A stretch of DNA of 64,000 nt from Acidobacteriota bacterium (GTDB lineage Bacteria; Acidobacteriota; Terriglobia; Acidiferrales; UBA7541). The position numbers were made by a program, and so were the translations under genes. The notes below the pieces were generated by a model. That model saw only the letters and a program-made list of their open reading frames with translations. It searched no databases and was not told where the DNA came from. Each line of letters opens with the position of its first letter. Position 1 is the stretch's first letter. This document shows, in pieces, positions 1-64,000 of the stretch. Where the stretch lies: NCBI GenBank assembly GCA_013289665.1, contig JABCZN010000001.1, positions 710,926 through 774,925 on the forward strand. The letters are read 5' to 3'.

Positions 1-84
1 CCGCCATTGATTCCCCGCCGAAAAAAAAGTCAGCGTCCGTCCGCGTATCCGGTCGATTAAATTGTTGATGGTTGTCAGGTTCAT
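1..84 (-). CDS. Partial gene start, translationally coupled to the CBS/MgtE-N gene
   Basis: Only the first 28 codons lie in the window, running off the left edge. The ATG at 84 overlaps the TGA of the upstream gene as ATGA, so the two are very likely one operon and translationally coupled. The visible N-terminus starts MNLTTINNLIDRIRG and contains no recognisable domain. In acidobacteria a CBS/MgtE-N protein is often followed by an NRAMP-type metal transporter. That would fit, but it is inference from context only. Confidence 0.5.
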   Translation of the reverse strand, partial: MNLTTINNLIDRIRGRTLTFFSAGNQWR

Positions 85-1319
85 GCGTTCACGAGCCGCG
101 ACACCACGTCATCCACGGTGACTGTCCCAATCGGGCGCTTTTCTTCGTCAATCACCGTGAGCATCCGCAGATTGTATTTGTCAAACAGTTCGAACACATC
201 CTTCTCGCTCGCATCCGGCGTGATACTCACCAGCGGCTCCGTCTTCAAGTCCGACATCAACTGCTCCGGCGCCGCCAGCAGCATCCGCGCCACCGGCACG
301 GTCCCAGAAAACTGCGCGTGCGCGTCCACCAGCACCATCGTGTCCAGTTGCTCCAGATTAAAATCCTGCTTCCGCAACCATCCGAGCACTTCGTCCCGCG
401 AAGACGCCTCGCTCACATAGGCGAACTGCGTGTTCATCATCCCGCCCGCCGTCGAAGGGTCGTAACTCAGCAGCTCGCGAACCTCCTCCGCTTCCAGGTT
501 CGGCATCTCTTCCAGCAACTCCTCCGATGTCTCCTTCGGCAAATCCGCCAGCAAGTCCGCCGCCGCGTCCGGAGCCATCTCTTCCAGAATATCCGCCGCC
601 TTCTCCGGATCCAGTTTCTCCACGATTTGCGTCGTCAGCCGCTCATCCAGCTCGGCCAGCACCTTCGCCGCCGTCTCCTCGTCCAGCGAAGCGATGATTC
701 CCTGCCGCTCCGCCGCCGAAAGTTCTTCCATCATCTCCGCCAGGTCCGCCGGATGCAGGTCCTCCAGCTTTTCGTGTGTAATCCGCAGCTTCACCCGCCG
801 CAGCGGGTCCGGCTCAATCAAATTCACAAACTCCCAGCGAATCGACCTCTGCGGCAGCTTCCCCTGCAGCTTCCGCACCAGCGCCGGCGGCGCAATCCCC
901 TGCAACAGCCGCCGCATCGCCCCGGGCAGCCCCACGTCCACTTGCGCGATCCGCAACTCCACGTGCTGGTTCGTGCGAATAATCGTCAGGTCCACATCGT
1001 TCACTCGCACCACTTTTCGCCCTTCCGTATCAATAATCTGCTGGTCCATCAGATCTTTCTGCACCGCCAGCCATGCCTCATTGGGCCTGTAAGCATCCAG
1101 CGCCCGCTCGCTCACGTTCAAATCAATCCGCCCCGCCGCCACTTTCGCAACCTGGTCGTACCGCGCCACCAACGGCTGAAACCTGCCGCGCGAAATCAGA
1201 AAGTGCGAAATCCGGTTCGGCTGTTCCGCCGGCTCCACAAAAAACTCCCGCACGCGCCCCACAAAATGTTCCTGCGAATCATAAGCCGACGCTCCCACCA
1301 GCTCCGTAGCAAACAGCAT
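81..1319 (-). CDS. CBS-domain protein with MgtE N-terminal domain
   Basis: The product is a soluble protein of 412 residues. An N-terminal PRC-barrel-like region covers about 1-100. The middle, about 180-300, is acidic and helical with MgtE_N-type motifs such as LHPADLAEMMEEL. The last 110 residues form a CBS pair ending in IGTVTVDDVVSRL. The MgtE membrane domain is absent, so this is a regulatory or sensor module and not a channel by itself. In MgtE the same two domains sense Mg2+ and gate the pore. The ATG at 1319 was chosen over a GTG at 1346 because GGGAGGGA sits about 6 nt upstream of it. Its stop overlaps the start of the next gene, which suggests it controls that neighbour, possibly a metal transporter. 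Confidence 0.85.
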   Translation of the reverse strand: MLFATELVGASAYDSQEHFVGRVREFFVEPAEQPNRISHFLISRGRFQPLVARYDQVAKVAAGRIDLNVSERALDAYRPNEAWLAVQKDLMDQQIIDTEGRKVVRVNDVDLTIIRTNQHVELRIAQVDVGLPGAMRRLLQGIAPPALVRKLQGKLPQRSIRWEFVNLIEPDPLRRVKLRITHEKLEDLHPADLAEMMEELSAAERQGIIASLDEETAAKVLAELDERLTTQIVEKLDPEKAADILEEMAPDAAADLLADLPKETSEELLEEMPNLEAEEVRELLSYDPSTAGGMMNTQFAYVSEASSRDEVLGWLRKQDFNLEQLDTMVLVDAHAQFSGTVPVARMLLAAPEQLMSDLKTEPLVSITPDASEKDVFELFDKYNLRMLTVIDEEKRPIGTVTVDDVVSRLVNA

Positions 1320-1342
1320 CTCGGTCCCTCCCTTCTCCCGTG

Positions 1343-1845
1343 GCACAGGCTCTCCTGCCGGTGCTCCTGGGTTTCTCTTCTGGGCGCACTTTGCGCCTCA
1401 GCGTTCTCTGCGCTTACTTTTCTTCTTCAAAAACAAAAAGCCCGCAAACCATTCCGGCCGCGGGCAACAAACTCGAACGATGCGCACGCTTCAGTCGCTA
1501 ACGCACCTTCCCAGTCCGTGACCCTCCGCCCGGACTTCCAGCAAGCTGTATCGATTCCAATCCCGATCAGCCCCGGCGGACTGCGGATCGCTCGCCGGAA
1601 TAGCGGTCAAGTGCCTGCACCTCCGCCCTAAGCAACTAGGGTGAGGTTCGAGTTCGCTGGACGCGCTCATACGTAAAAAATTCACTCCGAATTTAGAGAT
1701 AAGCCTGCTGCCTCGCATTGTCAAGAAAAAACGACACTTTTCGAAATCTTTTCCAATTTTTTGAGTGCCGAAGCGAAGCTTCCACTGAACCGACAAAACT
1801 CAACTACCCAGGCTCCCGTACGCGCAGTTACCGCGAGGGCTGCCA
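1343..1845. repeat. Intergenic spacer made of dispersed repeats
   Basis: No gene is supported here. The spacer holds an ACAGGCT...GGTGCTC palindrome copy (1343-1370), a CTCTGCG-type pyrimidine-rich repeat (about 1371-1425), a terminator hairpin (1429-1465), and a GAGTG-CGAAGC..GCTTCC hairpin repeat (1763-1815). The same types recur in most spacers of the first 37 kb. Confidence 0.6.
1429..1465 (-). terminator. Rho-independent terminator on the minus strand
   Basis: GCCCGC (1440-1445) pairs with GCGGGC (1460-1465). Read on the minus strand the hairpin is followed by TTTTTGTTTTT. It could end the transcript of the CYTH gene, although it lies 380 bp past its stop. The same composite (pyrimidine repeat plus AACAAAAAGCCCGCAA) recurs at 37,105-37,195 with the palindrome broken, so the terminator appears to travel with a repeat. 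Confidence 0.6.
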
Positions 1846-2502
1846 TCACTTCCCCCCTCTAAACAACATATCCTTCGGCTGTTCCCCCTTCTTCTTACAC
1901 TCCTCCACATACAACACCAAATAATTCTTCAGCACATAATCCTTCGCCGAATACCCCAGCCCCCTCGCCGCCCGATCAATCGCCGCCGCCGGCCCCTCCA
2001 ATTCCACAAACATCCCAATCGGCGTCTCGTCCACCTCAATCAACAGACCCTTCGCCCAGGCCTGTCGCCCCGGCAAAACATACGTCGTCCGATGCTTCTC
2101 ATACCGAAACCAGCCCCGCAGCCCCAGCCCCTCAAAAATCCTCTGCATCGTCGCCCCATCGGTAAGCTGCGTCTCAATCTCCTCCCGCACCTTATGCCGC
2201 CGGCCCGCACTTGGGCCCAAATCCCCGATCGCCAACTCCTCCGGCGGTGACTTAAACGTGAGCACCGTCCGCCCAGCCGTCTTGCCCCTGGCACTCTTTT
2301 TCGCCGGTGCCGGCGTCTCCGTCCGAATCCTCAACAACTGCCCATGCTTTGCCAATCCCCCATCCGGCGTATCAAAAATCACGTTCATCTCATGCATCCG
2401 CGGCGCCTTGGGGTTAGCAGGCTTCGCCCCCAACCGCTTCAGCGCCCTCATCAATGCTTTACTGTTCCGAATCGCCAGCTTAATTTCAATCTCGTAAGCC
2501 AT
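1846..2502 (-). CDS. CYTH-domain protein (class IV adenylate cyclase / triphosphatase-like)
   Basis: The protein has 218 residues. The N-terminus MAYEIEIKLAI carries the ExExK motif of the CYTH superfamily, which binds triphosphate and metal at the mouth of a beta tunnel. Later basic and acidic strands (LLRIRTE, TVLTFKSP, the YEKHRTTYVL segment, LLIEVDETPIGMFVELEG) follow the CyaB pattern through about residue 180. CYTH proteins include class IV adenylate cyclases, inorganic triphosphatases and thiamine triphosphatases, and the substrate cannot be told from sequence alone. It stands alone between repeat-rich spacers. Confidence 0.85.
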   Translation of the reverse strand: MAYEIEIKLAIRNSKALMRALKRLGAKPANPKAPRMHEMNVIFDTPDGGLAKHGQLLRIRTETPAPAKKSARGKTAGRTVLTFKSPPEELAIGDLGPSAGRRHKVREEIETQLTDGATMQRIFEGLGLRGWFRYEKHRTTYVLPGRQAWAKGLLIEVDETPIGMFVELEGPAAAIDRAARGLGYSAKDYVLKNYLVLYVEECKKKGEQPKDMLFRGGK

Positions 2503-2862
2503 AAACCTCAGCTCAACCCCTTTTTGAGTGTGGAAGTAGAGCTTCCCCTTTTACACACAAAACCCGGCCACCCAACCTACCGAGCGTACACCCGCCGCTC
2601 CCAGCATCCTTCCTCCAAACAACATCTTCTCGCCGCCAAAGAATAGCAGGAAGCTGTAATCAGAACCCGTCTTCGATTAATATGGCCTAGCAGGGTATTC
2701 CACTAGTTCCGAACTCAGTGTGGTGGCCGATTTTCAGATCGGCCTTCATGGTTTTCTAGCGCCGCCCTTCTGCCTGCTCGCCCGAGGCGGAATGGGGAGC
2801 CTTTTGCGCCTCGATGTTGTTCAGAAACCCGAGCCTGGGATATGAATCGACGCTTTAACTAA
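2503..2862. repeat. Repeat-filled spacer
   Basis: No gene is supported. The spacer contains a GAGTGTGGAAG..GCTTCC hairpin repeat (2526-2576) and a perfect GGCCGA-TTTTCAGA-TCGGCC palindrome (2725-2744) that recurs near 25,000 and 54,101. Confidence 0.6.
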
Positions 2863-5016
2863 ATGACGCCTGACTCCAACTCGACGGCGGCCCATCTCTC
2901 CCCTGACGCCGCCGTGCCCGCCAAATCCGGCCCCGCCGGACTCCAGCCCCCGCTCGCCCTCCGCGAACCCGTGGAACACGTAATCCACTCCGACCGCCGC
3001 GTCGACCACTACGCTTGGCTCCGCGACAAAAAAGATCCCCGCGTCGTTTCCTACCTGGAAGCCGAAAACGCCTACGCCGACGCCTACCTCAAAACCACCG
3101 AACCCTTCCAATCCCGCCTCTACCACGAAATGCTCGGCCGCATCCAGCAAACCGATCTCACCGTCCCTTACACCCTTCGCGGCTTCGAATACTACACCCG
3201 CACCGTCGAAGGCCAGCAATACTCCATCTATTGCCGCACAGCCGTCCGCGATAGCGCCGAGCAAGTCCTCCTCGATCTGAATCTCCTCGCCGAAAACCAC
3301 TCCTTCCTCGGCGTCGGCATCTTCGAGGTCAGCGACGACAATTCCTTCCTCGCCTACTCCACGGACACCACCGGTTTCCGCCAATACACTCTCGAAATCA
3401 AGAATCTCCAAGACCCCGCGCTGCTTCCCCTCCGCATCGAGCGCGTCACCAGCGCCGCCTGGTCCTCTGACAATCGCACCCTCTTCTACGTAGTCGAGGA
3501 CGAAACTACTAAACGCTCCCATCAACTTTATCGCCACGTCCTCGGTTCCAACGGACCCGACACGCTTCTCTACGAAGAAAAAGACGAGCGCTTCCATATT
3601 GACGTCGAGCGCAGCCGCAGCGGCGCCTACATCTTCCTCGTCGCCAACAGCCACACCACCAGCGAAGTCCGCTACCTGCGCGCCGACACTCCCTCCCTGC
3701 AATTCCAGCTGATCCACGGGCGCCTCGACGACCACGAATACTACGTCGAACACCACCCCGGCAGCTCCGCCGATCCCGCCGGCGGCGTCTTCTTCATCCG
3801 CACCAACGACGCCGGCCGCACTTTCCGCCTCATGACCGCCCCCGCCGTAGATCCCGTCCGCCCTCGCTGGCACGAAGTCATCCCCAACCGTCCAGGCGTC
3901 ATGCTCTCCGGTGTAGCCGCCTTCCGCTCCCACCTCCTCCTGGTCGAACGCGAAGAAGGCCTTCCGCATCTCCGCATCGTTGATCTCACACGCGAAGCTC
4001 CCACTGCGCTTGCCGCGTCCATCCGCATCAACTTTGCCGAGCCCGCCTACAACGCTGCACTCGGCGCCAATCCCGAATTCGAGGCCACCTTCGTCCGCTT
4101 CACCTACGAATCCTTCATCACCCCGCGCTCCGTCTTCGACCTCGACGTCCGCACCGGCGACCGCATCTTGCGCAAGCAGCAACCCGTTCTCGGCGGCTAC
4201 GACCCAACTCTCTACGCCAGCGAGCGCCTTCACGCCATGGCCTCTGACGGCACCAAAATCCCTGTCTCCGTCGTCTATCGCCACGACACTCCCCGCGACG
4301 GCAGCGCCCCTCTCCTCCTCTACGGCTACGGCAGCTACGGCATCTCCATGCCGGTCTCATTCAGCTCCAACCGCCTCAGCCTTCTCGACCGTGGCCTCAT
4401 CTTCGCCATCGCCCACATCCGCGGGGGCGGCGAACTCGGGAAACCCTGGCACGACGCGGGCCGTATGTACCGCAAGATGAACACATTCACCGATTTCATC
4501 GCCTGCGCCGAAGATTTGATTGCCCTGGGTTTCGCGGCAAATAACAAGCTCATCATCGAAGGTGGCAGCGCCGGCGGCCTCCTCATGGGCGCGGTTGCCA
4601 ATCTTCGCCCCAATCTTTTCCGGGCCGTCGTCAGCCACGTCCCTTTCGTCGACGTGCTCAACACCATGCTCGACCCCACTCTCCCGCTTACCGTCGGCGA
4701 GTACGAAGAGTGGGGCAACCCGCAGCGCGCCGAAGATTATTTCTACATAAAAAACTATTGTCCCTACACCCGCCTCGACCGCAAGGACTATCCCGCCATG
4801 CTCATCAAAACAGGCCTCAACGACAGCCAGGTCATGTACTGGGAACCCGCCAAATACGTCGCCAAACTCCGCACCCTGAAAACTGACGGCAACGTCCTCC
4901 TCCTGAAAACCAACATGGGCGCAGGCCACGGCGGCGCCAGCGGCCGCTACGACTACCTGAAAGAAATTGCCTTCGACTACGCCTTCGTCCTCTCCGAACT
5001 GGGCATCTACCAATGA
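2863..5016 (+). CDS. ptrB: Oligopeptidase B (S9A prolyl oligopeptidase family)
   Basis: This serine peptidase cleaves short peptides after basic residues. It has 717 residues, close to the family norm of about 690-720. An N-terminal beta-propeller (about 90-440) precedes an alpha/beta-hydrolase domain. The nucleophile is Ser569 in GGSAGG, followed by Asp654 in TGLNDSQV and His689 in GAGHGGASGR, giving the complete triad in the expected order. RGGGELGKPWHDAG is typical of the family. There is no signal peptide, so it is probably cytoplasmic or periplasmic-leaderless. No strong Shine-Dalgarno is visible before the ATG. A long open frame on the opposite strand (2821-4284) is only a codon-bias shadow. 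Confidence 0.93.
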   Translation: MTPDSNSTAAHLSPDAAVPAKSGPAGLQPPLALREPVEHVIHSDRRVDHYAWLRDKKDPRVVSYLEAENAYADAYLKTTEPFQSRLYHEMLGRIQQTDLTVPYTLRGFEYYTRTVEGQQYSIYCRTAVRDSAEQVLLDLNLLAENHSFLGVGIFEVSDDNSFLAYSTDTTGFRQYTLEIKNLQDPALLPLRIERVTSAAWSSDNRTLFYVVEDETTKRSHQLYRHVLGSNGPDTLLYEEKDERFHIDVERSRSGAYIFLVANSHTTSEVRYLRADTPSLQFQLIHGRLDDHEYYVEHHPGSSADPAGGVFFIRTNDAGRTFRLMTAPAVDPVRPRWHEVIPNRPGVMLSGVAAFRSHLLLVEREEGLPHLRIVDLTREAPTALAASIRINFAEPAYNAALGANPEFEATFVRFTYESFITPRSVFDLDVRTGDRILRKQQPVLGGYDPTLYASERLHAMASDGTKIPVSVVYRHDTPRDGSAPLLLYGYGSYGISMPVSFSSNRLSLLDRGLIFAIAHIRGGGELGKPWHDAGRMYRKMNTFTDFIACAEDLIALGFAANNKLIIEGGSAGGLLMGAVANLRPNLFRAVVSHVPFVDVLNTMLDPTLPLTVGEYEEWGNPQRAEDYFYIKNYCPYTRLDRKDYPAMLIKTGLNDSQVMYWEPAKYVAKLRTLKTDGNVLLLKTNMGAGHGGASGRYDYLKEIAFDYAFVLSELGIYQ

Positions 5017-5040
5017 ACCTTTCAACTCAAACTCAAAAAA

Positions 5041-5095
5041 GCATTGTCATCCTTCGCCTGTCCGGCAGGGATGGGCGAAGGACCCGACCCTCAAC
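5041..5095. repeat. GTCATCC-type dispersed repeat
   Basis: The stretch begins TTGTCATCCTTCGCC and contains CCGGCAGGG and GGCGAAGGACC, which pair across it. Relatives lie at 16,831, 18,152, 22,742, 23,460 and 31,362. Confidence 0.5.
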
Positions 5096-5217
5096 CCTTC
5101 CTTCCAAGTTCAAACGAGCGAATCTCTCCAGCCGCAGGTCTGGCTTCCTCGTCGCTGCTATCTGCTGTCTGATCGCCTCTCGCCGATTACTGATTACTGT
5201 TTACTGATTGCTTCCAA

Positions 5218-7890
5218 ATGTCCGAACCCACCACACCCCTAATGCAGCAATACAACGCGGTAAAAACCCGCTATCCCCACGCCCTGCTCCTGTTCCGCCT
5301 AGGCGACTTCTACGAACTGTTCTATGAAGACGCCATCATCGCCGCGCGCGAACTCCAAATTACCCTTACCTCCCGCAATCGCGAAAAAGGCCAGCCCATC
5401 CCCATGTGCGGCGTTCCCTATCATGCCGCCGACGGCTACATCGCCCGCCTCATCCGCGCCGGCTTCAAAGTCGCCATCTGCGAACAGATGGAGCAGCCCG
5501 GCCCGGGCAAGAAACTTGTCCGCCGCGAAGTCACGCGCGTGATTACTCCCGGAACCGCCACCGATGTCGCCGTCCTCGACGCCCGTGAAAATAATTTCCT
5601 CGCCGCCGTCGCGCAAAACGCCTCCGCCGAAACCATCGGCCTTGCCCTCGTCGATCTCTCCACCGGCGAATTCCAGGCCACCGAATTCTCCGGCCCCGCC
5701 GCGCAAGAATCTCTTCGCGACGAACTCCAACTCGTTCGCCCGCGGGAAACTCTTCTCCCTCGCCCGCAACAACTTTTCGAAACCGCGAAAACCTCTCTCC
5801 TCGACGGTGCTGGTGGCGTCGAAACCCGCGTCGAAGACTGGGTCTTCCACCCCGACTACGCCGAGCGCATCCTCCGCGAGCAGTTCGGCGTCGTCGAACT
5901 CACCGGCTTCGGCCTCGACGATCACCCACAAGCCCTTTCCGCTGCTGGCGCCGTAGTCCACTACCTCCGCGAAAATTCCGCCCGCGGCGACGACGCCCCC
6001 AGCATCGAAGCCCTCCGCCATCTCGATCGCATCCGCTTTTACGAGCAGCACGACGCGCTCGTTCTCGACCCTGTCACCGTCCGCAATCTCGAACTCGTCT
6101 CCCCCATCTTCACCGAAGAATCCAAGTCCGCCGGCCCCACCACCCTCATCGCCGCGCTCGATTCTACCGTCACCGGCATGGGCGCCCGCATGCTCCGCTC
6201 CTGGATGCTTCGCCCGCTAATCGATCTCAACGCCATCGAAGCCCGCCTTGGCGCCGTCGCCCATCTCGTCCAGCAAATCGTCGTCAGGGGCGAAATCCGC
6301 AAGGAACTCCGCGGCATTCAAGACCTCGAGCGCCTCACCAGCCGCATCACCCTCGGCCTCGCTACCCCGCGCGAACTTCTCGCCCTTCGCAAATCCCTCA
6401 TCCAACTTCCCGTCCTCAAGAATTTTCTCACCCCGCCGCAATCCGGCGGCAGCGACCTACTCCGCGCCCTCCACGAAGAAATTGACGAGCTCACCGACGT
6501 CCGCGAAAAACTCGAAAAATCCCTCTCCGACGAGCCGCCCTCCTCCGCCGCCGAGGCCGGCATGATCCGCCCGGGCTACCACGCCGAACTCGACGAGCTC
6601 CGCAACCTCAGCCAGCACAGCAAACAGATCATCGCCTCCATGGAAGAGCGCGAACGCAAGCGGACCGGAATCAACTCTCTAAAAATCCGCTTCAACCAGG
6701 TCTTCGGCTACTACATCGAAATCTCCAAGCCCAATCTCCCCAACGCTCCCGCCGATTATGAACGCAAGCAAACCCTCGTCAACGCCGAGCGCTTCACCTC
6801 TCCCGAACTAAAAGAATATGAGCGCAAGATCCTCGCCGCCGACGAGCGCATCCTCGAAATCGAGCGCCAGCTCTTCATCGACGTCCGCTCCAGCATCGCC
6901 GCCAAAGCTGCGCGACTCCGCCGCACCGCCGCTGCCGTCGCCAAGCTCGATGTCCTCGCCTCTTTCGCGAAACTCGCTGCCGACCGCACTTACGCTCGTC
7001 CCGAATTCAACAACGCCGGCGAACTCCTCATCGTCGGCGGCCGCCATCCCGTCATCGAAGAACTCCTTCGCCAGAAAGGCGAGCGCTTCGTTCCCAACGA
7101 TCTCTATTTCGACTCCGGCCGCCAGCAACTCCTTTTGATCACCGGCCCCAACATGGGCGGCAAGTCCACCTATCTCCGCCAGGCCGCGCTCATCATCCTG
7201 ATGGCCCAGATGGGCTCTTTCGTACCAGCTCGCAGCGCCAAGCTCCCCGTCACCGATCGGATCTTCACCCGCATCGGGGCCAGCGATAATCTCGCCCGTG
7301 GCCGCTCCACCTTCCTTGTCGAAATGAGCGAAGTCGCCGCCATCCTCCATCACGCCACGCCCGAAAGCCTCGTCCTACTCGACGAAGTCGGCCGCGGCAC
7401 CGCCACCTTCGACGGCCTCTCCATCGCCTGGGCCGTCGTCGAACATCTCCAGAAGCACACCCGCTCACGCACTCTGTTCGCCACCCACTATCACGAACTC
7501 ACCGAACTCGCTGAACTTCTTCCAGCCGTCAAAAACGTCCACGTAAGCGTCAAAGAAACGCCAAACGAAATCATCTTTCTCCGCCGCGTCGAACCCGGCA
7601 GCGCCGACAAAAGCTACGGTCTCGAAGTCGCTCGCCTCGCCGGCCTCCCCAAATCCGTGATCGAACGCGCCCGCGAAGTCCTGAAGAAACACGAACAAAG
7701 CGAGCACGAACTAAGCGAAACCCTCAGTCCGGGGGCCGCAGGCCACTCCCCCAACAATGGCAACCAGGCCGTCCTCTTCACCGCTCTGGACCGCGCCGTC
7801 CTTGAAAAACTCCGCAACGCCGACCTCGACAACCTGAAGCCCCTCGACGCCCTAAACCTCCTCTCCGACCTAAAAAAACAAATTGAGTAA
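5218..7890 (+). CDS. mutS: DNA mismatch repair protein MutS
   Basis: This is the mismatch-recognition ATPase, 890 residues long, which is normal. The mismatch-probing Phe-x-Glu is F31-x-E33 in GDFYELF. Connector, lever and clamp domains follow. The ABC-type ATPase has its P-loop in GPNMGGKST around K649, then LLDEVGRGT, a D-loop-like region and FATHYHEL. The C-terminal DNLKPLDALNLLSDLK is the usual dimer/tetramer tail. No mutL lies next to it in this window. It starts at an ATG with no good ribosome-binding site, preceded by repeat-like spacer. Confidence 0.97.
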   Translation: MSEPTTPLMQQYNAVKTRYPHALLLFRLGDFYELFYEDAIIAARELQITLTSRNREKGQPIPMCGVPYHAADGYIARLIRAGFKVAICEQMEQPGPGKKLVRREVTRVITPGTATDVAVLDARENNFLAAVAQNASAETIGLALVDLSTGEFQATEFSGPAAQESLRDELQLVRPRETLLPRPQQLFETAKTSLLDGAGGVETRVEDWVFHPDYAERILREQFGVVELTGFGLDDHPQALSAAGAVVHYLRENSARGDDAPSIEALRHLDRIRFYEQHDALVLDPVTVRNLELVSPIFTEESKSAGPTTLIAALDSTVTGMGARMLRSWMLRPLIDLNAIEARLGAVAHLVQQIVVRGEIRKELRGIQDLERLTSRITLGLATPRELLALRKSLIQLPVLKNFLTPPQSGGSDLLRALHEEIDELTDVREKLEKSLSDEPPSSAAEAGMIRPGYHAELDELRNLSQHSKQIIASMEERERKRTGINSLKIRFNQVFGYYIEISKPNLPNAPADYERKQTLVNAERFTSPELKEYERKILAADERILEIERQLFIDVRSSIAAKAARLRRTAAAVAKLDVLASFAKLAADRTYARPEFNNAGELLIVGGRHPVIEELLRQKGERFVPNDLYFDSGRQQLLLITGPNMGGKSTYLRQAALIILMAQMGSFVPARSAKLPVTDRIFTRIGASDNLARGRSTFLVEMSEVAAILHHATPESLVLLDEVGRGTATFDGLSIAWAVVEHLQKHTRSRTLFATHYHELTELAELLPAVKNVHVSVKETPNEIIFLRRVEPGSADKSYGLEVARLAGLPKSVIERAREVLKKHEQSEHELSETLSPGAAGHSPNNGNQAVLFTALDRAVLEKLRNADLDNLKPLDALNLLSDLKKQIE

Positions 7891-8253
7891 TCCCGGGAAC
7901 GTCAACCTCGCGGTTGGTGTGTTTTTCCTCTCCGCCTCGGTCCGCTGCCAGCCACAGATACTTGAGGGTGCCCCTTTGCGCCGCTCGCAAAGCGTGGGCC
8001 CTTACGATGTGACGCTACAAACTCTCTTCTCTTTTTCTCTTCTCCGCGCGTCCTCTGCGCCGGGTGCCCTACAAGCCGATTTTGTGTGCGGGTCTTGGGT
8101 TTCTCTTTTCTGCATTCCCCGGGTGCCGCACCCTCTCTGCGTCGTTTGCGTCCTCTGGCTTTTCTGTGTCCTCTGCGTTAATTCTTATCTCTTTCTTCGC
8201 TCTCCTTCTTTCCCTCCTTGCCTCATTCCTTCCTTCCCTGTTACAACCACCTC
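7891..8253. repeat. Repeat-rich spacer before anmK
   Basis: No gene is supported. Two successive CTCTGCG..GTTAATT-type pyrimidine repeats (about 8036-8075 and 8101-8225) are joined by a CCGGGTGCC motif. An open frame through it reads hydrophobic residues, but that reflects the repeat composition and not a protein. Confidence 0.5.
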
Positions 8254-9426
8254 ATGCCCAAAAATTCTCTCCTCGTCCTCGGCCTCATGTCTGGCACCTC
8301 CGCCGACGGCATCGAAGCCGCCCTGGTCCGAATCTCCGGCGCCCCGCCAAAACTAAAATCCAAACTTCTCGGCCACGCCTCCCTCCCCATCCCCAAACCA
8401 ATCCGCTCCGCCATTCTCCGCATCGCCGAAGGCACTCCCGTCCCCGCCGCCGAAATCAGCCAACTCAATTTCCGCCTAGGCCATCTCTTCGCCGAAGCTG
8501 CGATCACCACGTGCAGCCAATTGCGCATCTCTCTCAAACAAATTGACCTAATCGCCTCCCACGGCCAAACCGTCTTCCACCAGGGCAAACCCCTCGCTTT
8601 CCTCGGCGCACCCACATCCTCCACGATGCAAATTGGTGAGCCATCGATCATCCCCGCCCGTACCGGCGTCACCACCATCGCCGACTTCCGCCCCGCCGAT
8701 ATGGCCGCCGGCGGCCAAGGCGCGCCACTCGTCCCCTTCGCCGACTATCTCCTCTACCGCCACGAAAAAATCGGCCGCGTCTCCCTCAATCTCGGCGGCA
8801 TCGCCAACGTCACCGTAATCCCCGCCCGCTCCAAACCAGCCGGCGTCTTCGCCTTCGACACCGGCCCCGCCAATATCCTAATCGACGCCCTCGTTTCCCA
8901 CTTCACCCACGGCCGCCGGCGCTTCGACAAAAACGCCCGCCTCGCTCAAAGCGGCCGCTGCCTCACTCCTCTTCTCGAAACTCTGCTCCGCGATCCCTAC
9001 TTCCGCCTTCGCCCACCAAAATCCACCGGTCGCGAATACTTCGGCCGCAAGTTCGTCGAAAAAATTCTCCGCCAAGGTCGCAGGCTCCGCGCCCGCCCCG
9101 AAGACCTAATCCATACCGCCACCATCCTCACCGCCCTAAGCGTCGTAGATGCCCTGAATCGCTTCGTCTTCCCCCGCACAAAAATCTCCCAACTCATCGT
9201 CTCCGGTGGCGGCGCCCGCAATCCTCTCCTCCTGTGCCAACTCGAAGCCGCCCTCTCCCCAATCGACGTCCTCACGTCCGAAAAATTCGGCGTCCCCGAA
9301 CAATCCAAGGAAGCCTACGCCTTCGCCCTGCTCGCCTACGAAACTTTCCACCACCGCCCCTCAAATCTCCCATCCGCCACAGGCGCCACCCGCCCCGCCG
9401 TTCTCGGTAAAATCTCCTATGCATAA
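8254..9426 (+). CDS. anmK: Anhydro-N-acetylmuramic acid kinase
   Basis: The enzyme phosphorylates and opens 1,6-anhydro-MurNAc released during cell-wall turnover to give MurNAc-6-phosphate. It has 390 residues from the ATG at 8254. That start was preferred to one at 8218 because the family begins directly with the LVLGLMSGTSADGIEAAL phosphate-binding strand. SHGQTVFHQG, GGIANVT, DTGPANILIDAL and VSGGGARNPLL are all present in order. MurQ is not adjacent. The next element downstream is the tail of a family 5 solute-binding protein, a family that can import peptides including murein peptides. A former recycling cluster is therefore conceivable but only inferred. Confidence 0.93.
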   Translation: MPKNSLLVLGLMSGTSADGIEAALVRISGAPPKLKSKLLGHASLPIPKPIRSAILRIAEGTPVPAAEISQLNFRLGHLFAEAAITTCSQLRISLKQIDLIASHGQTVFHQGKPLAFLGAPTSSTMQIGEPSIIPARTGVTTIADFRPADMAAGGQGAPLVPFADYLLYRHEKIGRVSLNLGGIANVTVIPARSKPAGVFAFDTGPANILIDALVSHFTHGRRRFDKNARLAQSGRCLTPLLETLLRDPYFRLRPPKSTGREYFGRKFVEKILRQGRRLRARPEDLIHTATILTALSVVDALNRFVFPRTKISQLIVSGGGARNPLLLCQLEAALSPIDVLTSEKFGVPEQSKEAYAFALLAYETFHHRPSNLPSATGATRPAVLGKISYA

Positions 9427-9540
9427 TTCCCGCTTCTTATTTCCCAGTAGCAGCCGACTTCCGAGGCGGGCTCCCTTGTGGCACAGGCACTCCTGCTTGT
9501 GCTCTTGGGTTTCTCTCTTCTGTACTGACTCTGCGCTCTC

Positions 9541-9957
9541 CAAGACCAGTGGAAAAAAATCGGCGTAGATCTCGAAGTCCGTTCTCTAGAACTCGCAACG
9601 CTCTTCGCCGATTTCACCAAAGGCAATTTTCAGTTCTCTTATCTCAAGTGGGTAGGCGCCAACAACGATCCCGACGTTTTCGCGCTAGTCTTTTCGACCA
9701 AGCGTATTCCGCCCAACGGGTCCAACCGCGGCCGCTATCGCAATCCCAAGGTAGACGAATTAACGGACGCGATCCGCGTCGAAATGAACCAACAAAAACG
9801 CAAAGAACTAACCAGCCAAGCCCAAAAAATCTTAGCCGAAGATCTGCCCTACATCCCCCTCTGGTACGCCGACGTAGTCAGCGTCCACCGCCGTACCCTG
9901 GGCGACCTAACTCTCTCCCCCACCGGCGACCACGAATTCCTTGCTGCCCCCCTCTAG
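9541..9957 (+). pseudogene. C-terminal fragment of a family 5 (peptide/oligopeptide) ABC solute-binding protein
   Basis: Reading from 9541 gives about 138 in-frame residues to a TAG at 9955. They match the end of SBP_bac_5 proteins: QWKKIGVDLEVRSLELA, then FSYLKWVGANNDPDVFALVF, RNPKVDEL and ILAEDLPYIPLWYADVV. There is no start codon, signal peptide or N-terminal two thirds. The frame upstream hits TGA at 9526 inside a CTCTGCG-type repeat, so the break coincides exactly with the repeat edge. The codon use matches the neighbours. It is a truncated remnant, probably from a deletion or repeat-mediated rearrangement. Confidence 0.8.
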
Positions 9958-10190
9958 CACAGGCTTCATCCTGTGTTCTCTCATCTCCACCTCGGTCGGG
10001 TGCCCGCGGCGCCGGTGTTGCGTGTCGGTCTTGTGTCTCGCTTCTCTGAATCCCCTGGGTGCCGCGCCCTGCGCCGCTCAGGGCGCGGGCTCTCCCTTCT
10101 CTCTGGTCTCTGCGCACTCCGCGTTAATTCTCCCTTCCTCTCTTGCTTTTGCTTTTCCAATTTCTGTTTTCCCAATTCTAACTTCTAATT
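9958..10190. repeat. Composite repeat spacer
   Basis: The spacer starts with an ACAGGCTTCATCCTGTGTTCT palindrome, then a CGGGTGCC motif, a GCGCCCTGCGCCGCTCAGGGCGC hairpin region and a CTCTGCG..CGTTAATTC pyrimidine-rich repeat. No gene is seen. Confidence 0.5.
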
Positions 10191-10847
10191 TCACGCCGGC
10201 ACCACGTCATCCCCTTCCAACGCCTCCTGAATCGTCTCCGAAGGAATCGCCCCCTCACGTCCAATGCACCAATGCTCCCCGCGCAACTCCACAATTGTTG
10301 AAGGCACCAGTTCCCCCGTCTCTCCCGTATCCAAAATTAAAGGAATCCGGTCCCCCAATTGCAGCAGCACTTCCTCCCCGCTAGCGCAAGTACTCGATCC
10401 CGAAAGATTCGCGCTGGTCCCAGCAAGCGGCGCTCCCAACTCCTCAATCAAACTGCAAACAATCTCATTCTTCGGCCAGCGCAGCGAAATCCGCCGTGTA
10501 TTCGCCGTCACCTTGAGCGGCACTCGGTTCGACGCTTCCACCACCACTGTCAGCGGCCCCGGCCAGCAAGCCTGCGCCAGCCTGTAAAAATTCCCCGGCA
10601 AATCCCGCGAAAGCGCCCGCGCCTGCGCCAGAGAATTGATCAGGATGGGCAGCGCCCGCGATTCCGGCCGCCCCTTCACGCGAAAAATCTCTTCCACCGC
10701 CGCCAGGTTCACCGGATCCGCCGCCAAGGCATATAGAGTGTCTGTCGGAATTGCCACCACCGCACCGCGGCGCAGCCACGACGCAGCATAACGAATCGTT
10801 CGTTTATCGGGGTTCTGCGCGTCGACTTTCAACACTTCGGCAGACAA
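10191..10847 (-). CDS. tsaC: L-threonylcarbamoyladenylate synthase (YrdC/TsaC family)
   Basis: The enzyme makes threonylcarbamoyl-AMP from threonine, bicarbonate and ATP for the t6A37 modification of ANN-decoding tRNAs. It has 218 residues forming one YrdC domain. Family signatures are visible: AIPTDTLYALAAD near residue 35, KGRPESRALPILI (the K-x-R substrate-binding loop), CWPGPLTVV and GTSANLSG (S-x-N). The C-terminal PSTIVEL strand and GREGAIP are also typical. It lacks the extra Sua5 domain, so it is a short TsaC-type enzyme. The partners TsaB, TsaD and TsaE are not in the window. Confidence 0.93.
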   Translation of the reverse strand: MSAEVLKVDAQNPDKRTIRYAASWLRRGAVVAIPTDTLYALAADPVNLAAVEEIFRVKGRPESRALPILINSLAQARALSRDLPGNFYRLAQACWPGPLTVVVEASNRVPLKVTANTRRISLRWPKNEIVCSLIEELGAPLAGTSANLSGSSTCASGEEVLLQLGDRIPLILDTGETGELVPSTIVELRGEHWCIGREGAIPSETIQEALEGDDVVPA

Positions 10848-11200
10848 GGGATAAACGCCATCCTCTTTGGAAAGTGCGGCTCATTGCCCACTCGAAGCCC
10901 ACTCAGCCTCAAAAGAACCGCTCGCAAAGGACGCTACCACACGCCGCATACCCGCGCAATGACACCCGCCAACTGACACAGGCTTCAGCCTGTGTTCTGC
11001 TCTTATCCGATGGGTACCGCACCATGCGTTTTTCAGGGTGCGCGGTTGGCCCTTGCCCGCCTCAGGATGGCGGTATTTCTCTTCTCCACGTCCTCAGTGC
11101 TCTCGGGGAACTCTGCGTTAAGCCTTTCTCTTTTCCATTTTCCAATCCGCCACCCCAACAATTTGCCGCTGCTCACCCCCCTCTGCTACCCTCCCCTCAC
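10848..11200. repeat. Repeat-rich spacer
   Basis: No gene is supported. It contains a near-perfect ACAGGCTTCAGCCTGTG palindrome (about 10,977-10,995) and a CTCAGTGCTCTCGG..CTCTGCGTTAAG pyrimidine-rich repeat (about 11,085-11,145). Confidence 0.5.
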
Positions 11201-12097
11201 ATGGCCCCCAACCCCAAACCCGGCCGCAACAATCGCCCCGCTCCCGCGTCCGACTCCCTCCTTACCAGCCGCGACAATCGTTGGCTCAAACAATTCCGCA
11301 TTGCGCTCCGCGGCGGCCTGCAAACCGACACCGGCAGCGTCGGCGTCGAAGGCCTCCGCCTGGTCGAAGAAGCCCTCGAATCGGGCTGCCAGATCGAAGC
11401 CGTACTCTTCAGCGAATCTGGCGAACGCCATCGCGAAAAACTAGCTCCTCTCGTCGCCCGGCCCGAAATGGCCTTCCCTGTCCTGAAAACCACCGACCAC
11501 CTCTTTGAAGGCATCGCCGATACCGAACATCCTCAAGGAGTAGCCGCCCTCGTCCTCCCCCGCCAAACGCAACTCGAAGATCTATTCGCCACTCCCCGCG
11601 GCGCTTGCTCTCCCCTAATCGTCGTCCTGGCGGGCGTTCAAGACCCTGGCAACGTCGGCGCCATACTCCGCACCGCCGCCGCGTTCGGCGCCACTGGAGC
11701 CGTAACCTCCGCCACCGGACAAAGCGGGACCGCCAGCCCCTTCTCTCCCAAAGCCCTCCGCGCCTCCGCAGGAGCCGCTCTCCATCTTCCACTCGTAGCC
11801 GGAGCCGCCCTGGGCATTCTCCTCACCCAATTCAAGCTAAACGGCATCTCCACCATCGCCACCTGCGTCCACGAAAACAATTACGGCGATCCTCCTTCCG
11901 CTCCCTGGGAACTCGACTGGTGCCAACCCATCGCGCTGCTGGTCGGCAACGAAGGCGCCGGCCTTCCCGAAGACGTCGTCCACTCCGCTGACGGCCGCAT
12001 CCAGATCCCCATCGAACGCCACGTCGAATCCCTCAACGCCGCCGCCGCAGCCGCCGTCCTCTTCTACGAAGCCTTCCGCCAGCGCCAACGCAAATAA
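11201..12097 (+). CDS. TrmH/SpoU-family RNA 2'-O-methyltransferase
   Basis: This is a SAM-dependent ribose methyltransferase of the SPOUT class with 298 residues. The ATG at 11,201 was chosen because upstream in-frame sequence is intergenic repeat and not family-like. Residues 25-115 form the N-terminal substrate-binding domain (GLRLVEEALESG). The SPOUT domain has motif 1 around GVQDPGNVGAILRTAAAFGA, motif 2 in ALLVGNEGAGLPEDV, and motif 3 in IPIERHVESLNAAAAAAVL, which together build the trefoil knot that binds SAM. It most resembles 23S rRNA RlmB-like enzymes. The exact RNA target is not decidable from sequence. Confidence 0.9.
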   Translation: MAPNPKPGRNNRPAPASDSLLTSRDNRWLKQFRIALRGGLQTDTGSVGVEGLRLVEEALESGCQIEAVLFSESGERHREKLAPLVARPEMAFPVLKTTDHLFEGIADTEHPQGVAALVLPRQTQLEDLFATPRGACSPLIVVLAGVQDPGNVGAILRTAAAFGATGAVTSATGQSGTASPFSPKALRASAGAALHLPLVAGAALGILLTQFKLNGISTIATCVHENNYGDPPSAPWELDWCQPIALLVGNEGAGLPEDVVHSADGRIQIPIERHVESLNAAAAAAVLFYEAFRQRQRK

Positions 12098-12191
12098 CTC
12101 AAGGGTGGCGGCCGCTTTCAAGTGGCCCCTCTTGGTGTTCTCTTGCCTTCTATCGCCCGCCTTCTAAGGCGGGCTGCTCTTACCTTTTATG

Positions 12192-12226
12192 GAGTGTGGA
12201 AGTTCAGCTTCCGCGTTTGCGATCTC
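12192..12226. repeat. GAGTGTGGAAG hairpin repeat
   Basis: A copy of the GAGTGTGGAAG..CAGCTTCCGCGTTT family sits between two convergent genes. The inner arms GGAAG and CTTCC can pair. Confidence 0.55.
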
Positions 12227-12283
12227 AACGCTATCAAACAATAAGCCTGTGACTAAGCCTGTTCCTGAATTTCCCTATTCTAG

Positions 12284-14134
12284 TTACCTCTTCACCGCCG
12301 CCGTCGCCCCCGCCGCAATCACCATCGGCGCCGACACCACCCCCGCCTCGCCATTCGGAATTTTCGCCCGTAACGGATTCGTCTCCATTTTCGCCACTCC
12401 ATCCGTCTCGGACGTAATCAAAAACACATACGTATTCCCTGCGCTCAGGAACGGCACCTGGATCGACGTCTTGGCCGTCCCAAACCGTGCCACGCCAATA
12501 TACTGCTCGGTTCCTCCATTAAGCTGAGTGCCGAGCTGATAGACGGTCACGTAATATCCGTAAGGCTGTCCAATCGCGGGCGCACTCCACGACAGATTCA
12601 CACTTGTCGTATTGAGCGTTGCGGTCTGGAAAATACTCGCGCCATTAATCATCGGATTCTGAACCGGACTCAGGATCGGAACGACGGGGCCGCCGGGCGT
12701 AGCTGTGATCTGCCGATCGCTAAGCAGAAAAGTGTCCGTAACGCTGGAATTTGGCCGGGGAAGGCTTACCTCCGACACCTGGCAATACTGAAACAGTCGC
12801 TGCCACGTGGATGGAAACGGATCCCCGTAAGACAACGCGCCATAGTCCACATCCGTCACGATCGGTGGCAGCGGAAATGTTGGACTTGGAAATCCGGCAG
12901 GTGTCACAGAATTCCCACAAAGGCCAAATACGGAGAACGTGCTTATTGGACTTGGCGGCGGAGCAGGCCGCAGTAACGAAAAAGAAGGACCATTACCAAC
13001 CGCGTAGAAAGGCCCGCTCAGCCGGTCTGTCAAGTACGGCTGGGCAAACAAGAAATAGTTGCTGGAGTTCGGGCCCGATGCGGACGGTCCGATGGACGCC
13101 GCTGTGCTGGCCCACTGCGTTCCCTTAATGCTCAGCGAAACTGACGCTGATGGACTGGGAGAAAGTGTCGCGGTTATGTTGTTCGTGGCTCCATTCGTCA
13201 GGCTCAGCCCGGTGAGTGTTTGCGTCGGCCCAAGCGCAAATCCGCTGAACGTGCCACTGGTCGTCGCCAGGTATTGCGAAATGAAAAGCGTATCAATCTT
13301 CGACCAGTCGATCACGCTTGACACCGGGATAACCGCGTTCACGCTGGTCGCGCCGTTGGACAGAAAAAAAGGAAAAGGCAACTGGAGCAAATCCTCGCCT
13401 TCCGAGCGCACCGAAAGGTAATCGCCCGGCTGCGCAGGTTGTAAACCAGAAATTGAATAGTTGAATGTCGTCGCCAGCGGCGGATTGAGTGCGGTCTCGG
13501 GAGCGCCGATAATATCTTCCCCAAAATCAAAATCGCTCGTAGCGACCCAGAAATAAGCACTCGGCCCCACCTGAAGCCACACGTACCCTGCGGGCACATT
13601 GGGAATGCCAAAACTCCCGTCCGGATTCACCGCCCCTAGGAGGCGCGTAAGCGACCCGTCTGGCTGAGGAACCAACGCAGCAGGATACAATGCGCCCGGT
13701 AGCCAGATTCGCGGGACATTATTCGCCCCAGACGGTCCCCAATAGGAAACCACATCCGTGATATTGATATTCCCGTTCGGCGTCACGCTCCAGGTCTGCG
13801 TCGCGCTTCCTCCCGCGGCCGTCATCGCCGTCACCGCAAACGCGTTCGCCACCCGCGACTCCTGGTGAGTCGGCGTCCAGCTAACCGTGTTCCCCGCAAG
13901 TGTCGCCCCCATTGGCGCGCTGCTCAGCGCAAACGTAACCGCGCTCATGTCCGAAGAACTCGCCGTCACCTGGTAGGTGTACCCTACTCCTTCTTCCGCC
14001 GCCGTCGCAGGCGTGCTTGTAAACTGCGGTGTCGTAGGCATCTTCGTGCCGCCGCCTCCTCCGCCGCACCCAGAAAAAATACTTGCCGTAAACAACAGAA
14101 CAATCGGAAGGCACTTCCAGCTTGAGCAGCTCAT
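12284..14134 (-). CDS. Secreted Ig-like/FN3-like protein with N-terminal lipobox and poly-Gly
   Basis: The protein has 616 residues. The start at 14,134 has AAGGA about 8 nt upstream and puts a signal peptide at the N-terminus. That peptide ends in a lipobox-like IFSGC (Cys23) followed by six glycines, so the protein is probably a lipoprotein, although Phe at -3 is not ideal. Residues about 35-115 resemble a putative Ig (He_PIG) domain: FALSSAPMGATLAGNTVSWTP. A long central part is unassigned. The last 100 residues look like a fibronectin type III domain (VNLSWSAPAIGQPYGYYVTV). Such architecture is common in acidobacterial surface proteins. The function is unknown. Confidence 0.8.
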   Translation of the reverse strand: MSCSSWKCLPIVLLFTASIFSGCGGGGGGTKMPTTPQFTSTPATAAEEGVGYTYQVTASSSDMSAVTFALSSAPMGATLAGNTVSWTPTHQESRVANAFAVTAMTAAGGSATQTWSVTPNGNINITDVVSYWGPSGANNVPRIWLPGALYPAALVPQPDGSLTRLLGAVNPDGSFGIPNVPAGYVWLQVGPSAYFWVATSDFDFGEDIIGAPETALNPPLATTFNYSISGLQPAQPGDYLSVRSEGEDLLQLPFPFFLSNGATSVNAVIPVSSVIDWSKIDTLFISQYLATTSGTFSGFALGPTQTLTGLSLTNGATNNITATLSPSPSASVSLSIKGTQWASTAASIGPSASGPNSSNYFLFAQPYLTDRLSGPFYAVGNGPSFSLLRPAPPPSPISTFSVFGLCGNSVTPAGFPSPTFPLPPIVTDVDYGALSYGDPFPSTWQRLFQYCQVSEVSLPRPNSSVTDTFLLSDRQITATPGGPVVPILSPVQNPMINGASIFQTATLNTTSVNLSWSAPAIGQPYGYYVTVYQLGTQLNGGTEQYIGVARFGTAKTSIQVPFLSAGNTYVFLITSETDGVAKMETNPLRAKIPNGEAGVVSAPMVIAAGATAAVKR

Positions 14135-14423
14135 GAGAGGGTCCTTGGGCTTTCCCTGCGCCGTTAGCCTATCCCACACGTCCCCGCAAAAACAAGACCC
14201 CGTAGCTGGACCCAGCAGGACCCGACTGAGCGCCGGGTGCCCCAGGTGCCGCCTACGCACCTGGGGTTATTCTCTTTTCAGCGAACTCTGCCTGCCCTGA
14301 GCGAAGCCGAACCGGTGCTTCTCCCGGGCGAAGGGCGTTTACCCCGACTTGGTCGGAGCGTTAAGTCCCCGAATCTCCCCACAATTCGACTCCTCCCCCA
14401 AAAACTCTTAAACTGTAATCTCC
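14135..14423. repeat. Repeats before rarA
   Basis: The spacer holds a CCGGGTGCCCCAGGTG..CACCTGGGG hairpin (about 14,231-14,266), a TGCCCTGAGCGAAGCCGAA motif (about 14,292-14,312; a sister lies near 23,548) and a TTACCCCGACTTGGTCGG..GCGTTAAGTCCCC element (about 14,338-14,369; sister at 20,322-20,356). Confidence 0.5.
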
Positions 14424-15818
14424 ATGAGTCTCTTCTCCCGCCTCCCAGAACCCGAGACCTCCGCGGCCCTCCAGCCCCTCGCCGAGCGCATGCGTCCCCG
14501 CACCCTCGACGAATTTGTCGGCCAGGAAAATCTCCTCGGCCCCGGCAAACCTCTCCGCGTGCAAATCGAAACCGACAATCTTTCCTCCATGCTCTTCTGG
14601 GGCCCTCCCGGCTGCGGCAAAACCACTCTCGCGCGACTCATCGCCCGCCTCACCAAAAGCGAATTCATTCCCTTCAGCGCCGTCACCAGCGGCATCAAAG
14701 AAATAAAAGAAGTCATGGCCGAAGCCGAGAAAAAATCCCGCTCCGGCCTCCGCACCATCGTCTTCGTTGATGAAGTCCACCGTTTCAACAAGTCCCAACA
14801 GGACGCCTTCCTCCCTCACGTTGAAGCCGGACACATCCTCTTCATCGGCGCCACCACCGAAAATCCTTCCTTCGAAGTGATCTCCCCGCTTCTCTCTCGC
14901 ACCAAGGTTTATGTCCTGGAAGCCCACACCACCCCGCAAATCGTCGATCTCCTCCACCGCGCTCTCGCGGACAAAGAGCATGGCTTAGGCAACGAGCGAA
15001 TCTCCGCCGGCGAAGACCTCCTGTTCCGCATCGCCTCGTTCGCCAACGGCGACGCCCGCACCGCCTACAACACGCTCGAACTCTGCGCGAAAAGCGCCAT
15101 GCCTGTACCGGGTGCCCCTCAATCCTCCGGTTTTGAGGATGAGTCTTCGATCACAGGTTCAGCCCAGCCTGCAAAGCACATCACTCCCGATCTCCTCGAA
15201 GCCCTCCTCCAGCGTAAAATGCTCCGCTACGACAAATCCGGCGAAGAGCATTTCAATCTCATCTCCGCCCTCCATAAATCCGTCCGCAATTCCGATCCCG
15301 ACGCCGCCCTCTACTGGCTCACCCGCATGCTCGAATCCGGTGAAGAGCCTCTCTACCTCGCCCGCCGCCTCGTCCGCATGGCCAGCGAAGACATCGGCCT
15401 CGCCGAACCCGGCGCCCTCGCCGTTACGCTCGCCGCCAAAGACGCTTTCGATTTTCTAGGCGCTCCCGAAGGCAATCTCGCCCTCGCCCAAGCCGCCGTC
15501 TATCTTTCCCTCGCCCCCAAATCCAACGCCCTCTACACCGCCTATGGCGAAGTCCTCGAAGACGTCCAGAAAACTGAATCCGATCCCGTGCCCCTCCATC
15601 TCCGCAACGCCGTCACCGGCCTAATGAAAAATATCGGCTACGCCCGCAGCTACAAATACGCCCACAATTTCGAGGACAAAGTCACCGACATGACCTGCCT
15701 CCCGGACAACCTTTCCTCGCGCACATACTACAAACCTACTGACCAGGGTTTCGAGGCCCGTCTGCGCTCACGTATGGACGAAATTCGCAAAATCAAATCT
15801 TGTGGCGCTTCTTCCTAG
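14424..15818 (+). CDS. rarA: Replication-associated recombination protein A (AAA+ ATPase)
   Basis: This clamp-loader-like ATPase acts at stalled replication forks. It has 464 residues. The Walker A is GPPGCGKTT with K66, and the Walker B is VFVDEVHRF with D116-E117. GATTENPSFEV and a sensor 2 region follow. The C-terminal tetramerisation domain has LISALHKSVRNSDPDAALYW and HLRNAVTGLMKNIGYARSYKYAHN. It differs from relatives by about 22 extra residues near 229-250, encoded by a hairpin-forming stretch that looks like the intergenic repeats around it. The rest of the protein is intact, so it is probably active. Confidence 0.94.
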   Translation: MSLFSRLPEPETSAALQPLAERMRPRTLDEFVGQENLLGPGKPLRVQIETDNLSSMLFWGPPGCGKTTLARLIARLTKSEFIPFSAVTSGIKEIKEVMAEAEKKSRSGLRTIVFVDEVHRFNKSQQDAFLPHVEAGHILFIGATTENPSFEVISPLLSRTKVYVLEAHTTPQIVDLLHRALADKEHGLGNERISAGEDLLFRIASFANGDARTAYNTLELCAKSAMPVPGAPQSSGFEDESSITGSAQPAKHITPDLLEALLQRKMLRYDKSGEEHFNLISALHKSVRNSDPDAALYWLTRMLESGEEPLYLARRLVRMASEDIGLAEPGALAVTLAAKDAFDFLGAPEGNLALAQAAVYLSLAPKSNALYTAYGEVLEDVQKTESDPVPLHLRNAVTGLMKNIGYARSYKYAHNFEDKVTDMTCLPDNLSSRTYYKPTDQGFEARLRSRMDEIRKIKSCGASS

Positions 15819-15827
15819 GGGGCTCAG

Positions 15828-16730
15828 ATGCGATGGAGATTCGCACTTACAACTACTGTGCTTCTTGCGCTATCGTCCGGATCGTTTGCGCCGCTGCCGC
15901 GTCCCGCAATTACGGGACTCTGTTTTCTCAGGTTCAAGGTTTCGTCGATAAGTGAAGCCGACAAATTCTACGCCAAGGACTTGGCGCTTTCACTTTCGAC
16001 TAAATGTTGGGCGGGACAGGAGAACACATGCTTCTACATCACTCCCTATCAGGACATAGGAATTCTCCAAGCGGACACGCCGGGTTCGGCTGGCTCGCTC
16101 GACATGACCGGAATCTGGACGGCGGACGCTAGCGCTTTGCGGAGCTACCTTCTCGCCCGCGGTGTTAGCGCGGGAAATCTGGTTTCTCCCTCACCGGGTT
16201 TTCAATACTTCGAACTTTACGACCCCGAACAGCATCATCTCCGTTTCCTTTCAATCACCGGAGCACCCCAGATAATCCCGGAGCCAGCAGAGCAGATCAG
16301 CCACCACATGATTCACACCGGCTTCGTCGTCCATGATCGCGCCGCCATGGATCGTTTGTACAAGGACGTCCTCGGCTTCCACGTTTACTGGCACGGCGGC
16401 ATGAAAGGCGACGAAACCAACTGGGTTGACATGCAAGTTCCCGACGGCACCGATTGGATTGAATACATGCTCAACGTTCCAGACAACGCCAGCCACAAAA
16501 CACTGGGCGTAATGAATCACATCGCCCTTGGCGTTTCTGACATGCACGCCGCTCAGCAACAGCTAATCAAGAATGGTTGGAGGGGGACCGAACAGCCGAA
16601 AATCGGCCGTGACGGCAAGTGGCAGCTCAACCTCTACGACCCCGACGACACGCGAGTAGAACTCATGGAATTCACTCCCGTCGAAAAACCCTGCTGCGGC
16701 GAGTACACTGGACCTCACCCGAGACAATGA
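15828..16730 (+). CDS. Exported two-domain VOC (glyoxalase/dioxygenase fold) protein
   Basis: The protein has 300 residues and starts 9 bp after rarA, with a GGGGG run just upstream. Residues 1-20 are a likely signal peptide ending near SSGSFA. Two VOC modules follow, about 28-145 (LCFLRFKVSSISEADKFYAK) and 160-285 (HTGFVVHDRAAMDRLYKDVL..HIALGVSDMHAA..LYDPDDTRVELMEF). The second keeps candidate metal ligands His and Glu. VOC proteins cover lyases, dioxygenases and binding proteins, so the reaction is unknown. Its TGA overlaps the ATG of the next frame as ATGA, which suggests coupling. Confidence 0.85.
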   Translation: MRWRFALTTTVLLALSSGSFAPLPRPAITGLCFLRFKVSSISEADKFYAKDLALSLSTKCWAGQENTCFYITPYQDIGILQADTPGSAGSLDMTGIWTADASALRSYLLARGVSAGNLVSPSPGFQYFELYDPEQHHLRFLSITGAPQIIPEPAEQISHHMIHTGFVVHDRAAMDRLYKDVLGFHVYWHGGMKGDETNWVDMQVPDGTDWIEYMLNVPDNASHKTLGVMNHIALGVSDMHAAQQQLIKNGWRGTEQPKIGRDGKWQLNLYDPDDTRVELMEFTPVEKPCCGEYTGPHPRQ

Positions 16731-18076
16731 TCGCGTCGCCAAAAAATCCCTTCCGACTTTGGAGTGCACTGGCCGTGCCACCGCTTTTACGCGCTCCAGT
16801 TCACCACCCAACGCAACAACAACTACCTGTCATCCCGCAGCTATCCGGCAAGGTCCGGTGTGGGGACTCCGGTGAAACCGGAGATAGCCGAACGACCCCA
16901 GCCCCAATAACCCCCACCAGTTCCCATTCAACTTCGCAATCGACCAACTCCTATCTCCCTCTTCTCCGCGTCTTTTGCGCTCTCAGCGTAATCTGCGTTA
17001 ATCTTTTCTTCTTGCTCTCCCCCGCCCAAGCACAAAACCTAGACAAACCCCTCACCAACATCGACGAGGAAGTCACCGCCTTCGCCTACGCCCCCAACGG
17101 CAACATCGTCTTCTCCGTCCGCCGCATGTTCAAAGCGAAAAAATACGATCTTCAGCGCGACGACATCTGGCTCCTTGAATCCGGCGGCAAGCGCAAGCGT
17201 CTCCTCGAAGGCCAGAAATTCACTCGCGACGAAAAGCTTTTCACCTACCAGGTCGAATCCTTCACCTGGTCTCCCAACGGCCACATCATCGCCGTCCAGC
17301 TCTTCACCACCACCATGGATCCCGACGCCGGCGCCCGCGAAGACGCCCAAGCACTCCTGCTCCTCGACGATTCCGGCCGCGAACTCCATCCCTCCGGAAA
17401 GGATCCGCTCATCATGCAAGCCCAAAGTCCCCTATGGCTCCGCGACAACCAGACTTTCGTCTACCTCACCAATGAGGACACACCTCAAGATCTCTTCGCC
17501 ATGCAGTATTTGAACGTATCGAGCGGCCCAGCGGGAAAAGCCTTTGAAGGCCGCACCTTCCAGGGAGCCTCGCGCGTCTCCGGCAGCAACGCTGCCATCG
17601 CCGTTGAGCGCAGCCGCAGCTTCGACGGCCCTGCGCGTCTCCAGCGCCTCGATCTTCTCGCCCAGGACGACCGCGAAGTCGCCACCCTCGACGCCTACTC
17701 CGGCGGCATCCTCGTCTCTCCCAGCGGCACTCGCGTCGCCTATTTCCTCGACAAGGAAGTCCTCGAAATCCGGGATCTCACCGCGCCCGTCCGCATCGCT
17801 CGATTGCGCATCGGCCTCGGCGTTCTCCAGTGGTCCGCCGACGAATCCCGCCTCTATCTAAAACGTACCATCGAAAAAAAATCCGCCGACCTGGTCACCT
17901 TCCAGGTCCCCGAACTCCGCGCCTATCCGGCCCACTCCGAAATCCCCGTCCTCGAACCCGAACCCCGCATGCTCCTCCACGGCCTAACCGTCCGCGAATA
18001 TTCCCTCTCTCCCGACGGCCGCTTCCTGGCGGTGGTTCTCCCCGGCAAGCGCAACCTCCAAATCTTCGGCTTCTAA
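16727..18076 (+). CDS. Putative exported beta-propeller protein; N-terminal part encoded by repeats
   Basis: From about residue 100 on this is a conserved-looking propeller-like protein, with blade-type strands such as FAYAPNGNIVFSVR, FTWSPNGHIIAVQL, ILVSPSGTRVAYFL and YSLSPDGRFLAVVL. Directly before it comes a good signal-peptide-like segment, RVFCALSVICVNLFFLL then SPAQAQ. No ATG, GTG or usable TTG lies just ahead of that segment. The first reasonable in-frame start is the ATG at 16,727, which overlaps the preceding stop and gives 449 residues with about 77 leader residues read from intergenic repeats. The signal segment itself is a translated copy of the CTCTGCG..GTTAATC repeat. Either the start is unusual or a repeat replaced the native 5' end. 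The molecular role is unknown. Confidence 0.65.
   Translation: MIASPKNPFRLWSALAVPPLLRAPVHHPTQQQLPVIPQLSGKVRCGDSGETGDSRTTPAPITPTSSHSTSQSTNSYLPLLRVFCALSVICVNLFFLLSPAQAQNLDKPLTNIDEEVTAFAYAPNGNIVFSVRRMFKAKKYDLQRDDIWLLESGGKRKRLLEGQKFTRDEKLFTYQVESFTWSPNGHIIAVQLFTTTMDPDAGAREDAQALLLLDDSGRELHPSGKDPLIMQAQSPLWLRDNQTFVYLTNEDTPQDLFAMQYLNVSSGPAGKAFEGRTFQGASRVSGSNAAIAVERSRSFDGPARLQRLDLLAQDDREVATLDAYSGGILVSPSGTRVAYFLDKEVLEIRDLTAPVRIARLRIGLGVLQWSADESRLYLKRTIEKKSADLVTFQVPELRAYPAHSEIPVLEPEPRMLLHGLTVREYSLSPDGRFLAVVLPGKRNLQIFGF
16762..17012. repeat. Three dispersed repeats inside the 5' part of an open frame
   Basis: In order these are a GAGTGCACTGG..CCGCTTTTACGCGCTCC hairpin repeat (16,762-16,810), a GTCATCCCGCAGC..CCGGCAAGG repeat (16,831-16,905, including a CTCCGGTGAAACCGGAG stem-loop) and a CTCCGCGTCTTTTGCG..TCTGCGTTAATC repeat (about 16,966-17,012). 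All are read in frame by the propeller gene. Confidence 0.65.
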
Positions 18077-18335
18077 CTTTCTTATCGAGTGTGGAAGCGC
18101 AGCTCCCGCTTTTTACGCACTCTATTTCGCCACCTAACGCAGTAACATAAGCTTGTCATCCAGAGCGCATCCGGCAAGGAGGCGCGAAGGACCGAACGTC
18201 AAGAATCCGCACCATTTCCAATTCGATTTCGCAACAGACGAATTCCTGCATCCCGCTTCCGAGCGCCCTCTGCGGTCTCAGCCACCTCTGCGTCAATTCT
18301 TCCTTCCCCACTGGCCACCGGTCGTCGGCCACTGC
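18077..18335. repeat. Three-repeat spacer
   Basis: It carries GAGTGTGGAAGCGCAGCTCCC (18,087-18,140), GTCATCCAGAGCGCATCCGG (18,152-18,200) and a CTCTGCGGTCTC..CTCTGCGTCAATTC repeat (about 18,262-18,302). This is the same order of families as inside the preceding gene, so the three behave as a composite block. Confidence 0.55.
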
Positions 18336-18764
18336 TCACTTCCTCCTCTTATGCTCCACCATCAAACACGAATCCTCCACCACCACCAATCCCGCCGCCT
18401 GCGCCTTCTCTGCGGCCCCCGCATTCTCAATCCCCAGCTGCATCCACAAAACCTTCGCCCCAATTCGAATCGCCGATTCCGCCACCGCCGTTACCTCCTC
18501 CGCCTGCCGGAACACATCCACAATGTCCACCGGCTCCGGAACATCCTCCAGCCGCGCGTAAGCCTTCTCGCCAAGCACCTGGGTCTCATTCGGGTTCACC
18601 GGAATGATCCGATATCCCGCCGCCTTCAAATACTCCGCCACCCCATGCGAAGCCCGCATGGGCTTCGAAGACAACCCCACAACCGCGATGGTCTTGGCCC
18701 CGCGCAAGATCTGCGCCACCGCATCACTGCCCGCGACATATTTTTCTGGAAAATGTAAGTTCAT
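18336..18764 (-). CDS. CoA-binding domain protein (YccU type)
   Basis: The protein has 142 residues and one Rossmann-like CoA_binding_2 domain. TIAVVGLSSKPMRASHGVAE carries the nucleotide-binding loop, followed by GYRIIPVNPNE and KVLWMQLGIEN near the end. The ATG at 18,764 was chosen because it gives the usual family length. The longer frame upstream runs into repeat sequence. The family is small and cytoplasmic with a role not firmly known, and it is related to the CoA-binding part of succinyl-CoA synthetase. It lies 200 bp downstream of hisC on the same strand with a repeat between them. Confidence 0.88.
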   Translation of the reverse strand: MNLHFPEKYVAGSDAVAQILRGAKTIAVVGLSSKPMRASHGVAEYLKAAGYRIIPVNPNETQVLGEKAYARLEDVPEPVDIVDVFRQAEEVTAVAESAIRIGAKVLWMQLGIENAGAAEKAQAAGLVVVEDSCLMVEHKRRK

Positions 18765-18965
18765 GCCCTCTTCGATGAAGCCCAACCCCGCCAAGTTACC
18801 CGCGTAGCACACTGCGTGGTCTGTCTCTTTTTTCGCTTCTCCTTGCCTCTCGAGGGGCCGGGCTCGCCCGGCCCGCTCTTGGGGTAGTCTTCTCTCTGAC
18901 CCCACAGCGCCTGGCGTTCACCGCGACCCTGTCGGGGCGTGTCTGGGTTAACTTTTCTTCTTTCA

Positions 18966-20120
18966 TCACACCGGCCGGTTCGAAAACTCATCCGCAGGCA
19001 CGGTCTTCCCGCTTCCCGCCGGCCGAGCCAAGGCATGCGCTAGCGCCCCAATCAATTTCGTATTCTCCGCCGGACTCCCCACCGAAATCCGGATCGCTTC
19101 CGGCAATCCCATCCAACCCAGCGGACGGATAATCACGCCCTCCTGCAAAAGCTCGTCGCAAAGCGTCTTCGCCCGCGGCCCAATCGGCACAAACAGAAAA
19201 TTCGTCTCGCTCGCCACAGGAGCCAAGCCCAACTTCCTCAACTCCTCATACAATCTCTTCCGTTCCGCCCGGTTGATCTCCACCGACCGCTCCACATGCT
19301 CCGCGTCATCCAGCGCCGCCAGTGCCGCCGCCTGCCCCACACTGGTCACATTGAACGGCGTCCGCAGCTTGTTCATCTCCGCCACCAGCGTCGGATGCCC
19401 AATACCATATCCAATCCGCAGCCCGGCCAATCCATAAACCTTCGAAAACGTCCGCAGCGTCAGCAAATTGTTGTACTCCCGGAACAATTCCATCGCCTTC
19501 GGCAAATCCCCCCGGTCTGCATACTCCCGGTAAGCCTCATCCAAAACAATCAGCACGTCCCCCGGCACCTTCTTCATGAACGCGCCAAGCTCCGCCGCCC
19601 CAAACGCCGTGCCCGTCGGATTATTCGGGTTCGCGATATACACAATCCGCGTCTGCGGAGTCACTGCCCGCGCAATCGCCTCCAGGTCAAACCCAAAATT
19701 CTTCAGCGGCGTCAAAATCAATTTCCCGCCGCTCGCCCGGATCGCAATTGAAAACAGCGCGAACGACCCCTCGCTCGTAATCCCTTCGCTCCCCGGTTTC
19801 AGCAGCACCCGCGAAGCCAGGTCAATAATCTCGCTCGATCCCAATCCCACAAAAATCTCTTCGGCCTTCACACCAAACCGCAGCCCCAACACCTCCCGCA
19901 GCCGCTTGCTTCCCCCGTCGGGATACCAGTTCGCATCTCCCAGCGCCCTCCGCGCCGCCTCCATCGCCTTCGGCGAAGGCCCCAGCGGATTCTCGTTCGA
20001 CGCCAGCTTCACCGCATGAATCTTCAGCTCCTGCTCTACCTCTTCCACCGGCTTCCCAGCCACATAAGCCGGCAGCCCCTGGATGTAATCCGGTATCAGC
20101 TCTTCGAGTGTGTGCGTCAT
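18966..20120 (-). CDS. hisC: Histidinol-phosphate aminotransferase
   Basis: This PLP enzyme of histidine synthesis converts imidazole-acetol phosphate and glutamate to histidinol phosphate. It has 384 residues of aminotransferase fold type I. Visible are KLASNENPLGPSP, the NPNNPTG motif (164-170), Asp194 in LDEAY, the Schiff-base lysine K227 in TFSKVYGLAGLRIGYG, and the C-terminal Arg in EAIRISVG that binds the carboxylate. No other his genes lie nearby. HisC-like enzymes can also act on aromatic amino acids. Confidence 0.93.
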   Translation of the reverse strand: MTHTLEELIPDYIQGLPAYVAGKPVEEVEQELKIHAVKLASNENPLGPSPKAMEAARRALGDANWYPDGGSKRLREVLGLRFGVKAEEIFVGLGSSEIIDLASRVLLKPGSEGITSEGSFALFSIAIRASGGKLILTPLKNFGFDLEAIARAVTPQTRIVYIANPNNPTGTAFGAAELGAFMKKVPGDVLIVLDEAYREYADRGDLPKAMELFREYNNLLTLRTFSKVYGLAGLRIGYGIGHPTLVAEMNKLRTPFNVTSVGQAAALAALDDAEHVERSVEINRAERKRLYEELRKLGLAPVASETNFLFVPIGPRAKTLCDELLQEGVIIRPLGWMGLPEAIRISVGSPAENTKLIGALAHALARPAGSGKTVPADEFSNRPV

Positions 20121-20547
20121 AACCTCAGCTTATCCTCTTCATCCGCCTTTGTGCAGCCCAATCCCCAACCCACGAATCCCCTTTTGAGTGCAGAAGAGAA
20201 GCGTCCGCGTTTACGATATAAACCCGGCCACCTGACAGTCGCAGGATTTCAATCCCGCCGCTGGTAGCGCGGGCCTTTGCCTGTTCTCTTGCCTTTCACT
20301 TCTCAGCGACCCGCTGCGCACGGCGGTTACCCCGACCCGGTCGTGGCGTTAAGTCCCCTCTTTCTGCCGCCTCCTGATATCTGCTATCTGATCGCCGTTA
20401 TCCCTCCCACCCCATTGCACTCCTCCCCCCAGTCACGTAGTATATATCGTGTGGCGATATATTCCCGGAACCCTGCCTCCGGTGGTATGATTCTCCTTCC
20501 GGTGGATTACGCTCGACATTCAATTTGTAGTGTCTAGGAGGACACGA
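20121..20547. repeat. Spacer upstream of pal with repeats
   Basis: It contains a GAGTGCAGAAG..GCGTCCGCGTTTAC repeat (20,186-20,235), a GTTACCCCGACCCGGTCG..GCGTTAAGTCCCC element (20,322-20,356) and an operator-like palindrome (20,442-20,462). No gene is seen, and tolB, often upstream of pal, is not here. Confidence 0.5.
20442..20462. promoter_or_regulatory. AT-rich palindrome, candidate operator of pal
   Basis: ATATATCG (20,442-20,449) and CGATATAT (20,455-20,462) form a perfect 8-bp inverted repeat around TGTGG, about 85 bp before the pal start. It stands out from the GC-rich surroundings. PadR-type repressors favour ATAT-rich dyads of this size, but no regulator is identified here. Confidence 0.4.
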
Positions 20548-21303
20548 ATGAATCACCCGCACTCCCCGCTGCATCGTTCGCTTCTCATTCTCGCTTCGAC
20601 TGCTCTTCTTTTTGTCGCCGGCTGCCACAAGAAGACGCCCCTCCCGCCAGCGACGCCTCCACCTCCGCCACCGGCCGCCGTCAAGCCCACCGTGAGCATC
20701 TCCGCCGATCGCACCTCCATCAACAAGGGCGAATCCGCCAAGCTTACCTGGACTACGACAGACGCCACCAACGCCTCCATCACTCCCGAAGTCGGCGCCG
20801 TTACCCCGCAGGGCTCCACCACCGTCACCCCTGCCGACTCCACCACCTATACCATCACCGCCACCGGCCCCGGCGGCAGTGCCGATGCCAACGTCCGAAT
20901 CACCGTCAATGTTCCCGCACCCGTCGTCGAAACTCCCAAGGGCCCCAGCTTCGAGGAGCTCTTCATGCAGGAAGTTCGCGACGCCTATTTCGACCTCGAC
21001 AAGGCCGATATCCGTCCCGATGCCCGCGCAGCCCTCGAGAAAACCGCCAGCTTCCTCAAGGGCTATCCGCAAGCGCACGTCACCATCGAAGGCCACTGCG
21101 ACGAACGCGGCTCCACCGAATACAACCTCGCTTTGGGCGACCGCCGTGCCAACGCCGTCAAGCAGTACCTCGTCAACCTCGGCATTCCTGCCGCCAATCT
21201 CAACACCGTCAGCTACGGCAAGGAAAAGCCTTTCTGCAACGAATCCAACGAAACCTGCTGGCAGCAAAACCGCCGCGGCCACTTCGTCCCTGCAAAACCC
21301 TAA
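20548..21303 (+). CDS. pal: Peptidoglycan-associated lipoprotein Pal with an extra Ig-like domain
   Basis: This outer-membrane lipoprotein ties the membrane to peptidoglycan as part of Tol-Pal. The ATG at 20,548 has TAGGAGG 8 nt upstream and gives 251 residues. A signal peptide ends in the lipobox VAGC (Cys near 26), then a Pro-rich linker and an Ig-like beta domain (about 45-125, VSISADRTSINKGESAKLTW). The C-terminal OmpA-like domain (about 145-245) keeps YFDLDKADIRPDA, IEGHCDERGSTEYNLALGDRR and VSYGKEKP, the mDAP-binding residues. The inserted Ig-like domain is absent from the classical E. coli protein. cpoB follows on the same strand. Confidence 0.92.
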   Translation: MNHPHSPLHRSLLILASTALLFVAGCHKKTPLPPATPPPPPPAAVKPTVSISADRTSINKGESAKLTWTTTDATNASITPEVGAVTPQGSTTVTPADSTTYTITATGPGGSADANVRITVNVPAPVVETPKGPSFEELFMQEVRDAYFDLDKADIRPDARAALEKTASFLKGYPQAHVTIEGHCDERGSTEYNLALGDRRANAVKQYLVNLGIPAANLNTVSYGKEKPFCNESNETCWQQNRRGHFVPAKP

Positions 21304-21625
21304 CCTCAGGCTTTCGCCTTATCACACGGAGGGGGGCTTCACGCCCCCCCTCTTACTTTATTCCCATCCCGCGCAGTCTCTGCGTTCTCCCCCGTCTCTG
21401 CGTTGTCTTTTTCCCACTTCCTCCGCTCCGGCCATCCCTCCGTTACCCACCACCACCCGATGGAATCGGCACCCTCCTCGCCCCCTGCTATCGATGATCC
21501 TCTTCGATTCGCTATTCCCCACTTGCTCCCCGCCCAATCTGCCAGTACATTTGATTATTGGGGCTCAATCCGCTCTCTATCCCAAATTGTCCCCTGCCCA
21601 TGCCCAACTTTCGGAGGTCCTGATC
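21304..21625. repeat. pal-cpoB spacer
   Basis: A GGAGGGGGGCTTCACGCCCCCCTC hairpin lies at about 21,330-21,352, shortly after pal. It is a possible attenuator or terminator without a clean T-run. A CTCTGCGTTCTCCCCCGTCTCTGCG repeat follows (about 21,370-21,425). No gene is seen. Confidence 0.4.
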
Positions 21626-22546
21626 ATGCGTGTTCGTAACATTCTCTTCTTCTCCGGCGCCATGTTTGCCAGCGCCGTCGCCGGCAGCCTCATCGGCCCC
21701 AAACCCGTCATGGCCGTCGCCCGTGAACTCATCGAGCTTCAGCGCGATGTCACCTCTATCCTTCAGGGTCAAAAAGACATGCAGACCCAACTCACTCAGG
21801 ACCACACCGTCCAGAAAACCCTCATCGAGCAATCCTCCGACACCGTCAACAAGCTCAATACCACCATGAGCTCTCTGCAAAAATCTGTCCAGGACGTCCA
21901 GGCCAACTCCGGCACCCGCCTCGACACCATGTCTACCCAGGTCCAGGGTCTCTCCGACAATCTCGAAGAAATCAAATCTCGTCTCGGCAAAGTCAACCAG
22001 CAACTGGTGGATTTGCAAAACTCCGTGCAGAGCATCGACGCCCGCCTCGCCGGCGGCAATCCCTCTGGCGCTCCGGCAGGCTCCGGTTCTCCCAAACCCG
22101 GTGGCGATCCCGGCGCCGCTTTGTCCTCCCCCTCCGGCCCGCCGCCGTCCGCCGATAATCTCTACTCCAATGGCCTTCGCGACATCACCAGCGGTAAATA
22201 CGACCTCGCCCGCTCCGAATTTCAGGACTACCTCAAGTACTACAGCGACACCGATCTCGCCTCCAATGCCCAGTTCTACCTCGGCGAAATCGCCTACTCA
22301 CAGCATCAATATGAACAAGCCGTCGCGGAATACGACAAAGTCCTCACCAACTATCCCAAAAGCTTCAAGCTCGCTCCCGCCCGCCTCAAGAAAGGCATGG
22401 CCCTCATCGAACTCACCCAGAAAAACGCCGGCGTCAAGGAACTCCGCGAAGTCGTCAAGCGCTACCCCGGCACCGAGGAAGAACGCCGCGCCCGCGCCAA
22501 ACTAAAAGAACTAGGCGTAGCCGTAACCGCCTCCACCGCCCGCTAA
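21626..22546 (+). CDS. cpoB: CpoB/YbgF-like Tol-Pal system protein
   Basis: This periplasmic coordinator acts between the Tol-Pal system and peptidoglycan synthesis. It has 306 residues from an ATG with CGGAGG upstream. A signal peptide (1-30) is followed by a coiled coil (about 35-140, heptad-like LQKSVQDVQANS..LSDNLEEIKSRL), a Pro/Gly/Ser linker (about 145-180), and three TPR-like repeats to the end (LYSNGLRDITSGKYDLARSE, AQFYLGEIAYSQHQYEQA, ARLKKGMALIEL). This is the normal architecture, and its position after pal supports the call. Confidence 0.9.
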   Translation: MRVRNILFFSGAMFASAVAGSLIGPKPVMAVARELIELQRDVTSILQGQKDMQTQLTQDHTVQKTLIEQSSDTVNKLNTTMSSLQKSVQDVQANSGTRLDTMSTQVQGLSDNLEEIKSRLGKVNQQLVDLQNSVQSIDARLAGGNPSGAPAGSGSPKPGGDPGAALSSPSGPPPSADNLYSNGLRDITSGKYDLARSEFQDYLKYYSDTDLASNAQFYLGEIAYSQHQYEQAVAEYDKVLTNYPKSFKLAPARLKKGMALIELTQKNAGVKELREVVKRYPGTEEERRARAKLKELGVAVTASTAR

Positions 22547-22933
22547 CTCTTGAGTGTGGCAGCGAAGCTGCCGCTTGTACGCAAGCAGCCAGGCCACCAA
22601 ATTCTCCCGCCAGATTCTCCGCTCTTTACTCTCTCCAGTTACGCTCGAGGCCGCCCCGCTCTTTGTCCGACCCAGGCGGAAAGGGTGGGCTCTAACAACC
22701 TAAAGGCAAATCGTTCCGTTCTCTGTCTTCTCCGACTCGATCTTCCCGACCGGAGTGGCGGTCTTCTCTTCCGCGCCGTCCGAGGCGCGCCGGCCAAGGA
22801 GCGGAGGGACCATGGCAACAGTACTCCCCATAATACTTATCTTACTCCTCACTTCATTTTTCCTCTCCGTCGTGTTATCTTCGTCCTTGCGTCGTCCCGT
22901 TCTCTCCGTTTTCTTTGCCAAGGAGCGATCCAC
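22547..22933. repeat. Repeat spacer upstream of ssb
   Basis: It holds GAGTGTGGCAGCGAAGCTGCCGC (22,552-22,600) and a CCGACCGGAGTGGCGG..CCGGCCAAGGAGCGGAGGGACC element (about 22,742-22,811). The second matches that at 31,362-31,435 closely over about 70 bp. No gene is seen. Confidence 0.6.
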
Positions 22934-23407
22934 ATGTCCGTCAACAAAGTCATCCTCGTCGGCCGTCTCGGCCGCGACCCGGAAACCCGTTTCACCTCCG
23001 GTGGCCAGGCCGTTGCCAATTTCTCTCTCGCCACCGACGAATCCTACAAAGACCGCAACGGCGAACGCCAGAAACGCACGGAGTGGCACAAGATCGTCGT
23101 CTGGGGCAAGCAAGCCGAAATCGCCCAGCAATATCTCAAAAAAGGTTCTCAGATTTTTGTGGAAGGCCGCATCCAGTCCCGTGAATGGCAGGACAAAGAA
23201 GGCCAGAAGCGCACCAGCTTTGAGATCGTCGCAACCAATTTCCGCATGCTCGGCGGCCGAGGCGACGCCATGGCCGCAGGCGCCAGCGCCGGCGGAGGCG
23301 CCCCTGCAGCCCGCTCCACCGACGACTTCGATCACCCTGCCGCCCCTTCTGAAGATTTCGGCCCCACCTCCGGCCCCGAAATCTCCGACGAAGACATCCC
23401 ATTTTAA
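22934..23407 (+). CDS. ssb: Single-stranded DNA-binding protein
   Basis: The protein has 157 residues. An OB fold covers about 1-110 ([56 protein letters not shown]). A flexible Gly/Ala/Pro tail ends in the acidic tip DEDIPF, which recruits repair and replication partners. The ATG at 22,934 has AGGAG upstream. The longer in-frame extension runs through repeat sequence and is not part of the protein. Confidence 0.96.
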
Positions 23408-23807
23408 GGTAGGGCCGGCCTCCTTTCCGCAGGCAGGATTTACGACGCCCTCTTTCTTCTTGTCATCCCGACCGGAGTGCGCCTTTTCGATCCTGTGTGC
23501 CTTTTAGCGGGACAGCCGGCATTTTTCTTGCGCTTCACCGTTTGCCTGCCCTGAGCGTAGCCGAAGGGGCGCGCCTTTTCTGTCCCGGGTGCTTCACAGG
23601 GACGGAGAGACCGCGGCGACTAGTATCTTCATCGCAACTCGACCGAATCGACCGCCGCGTCTTTTCGTCTCCTGTTGTCTGTCTTCTGGCCCCTGTTATT
23701 CATCCCCCCAAAACAAAAAAGCGGAGAAGCGCCCCAGCGCCCCTCCGCTCTCCTCATAGTGATCACCGATTGTTGATTCTTGCTGATAACCGATTACTGA
23801 AAACTCC
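23408..23807. repeat. Convergent spacer ssb / alcohol dehydrogenase
   Basis: Repeat-derived: TGTCATCCCGACCGGAGTG (from 23,460), a TGCCCTGAGCGTAGCCGAA motif (about 23,548), a CCCGGGTGCTTCACAGGGACGG element, and a minus-strand terminator at 23,711-23,748. No gene is seen. Confidence 0.5.
23711..23748 (-). terminator. Rho-independent terminator of the alcohol dehydrogenase gene
   Basis: GCGGAG (23,721-23,726) pairs with CTCCGC (23,743-23,748), with GGCGCTGGGGCGC in the loop on the minus strand, followed by TTTTTTGTTT. It lies 60 bp after the stop of the minus-strand gene. Confidence 0.8.
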
Positions 23808-24824
23808 CTAGTCCATCGTAAGCACCACGCGAAACTCCGCCTTCCCCGACGTCATCCGCTCATACGCTTCCTTCACCTTGGTCATCGGAAACTTCTCCAC
23901 CAAGGGCCGCACGCCCGAGTACGCCGAAAACTCCAGCGTCTCTTCGGAATCCTTCGCCGTCCCAGAAGGCCAGCCTTGAATTCCCCGGCGTGCCATCAGC
24001 AGCTGCAACACGGAAACTTCCAGCGGCTCAAACGGCGCTCCCACCACCAGCAATTTCCCCCCGACACCCAATCCCCCGATCATCTCAGACATCGCCTTCG
24101 CATTCGGCGCCGTCGCCAGGATCACCTTCGCGCCTCCCATCTTCTGCAGCACCTCCGCCGCATTCGTCGCCTTCGTATCAATATAGGCATGCGCTCCCAG
24201 CTTCGTCGCCAGTGCCGCATTCTCCGGGCCCCGCCCGATTCCCACCGTGCGGTACCCGGCCTTCGCCGCATACTGGATCCCCAGATGCCCCAGCCCTCCG
24301 ATGCCCTGCACGCCGACCAGATCTCCCATTCGCGCCCCGCTGTTCCGCAGCGCATTGAACGTCGTAATCCCCGCGCACATCAGCGGCCCCGCTTCCGCCC
24401 AATCAATCTCTGCTGGCAAAAGCGCCACCGCCTCATGCCGCGCAATCATGTACTGCGCATACCCGCCGTCCCGCGTCACACCGGTAATCGGTTCGTTCAC
24501 GCAGGTCACAAAATCTCCCCGTCGGCAATTGGGACAAGTAAAGTCATGCCCGCCATGCCATCCCACTCCCACGCGGTCGCCCTTCTTCCATTCCGTCACT
24601 CCCACGCCGACTTCATCCACCAGGCCCACCGCTTCATGCCCCGGCACGCGCGGAAATTGCAAGCCGGGCCAAAGACCATCCTTCACCAAATGATCGCTAA
24701 AGCAGACCCCGCACGCCTTCACCTTAATCCGCACCTCGCCCGCCGCCGGCACCGGCATCTCACGTTCCACTAGCTCAAATTCCCCGCCCGCCTTGCCCAC
24801 CTGCGCCACAAGATACTTAGCCAT
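23808..24824 (-). CDS. Zinc-dependent alcohol dehydrogenase (MDR family)
   Basis: This NAD(P)-dependent oxidoreductase has 338 residues. The catalytic zinc ligands are Cys41 in GVCFSDH and the His of PGHEAVG near residue 63. The structural zinc loop reads HDFTCPNCRRGDFVTC: three cysteines remain and the first position is Asp, as in one known MDR subgroup. The coenzyme fold has GIGGLGHLGIQYA with the Gly-rich turn near 175. It resembles broad-range primary alcohol/aldehyde dehydrogenases (AdhP-like), and the substrate is not set by sequence. A terminator follows it. Confidence 0.9.
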   Translation of the reverse strand: MAKYLVAQVGKAGGEFELVEREMPVPAAGEVRIKVKACGVCFSDHLVKDGLWPGLQFPRVPGHEAVGLVDEVGVGVTEWKKGDRVGVGWHGGHDFTCPNCRRGDFVTCVNEPITGVTRDGGYAQYMIARHEAVALLPAEIDWAEAGPLMCAGITTFNALRNSGARMGDLVGVQGIGGLGHLGIQYAAKAGYRTVGIGRGPENAALATKLGAHAYIDTKATNAAEVLQKMGGAKVILATAPNAKAMSEMIGGLGVGGKLLVVGAPFEPLEVSVLQLLMARRGIQGWPSGTAKDSEETLEFSAYSGVRPLVEKFPMTKVKEAYERMTSGKAEFRVVLTMD

Positions 24825-25198
24825 ATCCGTCTCCCCCTCAATTCAATTTCATTCCGCGCGGACAAACCCGCAGATTCGATGCACGGCACCGCCACAGGTT
24901 AGAACCCCTTTTGAGTGCGGAAGCAGAGCTACTGCTTTCCCGCATTCCGCCATAGCACCCAAAGTACCCGCCAATCTCGAATCCCATCACCGGCTATTGT
25001 GGCCAGTTTTCAGATCGGCCACGCCCAATTTTTCCTACCTTGGAGTGCGGCAGCCTGCACGTCGCAGGCAGGCTGCCGCTTTTACAGACTAAGCCCGACC
25101 GATAAACCCACCTCCGCGCGCCGGGCGCAATGCTTCTCCCTTTTCCTCTGCGCCTCTCTGCCTACTCTGCGTCTCTGCGTCGTCCCTCTTTCTCTTCC
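24825..25198. repeat. Repeat-rich convergent/divergent spacer
   Basis: It contains GAGTGCGGAAGCAGAGCT (24,913-24,965), a TGGCCAGTTTTCAGATCGGCCA palindrome (about 25,000-25,022), GAGTGCGGCAGCCTGCACGTCGCAGG..GGCTGCCGC (25,043-25,085) and a CTCTGCGCCTCTCTGCC..CTCTGCG repeat (about 25,132-25,195). No gene is seen. Confidence 0.55.
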
Positions 25199-26218
25199 CT
25201 ACTTCGGTGGCTCCAGCGCCACCTGCCCAAAGTCAAAGCAATCCTCCATCCCGTCTGACGCCGCATCTCTCGCATTGATCGGTTTCAACCCAAACGTCAC
25301 CTCGCAAAACTTCACCAAACTGACATGCGAATGAAACTTGCTCGATACTCCCTGCTTCGAATACGGACTGATCACCAGGCAACCCACCCGCGTTCCATAA
25401 CTGAATTGCGTCCCCGTATAACTCGGCCCGGTCGTCGGGCCGCCTCCGGTCCACTTGTCTCGCAGTGGCGGATCCACATGGTCGTACCATCCGCCCCAAT
25501 CGTCCCACGTGATAAAAATCGCCAGCTTCGCCCACAATCCACTGTTGCCCAGCGCGGCGACCCGCGCCGCTGTCCACGCGCTCCCTAACTTCACCGTGGC
25601 CTGCCCCGCATTCGCTCCATACGGCGGATGCTCGGAAAGCTCCTGCGGCGAACTCGGCGCATAGACCCAGGAAACATTTGGCAAAGTGCCCGCCGCGGCA
25701 TCCGTATCCAGCCGAGTCCACGGCAAAATATTCTTGCTCCCCTTCAACGCCACGATCTTTTCGAAATAGCTGAACCCCGGGTCGCCGTACGTCGCCCAAC
25801 TCAGTCCCGCCTTTTCTAGATTCTCCGGCAGCGATGGAATCGCAAATGGTTCCTGTGGCTGATACGTCCGCGTCTTGCTTGCGTTGTCAATGATCGGCGA
25901 GTCCGCCGCAATCAGCATCAAATGGTTCGGCTCCGACTGGCTCGCCACCTCCGTGTAGTAGTTGTCACACAAAGTAAACTGTCGCGCATAGGAAAAGTAC
26001 GCCGGTATATCCGTCTCTTTATACTGCAGCTTCACAGCCTTCGTCGACCGCTCCAACCACGCCGTGTGATCGTGCCGCGGGTCGCCTCCTGCCGGGGGAT
26101 CCTGCGCCACCGGCAAAATACTTCCATTCACTCCGGGGAACGTCCCGAAATAATTGTCAAAGCTGTGATTCTCCTTGACGATGATCACCACGTGCTCAAC
26201 CGGATTCTGCGGTTTCAT
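25199..26218 (-). CDS. Phosphoesterase family protein (phospholipase C / AcpA-like)
   Basis: The protein has 339 residues of the PF04185 type, an alkaline-phosphatase-like fold including phospholipases C and acid phosphatases. The N-terminal VVIIVKENHSFDNYFGTFPG provides the metal/nucleophile region. EVASQSEPNHLML, FITWDDWGGWYDHVDPP and GCLVISPYSKQG are hallmark segments with the remaining metal ligands. GAGGAG precedes the ATG at 26,218. Unlike most members it has no signal peptide. The substrate is unknown, and a phosphate or lipid scavenging role is inference. Confidence 0.87.
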   Translation of the reverse strand: MKPQNPVEHVVIIVKENHSFDNYFGTFPGVNGSILPVAQDPPAGGDPRHDHTAWLERSTKAVKLQYKETDIPAYFSYARQFTLCDNYYTEVASQSEPNHLMLIAADSPIIDNASKTRTYQPQEPFAIPSLPENLEKAGLSWATYGDPGFSYFEKIVALKGSKNILPWTRLDTDAAAGTLPNVSWVYAPSSPQELSEHPPYGANAGQATVKLGSAWTAARVAALGNSGLWAKLAIFITWDDWGGWYDHVDPPLRDKWTGGGPTTGPSYTGTQFSYGTRVGCLVISPYSKQGVSSKFHSHVSLVKFCEVTFGLKPINARDAASDGMEDCFDFGQVALEPPK

Positions 26219-26379
26219 GGTCTCCTCTTCCGCGGTCCTCGTGCCCTGTCGAGGGTCTCACACCTCTCTTACGATTTCGTGAACATGCCTCTCCCCTTCA
26301 CACTCCACTGGTGTACACTCGCTCTTGCTGCAACTCCATTACGTGGCACGCAGCGCCAGGCGCGCCCCTTGAGGTTAGC

Positions 26380-29262
26380 TTGCTTCCCTTCGGCAAGTTT
26401 TCCAAGCTCCTCATCGCCTTCGCCCTCCTCGTAGCGGCGCTCCTCGTCCTTGATCTGGTCGCCGTTCGCAACCCCGCAACGCGTCAGCTGTTCTCCAACT
26501 CCCTCGATTTCTTTATGGTCTTGCTCGCGGCCCTTGCCTCCTCCTACCTCGCTCGCCGCTCACAAGGCTATGCTCGCCAGCTCTGGACACTGCTTGGCAT
26601 CGCGTTATTCCTCGAAGCTCTTGCCCAGGCGATCACCACCTACTACCAGAGCTTCGTTCCCGGCTCCTCGCAGATGCCCGTGCCCTCGGACATCCTCTTC
26701 TTCGTCTGGGCCGCTCCGGTCTTCATGATGTTCCTCCCTGTCGCCGACGAAAAATCCCGCGGCTGGGATTGGCTCCCCATCCTCGACTTCGCGCAAATCA
26801 CCATCTTCGCCATCACCGCCTATCTCTACTTTTTCTATACTCCTTCGCGCTGGCTCGCCAATTCCTCGGACCTCCCCCGTCAGATCCTTATCCTCTATAT
26901 CATTCGTGATGCGGCCATCTCTCTCGGCTTCTTTTTCCGCTCCCGCAAGTCCGCCTCCCCGGGCCTACGCTCGTTTTCTCTTGGACTCTTCTTCGTGTTT
27001 CTGCTCGCCGTCCTCTCCGATGCCGATTTTCTTCTCACCCTGAAAACCTCTCTCGGCGCTGCCAGCTGGGGAGATCTTTTCTTCCTCTTTCCGTATCTGG
27101 CCGTCATCTATCTCGCAGTCGTTTGGCAGCGCCGCGGCGGGGATTCCATCGCCAAACCGGTCTCCCGTTTTGGCGATCTCGCCGTCACCAACGGCCTTCC
27201 CGTGGTGCTCCCCCTGCTCGTCCTCTTCATGGGCCGTGCTATCGCGATTGATCAATATTCCCTTGCCTGGATCGCCGTCAGCGCCTCCTTCCTCTGCTCC
27301 GCCGTTCGTCTCATCCTCACCAATCGCAAGCAGACCCGCGTCTCCCAGGAACTTCTCGAAACCGAGCGGGCCCTCGCCCACTCCGAGCATCTGCTTTCTT
27401 CGGCGTTTCGCTCCAGCCCAGACGGCTTCGCCATCAACGTTTTCCCCGACGGGCCCTACCTCGACGTCAACGAAGGCTTCACCCGCCTCACTGGCTACTC
27501 GCGCAAAGAAGTCCTCAACAAGACTCCTCGCGAGCTAAACCTCTGGACCGAACCTGCGCGCCGGGCGGAAGTCCTCTCCCACCTCAGCGAATCTAAAGAG
27601 ATCCGCAATATCGAGTTCGCCTTTCAGACCAAATCCGGCCTGCTTCGCACCGGGCAGTTGTCCGGCACGCTTCTCGATCTCGACGGCCGCCGCTGCGCCC
27701 TGGTGGTCGTCCGTGACATCACCGAGCAGCGGACCGCCGTTGACGCCCTCCGCGAAAGTGAAGAGCGTTTCCGCTCCTTTGTCGAAAATCTCCACGTTGG
27801 CATAGTCTCCAGCAGTCCCATTGGCGAAATCCTCTATGCCAATCCCGCCGCTCTCAATCTGTTCGGCCTCCGCATCGAGCAGGTGACCGGCAAAATGCTC
27901 ATCGATCTCCACCTCGAGCCTCTTCGCGAGGACGGCTCCGTTCTTCCCGATTCCGAAGGATTGATCCCCACGGTCGTCGCTTCCCGCCACCCCATCCACA
28001 ATCGTGTCGTCGGCTGGCGCCACCTCTACTCCAGCAAAACCATTTGGACCCTTCTCGACGCCGTCCCCCAGTTCAACTCCTCCGGTGAAGTCACTGACAT
28101 CCTCGTCTCCCTCACCGACCTCTCCGAGCAGCGCCGCGCCACCGATGCCCTTCGCGAAGGCGAAGAGCGTTTCCGCACTCTCGTCCGCGACCTTCACGCC
28201 GGGGTCATCCTCGTCGGGCCCGATGGCACGATTGAATTCGCAAATCAGGCCGCGCTCAATATGTTCAACCTCCTGACTGAGCAAGTCATCGGCCGCACAG
28301 CCGACGGACTGGGTGTCGTTCCCCTTGACGAGCGGGGCCGCGATATCCCCTACTCCGATCGCCCGGTCCCAACCGTCCTCCGCACCAAGCGTCCCCTTCG
28401 CCAGGCCACCTTGGGCTACCGGATTCCAGGCACCTCCGAAATCCTCTGGATCTTCGGCAACGCCATCCCACAATTCAATCCCGATGGCTCCATCCTCCGC
28501 GTCATCGCCACCTTCACCGACATCACCGATCTCAAAAACGCCGAGCGCTCCATCCACCAGCTCTCCACTGAACTTCTCAAGCTCCAGGACGAAGAGCGCC
28601 GTCGCATCGGCCGCGAACTCCACGACGGCATGGCCCAAACCGTTCTCGCCGTAAATCTCAGCCTCGCCCAGCTCCGCCAATCCGCACAGCCGCTCAACGA
28701 AGCCGCTCACCGCGCGCTCGAAAAGGCTCGCGAACTCCTTCAGCAGATGTCCCGCGAGATCCGCACCCTCTCCTACCTCCTGCATCCTCCGCTGCTCGAC
28801 GACCTCGGTCTCGTCTCCGCCCTTAAGGAATACGTCAACGGGTTCAGCGAACGCAGCGGCATCGATACTTCCCTCGAACTCCTCACCAGTTTTCGCCGCC
28901 TTCCGCAAATCGCCGAAACTGCGTTCTTCCGCATCACTCAGGAAAGCCTCGCCAACATTCAGCGCCATTCTGGCAGCAAGCGTGCCCGGGTCGTGCTCCG
29001 CGAAGATCCGGAGTGCGTCACGCTCGAAATCACCGACTTCGGCAGCGGCATGGTCGTTCCTTCCAACGGAGCGCCCCATCGCGGTCAGCCGCGCCTCGGC
29101 GTTGGCATCCCCGGCATGCGCGAACGCATGGCCCAGCTCGGTGGCTCCCTCGAAATAGACTCCCGCGCTACCGGCACCACCGTACGCGCCAAAATTCTTT
29201 TTTCCGCTCCTGTTCTCAAGGATTCCACCTATGACGCCGCTCTCCATCCTGATCGCGGATGA
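26380..29262 (+). CDS. Membrane histidine kinase with three PAS domains (NarL/DegS class)
   Basis: The kinase has about 960 residues from a TTG at 26,380, preferred because GAGG lies 5 nt upstream. A GTG at 26,311 in the same frame would add 23 non-hydrophobic residues. The N-terminal 300 residues hold about eight membrane helices without a named sensor domain. Three PAS domains follow (about 335-450, 465-585, 600-715). The HisKA_3 region carries the phosphoacceptor His748 in RRRIGRELHDGMAQ. The C-terminal HATPase has RITQESLANIQRHSGSKRA and GVGIPGMRERMAQLGG. Its end overlaps the following NarL-type regulator by 32 bp, so they form a cognate pair. The signal is unknown, and PAS domains may bind haem, flavin or small ligands. 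Confidence 0.9.
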   Translation: MLPFGKFSKLLIAFALLVAALLVLDLVAVRNPATRQLFSNSLDFFMVLLAALASSYLARRSQGYARQLWTLLGIALFLEALAQAITTYYQSFVPGSSQMPVPSDILFFVWAAPVFMMFLPVADEKSRGWDWLPILDFAQITIFAITAYLYFFYTPSRWLANSSDLPRQILILYIIRDAAISLGFFFRSRKSASPGLRSFSLGLFFVFLLAVLSDADFLLTLKTSLGAASWGDLFFLFPYLAVIYLAVVWQRRGGDSIAKPVSRFGDLAVTNGLPVVLPLLVLFMGRAIAIDQYSLAWIAVSASFLCSAVRLILTNRKQTRVSQELLETERALAHSEHLLSSAFRSSPDGFAINVFPDGPYLDVNEGFTRLTGYSRKEVLNKTPRELNLWTEPARRAEVLSHLSESKEIRNIEFAFQTKSGLLRTGQLSGTLLDLDGRRCALVVVRDITEQRTAVDALRESEERFRSFVENLHVGIVSSSPIGEILYANPAALNLFGLRIEQVTGKMLIDLHLEPLREDGSVLPDSEGLIPTVVASRHPIHNRVVGWRHLYSSKTIWTLLDAVPQFNSSGEVTDILVSLTDLSEQRRATDALREGEERFRTLVRDLHAGVILVGPDGTIEFANQAALNMFNLLTEQVIGRTADGLGVVPLDERGRDIPYSDRPVPTVLRTKRPLRQATLGYRIPGTSEILWIFGNAIPQFNPDGSILRVIATFTDITDLKNAERSIHQLSTELLKLQDEERRRIGRELHDGMAQTVLAVNLSLAQLRQSAQPLNEAAHRALEKARELLQQMSREIRTLSYLLHPPLLDDLGLVSALKEYVNGFSERSGIDTSLELLTSFRRLPQIAETAFFRITQESLANIQRHSGSKRARVVLREDPECVTLEITDFGSGMVVPSNGAPHRGQPRLGVGIPGMRERMAQLGGSLEIDSRATGTTVRAKILFSAPVLKDSTYDAALHPDRG

Positions 29263-29872
29263 TCACGCCGTCGTTCGGGCCGGTCTCCGCACGCTTCTCG
29301 AGTCGCACAGCCGTTGGCAGGTCTGCGCCGAAGCCGCCGACGGCCGCGACGCGGTCGAAAAAGCCGCCAAGCACAAGCCGCACATCGCCATCCTCGACAT
29401 CGGCATGCCTCTCCTGAACGGCGTCGAAGCCACCCGCCAGATCCGTAAAGCCTCCCCCGCCACGGAAATTCTCATCCTCACGATGCATGAGTCTGACGAC
29501 CTCGTCCAGCAAGTCGTCGAAGCCGGAGCGCGCGGCTACATCCTAAAAGACGAAGCCGACCGCGCTCTCCTCGACGCTGTCCAGGCCCTCAGCCTGCACA
29601 AGCCCTATTTCTCTGTCCGTGTCTCCGAAGCCGCCGGCGCCACCGATGCCTCCGACTCCGCCAGAACCTCCCGCTCCCGCCTCACTCCCCGCGAACGGGA
29701 AATCCTTCAACTCCTCGCCGAAGGCAAAAGCAACAAGCAAGTCGCCAACCTCCTCGCCATCAGCGTCAACACCGCCGAAGCCCACCGCGCCAACATCATG
29801 CTCAAACTCGACTTCCACTCCCTTGCGGAACTAATCATGTACGCCATCCGCAACAACATCATCCGAACTTGA
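29231..29872 (+). CDS. NarL/FixJ-type response regulator
   Basis: The protein has 213 residues. The receiver domain (1-120) has the acidic pair in ADDH, phosphoacceptor Asp56 in ILDIGMP, and Lys in YILKDEA. The LuxR-type HTH (about 150-210) reads LTPREREILQLLAEGKSNKQV then TAEAHRANIMLKL. AAGGA lies 8 nt before the ATG, inside the 3' end of the kinase gene. It is the likely partner of that HisKA_3 kinase, since this kinase class usually pairs with LuxR-HTH regulators. Its targets are unknown. Confidence 0.94.
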   Translation: MTPLSILIADDHAVVRAGLRTLLESHSRWQVCAEAADGRDAVEKAAKHKPHIAILDIGMPLLNGVEATRQIRKASPATEILILTMHESDDLVQQVVEAGARGYILKDEADRALLDAVQALSLHKPYFSVRVSEAAGATDASDSARTSRSRLTPREREILQLLAEGKSNKQVANLLAISVNTAEAHRANIMLKLDFHSLAELIMYAIRNNIIRT

Positions 29873-30044
29873 GTGCCGCCCCGGCCTTCAACCCAGAGCA
29901 AAGCCGAAGGGCTGTTCCTCCTCGGATCGCTGCTATCTCCTCTACTCCCTAGTAACTTTTCACTACGCAATCTCCCCAATTCCTTTCCCCCTCGATCCCG
30001 CTCATTATGAATACGCTTTAACAATATCGCCCCCTGGAGCCGCA

Positions 30045-30434
30045 ATGCCGCGCATCGATCCAATCCGCGTCCTGGTAGCCGATGATTCACCCACAGCTCT
30101 CCGCTCCGTCTGCGACTATCTGGATTTCGCCGGTGGCCTCGAAGTCGTCTGCACAGCCAGCGACGGTCTCAACGCCGTCCAGCTCGTCAGAAAGCACCGG
30201 CCCGATCTCGCGCTTCTCGACTTCCGTATGCCGCGCCTCAACGGCCTCGAAGCAGCCCAGCAACTTCGCCGTTCGTATCCGGAGTTGCGCGTCATCATCT
30301 ATTCCGAAATCCAGGGCTCCACGCTCGAAGAAGAGTGTCGCAACCACGGCGCAGACGGTTACGTTTCAAAAGGCCGCCTTCCCGACGGCTTGCTCGAGGA
30401 AATCCGTCGCCTGTTCCCGGGTTCGGTCGTGTAA
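30045..30434 (+). CDS. Single-domain receiver (CheY-like)
   Basis: The protein has 129 residues and only a REC domain. All active-site residues are present: DD in VADDSPTA, Asp59 in LLDFRMPRLNGLEA, a Ser in IIYSE, and Lys in YVSKGRLPDG. GGAG lies about 6 nt before the ATG. It has no output domain and follows the kinase-regulator pair, so it may be a phosphate sink or relay element in the same circuit. Confidence 0.9.
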   Translation: MPRIDPIRVLVADDSPTALRSVCDYLDFAGGLEVVCTASDGLNAVQLVRKHRPDLALLDFRMPRLNGLEAAQQLRRSYPELRVIIYSEIQGSTLEEECRNHGADGYVSKGRLPDGLLEEIRRLFPGSVV

Positions 30435-30534
30435 GCCATGTGAATTTCGAAGTTTTCCATGTGCTTTCGGCGCGCAAATTCAAAGCGGTTAGCAGTTGTA
30501 GCGGCCCTCCGCCGCGGCGGATGGCCGCCTTCTC

Positions 30535-30560
30535 TTTAGGAGGCCGGGGCTCGAACCCCG
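30535..30560 (-). other. tRNA T-arm-like hairpin remnant
   Basis: A perfect 6-bp stem CCGGGG/CCCCGG encloses a TTCGAG loop on the minus strand, followed by CCTCC as in a tRNA acceptor end. No matching 5' acceptor strand is found about 70 nt upstream, so there is no intact tRNA. It may be a decayed tRNA end or integration-site scar in the 277-bp spacer between two receiver genes. Confidence 0.3.
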
Positions 30561-30711
30561 GCGCAACAGACTGCAAGCAGTTCGACTTTCGCGTTTTTTG
30601 CGTCCGCCATGGTTTTGGGGGAAACCGCTGAAGTTTCCGAGAAGTTTTCTGGCAATTACTAACGCCACGCACTGGCTTTAGACCAAGAATGAGGAGTGTT
30701 TAGAAAGACCG

Positions 30712-31347
30712 ATGTCCAACGCTGGTTCTCAAGTTCTCTTTCTGGGCGAACTGCCCTTCTGGCTCAAGATCTCGCAATCCATCGTGGAGGCACCCTCTTC
30801 CTCTTTTCAGATTTGTCGCGCCCATTCCCTCACCGATGCGCTTCGCCGCCTCCATGCCGAACCATGGCACGCCGTTCTCCTCGATCTCAGCCATCCATCC
30901 GCTCAGGAGTTTCTGGCCGCCCGGAAGCTCCATGACCAGCTGGATTCTGTCCCGGTCGTCGCCCTGCTCCCCATCGTGGATCCCCAATTCCAGCAAGCCG
31001 CCCTTGCCGCGGGTTCTGCCTCCTCGCTCGTTTTGGCCGATGTCAACGTCGCCTCTTTGCAGCACGCCCTGGTCACGGCCATCAATACCGAAACGCTTCG
31101 CAATTCATCCCGAAAGGTAAGCCCGATGCTATTCCCATTCGAACAAGCCCCCGTTGATGGTCGCCCCGTCTCCAAGGTCGACGCCATCTCTCACGCCGTC
31201 AACAATCTCCTCTGCGTCATCAACGCCAACGCCGACATCCTCTTCGATCAACTCGACTCCACCCACAACGCCACTCGCAGCATCACCCAAATCAAAAAAG
31301 CCACCAAATCCGCCGCCGACCTGATGCGCCTCCTAAGAACTCCCTGA
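30712..31347 (+). CDS. Receiver fused to an orphan DHp (HisKA-like) domain
   Basis: The protein has 211 residues. The N-terminal part (about 5-125) follows a receiver pattern with Asp58 in AVLLDLSHPS, but the acidic pair is replaced (FLGELPF), so phosphorylation is uncertain. The C-terminal part (about 150-211) reads VDAISHAVNNLLCVINANAD and ends AADLMRLLRTP. This matches the DHp helices of hybrid kinases (HDFNNLLTVI..AADLTRQLL), with the candidate phosphoacceptor at His161. The ATPase domain is entirely absent. It could therefore be a histidine phosphotransfer protein that carries phosphate between the nearby kinase, regulators and lone receiver. Family knowledge covers the domains; the relay role is inferred. 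Confidence 0.75.
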   Translation: MSNAGSQVLFLGELPFWLKISQSIVEAPSSSFQICRAHSLTDALRRLHAEPWHAVLLDLSHPSAQEFLAARKLHDQLDSVPVVALLPIVDPQFQQAALAAGSASSLVLADVNVASLQHALVTAINTETLRNSSRKVSPMLFPFEQAPVDGRPVSKVDAISHAVNNLLCVINANADILFDQLDSTHNATRSITQIKKATKSAADLMRLLRTP

Positions 31348-31648
31348 ACAGCTCACCCAAGCTGTCATTCCGACCGGAGTGGCCGGCTTTTTCTTCCGCG
31401 CCGTCCACGGCGCACCGGCCATGGAGCGGAGGGACCCTGGCAACCCACCCCGCCCCTCGTAGCTCTCTGGCAAGTCCTCCCTCTTCTCCCTGCCCTCTGT
31501 GCTCTTCCTCCGTGTTCCCCGGTGGTGAAGTCTTCCCCCTCTCTTCTGAGCGCCCTCAGCGCCTGAGCGAACTCTCGGTAGAATCTTTTTCCCTTTCCCT
31601 ATTCCTCCTCTTTTGACTTCCATCCCACTCCTCCTCTACTCTCTCTTC
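31348..31648. repeat. Repeat spacer
   Basis: It starts with TGTCATTCCGACCGGAGTGG..GCGCCGTCCACGGCGC..GGAGCGGAGGGACC (31,362-31,435, closest to the 22,742 copy), then a CTCTGTGCTC..CGCCCTCAGCGCC pyrimidine-rich repeat (about 31,495-31,590). No gene is seen. Confidence 0.6.
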
Positions 31649-32656
31649 ATGCCAACCACCAATCGTCAGTGGTTCCTAGCCCATCGCCCCACCGGCCTAA
31701 TCACTCCCGACGTCCTCCAATTAACCGAATCCCCCATCCCCTCCATCTCCGAAGGCCAAGCTCTCGCCAAAGTAAAATATCTCTCCATCGACCCCACCAT
31801 GCGCGTCTGGATGGCCGACTTCCCCCAATACATGCCTCCCGTCCAGATCGGCGAAGTCATGCGCGCGTTTGGCCTCGCCGAAATCATCGAATCCCGCCAT
31901 CCCAATTTCAAAAAAGGAGACAAAGTCTCCGGGCTCACCGGCCTCCAGGAATACGTCGTCCTCACCGGCGAGGAAAAGCGCTCCTTCCAGAAACTTCCCT
32001 CCATGCCCTTCCTATCCGACACCAATTTCCTGAATCTTCTCGGCATCAACGGCCTCACTGCTTACTTCGGCCTCCTTGAAGTCGGCAAACCCCAATCCGG
32101 TGAAACCCTGGTAGTTTCCGCCGCCGCTGGCGCCACCGGCAGCATCGTCGGCCAACTCGGCAAAATCCACGGCTGCCGCGTAGTCGGCATCGCCGGCACG
32201 GACGAAAAATGTAAATGGATTAAAGACGATCTCGGCTTCGACGCCGCCATCAACTACAAGCATGCCGACTGGAAGTCCCAGCTGGCCGCCGCCACTCCCA
32301 AAGGCGTGGACATCGATTTCGAAAACGTCGGCGGCGAAATCATGCAAGCCGTCCTCGACCGCATGAATCTCCACGGCCGCGTCGTCCTCTGCGGCCTCAT
32401 CTCCGGTTACACAAAACACGACCCCGGCTTGGCCAGTTTCGGCCAGATCATCATCAAGCGCCTCCGCGTCGAAGGCTTTCTCATCATGGATTACGTTCTC
32501 AAGTTCATGGACGCCGGCCAGAAACTCGGCATGTGGAAAATGACCGGCAAACTCAAAGACCGTCAAACCATCGTCAAAGGCCTCGAAAAAGCCCCCGAAG
32601 CCATCAACATGCTCTTCCGCGGCGAAAACATCGGCAAACTAATCGTCGAACTCTGA
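31649..32656 (+). CDS. NADP-dependent MDR oxidoreductase (zinc-free, CurA/LTB4-dehydrogenase-like)
   Basis: This enoyl-type or quinone-type reductase has 335 residues. The ATG at 31,649 was chosen over 31,613 because homologous proteins begin near NRQWFLAHRPTG. YLSIDPTMRVWM is a family signature. There are no zinc-ligand cysteines. The Rossmann motif is VSAAAGATGSIVGQLGKIHG with GTDEKCKW after the second strand, favouring NADPH. DIDFENVGGEIMQAVLDRM and GLISGY are typical of prostaglandin-reductase/CurA-like enzymes that reduce the double bond of alpha,beta-unsaturated carbonyls. The natural substrate is unknown. Confidence 0.92.
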   Translation: MPTTNRQWFLAHRPTGLITPDVLQLTESPIPSISEGQALAKVKYLSIDPTMRVWMADFPQYMPPVQIGEVMRAFGLAEIIESRHPNFKKGDKVSGLTGLQEYVVLTGEEKRSFQKLPSMPFLSDTNFLNLLGINGLTAYFGLLEVGKPQSGETLVVSAAAGATGSIVGQLGKIHGCRVVGIAGTDEKCKWIKDDLGFDAAINYKHADWKSQLAAATPKGVDIDFENVGGEIMQAVLDRMNLHGRVVLCGLISGYTKHDPGLASFGQIIIKRLRVEGFLIMDYVLKFMDAGQKLGMWKMTGKLKDRQTIVKGLEKAPEAINMLFRGENIGKLIVEL

Positions 32657-33362
32657 CCCACCCGCTTCGCCACCCACTCCTCCCGGTCCATCCAGCACCC
32701 GTCCGAGAACCCAACTAACCAGTTGTCCGGCCGGACGGCACTTGTCGCCCGAGAGTGTGCCTCACGCCTTCGTTCTCAAAGTAACCGAGCTTGCCCGTAA
32801 CGCAGGAAATGATTGTGCCCATGCCGCTAGCAATGGTTTCACTTCGCGTCTTCCGCAGGTCGAACTCCCGCGCATCTATCTTGGAATTCTCCGATATGAC
32901 CGAGCATGTTGAGACAGCTTCTTTTGCGGCAAGCAACTCCTCTACCGAGGACGGGTTCTGCTGGCTCGGTGGAATGGGCACAAACGGAGAGGTGAAACTG
33001 TTCCGCCGCTTTGGGTTTCCCAGGAATCCCAGGTAACGCTACTGGCGATTTGGACGGGCGAACGCCTTTACGGCAGACTCTCCGTAGTTCACAGGACGAA
33101 AATACCGTATCGCGGATCCCCAACTCCGGATGAACGCATTTATGGGAAGAGCGGATTTCATCCCGGGGGCATATGACCCGCTTCCCTGTGAGCTTCCGCC
33201 GCCAATCCATAAAATTCCGCAAACTGTACAAAAGTGAACAGTATGCATCCTCAACAGTCTCTACCCTGCAAAGCTGGAGATTCAATTTGGCAGTCCCGGG
33301 TAATTTGCCACACTTCGGTTGATACTCGACGACCCTCTCATGGCAAAGGATGGAGAACAATT
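32657..33362. other. Non-coding or poorly coding 700-bp spacer of lower GC
   Basis: No convincing gene is visible. Overlapping frames of 80-170 residues on both strands lack recognisable domains and differ in codon pattern from neighbours. None of the dispersed repeats occurs here, unlike most spacers. This may be recently acquired or decayed sequence. Confidence 0.4.
32715..32981 (-). CDS. Doubtful small hypothetical protein
   Basis: This is an 88-residue frame in the low-GC spacer. Its first 60 residues look protein-like (VEELLAAKEAV, ISENSKIDAREFDLRKTR), but it has no known domain, no clear ribosome-binding site, and competing frames on the other strand. It could be a chance frame or the remnant of a larger gene. 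Confidence 0.2.
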   Translation of the reverse strand: MPIPPSQQNPSSVEELLAAKEAVSTCSVISENSKIDAREFDLRKTRSETIASGMGTIISCVTGKLGYFENEGVRHTLGRQVPSGRTTG

Positions 33363-33623
33363 ATGTTCCACTTGATCTGGTATGTTCTTATCGGGCTGAT
33401 CTCGGGTGTCATCGCGAAATCCGTGATGCACGTGCACATAACGATCTTCTGGACGGTCGTGCTCGGCATCATCGGCTCGATCCTTGGCGGCGGCGTCGCC
33501 CACATGTTTTCGCGCTCCACAAATGAACGCTATCATCCCGCCGGCCTGATTCTATCCACCCTGGGCGGCATTCTGGTTCTCTACCTCTGCTACAAATTGA
33601 ATATCCGGTTTCCCGCGGTCTAA
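33363..33623 (+). CDS. GlsB/YeaQ/YmgE-type stress membrane protein
   Basis: The protein has 86 residues of the transglycosylase-associated family. Three membrane helices are seen: LIWYVLIGLISGVIA, FWTVVLGIIGSILGGGV and LILSTLGGILVLYL. GGxxGG-type glycine motifs are typical. The ATG at 33,363 follows TGGAGAACAATT. Members are small inner-membrane proteins induced by general stress with unknown biochemistry. The in-frame extension upstream is not family-like. Confidence 0.88.
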   Translation: MFHLIWYVLIGLISGVIAKSVMHVHITIFWTVVLGIIGSILGGGVAHMFSRSTNERYHPAGLILSTLGGILVLYLCYKLNIRFPAV

Positions 33624-33778
33624 CCCGGCAGAATCGGCCAAACGGCAGCCGATAAACTTATTCAATCGCTACAAGCAATCCTGTGTCGCTTTGCCACTAT
33701 CCGAACTATCATCTCCGTGTCGCAAACTTTGCCGCATCTTGTCCATCACCCAGATTGAAGTCCAGAGTGGAGGCCCTC

Positions 33779-34042
33779 ATGGAAACGAAGCTTCTTTGCG
33801 TGCTGCTGATTGCAGCCGCACTGACACTGGCTCCGCCGGCCTCCTTCGCCCCCTCCGCGTTTCCAAAAACCGCCAGTTGTCCCATGGATGGCGGCACCGC
33901 CCACGCCACTGGAAAAACAAGAAAGGGCATGCAAGCCGCCTGCACCGATGTCGAATACAAGCACAAAGGCACCGACTACTCCGACCCGCGCCACCCGCAA
34001 AAATTCAATCATCTTTTCTGGATCACTCACTGCACCGAATAA
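33779..34042 (+). CDS. Small secreted cysteine-containing hypothetical protein
   Basis: The protein has 87 residues from an ATG with TGGAGG 7 nt upstream. A signal peptide (about 1-27) is followed by a short basic mature part with Cys in ASCPMDGG, AACTDVEY and a near-terminal THC. Gly, His and Lys are frequent. No known domain is recognised. The cysteines and histidines could bind a metal, which is speculation. Confidence 0.65.
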   Translation: METKLLCVLLIAAALTLAPPASFAPSAFPKTASCPMDGGTAHATGKTRKGMQAACTDVEYKHKGTDYSDPRHPQKFNHLFWITHCTE

Positions 34043-34261
34043 CTTGAACTTTTGCCCTGCGACAGTTTTCTAGAGGGGGGCTTGGCCCTCCCTCTTGGGT
34101 CCTCTCACTTCGAGAACTCTCTCGGCAGTCAAATACCCGAAATCCCGCCGGAGAGCGGGCACAAAAAAGCCCGCACGGCCAGTCCCCCGCCGTGATATAA
34201 ATTCTGTGCTTGAAAATTCTACAAAAACGCGTGCTTCCCCCAAAAAACTCGAGCTGGTCAA

Positions 34262-35014
34262 ATGGATAGTTGCCCGCCGAAGGAACATCTTTACCGTTCC
34301 CGCCGCGAGCCCAGTCCCCGCTCCGCCACACGATCTGTCTTTCTATGCGCCAGCCTGCTCGCCGCCAGCGCTCCCTCGACTTTCTTCTCTTCCCCAGCTC
34401 GCGCGCAGCAGAAGGATTCCGCCGCGCCGGTCGTCGTGCAACCCGGCGCCCCAGGCAAACCCAGCAAAACTCTCCCGCCCTCCACCAAAGCCACCCTGCC
34501 GCCACGCTCGCCAGCCGATGTCGAGTTCATGCAGGGCATGATCATGCACCATCAGCAAGCTGTGGAGATGACCGCTCTGATTCAATCGCATACGGAAAAC
34601 AAGGATCTGCGCTCGCTCGGCGCGCGAATCAGCAGCTCCCAATCCGACGAAATCAAGTTTATGCAGCGTTGGCTCGCGGCCCGCGGCGAACCCATCTCCA
34701 TGGCCATGCCGGGTATGCCGGACATGGACAGGTCCGGCCGCCCCATGGCTCTGATGCCCGGTATGCTCACCCCCGATCAGATGGAAGCGCTGCGCAAGGC
34801 GGACGGCGCCGAGTTCGATCGTTTGTTTTTGACCGGCATGATTCAGCACCACAACGGCGCGCTGATCATGGTAAAAGATCTCTTCGACACTCCCGGCGCG
34901 GGGCAGGATGCCGACTTGTTCAACTTCGCCACCGACGCCGACAATACCCAACGCGCCGAAATCAAGATTATGCAGCTGATGTTGGAGAAAAGACCTGCTG
35001 AGGAGAAACGATGA
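34262..35014 (+). CDS. DUF305 family secreted protein
   Basis: The protein has 250 residues with a signal peptide ending near ARAQ (about residue 49). Two DUF305 halves each carry an M-x-x-HH motif: His96-His97 in MIMHHQQAVEM and His196-His197 in MIQHHNGALIM. The linker is rich in Met (AMPGMPDMDRSG). DUF305 proteins form ferritin-like four-helix bundles and are often linked to copper or other metals. The TGA overlaps the ATG of the next gene as ATGA, so it is coupled to the LVIVD protein. Confidence 0.88.
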   Translation: MDSCPPKEHLYRSRREPSPRSATRSVFLCASLLAASAPSTFFSSPARAQQKDSAAPVVVQPGAPGKPSKTLPPSTKATLPPRSPADVEFMQGMIMHHQQAVEMTALIQSHTENKDLRSLGARISSSQSDEIKFMQRWLAARGEPISMAMPGMPDMDRSGRPMALMPGMLTPDQMEALRKADGAEFDRLFLTGMIQHHNGALIMVKDLFDTPGAGQDADLFNFATDADNTQRAEIKIMQLMLEKRPAEEKR

Positions 35015-37080
35015 ACCGATTGCTTTCTTTCGCTTTGCGTGTGATGGGGCTGGCGATTTTTCTAACCTGCGGTTTGAACCGGGCACAGGCGCAAGAGCCC
35101 TCCGCCGCGGCGCCCAAACAGGAGGCGGCCCAGCCCGAGCCGGCTAAGGCCGACCCTTCCAAGAAGGAAGCCGCCGAACCCGAAGCGAATCCCTTCGCGC
35201 CCGAGCCTGCTCCCGCGCTCCCCCCGGGGATGAAGGGGTCGGACACCAACGATCCGCGCGCCAAGCTCACTCCGGGTCTCTACGACGCAGGCGAAGCCTC
35301 CATGGGCATCAAGCACCTCCTGCTGCTCAAGAAGCCAGACGCATTTCAACTCGGCGCGACCGATCCCGACGATCCGAAAGTGCAAAAGACACTTGGGCAA
35401 CTGGGCATTGGCGACACGACTAAACTCCCCAAGCCGGTTCACCTCGTCATCGCGCAACTGGCTTTCGCGAACTCGGACTTCGCCTTCCAGGGCAACCACC
35501 TCTTTCAGGGCAATTTTTATGGCGTGAATATCTACGACATCTCCAATCCGGCAAGCACCACGCTGCTGACTTCGATGGTCTGCCCGGGCGGCCAGGGCGA
35601 TGTGTCCGTGTACAAAAACCTTCTCTTCATGTCCGTGGAGATGCCGAATGGCCGCTTGGATTGCGGCACACAGGGATTTCCTCCCGAACCTCCGCCACCC
35701 GCAGCGGAGGAAAAGGATAAGGACAACCAGAAAGTAAAAAAGCGTCGCATCCCCGCAGCGCAAAAAGAACGTTTCCGCGGCGTGCGCATCTTCGACATCT
35801 CCGACATCAAAAATCCCAGGCAAGTCGCAGCCGTGCAAACCTGCCGCGGCTCGCACACCCACACTCTGGTCCTCGATCCCGGCGATAAGGACAACGTTTA
35901 TATCTACGTCTCCGGCACATCCTTCGTGCGCCAGCCGGAAGAACTGGCGGGGTGCTCCGGTGAAAAGCCGGACAAAGATCCGAACACCGCGCTCTTTCGC
36001 ATTGATGTGATCAAGGTTCCCGTCGCGGCGCCGCAGGACGCAAAAATCGTCTCCAGCCCTCGCGTATTCATCGATCCGCGCACCGGAGCAATGAACGGCC
36101 TCAGCAGCGGCGGAAGTCTCCACAAGGGACAGGAGAAGCCGGCGGACACCGACCAGTGCCACGACATCACGGTCTACTCCGCGATCGGCTTGGCCGCGGG
36201 TGCCTGCTCCGGCAACGGAATTCTTCTCGACATCAAAGACCCCGTCCATCCGAAGCGTCTCGATGCCGTCAACGATCCGAACTATTCCTACTGGCACTCC
36301 GCTTCGTTCTCGAACGACGGCACCAAGGTTGTCTTCACCGACGAGTGGGGCGGGGGCCTAGGCGCGCGCTGCCGTCCGAACGATCCGAACAAATGGGGAG
36401 CCGACGCGATCTTCCGTCTGAAGGATGACAAACTCACCTTCGCAAGCTATTACAAGCTGCCCGCCGCCCAGAGCGACTCCGAAAACTGTGTCGCCCACAA
36501 CGGCTCGCTGATTCCCGTTCCCGGCCGCGACATCGAAGTGCAAGCCTGGTATCAGGGCGGAATCTCGGTCGTGGACTTCACCGACCCGGCACAACCCTTC
36601 GAGATTGCCTACTTCGACCGCGGCCCGATCGATCCAAGCATACTGGTCCTGGGCGGCGAGTGGTCCGCCTACTGGTACAACGGCAACATTTACGCTTCAG
36701 AAATTGCCCGCGGCCTCGACGTCCTTGAACTCACGCCAAGCAAGTTCCTCACCCAAAACGAAATCGACGCGGCCAAGTCCGTTCACGTGGCCGACCTCAA
36801 CGTGCAAAACCAGCAAAAAATCGAGTGGCCTTCGAATCTGGTTGTGGCCAAAGCCTATCTCGACCAACTCTCCCGCTCGCAAGCCCTGCCGTCAAACCAA
36901 ATCGCTTCCCTAGAAAAGGCCATCCTAAGCGCCGAGTCTTCCCACATGAGCAAAAACAAGGTGGCCAAGCTGCAGCACATGGGGCCATCCCTGGAAAAAA
37001 GCGCCGCCGCAGCAAAAAATCCAGCCGACGCGGCCCGCCTCCATGCGTTAGCCGAAATCCTGACGCACCCCTCAGCCTAA
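35011..37080 (+). CDS. LVIVD-repeat beta-propeller-like exported protein
   Basis: The protein has 689 residues. A signal peptide (1-27, ending RAQA) and a Pro/Glu/Ala-rich linker (30-75) precede a propeller with LVIVD-type strands: FYGVNIYDISNPAST, FRGVRIFDISDIKNPRQV, NGILLDIKDPVHPKRLDAV and GGISVVDFTDPAQPFEI. A charged helical C-terminal tail covers about 580-689. Conserved His/Cys clusters (TCRGSHTHT, DQCHDITVY, SENCVAHNGS) may bind metal. Translational coupling to DUF305 suggests a shared extracytoplasmic role, but the function is unknown. Confidence 0.88.
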   Translation: MNRLLSFALRVMGLAIFLTCGLNRAQAQEPSAAAPKQEAAQPEPAKADPSKKEAAEPEANPFAPEPAPALPPGMKGSDTNDPRAKLTPGLYDAGEASMGIKHLLLLKKPDAFQLGATDPDDPKVQKTLGQLGIGDTTKLPKPVHLVIAQLAFANSDFAFQGNHLFQGNFYGVNIYDISNPASTTLLTSMVCPGGQGDVSVYKNLLFMSVEMPNGRLDCGTQGFPPEPPPPAAEEKDKDNQKVKKRRIPAAQKERFRGVRIFDISDIKNPRQVAAVQTCRGSHTHTLVLDPGDKDNVYIYVSGTSFVRQPEELAGCSGEKPDKDPNTALFRIDVIKVPVAAPQDAKIVSSPRVFIDPRTGAMNGLSSGGSLHKGQEKPADTDQCHDITVYSAIGLAAGACSGNGILLDIKDPVHPKRLDAVNDPNYSYWHSASFSNDGTKVVFTDEWGGGLGARCRPNDPNKWGADAIFRLKDDKLTFASYYKLPAAQSDSENCVAHNGSLIPVPGRDIEVQAWYQGGISVVDFTDPAQPFEIAYFDRGPIDPSILVLGGEWSAYWYNGNIYASEIARGLDVLELTPSKFLTQNEIDAAKSVHVADLNVQNQQKIEWPSNLVVAKAYLDQLSRSQALPSNQIASLEKAILSAESSHMSKNKVAKLQHMGPSLEKSAAAAKNPADAARLHALAEILTHPSA

Positions 37081-37104
37081 CCACCACCTATAGAGGGGCG
37101 GGGC

Positions 37105-37195
37105 TCGCCGGACTCGCTCTCTGCTCCGCCTACTCTGCGTTAACTCTTTCTGTTTGAAAACAAAAAGCCCGCAAGCCACTCCGGCCTCCGGCAAT
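37105..37195. repeat. Pyrimidine repeat plus terminator-like tail
   Basis: CTCTGCTCCGCC..CTCTGCGTTAACTC is followed by AACAAAAAGCCCGCAAGCCACTCCGGCC. This is the same composite as at 1371-1465, here with the terminator stem partly lost. Confidence 0.55.
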
Positions 37196-37292
37196 GGATC
37201 CGATTTTTCCTGACCGCTCCTGCCCCGATGCCTTTCTCCGTCCGTCCGCGATACAATTCCAGTACGTCGGCTGCCCGAAAGGGAGTTCTTCC

Positions 37293-37586
37293 ATGTCCAC
37301 CACCTTAGGAATCCGCTGGCTACGCGTCTTGCTCGCCGGATTCCTGGCTGAGATCTTAGTCATCGCGCTCGTCATCCCGGTCTCTTTACTCTTCGGCAAA
37401 AACGCCCTGACCTACGCCGCACCAGCCGCTTCCCTGCTGGCCTGTTTTTTGTTTGCAATCTGGGTCGGCCGCCGCCTCGATTCACGCTTCGTCCTGCACG
37501 GCGTTCTCGTCGGCATCGTCGCCGCGCGCAGGCAAAATCCGACGGGACCTCTCCAGACCCCGGCCGGGGAGGTCGGGCGCTCATGA
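37293..37586 (+). CDS. Small membrane protein, probably truncated
   Basis: The protein has 97 residues from an ATG with GGGAG upstream. Two clear helices (LLAGFLAEILVIALVIPVSL, AAPAASLLACFLFAIWVG) are followed by the beginning of a third (LHGVLVGIVAA). The hydrophobic run then breaks off and the last 18 residues are read from a GACCTCTCC..GGGGAGGTC hairpin (37,546-37,574). This looks like a three- or four-helix protein cut short by an inserted palindrome. Its TGA overlaps the next ATG. Confidence 0.55.
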   Translation: MSTTLGIRWLRVLLAGFLAEILVIALVIPVSLLFGKNALTYAAPAASLLACFLFAIWVGRRLDSRFVLHGVLVGIVAARRQNPTGPLQTPAGEVGRS

Positions 37587-38101
37587 TTCGCCGCTGCGGC
37601 AGCCAGGATTTTGAACGCATCTGCACCATTATCAACGATGGCGCCCGCGCATATAAAGGCGCCATCCCCAACGATTGCTGGACAGAACCTTATATGTCCG
37701 GCAACCACCTGCAGCAGGAACTCGGCGAAGGTGTTGTGTTCTGGGGCTACGAAGAGACCGGAACGCTCTCAGGCGTGATGGGCCTGCAGCAGGTTCGCGA
37801 CGTCACTCTCATCCGCCACGCCTACGTCCTCACCACCAGTCAGAAGCGAGGCATCGGCGCCCGCTTGCTCTCCCATTTGCGCGAACTGGCGACCGGTCCT
37901 GTTTTGATCGGCACCTGGGCGGACGCCGCCTGGGCCATTCGCTTTTACGAAAAGCATGGATTTGAAATTGTCAGCACCGGCGACAAAGACCTGCTTCTCA
38001 GAAAATATTGGAGCATCCCCGACCGCCAGATCGAAACCTCCGTCGTGCTGGCAGATTCCACGTGGCGAAAACTCAACCACAACCCCTCAGTCTCGCCGTG
38101 A
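37583..38101 (+). CDS. GNAT family N-acetyltransferase
   Basis: This acetyl-CoA-dependent acyltransferase has 172 residues. A GNAT fold covers about 1-145. The pyrophosphate-binding loop is QKRGIGARLLSHL, and AIRFYEKHGFEIV marks the last strand-helix. The ATG overlaps the preceding TGA, so it is probably co-transcribed with the truncated membrane protein. The acceptor substrate is unknown. Confidence 0.88.
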   Translation: MIRRCGSQDFERICTIINDGARAYKGAIPNDCWTEPYMSGNHLQQELGEGVVFWGYEETGTLSGVMGLQQVRDVTLIRHAYVLTTSQKRGIGARLLSHLRELATGPVLIGTWADAAWAIRFYEKHGFEIVSTGDKDLLLRKYWSIPDRQIETSVVLADSTWRKLNHNPSVSP

Positions 38102-38134
38102 AGGGGCCCCTAACCGCGCTCTGCCGCCAAATCC

Positions 38135-39013
38135 TTAAGCCGCCCGCCGCTTCTCGTTGAACAGCCGCAAGCGCGACTCGACCACCTGTTTCACAGCCTC
38201 CACCGCCGGCGGCAAGATCCTATACGGCGCAACCTCGTCGGGCAGCTGGGCCAAGCCCTGCTCCAATCCACGCCTCCAGGCCACCCGCAGCTCCGTATTA
38301 ATGTGCACAATATTGATTCCCGCCGCGATGGCCCTCCGCAAGTCATCATCGTCGGTTCCCGATCCCCCATGAAGTGTCAAAAACGTTTCGGTCGCCCGCT
38401 TGATCCCCGTGATCCTCTCGAGATCCAACCGCTTCTTCGTCTCACCTTTTACCATGCTCCGAAGCATCCCGTGCATGTTCCCCACCGCGGGCGCCAGGAT
38501 GTCCACTCCCGTGCTCACTACAAAGTGTTTCGCTTCTTCCGGAGTCGAAAGCCCCTTCGACAAGTCCGGCGAAGAATCGTGTATTTCAGAGCCGGTTCCT
38601 ATGTCCCCGATTTCTCCCTCCACCAGCATCGCAGGATGAATCGCTTTCAGCGCCTCCACAGCCTGCTTCGTTTGCCGCACGTTTTCCTCAAACGGCAACG
38701 CCGACAAATCAAACACAATCGCATCAAACCCGGCCCTCGCCGCCTCTATCCCCTTCGCCAGCGAGTGCGTATGATCTGCGTTCAGAAAAATCGGGAAATC
38801 GAACTCATCCCGCAAACTTCGCACCAAAGCCCCAATCTGCCGAGTTCCCACAAACTCCCTCTCGCCCTCAGACAAGCCCACCATCACCGGCACGTTCAAT
38901 TCCCGCGCCGCGCCCAGCACCGCCTTCAGCAAGACAAGGTCGGAAATGTTGAAGTGCCCAACCGCTGCTCCCCGGGCCTGCGCCTCTTGCAATACCGTCC
39001 GTAGCGTATTCAT
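38135..39013 (-). CDS. Class II fructose-bisphosphate / ketose-bisphosphate aldolase family
   Basis: This zinc aldolase has 292 residues. The catalytic Asp and a zinc His sit in LNADHTHS. Further zinc histidines are in GNMHG and LHGGSG. VEGEIGDIG, NINTE-type IVHINTELR and a phosphate-binding GSG loop are present. The length matches the FbaA/GatY/KbaY group, whose members split fructose-, tagatose- or related bisphosphates. The exact substrate is open. The ATG at 39,013 has GAGAGG upstream, and a GTG at 39,022 lies directly on that motif and was rejected. Confidence 0.9.
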   Translation of the reverse strand: MNTLRTVLQEAQARGAAVGHFNISDLVLLKAVLGAARELNVPVMVGLSEGEREFVGTRQIGALVRSLRDEFDFPIFLNADHTHSLAKGIEAARAGFDAIVFDLSALPFEENVRQTKQAVEALKAIHPAMLVEGEIGDIGTGSEIHDSSPDLSKGLSTPEEAKHFVVSTGVDILAPAVGNMHGMLRSMVKGETKKRLDLERITGIKRATETFLTLHGGSGTDDDDLRRAIAAGINIVHINTELRVAWRRGLEQGLAQLPDEVAPYRILPPAVEAVKQVVESRLRLFNEKRRAA

Positions 39014-39527
39014 AGGATTCACTTCCTCTCGTCCTCGTGTCGGCTGCCTGCTGTCGCCGCTCCCCGCAGCCGGTCAACCAGATCAGCAGGCAAGCGCGAC
39101 ATCGGTTTTCTCATATAACAGCAATTCGCTCAAAGTACCTGATGTCAACGGGCCCCAAAAGGATCCAGTCCACTTCCATTATTTCCCGCCGGCGAAAGCA
39201 CAGCGAAACGGGCAATTCCCTTGGTGTGGCATCGGGTAAAGACTGCAGGTCCTGTGGAAATAATTCCCTGTCAGCGTGCCGCCCCTCCCCGAGCCTGCGC
39301 GCAAAACCAGGATTCTTAGCCACTTCCGCCGCTCCGGTTTGGCACGTCAAACGCAAAGTCCACCCCGCCAGCCACACATCCTTTCACGTCCCCGGAAAGC
39401 GGAGGCAGGGATCCTCCGAGTACTGGGATTGGAGTTCCCAAGCGAGACCAATCCACCCACAACTTCATCGTTCGCTCGAGGACTGGTGTCTTCATCGCTT
39501 CTCGCGCGGATAAACAGCGAGGGAACC
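39014..39527. other. 514-bp divergent intergenic region
   Basis: No gene is supported. It must hold the promoters of the aldolase (minus) and the HD-GYP gene (plus). A weak TGGCACG-N5-CGCA element at 39,340-39,355 has the 12-bp GG-GC spacing of sigma-54 promoters but lacks the TT before GC. No dispersed repeat is seen. Confidence 0.35.
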
Positions 39528-40517
39528 ATGAACCCGGCCATCTTGCTTGTGGATGTTGCTTCGCCGAACCGCGATAGATTGCGGTCCTTCTTGCAAACCC
39601 AAAACTGCGATGTAATTGCCGCTCAGGATGCCGAGGCCGCGGTCCTCCATTGCCCCCGCGTGCAGCCCGATTTGGTCCTCCTCTACGACACCTTGCCGGA
39701 CACCAGCAGTTTTGCGCTTTGCCGTCAGCTCAAAAAAGACCCCCTCAACCAGCTCACTCCCGTTGTTTTATTGAAGCCTTCGCCCGATCAGTGGGACATC
39801 CATCGGGGACAGGAAGCCGGCGCAACCGATATTTGGGCCCATCCTTCCTCGCTTTGGGATATGCTCCAGCGGATCCAGACTCTTCTGCGCCTGAAAACCT
39901 ACATGGACGAACAGGCCCGGTCCGCGCTCTTTTCTCTCGCCCATAGCGTGGACTCGAAACAAAATCTCCGCAACGGCCATTCCGACCTGCTGCTCACCTA
40001 TGCCGGGCAACTGGGCAAAAGTCTTGGTCTTGGCGACGATGACATCCTCGAACTCCGCCTCGCCTGCTGGCTTCACGACGTCGGCAAAATTTCCGTCCCG
40101 CAACGTATCCTCCTCAAGCCCGGCCCACTCGATGCGGCGGAGACTCGCATCATCCGCCAGCATCCGGTCATCGGCGAACAAATCTGCGCGCCCCTCAAAT
40201 CGCTTCGCCCCATTCTCCCCGTCATTCGCCATCATCACGAAAGAATGGATGGCAGCGGCTACCCAGACGGCCTTCGTGGAGAAGCCATACCCCTGAAAGC
40301 CAGAATCCTGCAGGTCGCCGACATCTATGACGCGCTGACCACCGACCGCCCCTACCGCGAAGCCCTCCCTCACAACGAAGCGTTATCCATTCTCTTCGCC
40401 GAAGCCGCAAACGGCTGGCTCGACTCCTTCGTCGTCGCGAAATTCGCCCAAATCTCCAAGGGCCGCGAATACTTCCCCTTAAGAGGCCACACCATGCTCG
40501 CCTCCTACTACGCGTAG
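39528..40517 (+). CDS. HD-GYP phosphodiesterase with degenerate receiver domain
   Basis: The protein has 329 residues from an ATG preceded by GCGAGGG. The N-terminal 120 residues follow a receiver fold, but the phosphoacceptor position holds Tyr53 (LVLLYDTLP), the acidic pair is VDV, and the usual KP is HP, so it is probably not phosphorylated normally. The HD-GYP domain (about 145-329) is complete: H183-D184 in LHDVGK, HHHERMDGSGYPDG (H235-E238, G244-Y245-P246) and QVADIYDALTTDRPYR. It should hydrolyse cyclic di-GMP (or cGAMP-type) second messengers. A PilZ-like protein follows on the same strand. Confidence 0.9.
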   Translation: MNPAILLVDVASPNRDRLRSFLQTQNCDVIAAQDAEAAVLHCPRVQPDLVLLYDTLPDTSSFALCRQLKKDPLNQLTPVVLLKPSPDQWDIHRGQEAGATDIWAHPSSLWDMLQRIQTLLRLKTYMDEQARSALFSLAHSVDSKQNLRNGHSDLLLTYAGQLGKSLGLGDDDILELRLACWLHDVGKISVPQRILLKPGPLDAAETRIIRQHPVIGEQICAPLKSLRPILPVIRHHHERMDGSGYPDGLRGEAIPLKARILQVADIYDALTTDRPYREALPHNEALSILFAEAANGWLDSFVVAKFAQISKGREYFPLRGHTMLASYYA

Positions 40518-40659
40518 CACCGCCTTCGCTGTCGAGGGATCAAGTCGCCTTCCACACCATTCAGCCGTGAGACGTTTCCTGCCGCACGCCTGACAATTCA
40601 AGAAACTCACCCATACTTAGAGCTTGGCCCCCTTCCCGCTCTTATGCTCAAAATGGATC

Positions 40660-41001
40660 ATGCCTCGCCTGGGAACAGAAGAGCGTCGCCGCAAAGGTCG
40701 CCTGAAGCTTTCGCGCGTGGTTCGCGTGCGCCCCTCCGAACCGGGCCTTACCGAATTCGATGAAATTCTTCCCACCCAGAACGCCGCGCAGGACAGCGTC
40801 TACTTCGTCTCCAGAAACAAAAAGTACAAAGCAGGCCTCCGAGTCTTCGTCACCTATCCTTACTCAGAAACTCCGGGTTCGATCAATCAGGAATCCCTTG
40901 GCAAAGTCGTGCGGATTGATGAACTCGACCATGGACGCCGCGGAATCGCCGTGCAGATTCTGATGCCTCTCTATCTTGGCGCCAAAGAAACTCTCCGCTG
41001 A
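40660..41001 (+). CDS. PilZ-like domain protein
   Basis: The protein has 113 residues from the ATG at 40,660. The N-terminus EERRRKGRLKLSRVVRVRP fits the RxxxR arginine region of PilZ domains, which bind cyclic di-GMP, and later beta strands (AGLRVFVTYPY, GKVVRIDELD, GIAVQILMPL) fit the barrel. The second motif, D/NxSxxG, is not clear, so binding is uncertain. It lies 143 bp after the HD-GYP gene, a plausible signalling pair. Confidence 0.7.
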   Translation: MPRLGTEERRRKGRLKLSRVVRVRPSEPGLTEFDEILPTQNAAQDSVYFVSRNKKYKAGLRVFVTYPYSETPGSINQESLGKVVRIDELDHGRRGIAVQILMPLYLGAKETLR

Positions 41002-41048
41002 TCCGCGCGGCAGAAATGTCGCACTAGCCGCTCAGAAGCCTTCTCCCG

Positions 41049-42503
41049 TCACCTAGATGCGCGGGAAAGCGTTTCCGCCGTGAAAATCGCCAGCTTTCTG
41101 AACATTGGTTCCGCCAGCGCTTCTCTCTCTTCCACCGGCAATCGCAAGTGCTGCTCCACCTCCGCTTCCATCTCCTCCACCTCTTTGGAGAGCGCGTGCT
41201 CCTCCAGTCGCCCGAATAGCAATTTGTGCGCCCGCTTCCGCTCCATCACTTCCATTCCATCCAATATCTGCCGGTGCGAAGTCCCCTCCCAGATCGCCAG
41301 AATCATCGCCTCCCTCAGCCACCGCTCCGCGCCATACTCCGCCAGCACGCCCAGCCCTCCATGTACTTCGATCGCCCACTTCGCCGTATCCACCGCAAAC
41401 TCCGCCGTCCAGTATTTCGCCAGGTGCGCCACCAGCCGGAATAACTGGTATCGCTCTGAATACGGCGACCGCTCCATCCACACCTCGTTCAGTAAATGCA
41501 CCGACTCCCACGCCAGCGCAAAGGCCGATCGCAACCCTTTCATGCGCTCTTCAAACTGCCGCAGCAGCAGGGGATGCTCCAGAATCTTCTTCCCGAACGC
41601 TCTTCTCTTCTCCGCATACGAAAGCGCACCGGCCATCGCCCGCTGCGCCAGCGCCACGCTCACCACGCTGTTCGCCACCCGCGAAAGATTCAGCACCTCA
41701 AGAATCATGTAAATCCCCGAGTCCGCCGAACCCAACAAGTATCCCTCGCTCTCCTTCAGCTCCACCTCGCCGGTTGGAACCGAGCGCGTGGCGATCTTGT
41801 CCTTCAGTCGCCGCACAAAATAATTCAGCTCTCCATTCCCGCGCACTCGCGGCACCAGGAACAACGCTGCTCCTCGCACACCCCTCGCCGCCCCTTCCGG
41901 CCGCGCCGCCACCACCGCCAGCTCGGCACCCGCATTGCTCGTAAAATATTTTTCGCCCGTCAGCCGCCAGCCATCCCCCGCAGACCGCGCCGACGTCTCC
42001 ACCGCGGCTCCCAGATCCGACCCGCCCTTGATCTCCGTCATCCACGTCGCGCCCTGCCACACGGAATCATCTTTCCGCAAAAGTTGCGGCAGAAATCGCC
42101 CCTGCAATTCCGCGCTCCCATATTTCGCCAGTGGCACGGCAGTCCCCAGCGACACGGTGTACGGGCAGCACACGCCCGGATCGTGGAACGAGATCACATG
42201 CATCAGCGAATACGTGGGAATCAGCGATTTCTCTTCCAACGCCCGCCAGATCACTCCGGCCCGGTAACCCCGCTTCAATATCGTCTGGTATTCGCGGGGG
42301 TAAAGAATCTCGTCCACGCGCTGCCCGTCACGATCGAACATCCGCAACCAAGGCGTTCCAGCGCGGTCAATGTCACCTGAAATCGCAACGCCTTCGCCCC
42401 TCCACCACGCTTCCTCGGCGACCAGCAAGTCAATGTGTGTAAGATCAAGGAGCCGGGCCTGCAAAAAACTCAACGGGGACCGCAGCCAGGAAAAGTCGCT
42501 CAT
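41049..42503 (-). CDS. Acyl-CoA dehydrogenase (AidB-like)
   Basis: This FAD-dependent dehydrogenase has 484 residues. The N-terminal extension is longer than in short-chain enzymes. WQGATWMTEIKGGSDLGA matches the flavin-binding TEPxxGSD region, with WRLTGEKYFTSNAGAEL after it. The C-terminal helical domain has RRAFGKKILEHPLL, AIEVHGGLGVLAEYGAERWLRE and IWEGTSHRQILD, whose Glu is the catalytic base position in this branch. It resembles the AidB/ACAD11-like group more than beta-oxidation enzymes. The substrate is unknown, and there are no fatty-acid neighbours. Confidence 0.9.
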   Translation of the reverse strand: MSDFSWLRSPLSFLQARLLDLTHIDLLVAEEAWWRGEGVAISGDIDRAGTPWLRMFDRDGQRVDEILYPREYQTILKRGYRAGVIWRALEEKSLIPTYSLMHVISFHDPGVCCPYTVSLGTAVPLAKYGSAELQGRFLPQLLRKDDSVWQGATWMTEIKGGSDLGAAVETSARSAGDGWRLTGEKYFTSNAGAELAVVAARPEGAARGVRGAALFLVPRVRGNGELNYFVRRLKDKIATRSVPTGEVELKESEGYLLGSADSGIYMILEVLNLSRVANSVVSVALAQRAMAGALSYAEKRRAFGKKILEHPLLLRQFEERMKGLRSAFALAWESVHLLNEVWMERSPYSERYQLFRLVAHLAKYWTAEFAVDTAKWAIEVHGGLGVLAEYGAERWLREAMILAIWEGTSHRQILDGMEVMERKRAHKLLFGRLEEHALSKEVEEMEAEVEQHLRLPVEEREALAEPMFRKLAIFTAETLSRASR

Positions 42504-42679
42504 TTCAGCGCATGTTAGGCGGTCACCACCACCAGGTCAAGCGGCCGGGCTTCCGGTCCCCGCAGGGGTGGCTTTATGCCGCCCCTTTGCCTTGGTAGCT
42601 GCCGCCTTCCGCCTGCCCGTAGCAAGAGGGAGGCGCGCCTTTGCCAATCCATCCCCGAACCTCTCCGCGCAAAAAAATA

Positions 42680-42716
42680 AGGGCGACTCGGTTTAACCCG
42701 CGTCGCCCTCTTTTGA
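42680..42716. terminator. Bidirectional hairpin at the left end of the 74-bp array
   Basis: AGGGCGAC (42,680-42,687) pairs with GTCGCCCT (42,702-42,709). CTTTTGATT follows on the plus strand and TTATTTTTTT on the minus strand, so it could act in both directions. Its loop carries the first CGGTTTAACCC core of the array. No gene ends nearby on either side, which is unusual for a terminator. Confidence 0.55.
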
Positions 42717-43200
42717 TTGATTCGCGAAGCTGCTGCTTCTCGTCTCCATTCACACGCAGCCGGTTCGGTTTTACCCTCCCCGCCTCCGGTGAATTTCTCC
42801 GGGAAGCTCCTCTTTTTGGTGCCTCTCACGATCTCGACTCGGTTTAACCCAAGCCGCATCCTTGAAAGTTCCGCCAAGCCATTCGCTTCCGCTTTCGTTC
42901 GCGCCAGCCCGGTTTAACCCGTGCCGCCGTGAACCTCGCCGCGAAGCTCTCTCCGCAACCCGTCGCGCCGGAAACTAGCTTGGTTTTACCCTCACCGTTT
43001 CCTGCACTTCGAATCGCGGCGCTTTTCTTCCGAGCCCAATCCATTCAGGGTGGGCTCGGTTTTACCCTCGCCTCCCCGCTGCATTGAACTCCGAAGTTCG
43101 CTCTTCTAATTCAACTCGATATTGACTGGCTCGGTTTTACCCTCGCCGCCTTCTCTGAATTGACTCGTGAAGTTTCTCTTCCCGATCAATCTGTGGGCAT
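42685..43200. repeat. Tandem array of seven degenerate units of about 74 bp
   Basis: Cores CGGTTTAACCC or CGGTTTTACCC start near 42,689, 42,766, 42,840, 42,910, 42,980, 43,057 and 43,131, spaced about 70-77 bp. Between cores most units share GCCGCC-like, TGAA, CGCGAAGC and TCTTC blocks in the same order. The last two units are the most alike. The period is not a multiple of three and no frame crosses it, so it is not coding. It fills the space between a divergent acyl-CoA dehydrogenase gene and a GNAT gene. Its role is unknown: a regulator-binding array, a tandem ncRNA, or a decayed satellite are possible. Confidence 0.75.
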
Positions 43201-43500
43201 AGTAGGAGCACCGCGAAAACTTGGCAAGTGGTTTCTCGCCGCAACCCTGAGGATATTTGTGCATGACTGTGCAAAAGTCCTCCGCAAGAAATTACTGAAC
43301 AAATGCATCGCCGTCTCGGGTTTCCGGCGCAAAACCTGCCTGCCAGCCTAATCCTCATTTCACTCCACACTGTTCCCCTCCAATAAACCTTTCAGCACTC
43401 CGCAACTCCAAAATCTCGATTCCCCCCTCATTCAACAACTGCCCCTGACAGCCATTTTGTCTCTACCACTCCCAACCAGCCGCCACCAAAATCGCAAGCC
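43201..43500. other. Spacer between the array and the GNAT gene
   Basis: A 63-codon frame starting inside the last array unit (43,160-43,351) has no recognisable domain and is not called. The rest is C-rich and shows no repeat or clear signal. Confidence 0.35.
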
Positions 43501-43962
43501 ATGGAGTTTTCCATACGCACTGCTGACATCGGCGACCTGAATCGCATTCTGCATCACCGCCGAGCAATGTTCGAAGAAATGGGATTCCGGGATATCAGAA
43601 CACTCGACCGCATGGAAGACTTCTCGCGACAGTATTTCCGTGAAGCTCTGCTAGCCGGCGCGTACAAAGGCTGGCTGGCCCAACAATCGAGCGGCCGGAT
43701 CGTGGGCGGTGGCGGGATTTTGATCGCCGATTGGCCGGGCTATCCCGGCGAAAATCACGCCAAGCGCGCGTGGATTCTGAATCTGTACACGGAGCCCGAA
43801 ACACGCCGTCGCGGCGTAGCAAGACAATTGTTGGAAGTGCTGCTTGACTGCTGCCGTGTCGAAGGATTCAGCGCTGTTTCACTTCACGCCAGCCCCGCCG
43901 GACGCCCACTCTATGAAACCGTCGGTTTCCAGCCCACAAACGAAATGAAGCTCGTGCTGTAG
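43501..43962 (+). CDS. GNAT family N-acetyltransferase
   Basis: The protein has 153 residues and a single GNAT domain: IRTADIGDLNRILHHRRAMF at the start, the acetyl-CoA loop in TRRRGVARQLLEVLLD, and HASPAGRPLYETVGFQPTNEM at the end. No ribosome-binding site is obvious before the ATG. The acceptor is unknown. It is one of three GNAT genes in the window, and they are not close paralogues of each other. Confidence 0.88.
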   Translation: MEFSIRTADIGDLNRILHHRRAMFEEMGFRDIRTLDRMEDFSRQYFREALLAGAYKGWLAQQSSGRIVGGGGILIADWPGYPGENHAKRAWILNLYTEPETRRRGVARQLLEVLLDCCRVEGFSAVSLHASPAGRPLYETVGFQPTNEMKLVL

Positions 43963-44056
43963 CGAAAGTTGAGCAATTCCCGCGCGCAGAACCAGCCTGC
44001 CTAACCCGGTATGAGATCGCGAAGCCCGCAGTGCACCCGGAATTTTCAAACGAAAT

Positions 44057-44863
44057 CTACTGACGCAGAGAAGTGGCTGGCGAGCTGCCGTTCGCCTTCG
44101 AGCCAGGGGCAGTTTGCTCCAGGCGAATTATTTTGTATCCCTCTGGAATCTCGAACAAGGCCGGGTCCGGCTCGATTTGCCTTATATCGCTGATGACCGT
44201 CGTAATTTCTCGCCTCGGCTTGTCGTCTAGAATATAATGACCCATCTTCGTATCCAGCGAAACGGAACACCAGTTTTCAAAAACGCGCACGGGCGCTGCA
44301 CCGGATAACTTCGCTTGAGCAGAGCTGTAGTAGCTTATTCTCTCCCCACGAGCCTCTACTCCGTCCACCAACTTGTGTCCAAGATATTCAAACTTCCCTT
44401 CTGGCCCCGTGTAGGGAGGATTCTTCAAATCAACCTCTTCGCAATACGGTTGGTTGGATACTTTTTCTGGGCCGGGCCATTTTTCGATCCTAGCGGTTTG
44501 TCGGGCAGGTAGAAGAATCACAGAAGTTCCGCAGTCGTCAAGAATCGAAATATCCATTGGAATGTTTTCAGAAGGGTCATCGCTTCCGTCGTAAAATCGC
44601 TCCACTCTTATGCGCCCCTTGCTGTCGCGAAACAGGTTCGACTTGGTCACCATTACGCGTTTCGTCTCATTACTGCCGTAAGTCACGATCTTCGTGACTT
44701 CCTTGGCTTGATATGGCTTCCCTTGCGAGTTTGAGACCTGATCGTCTGACACAGTGCCCCGATTCGGACATTGCGCCAGCGCGCCTTCTGCCGCAAAAGT
44801 CAGTCCCAAACATACGAGAATGGGGATCAGCGCGCGCCGGGCAAAGATAGCGGCAGATTCCAT
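44057..44863 (-). CDS. Exported hypothetical protein
   Basis: The protein has 268 residues from an ATG with TAGGAG 8 nt upstream. A signal peptide (1-30) ends at GALAQ. The mature part is a beta-rich protein with strands such as KIVTYGSNETKRVMVTKSNL, RIRVERFYDG and VDGVEARGERISYY and a final FEIPEGYKIIRL. This pattern recalls acidobacterial proteins related to lipoprotein-sorting folds (DUF4412-like), but no family is certain. Four to five Cys may form disulfides. Confidence 0.75.
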   Translation of the reverse strand: MESAAIFARRALIPILVCLGLTFAAEGALAQCPNRGTVSDDQVSNSQGKPYQAKEVTKIVTYGSNETKRVMVTKSNLFRDSKGRIRVERFYDGSDDPSENIPMDISILDDCGTSVILLPARQTARIEKWPGPEKVSNQPYCEEVDLKNPPYTGPEGKFEYLGHKLVDGVEARGERISYYSSAQAKLSGAAPVRVFENWCSVSLDTKMGHYILDDKPRREITTVISDIRQIEPDPALFEIPEGYKIIRLEQTAPGSKANGSSPATSLRQ

Positions 44864-44950
44864 TTGAGTTGCTCCTAGTATCTGGCCGAAGTATACAACG
44901 ACCACTCGCGCACGCAACGATACCGCAACCCTTTCTCACGAGCCAGGTCC

Positions 44951-45856
44951 TTATCTGGCTTTCGTCGTCGTGATCACCACCACGCTGACCAGCACAAGTA
45001 CCGTCCCCAATATCGTCCGCAGCCCCAACTCTTCCCCGCCCAGAAAATATCCCAGGACCACCGCAACCACCGGATTCACGTATGCGTACGTCCCCACCTT
45101 CGTCAGCGACTCATGGTGCAACAACCACACATAAGCTGTGAACGCAATGATCGATCCCGCCACAATCAGGTACACCAACGCGATCCACGCTCCCCGCGAA
45201 ACACTCGCTAAATGAAAATTCCGGCATTCCCCCAGCGCGCAGGAAATCGCCGCCAGGAACACTCCCCCCGCCAGCATCTGCGCACCCGAACTCACTATTT
45301 TCGATTCCGGCAGCGGCACCTTCCGCGTCAGCGCCGACGCAATCGACCAGCTCATCGCCGCGACAATCAGCGCCACCGCCCCCAACCGGTCAATCGGCGC
45401 CCCGCCGAAATTCAGTGACCGGCTCACCAGCGCACCTACTCCTCCCAATCCAATCAACAACGCCACCACCAAACGCGCCGTAAGCCGTTGCGTCTCCAAA
45501 ATAAAGATCTCCCCAAGCGCCATGAACGCCGGAATCGTCCCCAGCATCACCGCCGCCAATCCCGAAGCCACCCGCTGCTCCGCCCAAAACACCAACCCGT
45601 AATCGCCCACAAAAATCAGAAACGCAACTAAAGATATCGAGGCCCATTCCCGTCCGCCAGGTGCTCGCCCACCGCGCGCTCGCGCCCACCCATAGAGCGC
45701 CACCCCGGCGATCAGGAATCGCATCGCCGCCAGCAAAAACGGGGGCACCTCCCGCACCCCCACCCGGATCGCATAAAATGTCGATCCCCAAACAAAATAA
45801 ATAATCCCAAACGCTAGCAGCGTCTTCCACGCCGGACGATGTGTCGAGGCATCCAT
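44951..45856 (-). CDS. EamA/DMT-superfamily transporter
   Basis: This inner-membrane transporter has 301 residues. About ten helices form two EamA repeats: FGIIYFVWGSTFYAIRVGV near the N-terminus and GWARARGGRAPGG in the first cytoplasmic loop, then a second repeat with WIALVYLIVAGSIIAFTAYV and VNPVVAVVLGYFLGGEELGL. It is close to the YedA/RhaT-like drug/metabolite exporters. The substrate is unknown. Confidence 0.92.
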   Translation of the reverse strand: MDASTHRPAWKTLLAFGIIYFVWGSTFYAIRVGVREVPPFLLAAMRFLIAGVALYGWARARGGRAPGGREWASISLVAFLIFVGDYGLVFWAEQRVASGLAAVMLGTIPAFMALGEIFILETQRLTARLVVALLIGLGGVGALVSRSLNFGGAPIDRLGAVALIVAAMSWSIASALTRKVPLPESKIVSSGAQMLAGGVFLAAISCALGECRNFHLASVSRGAWIALVYLIVAGSIIAFTAYVWLLHHESLTKVGTYAYVNPVVAVVLGYFLGGEELGLRTILGTVLVLVSVVVITTTKAR

Positions 45857-45955
45857 ATCAGTTCAGCCGTTAAGGATCATCACGCCACACGGCGACCGGC
45901 ACTTTCTTTTGGGAAGTGGGTTGAATGCGAAACTCGTGGCCCTTCGTCCGCGATG

Positions 45956-48900
45956 CTAATTGACCGTCAGACTAATCGGCGGAACCGCCGGAGTTGCCAC
46001 CGGGGTTGTGGTGATCGCGATGCTCGTCGTTCCCGTCACGGTTACATTCAGAGTCCCACTCGTAGACGGCAAGGTACCAGCATCTCCCAGGTAATGCACT
46101 CTGATCGAGTGTGTTCCAACCGGCAACGCTGCCATTTGAAAAGAAGCCGCTCCTCCACTCACCTCTGCCGTCGCCAAAACAGTCGCACCCTCCAGCAGTT
46201 GCGCCTGGCCCTCCGGAGAACCGCCGGTTACTGTCGCGCTGAAATTGAACAGATTGCCCGAACTGACCTTGCCATTTGTCACCGTCTCGCTCGTCACTGT
46301 TTCTACCGGGCCTCCGCCTCCCCCACCCCCGCCGCCTCCCCCACCTCCACCGCAACCTATGGCAAACGTCAACACGCAGACCAGGCTCAGTCCCAGCACA
46401 TTCCAATGTTTGTCTCTTCCCGGCAGCAACATCAGCAGAATCGCTCCCAGTCCGATGAACGCGCTCAGTCCCCACCAGCCTTTTACACTGCGCCTGGAAA
46501 GCAGGCCCGCTGCCTGCGTTTCGCGTTCCTCCGGCACAATCGACGCCGTCAAAGTCCCCGATGTCGCCAGGACGCTCACCGTCAATTGGCCCGTCGCGCT
46601 GGTGCTCCCGTTCGGCACCATAATCGTCAAAGGAGAGTTGCTGCACGCAACTCCCGGCGGCATCGTCGCAGGGCAATTCACCGTCACCGGCCCCGTGAAT
46701 CCCCCGCTCGCCGTAACCGTCACCGTCGAACTCTGGCTCGCACCTGTCACCGAACTCAACGTCACCGCGCTATCGGCCACCGCAATCCCCGGCACAACCG
46801 GCGCCGTCACCGTGAAATTCACCGCGGTTGAATACCCACCGGGGTACGGGTCCGCAACAGTGACCGGATACACGCCCGCGGCGGCAAGAAGCGTTGGATA
46901 AACCGAAGCGGTCAGCTGTGTCGAGCTGACAAACGTTGTTTGCTGGCTGAATCCGTTGAACAATACGTTCGCAAATGGCTGAAAATTCGTTCCATTCACG
47001 GTGATTGGAACTGGATTCACTGGATTGGCCGGCGCGCTCGTTGGGCTTAGGGATGTGATGGTCGGGATCACGCTGGGCTGCTGAATCGAAAATGAAATCG
47101 AAGTCGAAGGTCCGCCGCCCGGAGTGGGGTTTGAGACTGTTACAGGGACTGTCCCCACATTAGGAAGCCCGATTTGAGAAGCCGGCACGGTCGCAATCAA
47201 GTTTGTAGTGTTATATACCGTGGTTGTCTCTGCCACGCCGTTGAAATTCAATACCGCGCCGGGTGCAAAGTTGGATCCGTAGGCGTTGATCGTAAATCCT
47301 GGAGACGTGGCTACGACGATGGTCGGATCGATGCCATTCAGTGTGGGTACAGGATAGGTCCCCAGATTCACCGTGAAATTCAAGGTGTTCGACGGCCCCG
47401 ACGAGGGTTGCGGGTTTGACACCTCCACCTGAAACGGACCCGGCAGGACAATCGCCGAAGCGGGTATGGTCGCCGTAAGCTGGGTGCTATTTATAAAGGT
47501 CGTGGGCACAAAGGATGCGTAAAACGTCTTCGCATTAATGAACAGCACCTGTGCCCCGTTGAGGAAGTTGCTCCCTGTGACGGTCAGATTCACCGCCGGA
47601 TCACCTGAATTCGCGCTCGTCGGTAAAATCGTCGTCAGCGTCGCCGCCGGGTTTTGCCCGAAGTTATACAAAAAATCCAGGTGCGCGTGGCCGCCCAGCG
47701 CGACAGGATTCGGATCCGGCGGCCCAAACGAACTCACCTGGATGTAATACGTCGTTCCTGCCGACAGCGCCACATTCGTCAATTGCGACTGTATATTTAC
47801 ACCAGAAACGATATCGTCGTTGCAGGCCACGCTCGTCAGGCTCCCCTGGCTGCCCATCCAGATCGAAATCACCGTGTCGTAACTGCTTCCAATCGTGTCC
47901 ACCGACAAGCCTGCCGAAAATGTCGGCGTGAATTTGTACCAAATCGTGTTGTACGTTCCATTCTGGTGGCCGCCGGTATTCCCTTGCGCCGCGGTGTACT
48001 GGTTTACGCAAACCGGTGTCGGGTCGCTCGATTCCGTCGTCGCTCCTGAACTGTCCCTGTCGTCTGTAAAGTTATATGTGCCAATGTTGATCGCGTTCGC
48101 AAAATTGTCGTTCGTCGGAGCCGCTGCCGTTACCTTGAACTGTATCGCCTTCGACTGCCCTCCTCCCGGCGGGGAACCCAAAACCGAAATGTCATTCGTG
48201 CTTCCATAGGGACCCAGAAATACTCCCGGCAACGTTGCCCCGATACTCGTCGAGCTGTTGACCGTTGCGCTAATTCCAGCCTGCACCCCGTTCCAGAAAA
48301 CTTTGCTTCCCGTCTCGAAATTTGTCCCCGCCAGGGTAACCGGAATATTGTTCACGGGATTCGCCTGCACCGGGGTGCTGCTTGGAGTCGCGCTCGTCAG
48401 CGTCGGCACGCCTCCCGTCACCACGAATGTCAATCCGTTGCTGGTGCCGCTGCTCGGAGTATTTACCGTAACCTGCGGTGTTCCGCTCGTTAGCAAGCTG
48501 GTCGGCAACGCTCCGTGCAATGTGGTGTCGGAGGGGGTACCCGTCGCCGCGAGCGCCGTCCCTCCGAACAAAATCGATCCGCCGGTCAGCCCGCTTCCTG
48601 TCACCGTCAGGGTCAGCGCAATTCCCCCGCTAGTCGCGGAGGTCGGCGAAAGCGAGACGATGTGCGGCCCTGCCCCGAACGAGAAATTGTTCAGCGCAAT
48701 ATCCCAGACGCCGCGCCCGTGGGTGGCCGCCCTTAGCGTCCGTGAAGGCTCATGCAATTTCAGCGACAGCACCGCCACGCGTGGCAGACCGGTCCCCAGC
48801 GTGCTCCACGTGCACGGAAGCGGCGTGCAATTCCTCACAAACACTCCCAGGTCGGTCGCTGCGTAAATTGTCCCCAGCACGTCCGGGTCCACCACCACGT

Positions 48901-51352
48901 CGTTCACCGGAATGTTCGGCAAATCCGTGGCCGCCGGTGTCATGCAGTTCGCCACCGAACAACTCACATCCACCCATGTCGCTCCGCGGTCTGTCGTTTT
49001 GAAGATGTGCCCGATGGGATCATTCACCGTGAAGCTCGTCGAATTGATCACGAACGAGAATCCAGAAAATGCCGCGTACGCCGTTTGGCCCGTCGTATCC
49101 GCTGGGTCCGCCGCGATCGCGGTCACTGCCCTCGGCGGCAGGCTCGCTTGCCCGGTCACTTGTTGCATCCCGCCACCCGGTGTGACGTTGCTGGTCACGA
49201 AAATCTGCCCGCTAGATACACCTGCATACAATGATTTGGAGTTTGTGGGCGCCACTGCCAACGCCGTTATCGCTGTCTGGCTTCCCTCGTTCCCAAGACC
49301 TGCTTGAATCGTCGTCCAGCTATTTCCCGCATCCACCGACTGGTAAACCGTGGTTGTTCCCAGATACACCACGTTCGGCTGTCCCGGATCCGTCACCAGG
49401 GGCGGCACAAAATTTGAATAATCCGACGCATTGATTCCATTCACGGCCGGCGAAAATGTGGACGACCCGCCGTTTTGATACGAAACCAGTACGTTGGGCC
49501 CGTTGCACGCGATGTACACCGTGCTCGGAATCATTGTGTCGATCGCCGTCCCGGTGCCGTCCCCACAAATATTCAGATTTGTCCAGGCTGTCGCCTCTGC
49601 ATAGGTTTGCGTTCCGTTGTCTTGCGTCCCTCCCAGCCCAATCGCGGCCGTCGAAGGGTGTATCGAAATCGCCGGATAAAATTGTGAAAGCGTTAGCGCC
49701 GATCCGTTCAGGTTCATCCACGTTACGTTCGTCGCTTCCGCGTCGTCTGTCCTCCAGATGCCCCCATCATTGCCCAGATACGCCCTGACTTTTCCCGTCG
49801 GCAATTTCACAAACGCAATCGCGTGCGTGTCCACGTGGGGGATCCCGGCGTTGGGCGGCGCCAGATTCGGAATCACCGAACTCCAGTTCGTTCCACCGCT
49901 CTTTGTCCGAACCACCCAGAACGGTGCGCCCCCGTTGGTCGCCGCGCCTCCTCCGAAGAAGACGATCTGTTTGTTGTTCGGATCCACCTTCACCACGTTG
50001 TCGTACCAACATTGTGGCTGGCACACGTCCGGCGCTTGGGTATCGCTCCAGGTGGTGCCCCCGTCCGTAGTCACGAACACTCCTAGATTTGGTTGCGAAG
50101 CGTTCGTTCCGTCCGCTACTGACGCGTACACCGTATTGCTGTCGCTCGGCGCAATTCCCAGATCAATTCTTCCCATGTTCGATTGCAACGGCAGGCTGGT
50201 GCTCAGCAAACGCGCAAAATGGATCGTCGAACACGTCGATCCAATCGACGTCGCCTTGTAGATCCCATTCCCGTTCGGCGCCCCGCTGGAACTTCCAAAC
50301 GGATTCCCCAGAGCCGCATAAGCCACGCTCGACGACGCAAACCCCACAAACGTCGCCATCTGGTCCGGCAGAATATTGCTCCAAGTCGCCCCGCTGTTGT
50401 CCGAGCAATACACTCCTTCCGTCAGTCCTTCCGCAAACTGCGTCTGCGCCGCCACCAGCACCAGATTGGGGTGCGAGGGACTCACCGAAACGTAGCTGAT
50501 CCGCGTTCCCCCCAGCGTGAAATACCCGAACGGAGTCAAATCGTCATAAGGCCCAATGAACGGGCATGTAGGACTCGCCACTGTGCAGGTTTGCTTCCAG
50601 GTTTGCCCGTGGTCGCTCGATATCAGCACTCCAGCCCCATAGTAAATGTCGAAACCAATTGACGCCTGCTCGCCCGTCCCTGCATATACCGTCGCAGGCT
50701 GCGAGGGCGCGAACGCAATCGATCCCATCGCTAGCGACGCATTCTGATCGCCCTCTGCCGTCCACGTAACTCCCCCGTCCGTCGTCCGCCAGATTCCACC
50801 CTGCGCTCCCCCAATCAGGACGGTATTCCCCGTACTGTCCGTGTGGTCCACGGCGATGGTCGTGATTCGCCCTGTCACCGCACCAAACGCGCTGCCCGAT
50901 GTTGGCGATGGCCCAATCGAAGTCCATGTTGTCGTCGAAGTTCCGGACTCGGCCATCACCTCGGCATATCTGCCGTCCACACGCTGCTTCAGTTTTCCTT
51001 CTGCCACCATCATTCGCTGCAGGTGTTCGAACGCTTTCAGCCGCGCCCCGGCCGGCAGCCGCCCGTTCACGTTGCTGCGCTGCTTGTAAAACCATTCCGC
51101 GCGCTTATCAATTTCATCCGGCCCATACAGATCCGCCTCTTTTTCCGATTCGGGCCCCTGCTCCATTCTGCCCGGATTGGGCGCGGCCGTTTTCTTCACC
51201 ACGTGCGCCGGCGCAGGGCTTTGCTCGGAATTTGCACCTGTCGCAGGAGTTTCCTGGCCGGCCGAGACACACATCGCCCCCCCTCCAAATCCCAAAATGA
51301 AAAGAGTAAACGCAAGAGGTAACTTCCGAAGACAAACCCGGTGTGCTCGCAT
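45956..51352 (-). CDS. Giant secreted BNR / TIG / Ig-like surface protein
   Basis: The protein has about 1,798 residues from the ATG at 51,352 (a TTG at 51,388 is possible). After a signal peptide, residues about 115-885 form BNR/sortilin-like propeller repeats with Asp-box-like strands (VLISSDHGQTWKQTC, IFKTTDRGATWVDV, GVFVTTDGGTTWSD). TIG/IPT domains follow (about 900-1,075 and 1,240-1,520) around a pre-peptidase-C-like domain (about 1,085-1,230, NDNFANAINIGTYNF). Near the C-terminus are two hydrophobic stretches (about 1,617-1,664) then a lipobox-like AIGC and a run of 14 Gly, then a final Ig-like domain. It probably binds glycans or surfaces outside the cell. The actual ligand is unknown. 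Confidence 0.85.
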   Translation of the reverse strand: MRAHRVCLRKLPLAFTLFILGFGGGAMCVSAGQETPATGANSEQSPAPAHVVKKTAAPNPGRMEQGPESEKEADLYGPDEIDKRAEWFYKQRSNVNGRLPAGARLKAFEHLQRMMVAEGKLKQRVDGRYAEVMAESGTSTTTWTSIGPSPTSGSAFGAVTGRITTIAVDHTDSTGNTVLIGGAQGGIWRTTDGGVTWTAEGDQNASLAMGSIAFAPSQPATVYAGTGEQASIGFDIYYGAGVLISSDHGQTWKQTCTVASPTCPFIGPYDDLTPFGYFTLGGTRISYVSVSPSHPNLVLVAAQTQFAEGLTEGVYCSDNSGATWSNILPDQMATFVGFASSSVAYAALGNPFGSSSGAPNGNGIYKATSIGSTCSTIHFARLLSTSLPLQSNMGRIDLGIAPSDSNTVYASVADGTNASQPNLGVFVTTDGGTTWSDTQAPDVCQPQCWYDNVVKVDPNNKQIVFFGGGAATNGGAPFWVVRTKSGGTNWSSVIPNLAPPNAGIPHVDTHAIAFVKLPTGKVRAYLGNDGGIWRTDDAEATNVTWMNLNGSALTLSQFYPAISIHPSTAAIGLGGTQDNGTQTYAEATAWTNLNICGDGTGTAIDTMIPSTVYIACNGPNVLVSYQNGGSSTFSPAVNGINASDYSNFVPPLVTDPGQPNVVYLGTTTVYQSVDAGNSWTTIQAGLGNEGSQTAITALAVAPTNSKSLYAGVSSGQIFVTSNVTPGGGMQQVTGQASLPPRAVTAIAADPADTTGQTAYAAFSGFSFVINSTSFTVNDPIGHIFKTTDRGATWVDVSCSVANCMTPAATDLPNIPVNDVVVDPDVLGTIYAATDLGVFVRNCTPLPCTWSTLGTGLPRVAVLSLKLHEPSRTLRAATHGRGVWDIALNNFSFGAGPHIVSLSPTSATSGGIALTLTVTGSGLTGGSILFGGTALAATGTPSDTTLHGALPTSLLTSGTPQVTVNTPSSGTSNGLTFVVTGGVPTLTSATPSSTPVQANPVNNIPVTLAGTNFETGSKVFWNGVQAGISATVNSSTSIGATLPGVFLGPYGSTNDISVLGSPPGGGQSKAIQFKVTAAAPTNDNFANAINIGTYNFTDDRDSSGATTESSDPTPVCVNQYTAAQGNTGGHQNGTYNTIWYKFTPTFSAGLSVDTIGSSYDTVISIWMGSQGSLTSVACNDDIVSGVNIQSQLTNVALSAGTTYYIQVSSFGPPDPNPVALGGHAHLDFLYNFGQNPAATLTTILPTSANSGDPAVNLTVTGSNFLNGAQVLFINAKTFYASFVPTTFINSTQLTATIPASAIVLPGPFQVEVSNPQPSSGPSNTLNFTVNLGTYPVPTLNGIDPTIVVATSPGFTINAYGSNFAPGAVLNFNGVAETTTVYNTTNLIATVPASQIGLPNVGTVPVTVSNPTPGGGPSTSISFSIQQPSVIPTITSLSPTSAPANPVNPVPITVNGTNFQPFANVLFNGFSQQTTFVSSTQLTASVYPTLLAAAGVYPVTVADPYPGGYSTAVNFTVTAPVVPGIAVADSAVTLSSVTGASQSSTVTVTASGGFTGPVTVNCPATMPPGVACSNSPLTIMVPNGSTSATGQLTVSVLATSGTLTASIVPEERETQAAGLLSRRSVKGWWGLSAFIGLGAILLMLLPGRDKHWNVLGLSLVCVLTFAIGCGGGGGGGGGGGGGGPVETVTSETVTNGKVSSGNLFNFSATVTGGSPEGQAQLLEGATVLATAEVSGGAASFQMAALPVGTHSIRVHYLGDAGTLPSTSGTLNVTVTGTTSIAITTTPVATPAVPPISLTVN

Positions 51353-51553
51353 GACCCGTCCGACTGTCCAGAGTCTTTTTCCGCCCAAGCCCGACCCCGA
51401 GGTTGGCAGAGCTTAACACTTTCATTTTTCAGTGTCTAGGCGGTGACGTCCCGCGATTGTTATATCCTTCCCGTTTTGGCACCGCAAAAGCGGCCGAGTA
51501 ACCTAAGAACCGTCCCTTGACACCTCGCTCCCAATTCCTCAATCATTCCCTTC

Positions 51554-52090
51554 ATGTCCGATACTCTCAGCCAACGCCTCGCCGGCATCGTTCTCCCCGA
51601 CGCCTTCGGCAAATCCATCCGCCTCGGCTCCCTCTGGGAAAATAATCCCGCCGTCCTCGTCTTCCTTCGCCACTACGGCTGAATCTTCTGTCGCGAGCAC
51701 GTCGCGCAGTTGCGCGAGCACCAGCAAGCCTTCCGCGAAAAACACGCCTCTCTGGCCGCCATCAGCCTCGGCGATTCCCACTACGCCCGCATCTTCCAGG
51801 AGGAAACCAAAATTGCCTTCCCCCTGCTGATCGATGAGCATCGCCAGACCTACGAACTCGCCAGCCTCCGAAAAGCCAACCTCCTCCATCTCTTCCGCGG
51901 CGACAATTTCAAAAGCCGCAAACGCGCCCGCGCCGCAGGCCACGAGCAACACCCGCTGGGGCGCGATCCGTTCCAGCTAGGCGGCACATTCATTTTCGGC
52001 CCCGGTAATGTTGACCGCTTCGCCCACCTGAGCCAGACTTTCGGTGACAACGCCTCCCCCGCCACCCTCCTAGCGAATCTCCCAACCTAG
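51554..52090 (+). CDS. Peroxiredoxin-like protein with in-frame TGA at the CxxC site (candidate selenoprotein)
   Basis: This thioredoxin-fold AhpC/TSA-like protein of the PRXL2/SelL type has 178 residues if TGA at 51,680 is decoded. The frame runs MSDTLSQRLAGIVLPDAFG to VLVFLRHYG, then TGA, then IFCREHVAQLREH and on to PFQLGGTFIFGPGNVDRFAH and FGDNA without further stops. Relatives carry FLRHFGCxFCRE, so TGA falls exactly on the first active-site Cys and the product would have U43-I-F-C46. SelL-type relatives with selenocysteine at this site are known. A hairpin starts 20 nt downstream (see 51,702-51,717). The downstream part shows no decay. The alternative is a simple nonsense mutation. Confidence 0.75.
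51702..51717 (+). promoter_or_regulatory. SECIS-like hairpin after the in-frame TGA
   Basis: TCGCGC pairs with GCGCGA around an AGTT loop. The loop begins 26 nt after the TGA and has G in its first two positions followed by T, matching the usual description of bacterial SECIS elements (apical loop about 16-37 nt away, G near the loop start). A competing CGCGA-GCACG-TCGCG hairpin (51,692-51,706) overlaps it. Confidence 0.5.
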
Positions 52091-52287
52091 CGGCCACCTT
52101 CTGGTGGCCTGGTCTGTGCGGCCCCGTCCCTGTAGCTAACCCCTTTGGGGTGATGATTCCCCCCGCCCCGGCGCGATCGGGCAATCCTAGCAAATCCCGC
52201 GACTCCTTATTCTCTCTGCAACAAATTGCAAACACACAGCTTATCCAATATCTATCAACCTTCCACGCAACTCTTTCCTCCCGCCGG

Positions 52288-52367
52288 GGTTTAACCAACT
52301 GTAAGACGCTTCCCCAGGGAAATTCTCCGGGAAGCGCGCCGGGCCCTTCGTTTTACTCCGCGAAGCC
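52288..52367. promoter_or_regulatory. Leader hairpin related to the 74-bp array units
   Basis: GGTTTAACC (52,288-52,296) is followed by GCTTCCC..GGGAAGC (52,309-52,335, a 7-bp stem) and CGTTTTACTCCGCGAAGCC (52,349-52,367), ending 22 bp before the Gly-rich gene. AATTCTCCGGGAAGC nearly equals a block of the second array unit (AATTTCTCCGGGAAGC). It may be a leader regulatory element, or a stray unit of the same repeat. Confidence 0.4.
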
Positions 52368-52389
52368 GGTCCGGGATCGAGGGGACATT

Positions 52390-52866
52390 ATGCGCTATCT
52401 GAAATATGTTGCTCTGCTGGGAGTTTTGCTTTTTGCCGCGGGCAGTGCTCACGCCCAATTTAGGGTGGGCATTGGGGTAGGTCCCGTTTACGGCTCTGTC
52501 GGGCCAGCACCTGCCTGCGCTTATGGTTATTACAGCTTCTATCCTTACGCCTGCGCTCCGTACGGCTACTATGGGCCTGACTACTTTGTCGGGGGCGCCT
52601 TCATCGGCGCCGGCCCCTGGTTCCATGGCGGCTATTATGGCCGCGGATTCTACGGTCGCGGCGGGTACTACGGTCACGGCTACGATGGGCATGGCGGCTA
52701 CTACGGACATGGGGGCAACTATGGGCGCGGTGGCTACGCATACCGGGGTGGCGAATCCCACGGCTTCGCGGGTGGTGGAAACCACAGCGGCTACGCGGGC
52801 GGCGGCAATCATGGCGGTGGCGGTTTCCATGGCGGGGGCGGCCACGGCGGCGGTGGGCATCGCTAA
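52390..52866 (+). CDS. Secreted Gly/Tyr/His-rich low-complexity protein
   Basis: The protein has 158 residues from an ATG preceded by GAGGGGACATT. The signal peptide (1-22) ends SAHAQ. A short VGIGVGPVYG start is followed by about 110 residues of GGYYGRG, GYYGHG and GGGNHGG-type repeats to the end. There is no folded domain. Such proteins may be structural, metal-binding through His, or surface coat components. A terminator follows. Confidence 0.75.
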   Translation: MRYLKYVALLGVLLFAAGSAHAQFRVGIGVGPVYGSVGPAPACAYGYYSFYPYACAPYGYYGPDYFVGGAFIGAGPWFHGGYYGRGFYGRGGYYGHGYDGHGGYYGHGGNYGRGGYAYRGGESHGFAGGGNHSGYAGGGNHGGGGFHGGGGHGGGGHR

Positions 52867-53276
52867 CTGGATCCTGAATGCCCCGGGAATCTCCCCGGCC
52901 AATGTTCAGAAAAAATCCTCATCCAACAACAGGGCGGCTCTCAACCGGGCCGCCCTTTCATTTTCGCAAACACTCCAGCCAGCCCGTCAATCCAGAAAAC
53001 CGGGTCATTCTGAGGGCATTCGACAAGCATGCCCAAAGAACCTCAACTTCAACTTTCTCTCACGAATTACGATTGGACGCACTTTACTAGGACTTCCGTT
53101 ACGACGGCATCCACACTCTAATCCCCTCAACAAAAATCCTTCCACCCTTCTTTGCGCCCGGCGTTTAGCCCGACTCGGTCCGGGCGTTATCTTTAAATTC
53201 TTCCCCCAATTGAGAGTTTTCAATACCATTCTCTAGTGGCCGCCGCCAAACACTCCAATTTCCTAAGGTGCCCCCG
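52867..53276. other. Spacer with terminator and repeat tail
   Basis: The terminator of the Gly-rich gene lies at 52,931-52,970. A GTTTAGCCCGACTCGGTCCGGGCGTTA element (about 53,163-53,190) belongs to the family at 14,338 and 20,322. No gene is seen. Confidence 0.5.
52931..52970 (+). terminator. Rho-independent terminator after the Gly-rich gene
   Basis: AGGGCGGC (52,931-52,938) pairs with GCCGCCCT (52,949-52,956), followed by TTCATTTTC, 65 bp after the stop codon. Confidence 0.75.
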
Positions 53277-54092
53277 ATGATCGAAAATCGCTCCGTTCCC
53301 CCAAACACCATCCTCCCCCACGTCGTCTATCCAGTCGTCGTCCAAGCCGTCGCCTGGCTCACCAAAACTTTCGGCTTCACCGAGCATTACCACTACGGCG
53401 ACCCCGCCAACGGCGCCCAACTCCACCTGGGCAATGCCTGGATCATGGTCATCCAAGCCAGAGCAGGCCGCGGCACTCCCGCCCAACTAGGCTCATGCAC
53501 CCAAAGCCTCACTGTCTTCATCGAAGACGTTGAAAAACATTTTCAGCTCACAAAATCCGGCAACGCAAAAATTGTCGAGGATCTCCACCAAACTGAATAC
53601 GGCGAACTCCAGTACGGCGCTGAAGATTTCGCCGGCCACCATTGGCTCTTCTCTCGCCACGCCCGCGACGTCAACCCCACCGAGTGGGGCGCCACAATTT
53701 CACGACCCGCCTACCGCGTCGCGCTTCTTCCCCGCCCGCGCTTCTGCTATTTTGAAATTCCCGCGCAAGATGTCCAACAGTCCGCCGCTTTCTACGCCAA
53801 GGTTTTCAGATGGAATATCCGCCTGGAAGGCTCGCCCCAGCCAAGTTTCGACGACGCCACCGGCAACATCAGCGGCACCTGGGTCACCGACCGGCAAGTC
53901 TCTCGCGACGCCGGCCTCCTGCCCTCCATCTGGGTAGACAACATTGATGTCAGCCTGGCGATGATAGCGGCCCACGGCGGCGCGATCCTCGAACCGGTGC
54001 AACCGGTTTCTCCAGACGGCTCCGCCTGGATCGCCACCTTCCGCGACCCCGCCGGCAACGTCCTCCGCCTCTACACCGAAGGCCCCCGCTGA
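53277..54092 (+). CDS. Two-domain VOC family protein
   Basis: The protein has 271 residues from the ATG at 53,277, with TAAGG 9 nt upstream. The first module (about 10-125) is PhnB-like: VVQAVAWLTKTFGFTEHYHY, GNAWIMVIQAR, DFAGHHWLFS. The second (about 150-268) reads FCYFEIPAQDVQQSAAFYAKVFRW..ATFRDPAGNVLRLYTEG. It has no signal peptide. The fusion of two VOC units could form a complete metal site. The reaction is unknown; candidates are antibiotic or metabolite binding or isomerisation. Confidence 0.88.
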   Translation: MIENRSVPPNTILPHVVYPVVVQAVAWLTKTFGFTEHYHYGDPANGAQLHLGNAWIMVIQARAGRGTPAQLGSCTQSLTVFIEDVEKHFQLTKSGNAKIVEDLHQTEYGELQYGAEDFAGHHWLFSRHARDVNPTEWGATISRPAYRVALLPRPRFCYFEIPAQDVQQSAAFYAKVFRWNIRLEGSPQPSFDDATGNISGTWVTDRQVSRDAGLLPSIWVDNIDVSLAMIAAHGGAILEPVQPVSPDGSAWIATFRDPAGNVLRLYTEGPR

Positions 54093-54100
54093 AATGGAAT

Positions 54101-54122
54101 GGCCGATCTTCAGATCGGCCAC
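54101..54122. repeat. GGCCGATCTTCAGATCGGCC palindrome
   Basis: A near-perfect palindrome at the gene end, also found at 2725-2744 and about 25,000-25,022. As a hairpin between convergent genes it could serve as a transcription barrier, but it lacks a T-run. Confidence 0.55.
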
Positions 54123-54228
54123 TCTTGCTTTTCTCTCTGCCCTCGCATCCGCTCGAAAAGCGCACGCCGGCAATCATGCCTCCCCCACAAGGCAATCTTC
54201 CGATTCCCGGTCACGCTCGAACCGCCGC

Positions 54229-54966
54229 CTAATCCGCCGCCGCAGCTTTCGCCATCCCCGAATAATGAATAGTGATCAGGAACCCGTTCGTCCCGTCGTA
54301 TGCGAACTTGTGCCCGTCGCCTTCAAACGCCTCATGCTTTGTCTTCCACATTCGGAAACCATCGTTCGATTGCGCTCCCCAGTACTTCAAATTCTCCATC
54401 ACCACTTCGCGCCCGGCCTTATTTCCCTCCACCCGTTCCAGCACCACCTCACCCTTGCCGTTATCCATTTTCGCGTGCGCCACTCCGGTCTTCGTATCCA
54501 CATCCCAGGTAAACGCGACGGTATCCATTCCCTTCTTCTGCCACGGAATCGGATACAACTGCCCAAGTATGTCCGCCAACGCGGCCTTTTGTTCCTGGCT
54601 CACGCTCGGATCGAAGTTCGCCACCATCCAGGAGTCCTTCCCGGTGCTCCAGTCGCTCCCCAGGTCGCTCGCGATCCACACCTTCGCCCCATCCAGCTTG
54701 GTCTCTTTGTAATGGCCCTTGTCCACTTTCAGCACCAGGCTCGCGCGGCAAAAATGCGCGTCCATATGATGCTCGTCCATGTGATTTGTGGAACGCGTGT
54801 TGAAGTAGCACGGACAGAACATGTCGCAACTGCACGCTTCGATATAACTGGCGGTCATTTCGAAATCAGGCTTCGACGATTTGTCCTGCGCATACGAGGC
54901 AAAATAAATTAGGCCCGCCGCAACCACAAGGCATACCAGCAAAAGCACTCGAGGCAATCGACGCAT
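54229..54966 (-). CDS. DUF1326 domain protein, membrane-anchored or exported
   Basis: The protein has 245 residues from an ATG with GGAGG 6 nt upstream. An N-terminal helix (about 1-25) serves as signal or anchor. The DUF1326 hallmark is ASYIEACSCDMFCPCYFN, with four Cys in CSCDMFCPC and a later HFC. The clustered Cys/His suggest metal binding. The rest is beta-rich (GAKVWIASDLGSDWS, DTVAFTWDVDTKTG). The function of the family is unknown. Confidence 0.87.
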   Translation of the reverse strand: MRRLPRVLLLVCLVVAAGLIYFASYAQDKSSKPDFEMTASYIEACSCDMFCPCYFNTRSTNHMDEHHMDAHFCRASLVLKVDKGHYKETKLDGAKVWIASDLGSDWSTGKDSWMVANFDPSVSQEQKAALADILGQLYPIPWQKKGMDTVAFTWDVDTKTGVAHAKMDNGKGEVVLERVEGNKAGREVVMENLKYWGAQSNDGFRMWKTKHEAFEGDGHKFAYDGTNGFLITIHYSGMAKAAAAD

Positions 54967-55026
54967 GATTCCTCCAATCAATTGGTCAATTTGTCAGAAA
55001 GGGGCCCGACTGGGAATGACGAAACT

Positions 55027-55344
55027 CTACTCCCGCGCTCTGGCCGATTCAACTGGTATTCTGCTGGAACAACACTGATTGGCTTTTCGAGTCCATCGTC
55101 GGCGCGCTGCTTGTTTCAGCCTGATTCGTTTCCTATCACGCATCTTTATCCGCACTGCCAGATATCCGGCCAGCAGGGCGAGCGCGAGGAACCCGAGCGT
55201 GGATGCCTCGGCTACGCCGATCAAGGCCTGGATCGAGTCCCCACTTCCCGTGATCAGTCCGCCGCTCGGCAGCGAGATCGCGTCAAGATTGAAGTTCACC
55301 ACGCACGGATAGCTCAAGCTGGGGGCGAACGGATTCAAATCCAC
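55027..55344 (-). pseudogene. C-terminal remnant of a PEP-CTERM-like exported protein
   Basis: The frame reads PSLSYPCVVNFNLDAIS then AEASTLGFLALALLAGYLAV and RIKMRDRKR. This is a sorting-signal-like tail (degenerate PEP motif, one membrane helix, basic end) as in PEP-CTERM proteins. There is no signal peptide or body, and the GTG start at 55,344 lies 4 bp from the stop of the preceding minus-strand gene. It is probably the end of a lost gene, and some of the basic tail may be run-on. Confidence 0.4.
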
Positions 55345-55347
55345 CGA

Positions 55348-57399
55348 TTACGGTCGCGGGAGGTCCAGCAGCAGCACATCCGAACGCTCCTGCACCCGCT
55401 CCAGGACAACTTCACGCCCGTCTGGCGAGATGTCGAAATCGCGAATGTCGAAGTCGGCGGCGATGTTGGTCAACTGCCGCTTGCTGCCAGTTTCCAGGTC
55501 CATGAGCCAGAGATTCTTATGTTGAATATCTCCTTGCAGAAACATCAGTGCGCGTCCCCCAGGCAGGAATGTCAAGTGTCGAGCACCCCGGGTCAGAGTC
55601 AGCGCCGGCAGCGGTTGCTCTGCAGCCTCAGTCGTGACGGCCTTCACCGAAAACGTGGTCCCGATATCGGGACCCGAATAGACAACGAAGCGGCCGTTGG
55701 GCGCCCACGAGGGATCGACCGAGTACGCTTGGACAAAAGGCGCGGGCGCGCGACCGTCGACTGGTATCCGGAACAGGTGTGGCACGCCGTGATCGTCCGC
55801 TGCCGAGGTGATGGATTGGCCGTCGGGCGCCCACGCTGGATCACCCTGCAGGTCCAGTGAATCGGTCACAATTCTTGCGTTCGTGCCGTCGGCCCGCATC
55901 ACGTACAACAGCTTCTGCTCGTGTTGCCGGACCGAGAATGCGATGAATCCGCCATCGGGAGAGATTGCCGGCCCGCCAAAGATTCGCGCTCCCAGACCGC
56001 TCCACAACTCCGTTCCAGTTCTGTTCGCGAGTTTCCAGATACTCTCGCTCGTGCTCGTCGCGGAAACATATAAAAGATAATCTGGACCAAGTCGTGGGGA
56101 AAACCCAGTGCCGGTCGTCAGCGAAATTCGAGCCGCCCCAGATGCCTCGGCGGGTGAATCAGCCAGCCGCAAGCGCCAAAGCGTCCTTTTCGGACTTGCG
56201 AGCGTGACAACCAGACGGCGACCGTCAGCACTGGCCGCCAGCGACGTGTACCGGTCCGGTCCAGAGCTCAGCTTGTGCGGAATGCGGCGTTCCACATCCA
56301 GGCTGTAGAGCCACGGCCCTGAACCATCGGGATCGCTGGCGAGGTACATCAACGTACGCCGATCCAACAGGACCGGATGAGTTACGCGCCCGGAGTGCGA
56401 TGTAATCCGTTCAGGGGTTCCGCCGGTCGGCGAGATTCGCCAAATGTCCAATTTGTCGGGGAGGGAACCCTCGACGAAATAGACGAATGCGCTATCGGTC
56501 GCCCACAACGGGAAGTGACAGTGGAGCCCGGCAGGCGCAGTGAATATGGGCTGACCCTCCGATCGCCTGCTGCCGTCGGAGACAAACAGCGGATCTCCAG
56601 GTCCGGGTGTGTGGTACACCAATCGCGAACCGTCGTGCGACCAGTCGAGTTCAGCCGCGCCTTCAAGGTATGTCCTCGGCTGGCCCCCCAGCGTTGGCAC
56701 CGCCCAAATACTGATGCCGCCGCCGCTCGAGCCGTCCTGCTTGCGAACCCAAAACGTAACCAGAGAACCATCGGGCGAGAATCCCATCGTGCGGACTAAC
56801 GGATTGATAAGTTCCGCCGCGCTGCCGCGGGTCAAGTTATGAAATTCTCCCGACCCCACTTGCGTAACCCAGACGTCCATCTCTCCGTCGCGGTCGGAAA
56901 GAAACGCCACGAAATGTCCGTCGCGCGACACTGCAGCGGCCTGCGCCACTGCATCAAAATCCGTGACTTGCTGAAAACGCGCGGCGGCGATGGGGCTCCG
57001 CCAGAAGTATTCGGTCCTTTGCAGCCAGACAATCAGGCCAATTGCCAGCGCGGCAAACCCTCCCGCCATCGGCAACACAAACGTCCACCTGATTATCGAG
57101 GTCGAAATTCCCGAGCGCGGCGGCACTACCGCGGGACTGGGCGAGGGGGCATGGTTGCCGTTCTCTATTGCGGGTGAAAGATTCCGACCGCGTGCCCATG
57201 CGTCCAACTCCGCGCGAGACGCATACACTGACCCCAGCTTGTCGTGCACGTGCCGGTAAACCGGCATCCCCTCACGCTTCTCCCACCGTTGCACCGTCGT
57301 CACGTCGCGGTTCAGGTAGGCCGCGATCTCCTTCCACGAGTCCAGCCGGTCCTCGGGCGGCCTTACAGATGCCGCTGTGTCGGGGAAAGTGTCGCCCAT
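55348..57399 (-). CDS. HTH regulator fused to membrane helix and PD40 beta-propeller
   Basis: The protein has 683 residues from an ATG with AGAGGAGAGG upstream. Residues about 15-75 form a MerR/excisionase-like winged HTH: LDSWKEIAAYLNRDVTTVQRW then REGMPVYRHV. One membrane helix follows (about 105-130, WTFVLPMAGGFAALAIGLIVW). The periplasmic part is a TolB/PD40 propeller with repeats like AAVSRDGHFVAFLSDRDGEMD, AISPDGGFIAFSVR and PAWAPDGQSITSA. The design is like ToxR/CadC one-component membrane regulators. Ligand and target genes are unknown. The divergent cytochrome c gene at 57,589 is a natural candidate target. Confidence 0.87.
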   Translation of the reverse strand: MGDTFPDTAASVRPPEDRLDSWKEIAAYLNRDVTTVQRWEKREGMPVYRHVHDKLGSVYASRAELDAWARGRNLSPAIENGNHAPSPSPAVVPPRSGISTSIIRWTFVLPMAGGFAALAIGLIVWLQRTEYFWRSPIAAARFQQVTDFDAVAQAAAVSRDGHFVAFLSDRDGEMDVWVTQVGSGEFHNLTRGSAAELINPLVRTMGFSPDGSLVTFWVRKQDGSSGGGISIWAVPTLGGQPRTYLEGAAELDWSHDGSRLVYHTPGPGDPLFVSDGSRRSEGQPIFTAPAGLHCHFPLWATDSAFVYFVEGSLPDKLDIWRISPTGGTPERITSHSGRVTHPVLLDRRTLMYLASDPDGSGPWLYSLDVERRIPHKLSSGPDRYTSLAASADGRRLVVTLASPKRTLWRLRLADSPAEASGAARISLTTGTGFSPRLGPDYLLYVSATSTSESIWKLANRTGTELWSGLGARIFGGPAISPDGGFIAFSVRQHEQKLLYVMRADGTNARIVTDSLDLQGDPAWAPDGQSITSAADDHGVPHLFRIPVDGRAPAPFVQAYSVDPSWAPNGRFVVYSGPDIGTTFSVKAVTTEAAEQPLPALTLTRGARHLTFLPGGRALMFLQGDIQHKNLWLMDLETGSKRQLTNIAADFDIRDFDISPDGREVVLERVQERSDVLLLDLPRP

Positions 57400-57588
57400 C
57401 AACCTCTCCTCTTTAATTAGCCCGGATTGTAACTCCAATGGCTAGATAACGGCATAGTACAGCATTCGACGGAAACCGCAGCTAACCGCTGTAATTCCGC
57501 TCCTTACCGTTTGACCGCACCCGCCTCGCTGCCCGATTGTGGCGGCACCACCCCCGGGGTGCATGAATATTCGGAAAGGACCTCTATC

Positions 57589-58293
57589 ATGAGATTCAGC
57601 AAATTATTGAAGCCCGCAGCCGCCGCCACAGCCTTCGCCGCCATCCTCCTCGCAGCCCTGTTGAACACTTCCCCACGCGTCAAAGCTACCGACGATGACG
57701 ATGACAACAGCAACGACTCCCGGATTCAACGGGGACTCGATATCGCACCTGTCCATCTCAACCTCGAAGGCAAGAACCGCGCTCTCGTCGGACTTGGCAG
57801 CTATATCGTCAACGCAACCGTCCCCTGCAATGAGTGCCATGGCGCCGGCCCTGCGATCAATCAATTCTTGCCAGGGGATAATCCGTACTTTGGCCAGACG
57901 GCGGTAATCAATCCGGCGGCGTACTTGGGTGGCGGCAGAGATTTTGGTGCACCGGTGCCAGGTTCGGCGCACATCATCTCCCGCAACCTGACACCCGATA
58001 AAACCGGCCTGCCCGAAGGAGGCCGCACGTTTGGGGAGTTTGTTCAGATCATGAGGACGGGCGTGGACTTGGATCACCTCCATCCAACCTGTGCAATAGG
58101 CCCGTCCGGTCCTATTGTTAACACGGGCTGCATTCCCGCTCCATTCAATGGAGACCTTCTTCAGACAATGCCTTGGCCTGGCCTTAGAAACCTAACGAAC
58201 CATGACCTGCGCGCCATCTACGAATATCTCAGCGCGGTCCCCTGCGTCGCAGGTCCGCCGACGCCTAGCCCGCTGCATAACGATTGCCAATGA
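57589..58293 (+). CDS. Exported monohaem cytochrome c-like protein
   Basis: The protein has 234 residues from an ATG preceded by GGAAAGGACC. The signal peptide (about 1-33) ends near KATD. One haem site is visible: C80-N-E-C83-H84. The likely distal ligand is Met in LLQTMPWPGLRNLTNHDLRA, a usual end of class I cytochromes. TPDKTGLPEGGRTFGEF also fits diguided haem-binding cytochromes of sorbosone/alcohol-dehydrogenase type. Only one CxxCH is present. It is divergent from the HTH-PD40 gene, 189 bp apart. Confidence 0.88.
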   Translation: MRFSKLLKPAAAATAFAAILLAALLNTSPRVKATDDDDDNSNDSRIQRGLDIAPVHLNLEGKNRALVGLGSYIVNATVPCNECHGAGPAINQFLPGDNPYFGQTAVINPAAYLGGGRDFGAPVPGSAHIISRNLTPDKTGLPEGGRTFGEFVQIMRTGVDLDHLHPTCAIGPSGPIVNTGCIPAPFNGDLLQTMPWPGLRNLTNHDLRAIYEYLSAVPCVAGPPTPSPLHNDCQ

Positions 58294-58409
58294 AGCTGAC
58301 ATCGAGAATTGCCAGTTTTAACGAGGACGTACAGATCGGCGGACGGGTCGCTGCCCGCTCATCCGCCGCGAGCGGAAATTTCTGTTCTTGAGAAGAGCGA
58401 GAAAAACTC

Positions 58410-58629
58410 ATGAAATGGATCCTAGCTATCGCCTTACTCTGCTGCTCGCCCCCTGCCCGTTGTGTCACCAACAGCACTCTCGACAACACTCCGCCCCAAC
58501 GGCGGCCCTTCCCAGCTCGTCGCGATCACCATCGGCGGCGATCCTTGGGGTATCGAACAAAACGTCGCCTATCGTCTCGACACGCCTCAGGCCCGCGCCT
58601 TCCTCTCCCAGTTCGTGCCTCTCCCCTGA
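58410..58629 (+). pseudogene. Frameshifted remnant of a secreted protein
   Basis: The ATG at 58,410 starts a signal peptide (MKWILAIALLCC). From 58,489 a second frame continues sensibly to TGA at 58,627: LRPNGGPSQLVAITIGGDP, then QNVAYRLDTPQARAFLSQF. That tail resembles the end of acidobacterial secreted hydrolase or trypsin-like proteins. The two parts are out of frame and the middle is missing, so a deletion with frame loss is likely. The family is uncertain. Confidence 0.5.
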
Positions 58630-58753
58630 GCAGAATCAGCGCCGTTTGGCTCCCATCGAGAGAGATGGATGTCCCGCCCTGTCTCCTTTAGTAAGAGCAC
58701 GAGATAGTTCGGAAGCATGGACTTCAATTCAGGGTTCCTGTAACCTCGCCCGC

Positions 58754-59167
58754 ATGAACACGCCCAAGACTCTCAAACGTAGTTTCGCGCCCAAAACCAA
58801 GCCCAAGGCGGCTCCGAAAACGATCGACGCCTACCTCGCCGCCGTCCACGAACCCGCGCGCGCCACCTTGCAAAAAGTTCGCGCCGCCATCCGCTCCGCC
58901 CTGCCTCCAACGGCCACCGAAACGATCAGCTACAAAATGCCCGCCTTCCGGCATGGCGAAATCATCATCTGGTTCGCCGCCTTCACCGGCCACTGCAGTG
59001 TTTTCCCGACCGCTCGCATCATCGATCAGTTCAAGACTGACCTGAAGCCCTTCACCATTTCCAAAGGCACCATCCAGTTCCCCACGGATAAGCCCTTGCC
59101 CGCCGCCCTCATCAAGAAAATGGTCAAGGCTCGCCTTGCCCAAGTCGCTGGCAAAAAGCGCCGCTGA
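58754..59167 (+). CDS. DUF1801 (YdhG/Fra-like) protein
   Basis: The protein has 137 residues from the ATG at 58,754. The upstream in-frame extension is not family-like. The N-terminus is Lys-rich. Then come TIDAYLAAVHEPARATLQKV, ATETISYKMPAF, WFAAFTGHCSVFPTA and a KGTIQFPTDKPLPAALIKKMV end, all typical of DUF1801. Members are small soluble proteins, one of which (frataxin-like Fra) helps iron handling. The function here is unproven. Confidence 0.87.
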   Translation: MNTPKTLKRSFAPKTKPKAAPKTIDAYLAAVHEPARATLQKVRAAIRSALPPTATETISYKMPAFRHGEIIIWFAAFTGHCSVFPTARIIDQFKTDLKPFTISKGTIQFPTDKPLPAALIKKMVKARLAQVAGKKRR

Positions 59168-59320
59168 ATCCCTTCACTCTGCACTCGCCAACTGTGATAA
59201 ATAAATTGATTATGGCTGTCGATTTCGACGTCTTCCGTTCGTTCTATAGCTAGAGCCTCGGTCCGCCGGTCGCAGTTCGCCCGCCACCCGGCTCCCAGCT
59301 CTAAACACAGGAGACCCACA

Positions 59321-59734
59321 ATGCGCTTCATGATGTTGGTCAAATCCACGGAAAATTCCGGCCCTCCACCAAAAGAGTTGATGGACGCCATTTCCAAGCT
59401 CGGCGAGGAGGCCAGCAAGGATGGCTCCATGATCGAAAGCGGCGGCTTGGCTCCGTCCGCGATGAGCACTCGCGTCCGCCTCGCTCAGGGCAAAATCACC
59501 GCCCTCGACGGGCCCTTCGCCGAAACCAAGGAATTCGTCGGCGGCTATGCTGTTTTTGAATTTAGGTCGAAACAAGAGGCCGTCGAGAGCACCCTGCGTT
59601 TCATGGAGCTTCATCGCAAATATTGGCCAGGCTGGGAAGGCGAAACCGAAATCCGCCAGATCTTCACTCAGCAGGACTACACCTGCGAAACGGGCCGCCT
59701 GGCCCTCAAGCCGGATTCCGCTCGCGGCGCCTAA
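59321..59734 (+). CDS. YCII-related (DGPF-domain) protein
   Basis: The protein has 137 residues from an ATG with CAGGAG upstream. MRFMMLVKSTENS, the ITALDGPFAETKEFVGGYAVF core (DGPF motif) and a conserved acidic pattern place it in the YCII/DGPF family. These proteins often neighbour ECF sigma factors, but none is adjacent here. The biochemical role is unknown. Confidence 0.9.
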   Translation: MRFMMLVKSTENSGPPPKELMDAISKLGEEASKDGSMIESGGLAPSAMSTRVRLAQGKITALDGPFAETKEFVGGYAVFEFRSKQEAVESTLRFMELHRKYWPGWEGETEIRQIFTQQDYTCETGRLALKPDSARGA

Positions 59735-59757
59735 GTCCCATCCCGGCCGCCTTATTA

Positions 59758-59979
59758 TTAGGCGGCGTGTTTCTGGCTATGCGTTGAGGATCGCTGTCCT
59801 TGCTTCTCCGTGCGAAACCGCCAATGGCGCTCGTAACATTCGTCGCAACGATACGGACTGATGAACAAAGCGTAGTGGAGAAAGGACTCCACAAAGTCTT
59901 TTCTCCTCGACCGGTGAATGGATTCGCTGCCACAGTCCGGGCAATGTCCGGGACGAGTTCCTTCGAATATGAGTTTCAT
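59758..59979 (-). CDS. Small zinc-ribbon protein
   Basis: The protein has 73 residues from the ATG at 59,979, with AAGGG upstream. CPDCGSESIHRSRRKDF and YRCDECYERHWRF give two CxxC knuckles about 30 residues apart, a zinc-ribbon layout. The middle HYALFISPYRC is hydrophobic but short. Similar small proteins are common in acidobacteria. It may bind nucleic acid or a partner protein. Confidence 0.7.
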   Translation of the reverse strand: MKLIFEGTRPGHCPDCGSESIHRSRRKDFVESFLHYALFISPYRCDECYERHWRFRTEKQGQRSSTHSQKHAA

Positions 59980-60534
59980 GTTGCACCCTTCAAGGCAGAA
60001 CTGCTTCGTTTCTACCGCCGTTGCCAAGGGCTTGGGCATCAACAATCCGGCGGTCAACCCTATGTGGGAAGCTATATCCTACTCGCCAGACCGGGCCGAA
60101 TTCAAGAGAAACACCCTTTGCCTCAGGGTGATCCCCTTAGCGCCGGCAATCGTGCCATTCGGGTTCTCACACCCTGAGCATTTGGGGCTCAGGGTTGGGG
60201 TGTTCGGATAGGTTGAATCGAGGTCTACTAGTTGCTTTCGAGGCTACTCGCTGTCCCACATAGCGTCTGTCCTAAATTGGACAGTCCGCAGTGCCGCCAC
60301 ATCACTCCCACGCAGGCTTGCCTTTAGCTCACCCATGGATGCGCTGTGTCTCAAAGGGAACACTTTTTAGCGCAGCGCCATGAGATGGTCAACTGTGAGG
60401 ATCGGCACATCGAGTGTTGCGGTCCCCAAACGCACCATGTCGGAGGCGCTGGAACAATTGTCGCGCGCGAACCCGTGGTTGGACTCGCGTGCTGGCCGAT
60501 TACCCAGCCGGTCAAGTTTCGAAAGGAGGCTCTC
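59980..60534. other. 555-bp spacer without a clear gene
   Basis: Frames in it have no domains. A CTGTCC-TAAATT-GGACAG dyad (60,267-60,284) is the only sharp signal. CACCCTGAGCATTTGGGGCTCAGGGTTGGGGTG (about 60,172-60,204) can form an imperfect hairpin. Confidence 0.4.
60267..60284. promoter_or_regulatory. CTGTCC-N6-GGACAG dyad, candidate regulator site
   Basis: A perfect 6-bp inverted repeat with an AT centre, 250 bp upstream of the two DUF3309 genes. Its shape suits a dimeric activator binding at a distance, such as an enhancer-binding protein. No matching -24/-12 promoter was found. Confidence 0.35.
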
Positions 60535-60696
60535 ATGTTTCTGCTTTTGTTGATCGTTGTTCTGGTGCTTTTGTTCGGAGGTGGTGGCGGGTATTACGGA
60601 TACCGACGATGGGGCACGGGCGGGGGCGTAGGGATTGTCGGGCTGGTCGTCATCATTCTGTTATTTCTGTATCTGTTCGGCGGAATACGCTTGTAG
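60535..60696 (+). CDS. DUF3309-like small membrane protein
   Basis: The protein has 53 residues from an ATG with AAAGGAGG 6 nt upstream. Two helices (FLLLLIVVLVLLFGG and VGIVGLVVIILLFLYLF) flank GYYGYRRWGTGGG. This follows the DUF3309 layout of two helices around a Gly/Tyr/Trp turn. Such proteins are inner-membrane and of unknown function. A second member follows within 90 bp. Confidence 0.75.
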   Translation: MFLLLLIVVLVLLFGGGGGYYGYRRWGTGGGVGIVGLVVIILLFLYLFGGIRL

Positions 60697-60784
60697 CTGG
60701 TCCGGCTTTCCTAGGGACGCAACCCGCCATCGGGCAAACAATTTGCCTCGAACTCGCTCTGCAAAAGAAAGTTGAGGCCAAGCT

Positions 60785-60940
60785 GTGCTGACATTCATTC
60801 TTCCGGTATTTCTCCTCATTGCCCTTGTAGCTGTTCTGCCGATTTGGCGGCACAGCAAGAAGTGGAGTTTTTATCCCCTCGGCGGCGTCGGTCTGCTCAT
60901 CCTGATTGTCCTGTTTTTATTCTGGACCGGCCATTTCTAG
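60785..60940 (+). CDS. DUF3309-like small membrane protein
   Basis: The protein has 51 residues starting with GTG at 60,785 behind GAGG. Two helices (FILPVFLLIALVAVLPIW and GVGLLILIVLFLFWTG) surround RHSKKWSFYPLGG, the DUF3309 hallmark turn. It is a divergent paralogue of the preceding gene and shares its likely operon. Confidence 0.75.
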   Translation: MLTFILPVFLLIALVAVLPIWRHSKKWSFYPLGGVGLLILIVLFLFWTGHF

Positions 60941-61022
60941 CAGAGCAGCTTTAGCCTCTTGAGAACAGGAGTCACCGTGATTCTCGCTTGCGCGAAGAAC
61001 GGAATCCCGGCTAAATCGCCGG

Positions 61023-62027
61023 ATGGACCAATCACCCATGAAGAACCTTCGTACTCATGATTTGTTTTGTCGAACCGCCCTCACAGCCAGGAAACTCATT
61101 TTCTTGTCCCTGCCGGCCGCCGGCGGCCTCATCCTGGTTACGGCGTTGCACGCGCTCTCCGGAAACCCGGCGGGCGAATCCCGAGCGCCACAACAGTTCG
61201 CCGCCGCCCACTCGGCAGCGACCATCTCCGTCACCCATCTGAATCCCGGCCAGCCCTCCGCGCCAACCGCCGGCGAACTGGTGGCTGCTGTCGTCGTGAA
61301 CGAACTGGCGGACCGCGAGCAACTCCGCAAGTGGATCTGGATGATCGAGAAACGTGTGGGAAAGGAAACACTTACCGAAGAGCAAGTCGAGACCCGCGAC
61401 GGCCCGCTTTACCGTTTGCTCGCGATTGATGGCGCGGCCCTTAATCTCAGCCAGCGCCAGCAGGACGATGCCCGCCTCGGCCGCCTTCTGAATGATCCTG
61501 GTCTATTGCTGAAGTTGAAACAAGCCCAGGACGATGACGAGCTCAAGCTGCAGAATCTCTTGACCCTGATGCCGCACGCTTTCCTTTACGACTTCGATGG
61601 CGTCGAAGAAAATCTCCTCCGCATCAATTTTCGTCCTAACCCCGGCTACACTCCGCCGTCCTACGAAGCGCGGGTCATCCACAGCCTCGCCGGAACGCTT
61701 CTGATTGATCCCGATCGCAAACGCATGAGTAAAGTCGTTGGCCACCTGATGAATCGCGTCGAGTTCGGCTACGGCTTGCTGGGCCGGATTGACAGCGGCA
61801 CTGTTGAATTCGGACGAGTCGAGGTAGGCCCTCAACAGTGGAAGACCGCCTTCATCAACATTCACTTCTCGGGCCGTATCGCCATATTCAAGACCGTCAG
61901 CAAAGACCAATACGAGCGCCGCTCCGATTTCCGCCTTGTCGCCAGCAACCTAAGCCTCGCGGAGGCCAAAAATCTTCTCGCCTCTCGTATCCTTCCTCCT
62001 CCGCAAACCCCCAAGACCGGTCGATGA
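61023..62027 (+). CDS. Exported or membrane-anchored hypothetical protein
   Basis: The protein has 334 residues (ATG 61,023, or Met6 at 61,038). A hydrophobic segment at about 25-45 acts as signal or anchor. A low-complexity linker follows (about 50-85), then a helical part (ELVAAVVVNELADREQLRKW) and a beta-rich C-terminal domain (about 190-320) with NLLRINFRPNPGYTPPSYEA and RVIHSLAGTLLIDPDRKRMSK. The last part resembles the lipoprotein-carrier (LolA/LolB-like) beta fold seen in acidobacterial hypotheticals. The function is unknown. Confidence 0.78.
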   Translation: MDQSPMKNLRTHDLFCRTALTARKLIFLSLPAAGGLILVTALHALSGNPAGESRAPQQFAAAHSAATISVTHLNPGQPSAPTAGELVAAVVVNELADREQLRKWIWMIEKRVGKETLTEEQVETRDGPLYRLLAIDGAALNLSQRQQDDARLGRLLNDPGLLLKLKQAQDDDELKLQNLLTLMPHAFLYDFDGVEENLLRINFRPNPGYTPPSYEARVIHSLAGTLLIDPDRKRMSKVVGHLMNRVEFGYGLLGRIDSGTVEFGRVEVGPQQWKTAFINIHFSGRIAIFKTVSKDQYERRSDFRLVASNLSLAEAKNLLASRILPPPQTPKTGR

Positions 62028-62555
62028 TTTAATTCCCCACTTACCCATAGCTCAAGCAAGCGCAGCCCTGAAAGCGCTTATTCTCGATCCATATCAACTT
62101 GCGGAGCATGGCCAGTTCAGGACCTCTCGTGACGCGTGAATCGTCTGCTGTCTCCTGCATTGGTTGCGCTTCCTGGCCGGGTTGCCTTAGGTTTACGTCG
62201 TACAGACCAGGAAAAAAAACGATACTCGCATTCGGGCAGATCGATTCAGTTGGTACGAACTGAATAATTCCTATCTTTCTCGACCTTTGGGTCGCCTCAA
62301 TCTAGCGGCGGGAGCAGCAAATCGACGTCGCGGCACTCTTCAAGGAATCCAGGAATGACAACTCCCCCGGTAGGCTCAGACTTTGCTTCGGTCCCATCCC
62401 TACTCTCTGTTTCGTTACAAGCTCACTGTCGGGAGTGCCTTCCCCCATCGAGTAAGACCCCTAAAAGCCCATCGGATAAATCCCTCTATTGCGGGACGGC
62501 CCGATAGCCCGTTTATGAGGCTGTCGGGCCGGATTGTGCGCTCCTCGCGTCTCAA
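62028..62555. other. 528-bp spacer with hairpins
   Basis: No gene is supported. A TCAGTT-GGTACG-AACTGA stem-loop (about 62,247-62,264) and a strong hairpin CGGCCCGATAGCC/GGCTGTCGGGCCG (62,497-62,531) are seen. The second lies just after the minus-strand outer-membrane gene and may be its terminator, although no T-run follows. Confidence 0.45.
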
Positions 62556-63071
62556 TCAGAACCGGAAGATAACGCCTGTCGAAAGCCGGCCATTGTTCTG
62601 CGTCTCGCCGAAGAACCTCGTCAACAGGTAATCCCCCTGAATAATCCGCCAGCTGATTCCCTGCTTGACTTCGTAATCCATGCCTCCGCCAATCGCCATC
62701 GAAAACGCCGTATCTCCAACTCCTCCGGCGCTGAAATGCGCTCCGCCCAACAGCACGTGCGCAAACGGCGATACCTTCGATGGCAACGACACCTGCGGCC
62801 CGAACAGGAACGAATGCACTGACTCCCCAACTCCGAATTGCGATCCATAGTGCCCGTCGAAGTCCGCCACCCCGCCGATCCAATCCCTGAATTTGTACTG
62901 CGCCGAAGCCTCCCATCCGTTCAAATTCACATCGGGCGAAGGCCGAAATCTCATGTACGAGTACCCGCCGAAAACCTCCACTTTGTCGTCCTGCGCCGCC
63001 GCGGGCAGCAGCGCCACGAAGAAAACTCCAAGCAGCAACCCTATTATTCGCAACCCTGTTGTTCTCATCAT
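62556..63071 (-). CDS. Outer-membrane beta-barrel protein
   Basis: The protein has 171 residues from an ATG with GGAGGAGGAG upstream. The signal peptide (about 1-25) ends PAAAQ. Alternating strands such as KVEVFGGYSYMRF, GWEASAQYKFRDWIGGV and VHSFLFGPQVSL build a small eight-strand OmpA/OmpW-type barrel. The chain ends STGVIFRF, with the C-terminal Phe recognised by BamA. The ligand or role is unknown. Confidence 0.88.
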   Translation of the reverse strand: MMRTTGLRIIGLLLGVFFVALLPAAAQDDKVEVFGGYSYMRFRPSPDVNLNGWEASAQYKFRDWIGGVADFDGHYGSQFGVGESVHSFLFGPQVSLPSKVSPFAHVLLGGAHFSAGGVGDTAFSMAIGGGMDYEVKQGISWRIIQGDYLLTRFFGETQNNGRLSTGVIFRF

Positions 63072-63359
63072 GAGAATCTCCTCCTCCTTGTTATTTGTCT
63101 CGTTGCCTTGGGATACTCCCGGGTTTGCCAGGGTTTCCCAGACCTTCGTATTGCGGGCAAGCCGCTGGGATGTGCCGCGCCGCTGCATTGGGCTGGTGGT
63201 GGGTTGGTCCGGATCTACCCTCTTCCGGCCAAAAATATTCTAACGCATTTCTCGCGACACTGTCTGCCCGAGGCTGTAACGTAACGGCCCCGGCCCGGTC
63301 GGGGTGCCGCCCTCTGGTCTTTGTGACTATAATTCCTAAATCACCACTTTGGCATTTGC

Positions 63360-63881
63360 ATGCATCACTATTTCCTGCAATCTCCACGCCTCGGATTTCG
63401 TCATTGGTCAATCGCCGATCTGCCCCTCGCCATGGCTCTCTGGGGAGACCCCGAAGTCACCCGCTTCATCGGCGGCCCTTTCTCACCTGAAAAAATTAAA
63501 GAAAGGTTGGAAGCAGAAATTGAACTGTCCTCGGAATATGGCATCCAATATTGGCCGTTTTTCTTGCTCGAGAAATCCCGGCACGCTGGCTGCGCCGGTC
63601 TCCGGCCCTATCGCCCGGCGGCCCGCATCTTCGAACTGGGAGTGCATTTGCGCCCTTACTATTGGGGGCGCGGCCTAGCGGAAGAAGCAGCCCGTGCCGT
63701 CGTGAAATTTGCCTTCGAAAACGCCGGTGCCAAGGCCCTCTTCGCCGGTCATCACCCGGCAAACCCCGCCTCGCAGAGCCTCATTCTTAAACTCGGTTTC
63801 CGCCCCACGCACGAAGAGTTCTATCCGCCTACCGGCCTGCTTCACCCGTCTTATCTGCTCGATCCCTCGTTACTCTCCTAG
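63360..63881 (+). CDS. GNAT N-acetyltransferase (RimJ/RimL-like)
   Basis: The protein has 173 residues. SPRLGFRHWSIADLPLAMAL begins the typical RimJ/RimL start. Then come WGDPEVTRFIGGPFS, the acetyl-CoA loop region YWGRGLAEEAARAVVKFAF, and HPANPASQSLILKLGFRP. The acceptor is unknown. An insertion sequence begins directly after its TAG, so the original C-terminus may be changed. Confidence 0.87.
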   Translation: MHHYFLQSPRLGFRHWSIADLPLAMALWGDPEVTRFIGGPFSPEKIKERLEAEIELSSEYGIQYWPFFLLEKSRHAGCAGLRPYRPAARIFELGVHLRPYYWGRGLAEEAARAVVKFAFENAGAKALFAGHHPANPASQSLILKLGFRPTHEEFYPPTGLLHPSYLLDPSLLS

Positions 63882-63919
63882 CCTGAATTATTCATGATTT
63901 TGCTAGCAAAAAAAGAAAA

Positions 63920-63983
63920 GGTGCTCTAAAAGATTGATGAACACTGGGTTTTAGCAGAACCCGGCATTCTCTTTCGGAGCACC
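63920..63983 (+). promoter_or_regulatory. Fold-back hairpin covering the transposase ribosome-binding site
   Basis: GGTGCTC and AAAG (63,920-63,932) pair with CTTT and GAGCACC (63,971-63,983), with GGGTT/AACCC as an inner stem. The right arm includes the GGAG Shine-Dalgarno (63,976-63,979). A transcript reading in from the GNAT gene would hide the start, as known for several IS elements. Confidence 0.5.
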
Positions 63984-63988
63984 CAGAG

Positions 63989-64000
63989 ATGACACCTTGT
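63989..64000 (+). CDS. First codons of a transposase
   Basis: ATG ACA CCT TGT follows GGAG at 9 nt spacing inside the insertion sequence. Only four codons are in the window, so the call depends on the IS end. Confidence 0.45.

Follow-up and report, generated by a model that had tools for sequence, protein, structure and literature searches.

A predicted SelL-related, PRXL2-like selenoprotein in Acidobacteriota with an in-frame UGA and a candidate SECIS hairpin in the coding region

The window, a stretch of 64,000 nucleotides from an Acidobacteriota bacterium, contains a gene (Table 1) that very probably encodes a selenoprotein, in which a UGA codon would be read as selenocysteine (Sec) 43 by means of a predicted bacterial SECIS (bSECIS) hairpin. 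The predicted product is most likely a PRXL2/SelL-type thiol-disulfide or peroxide reductase. A preliminary description of this DNA had proposed the selenoprotein reading, which is supported by conservation of the site, by coding constraint on both sides of it, by a hairpin that agrees with the bSECIS model and shows covariation, and by the presence of tRNA-Sec and SelA in the genome.

Table 1. Positions, in the window, of the predicted selenoprotein gene and associated features
Feature	Position	Strand	Basis
Weak promoter-like TTGACA-18-AATCAT	51517..51546	+	Consensus match only; 1 found vs 0.2 expected
SelL-related/PRXL2-like selenoprotein gene (predicted), 178 codons with one in-frame TGA	51554..52090	+	Translation, profile scores, pN/pS
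TGA codon 43, inferred Sec codon	51680..51682	+	TGA in 25/25 orthologues and 6 further phylum orthologues
TGT for Cys46, the inferred resolving Cys in U-x-x-C	51689..51691	+	Sequence; alignment to the second active-site Cys in human prostamide/PGF synthase
Predicted bSECIS apical hairpin, 6-bp stem TCGCGC (51702-51707)/GCGCGA (51712-51717), loop AGTT (51708-51711)	51702..51717	+	Synonymous constraint, covariation, bSECIS criteria in passages of PMC13188914
Shortened ORF, TTG start, 126 aa	51710..52090	+	ORF list without recoding; protein search entry P0003 is the window's own piece

The frame runs from its ATG to a TAG at 52088-52090, and the TGA at residue 43 is the sole internal stop. Translation through this TGA yields 178 residues, which bears out the earlier claim of a frame intact on either side, and the site reads HYG-U-IFCRE, as had been reported. 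Annotation without recoding does miss the N-terminus, as was anticipated, but the loss is 52 residues because the listed ORF begins at the TTG at 51710; the 42 residues given previously are those before the UGA. The 1810-aa ORF that adjoins the gene on the opposite strand (window 45956-51388, minus strand) contains a long poly-Gly run. In the surroundings of 32 loci, up to 1.5 kb and more where the locus allowed, no ORF is common to more than three loci, so neighboring genes do not indicate a pathway. An Rfam scan of the window gave no match at gathering score.

Against the NCBIfam model NF040769 ("SelL-related redox protein"; cut-off 120), the translation through the TGA reaches 125.2 bits, a borderline value, as an orthologue (L024) falls barely below the cut-off at 119.9, and the profile also matches relatives and sister subfamilies. 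The score against Pfam PF13911 (AhpC-TSA_2) is 53.2 bits, with a cut-off of 27, and that against the AhpC-TSA Pfam model is 48.3 bits. An AlphaFold2 model, built with Cys in place of Sec from a 38-row alignment, predicts a thioredoxin fold (mean pLDDT 91.6, pTM 0.88) in which three strands and two helices lie N-terminal to residue 43, and this residue immediately precedes helix 44-55. The PF13911 score and the CxxC-type site at the start of a helix place the protein in the PRXL2/AhpC-TSA_2 group.

The TGA is kept in relatives at several taxonomic depths. A search of 89 genomes of the family (E 1e-8) gave 26 matches in 22 genomes. Full-length copies occur in 15 of the 89, the organism's own included, each with one TGA; a genus-mate (G012) retains a remnant of 108 aa, truncated at the 5' end, that does not include the site, and the remaining 10 matches belong to sister subfamilies, nine with one TGA and one a Cys form (L043). 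Among 399 genomes drawn evenly from the class, matches at E 1e-25 were found in 25, comprising 24 full-length copies and the G012 remnant, and the same codon is TGA in all 24, in the context HYG-U-[IV]-FC. A phylum sample of 396 genomes, queried with a Cys homologue at E 1e-12, gave 26 matches in 25 genomes. All eight close copies (E 6.1e-60 or better), two of them shared with the class set, have one TGA at the site, and the other 18 matches are sister subfamilies: 14 with one TGA at the site, including one with an additional TAG upstream of its first Met (L108), three with two TGA codons and one with Cys (L097). Five relatives on named contigs carry TGA (L049 and L051), GGA for Gly (L050) or, in the distant L052 and L053, TGC for Cys. 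L051 lies on a 3.8-kb contig labeled Planctomycetota, which may be a binning error given its tree position among acidobacterial sequences.

Leaving out three duplicates (L049 of L029, L091 of L023 and L095 of L076) and one row without the site (L038), there are 31 distinct orthologues with TGA at this codon, and they represent several families in the phylum; the codon alignment contains 25 (the 24 class copies and L051), and six are additional. The preliminary description had asked whether homologues have Cys or TGA here, and all intact close copies in the class and phylum samples have TGA. It had also held that random stops elsewhere in close strains would speak against a selenoprotein; codon 43 is the sole stop column in the 25-row alignment, with TGA in every row. 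The gene thus combines one in-frame UGA, kept in relatives, with constraint on both sides of it, as a bacterial selenoprotein gene does.

This constraint is comparable on the two sides. Comparison of the window copy with 24 others gives a median pN/pS of 0.35 over codons 1-42 and 0.33 over codons 44-178, with an upstream maximum of 0.81 (L034). Frequent saturation of the synonymous distances makes these values rough. Purifying selection acts on the 42 codons upstream of the TGA as it does on those downstream. These observations bear on the idea that the gene is a pseudogene, in which the TGA is a nonsense mutation or sequencing error in a formerly Cys-encoding gene. The remnant in G012 shows that the gene decays in places, and neither selB nor selD is in the organism's own assembly (see below). 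However, TGA occupies the same codon in the 31 orthologues, the 25-row alignment is otherwise free of stops, and purifying selection is seen in both halves, which makes a pseudogene very improbable.

The hairpin reported in the preliminary description is present at SECIS distance, with G as the second base of the loop. In the bSECIS model, as given in passages of a 2026 review (PMC13188914), a loop of 3-9 nt and a stem of 4-16 bp, with G in the first two loop bases, lie 16-37 nt after the UGA. The window hairpin agrees with this model in its AGTT loop, its 6-bp stem, its G in second position and its distance of 25 nt from the UGA to the apical loop; the stem begins 19 nt after the UGA. In the window sequence alone the hairpin is moderately unusual, as 166 of 5000 synonymous recodings have an apical hairpin as stable, and the case is carried by the alignment. 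Moreover, the minimum-energy fold of a free 48-nt RNA from the window copy prefers a competing hairpin that uses upstream GTCGCG, and the corresponding folds of some other copies, such as L035, L079 and L093, are likewise not the AGTT hairpin.

The hairpin codons form the stretch of the gene with the strongest synonymous constraint. Mean normalized synonymous entropy is 0.079 over codons 50-54, compared with 0.73 over 99 degenerate conserved columns; these codons form the lowest of 95 five-column windows, and none of 200,000 random draws was as low. Leu53 is TTG in all 25 rows, versus 61 of 502 among other Leu codons. The AGTT loop occurs at this place in 45 of 53 TGA rows from several subfamilies, including all 31 close orthologues, and it is absent from this place in all four Cys DNA sequences available as controls. 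One of the four inner stem pairs is broken in three of the 31 close orthologues (L033, L083 and L093), and eight of the 53 TGA rows (L044, L045, L048, L099, L102, L103, L105 and L106) are not paired in this register. Four sequences with their hairpin at another offset (L039, L040, L046 and L047) were kept out of the register count. They form a thiol-peroxidase-like GHW-U-PFC subfamily with TGA and have a CCGCC-AGTT-GGCGG-type hairpin nearer the UGA.

Compensated stems are found in L107 (GCGGCGC/GCGCCGC), in L111 (TTGCTGC/GCAGCAA) and in L100 and L108 (GCGGTGC-AGGT-GCATCGC). We measured covariation over seven pairs in 52 of the 53 TGA rows (L048 left out) plus the GGA row, of which 40 are distinct. 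Changes on both sides were found in 24 cells, compared with 7.5 in shuffles, and in none of 500 shuffles was the number as high; both-sided changes affect all seven pairs, a result reached by 3 of 500 shuffles, where the shuffles ignore relatedness and the structure was derived from the same sequences. The covariation score is 0.309, versus 0.044-0.123 in six slid versions. Such covariation of the stem across subfamilies is what would be expected of a bacterial SECIS.

Public databases present this family in a different form. A protein search returned 876 homologues at E 1e-10, and we examined the best 120 of these, one of which is the window's own piece, P0003. Ninety-two of the best 120 are 124-144 aa long and begin just after the site (91 of 119 when the own piece is not counted), and these short homologues presumably have an upstream UGA, judging from the protein entries. 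The other 28 are full length, with Cys (21), Trp (5), Arg (1) or Gly (1) at the site. All five Trp entries come from jgi, and their TGA was probably read as Trp by the gene caller. With 91 of the 119 best homologues starting immediately downstream of the site, most of the family is probably concealed in databases by truncation.

The same annotations would be correct if the UGA were a real stop, and the locus yielded a peptide of 42 residues, an internally initiated protein of 126-134 residues, or both. TTG, ATG or GTG starts do exist downstream of the UGA. Yet in-frame constraint extends over the N-terminal 42 codons, the hairpin is conserved, Cys takes the place of the UGA within one unbroken protein in 21 of the 28 full-length homologues among the best 120, and three strands and two helices of the predicted fold precede residue 43. 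We therefore regard a genuine stop as highly unlikely and favor readthrough with Sec.

The genome of this organism is represented by an assembly of 4.5 Mb in 26 contigs that is 77% complete. It contains tRNA-Sec (C2:138148-138242, 62.6 bits) and SelA (C6:52925-54289, 554 bits), whereas searches of this incomplete assembly did not find selB or selD, so that the set of Sec genes for which the preliminary description had suggested a search was recovered in part. That description had also counted the lack of selB or tRNA-Sec against its reading; tRNA-Sec is present, and selB, not found here, is over the cut-off in 75 of the 89 family genomes, as are selD in 80 and tRNA-Sec in 68. All five selB matches in the own genome are under the cut-off. 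By frame reading, four of these are CysN, LepA, Era and IF-2 (the fifth is L012), and the selD match is PurM. The selB search of the own genome also gave no EF-Tu-type match, although EF-Tu appears among the matches in relatives, judging by frame length; the absence of selB from the assembly is thus weak evidence, and the same gap is seen in some fuller relatives, such as G006.

Among the 14 other carriers of the gene, selB is found in 13, selD in 14 and tRNA-Sec in 13; one carrier (G079, 73% complete) is without two of the three. Nine genus-mates (G004, G021-G027 and G030) have selB and selD on one contig, separated by about 23-153 kb, so both could fall in one missing segment. When 20 kb around the G021 selB was searched against the own genome at the DNA level, only query bases 3793-8110 matched, with no match over selB or the following 8.4 kb. 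This result fits an assembly gap, but proves nothing at about 70% identity. A search of plasmid records gave one weak match (33%). Carriage of the gene is not significantly associated with detected Sec genes across the 89 genomes (Fisher p 1.0 for selB, 0.11 for tRNA-Sec and 1.0 for selD), a comparison that is uninformative because the Sec pathway is nearly ubiquitous in the family; the five genomes without selB, selD and tRNA-Sec are also without the gene. About 3 kb from selA in one sequence, L018, is an arsenite methyltransferase gene (4971-5837, plus strand; PRK11873, 366.7 bits).

UGA also occurs within selD genes of this family. The 12 TGA copies that we read have it at GUxxK, and eight copies chosen as controls have Cys, such that SelD alternates between Sec (TGA) and Cys inside one genome family (L115-L134). 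Stems below about -7 kcal/mol occur in six of the 12 and have GGTTG, GGT, GTCTT or TGGA as loops; in L118, L125 and L126 the stem is GAGTCCAG-GGTTG-CTGGATTC. A simple search found only weak hairpins in the other six, and one of the eight Cys controls reached -9.3, so this test does not separate Sec from Cys cleanly. The selD copies do not bear out a shared use of the AGUU hairpin, as their stems carry other loops or are weak.

Least probable of all is that suppression or a variant code gives Trp, Cys or Gly at the UGA: the five jgi homologues with Trp (probably from a TGA=Trp table) and the two near-identical Gly sequences (L050 and P0012) could be cited for it, but TGA terminates 22 of 49 long ORFs, taken mechanically from the window and two other stretches, which argues against general reassignment, and here UGA stands at one redox-active codon with a SECIS-type hairpin after it, in a genome with tRNA-Sec and SelA.

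In a site-masked gene tree of 67 rows, Sec, Cys and other residues interchange; the Cys label needs 12 changes, 8 of these forced by well-supported branches, and the Sec label 13, with 5 forced. These counts are indicative, as the tree leaves 17 of its 64 inner branches open and takes its Cys rows from database proteins annotated as full length. In the near relative L050 (4001-4519), GGA (Gly) replaces TGA and the complete hairpin is kept. The intact hairpin beside Gly suggests a recent loss of Sec, and a sequencing error is unlikely because P0012 is a second, near-identical Gly protein.

Other arrangements are seen in sister subfamilies. L107 (1501-2010), L109 (1501-2004) and L110 (1501-1974) have two in-frame TGA codons that would give U-x-x-U, the SelL-type motif, and they keep the AGTT loop. 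In L041 (1501-1863) and L042 (1501-1884), which form a RHFG-U-PFY subfamily, the second Cys is replaced by Tyr, leaving a lone Sec, and the hairpin is an identical CGCGC-AGTT-GCGCG. The own genome has a second SelL-related gene (L048, C18:9972-10376, minus strand), which has TGA in frame at RHFG-U-TFCRE and is without the AGTT loop; the matched part of this gene reaches 111.8 bits, under the NF040769 cut-off. L043 is the Cys version of this second gene in a genus-mate (G005).

Among solved structures, human prostamide/prostaglandin F synthase (PRXL2B) is the closest match, both by sequence (PDB 9us9, 9.4e-08) and by fold (9usa, TM 0.80). This enzyme has a Cys-x-x-Cys site and about 20% identity to the read-through protein. 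Its two active-site Cys residues, which are mutated in 9usa (C44S/C47S), are the alignment partners of U43 and C46, in accordance with the U-x-x-C redox site that the preliminary description had proposed. That description had spoken of a PRXL2/SelL-like peroxiredoxin. The UxxC site is indeed of the thioredoxin/PRXL2 type, but the canonical peroxiredoxin motif, PxxxT/SxxC, is absent, as is TxxU: the site is FLRHYGUIFC, with His at -3. Several known groups invite comparison, including SelL, whose UxxU site forms a diselenide, SelU (PRXL2A), which is PRXL2-type, and cd02970 (PRX_like2).

SelL is a redox selenoprotein of Prx-like type whose first active-site residue is Sec, as predicted for the window protein. 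The two differ in that SelL is UxxU whereas the site here is U43-I-F-C46, so the gene lies outside SelL proper; the UxxU forms in this phylum are the three described above. SelL is mentioned in PMC2398784 and PMC3316567 and in a reference title in PMC2874816. Fish selenoprotein U belongs to a family whose members have Sec or Cys depending on the lineage, according to passages of PMC3316567, and is likened here by description only; the eukaryotic SECIS lies in the 3'-UTR (passages of PMC13188914), unlike the window hairpin, which is within the coding frame. The same review gives PxxxTxxU for Sec forms of the peroxiredoxin motif. Its Table 1 lists cd02970 with UxxS, a Prx-like thiol:disulfide oxidoreductase (PF00578) with UxxC/UxxU and a Redoxin family (PF08534) with UxxC. 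These are also predicted bacterial selenoproteins of the AhpC/TSA superfamily, but the table has no row for NF040769 and no UxxC form of cd02970, and the PF00578 row is compared by description only.

In the accessible passages of the literature on NF040769, "SelL-related redox protein" and selenoproteins of Acidobacteria or Acidobacteriota, we found no description of this form. A 2006 survey gives four selenoproteins in three families for Acidobacteria (passages of PMC1794560), and the deep-Sep study gives three known selenoproteins in Occallatibacter riparius (passages of PMC12013277). Since these selenoproteins are unnamed in those passages, the family may already be known under another name.

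A plausible course of events begins with SelA, which would make selenocysteyl-tRNA on the tRNA-Sec of the own genome. SelB, not found in the incomplete assembly, would then bind the AGUU hairpin and deliver the selenocysteyl-tRNA at the UGA. Because the canonical PxxxTxxC motif is absent, our best guess is a thioredoxin-like U-x-x-C chemistry, in which Sec attacks and Cys46 resolves. Sec43 would act as the nucleophile toward a peroxide or disulfide, Sec43 and Cys46 would form a selenenylsulfide, and a thioredoxin-type reductant would reset the site.

On balance, we lean toward the broader view that Acidobacteriota have a large and mostly unrecorded SelL/PRXL2-type Sec subfamily, in which UxxC, UxxU, UxxY and CxxC sites interchange and one coding-region SECIS, with an AGUU loop, a fixed distance of 25 nt and a covarying stem, is largely kept, and which databases mostly show as truncated "peroxiredoxin-like" proteins of 124-144 residues. 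If the selenoprotein reading is right, a Sec form of the PRXL2/SelL group would be added in an abundant bacterial phylum, and routine annotation would be stripping the N-terminus and the catalytic residue from a whole family. The natural Sec, Cys, Gly and UxxU variants, together with the covarying SECIS, would then provide a test set for what is gained with selenium and for recognition by SelB.
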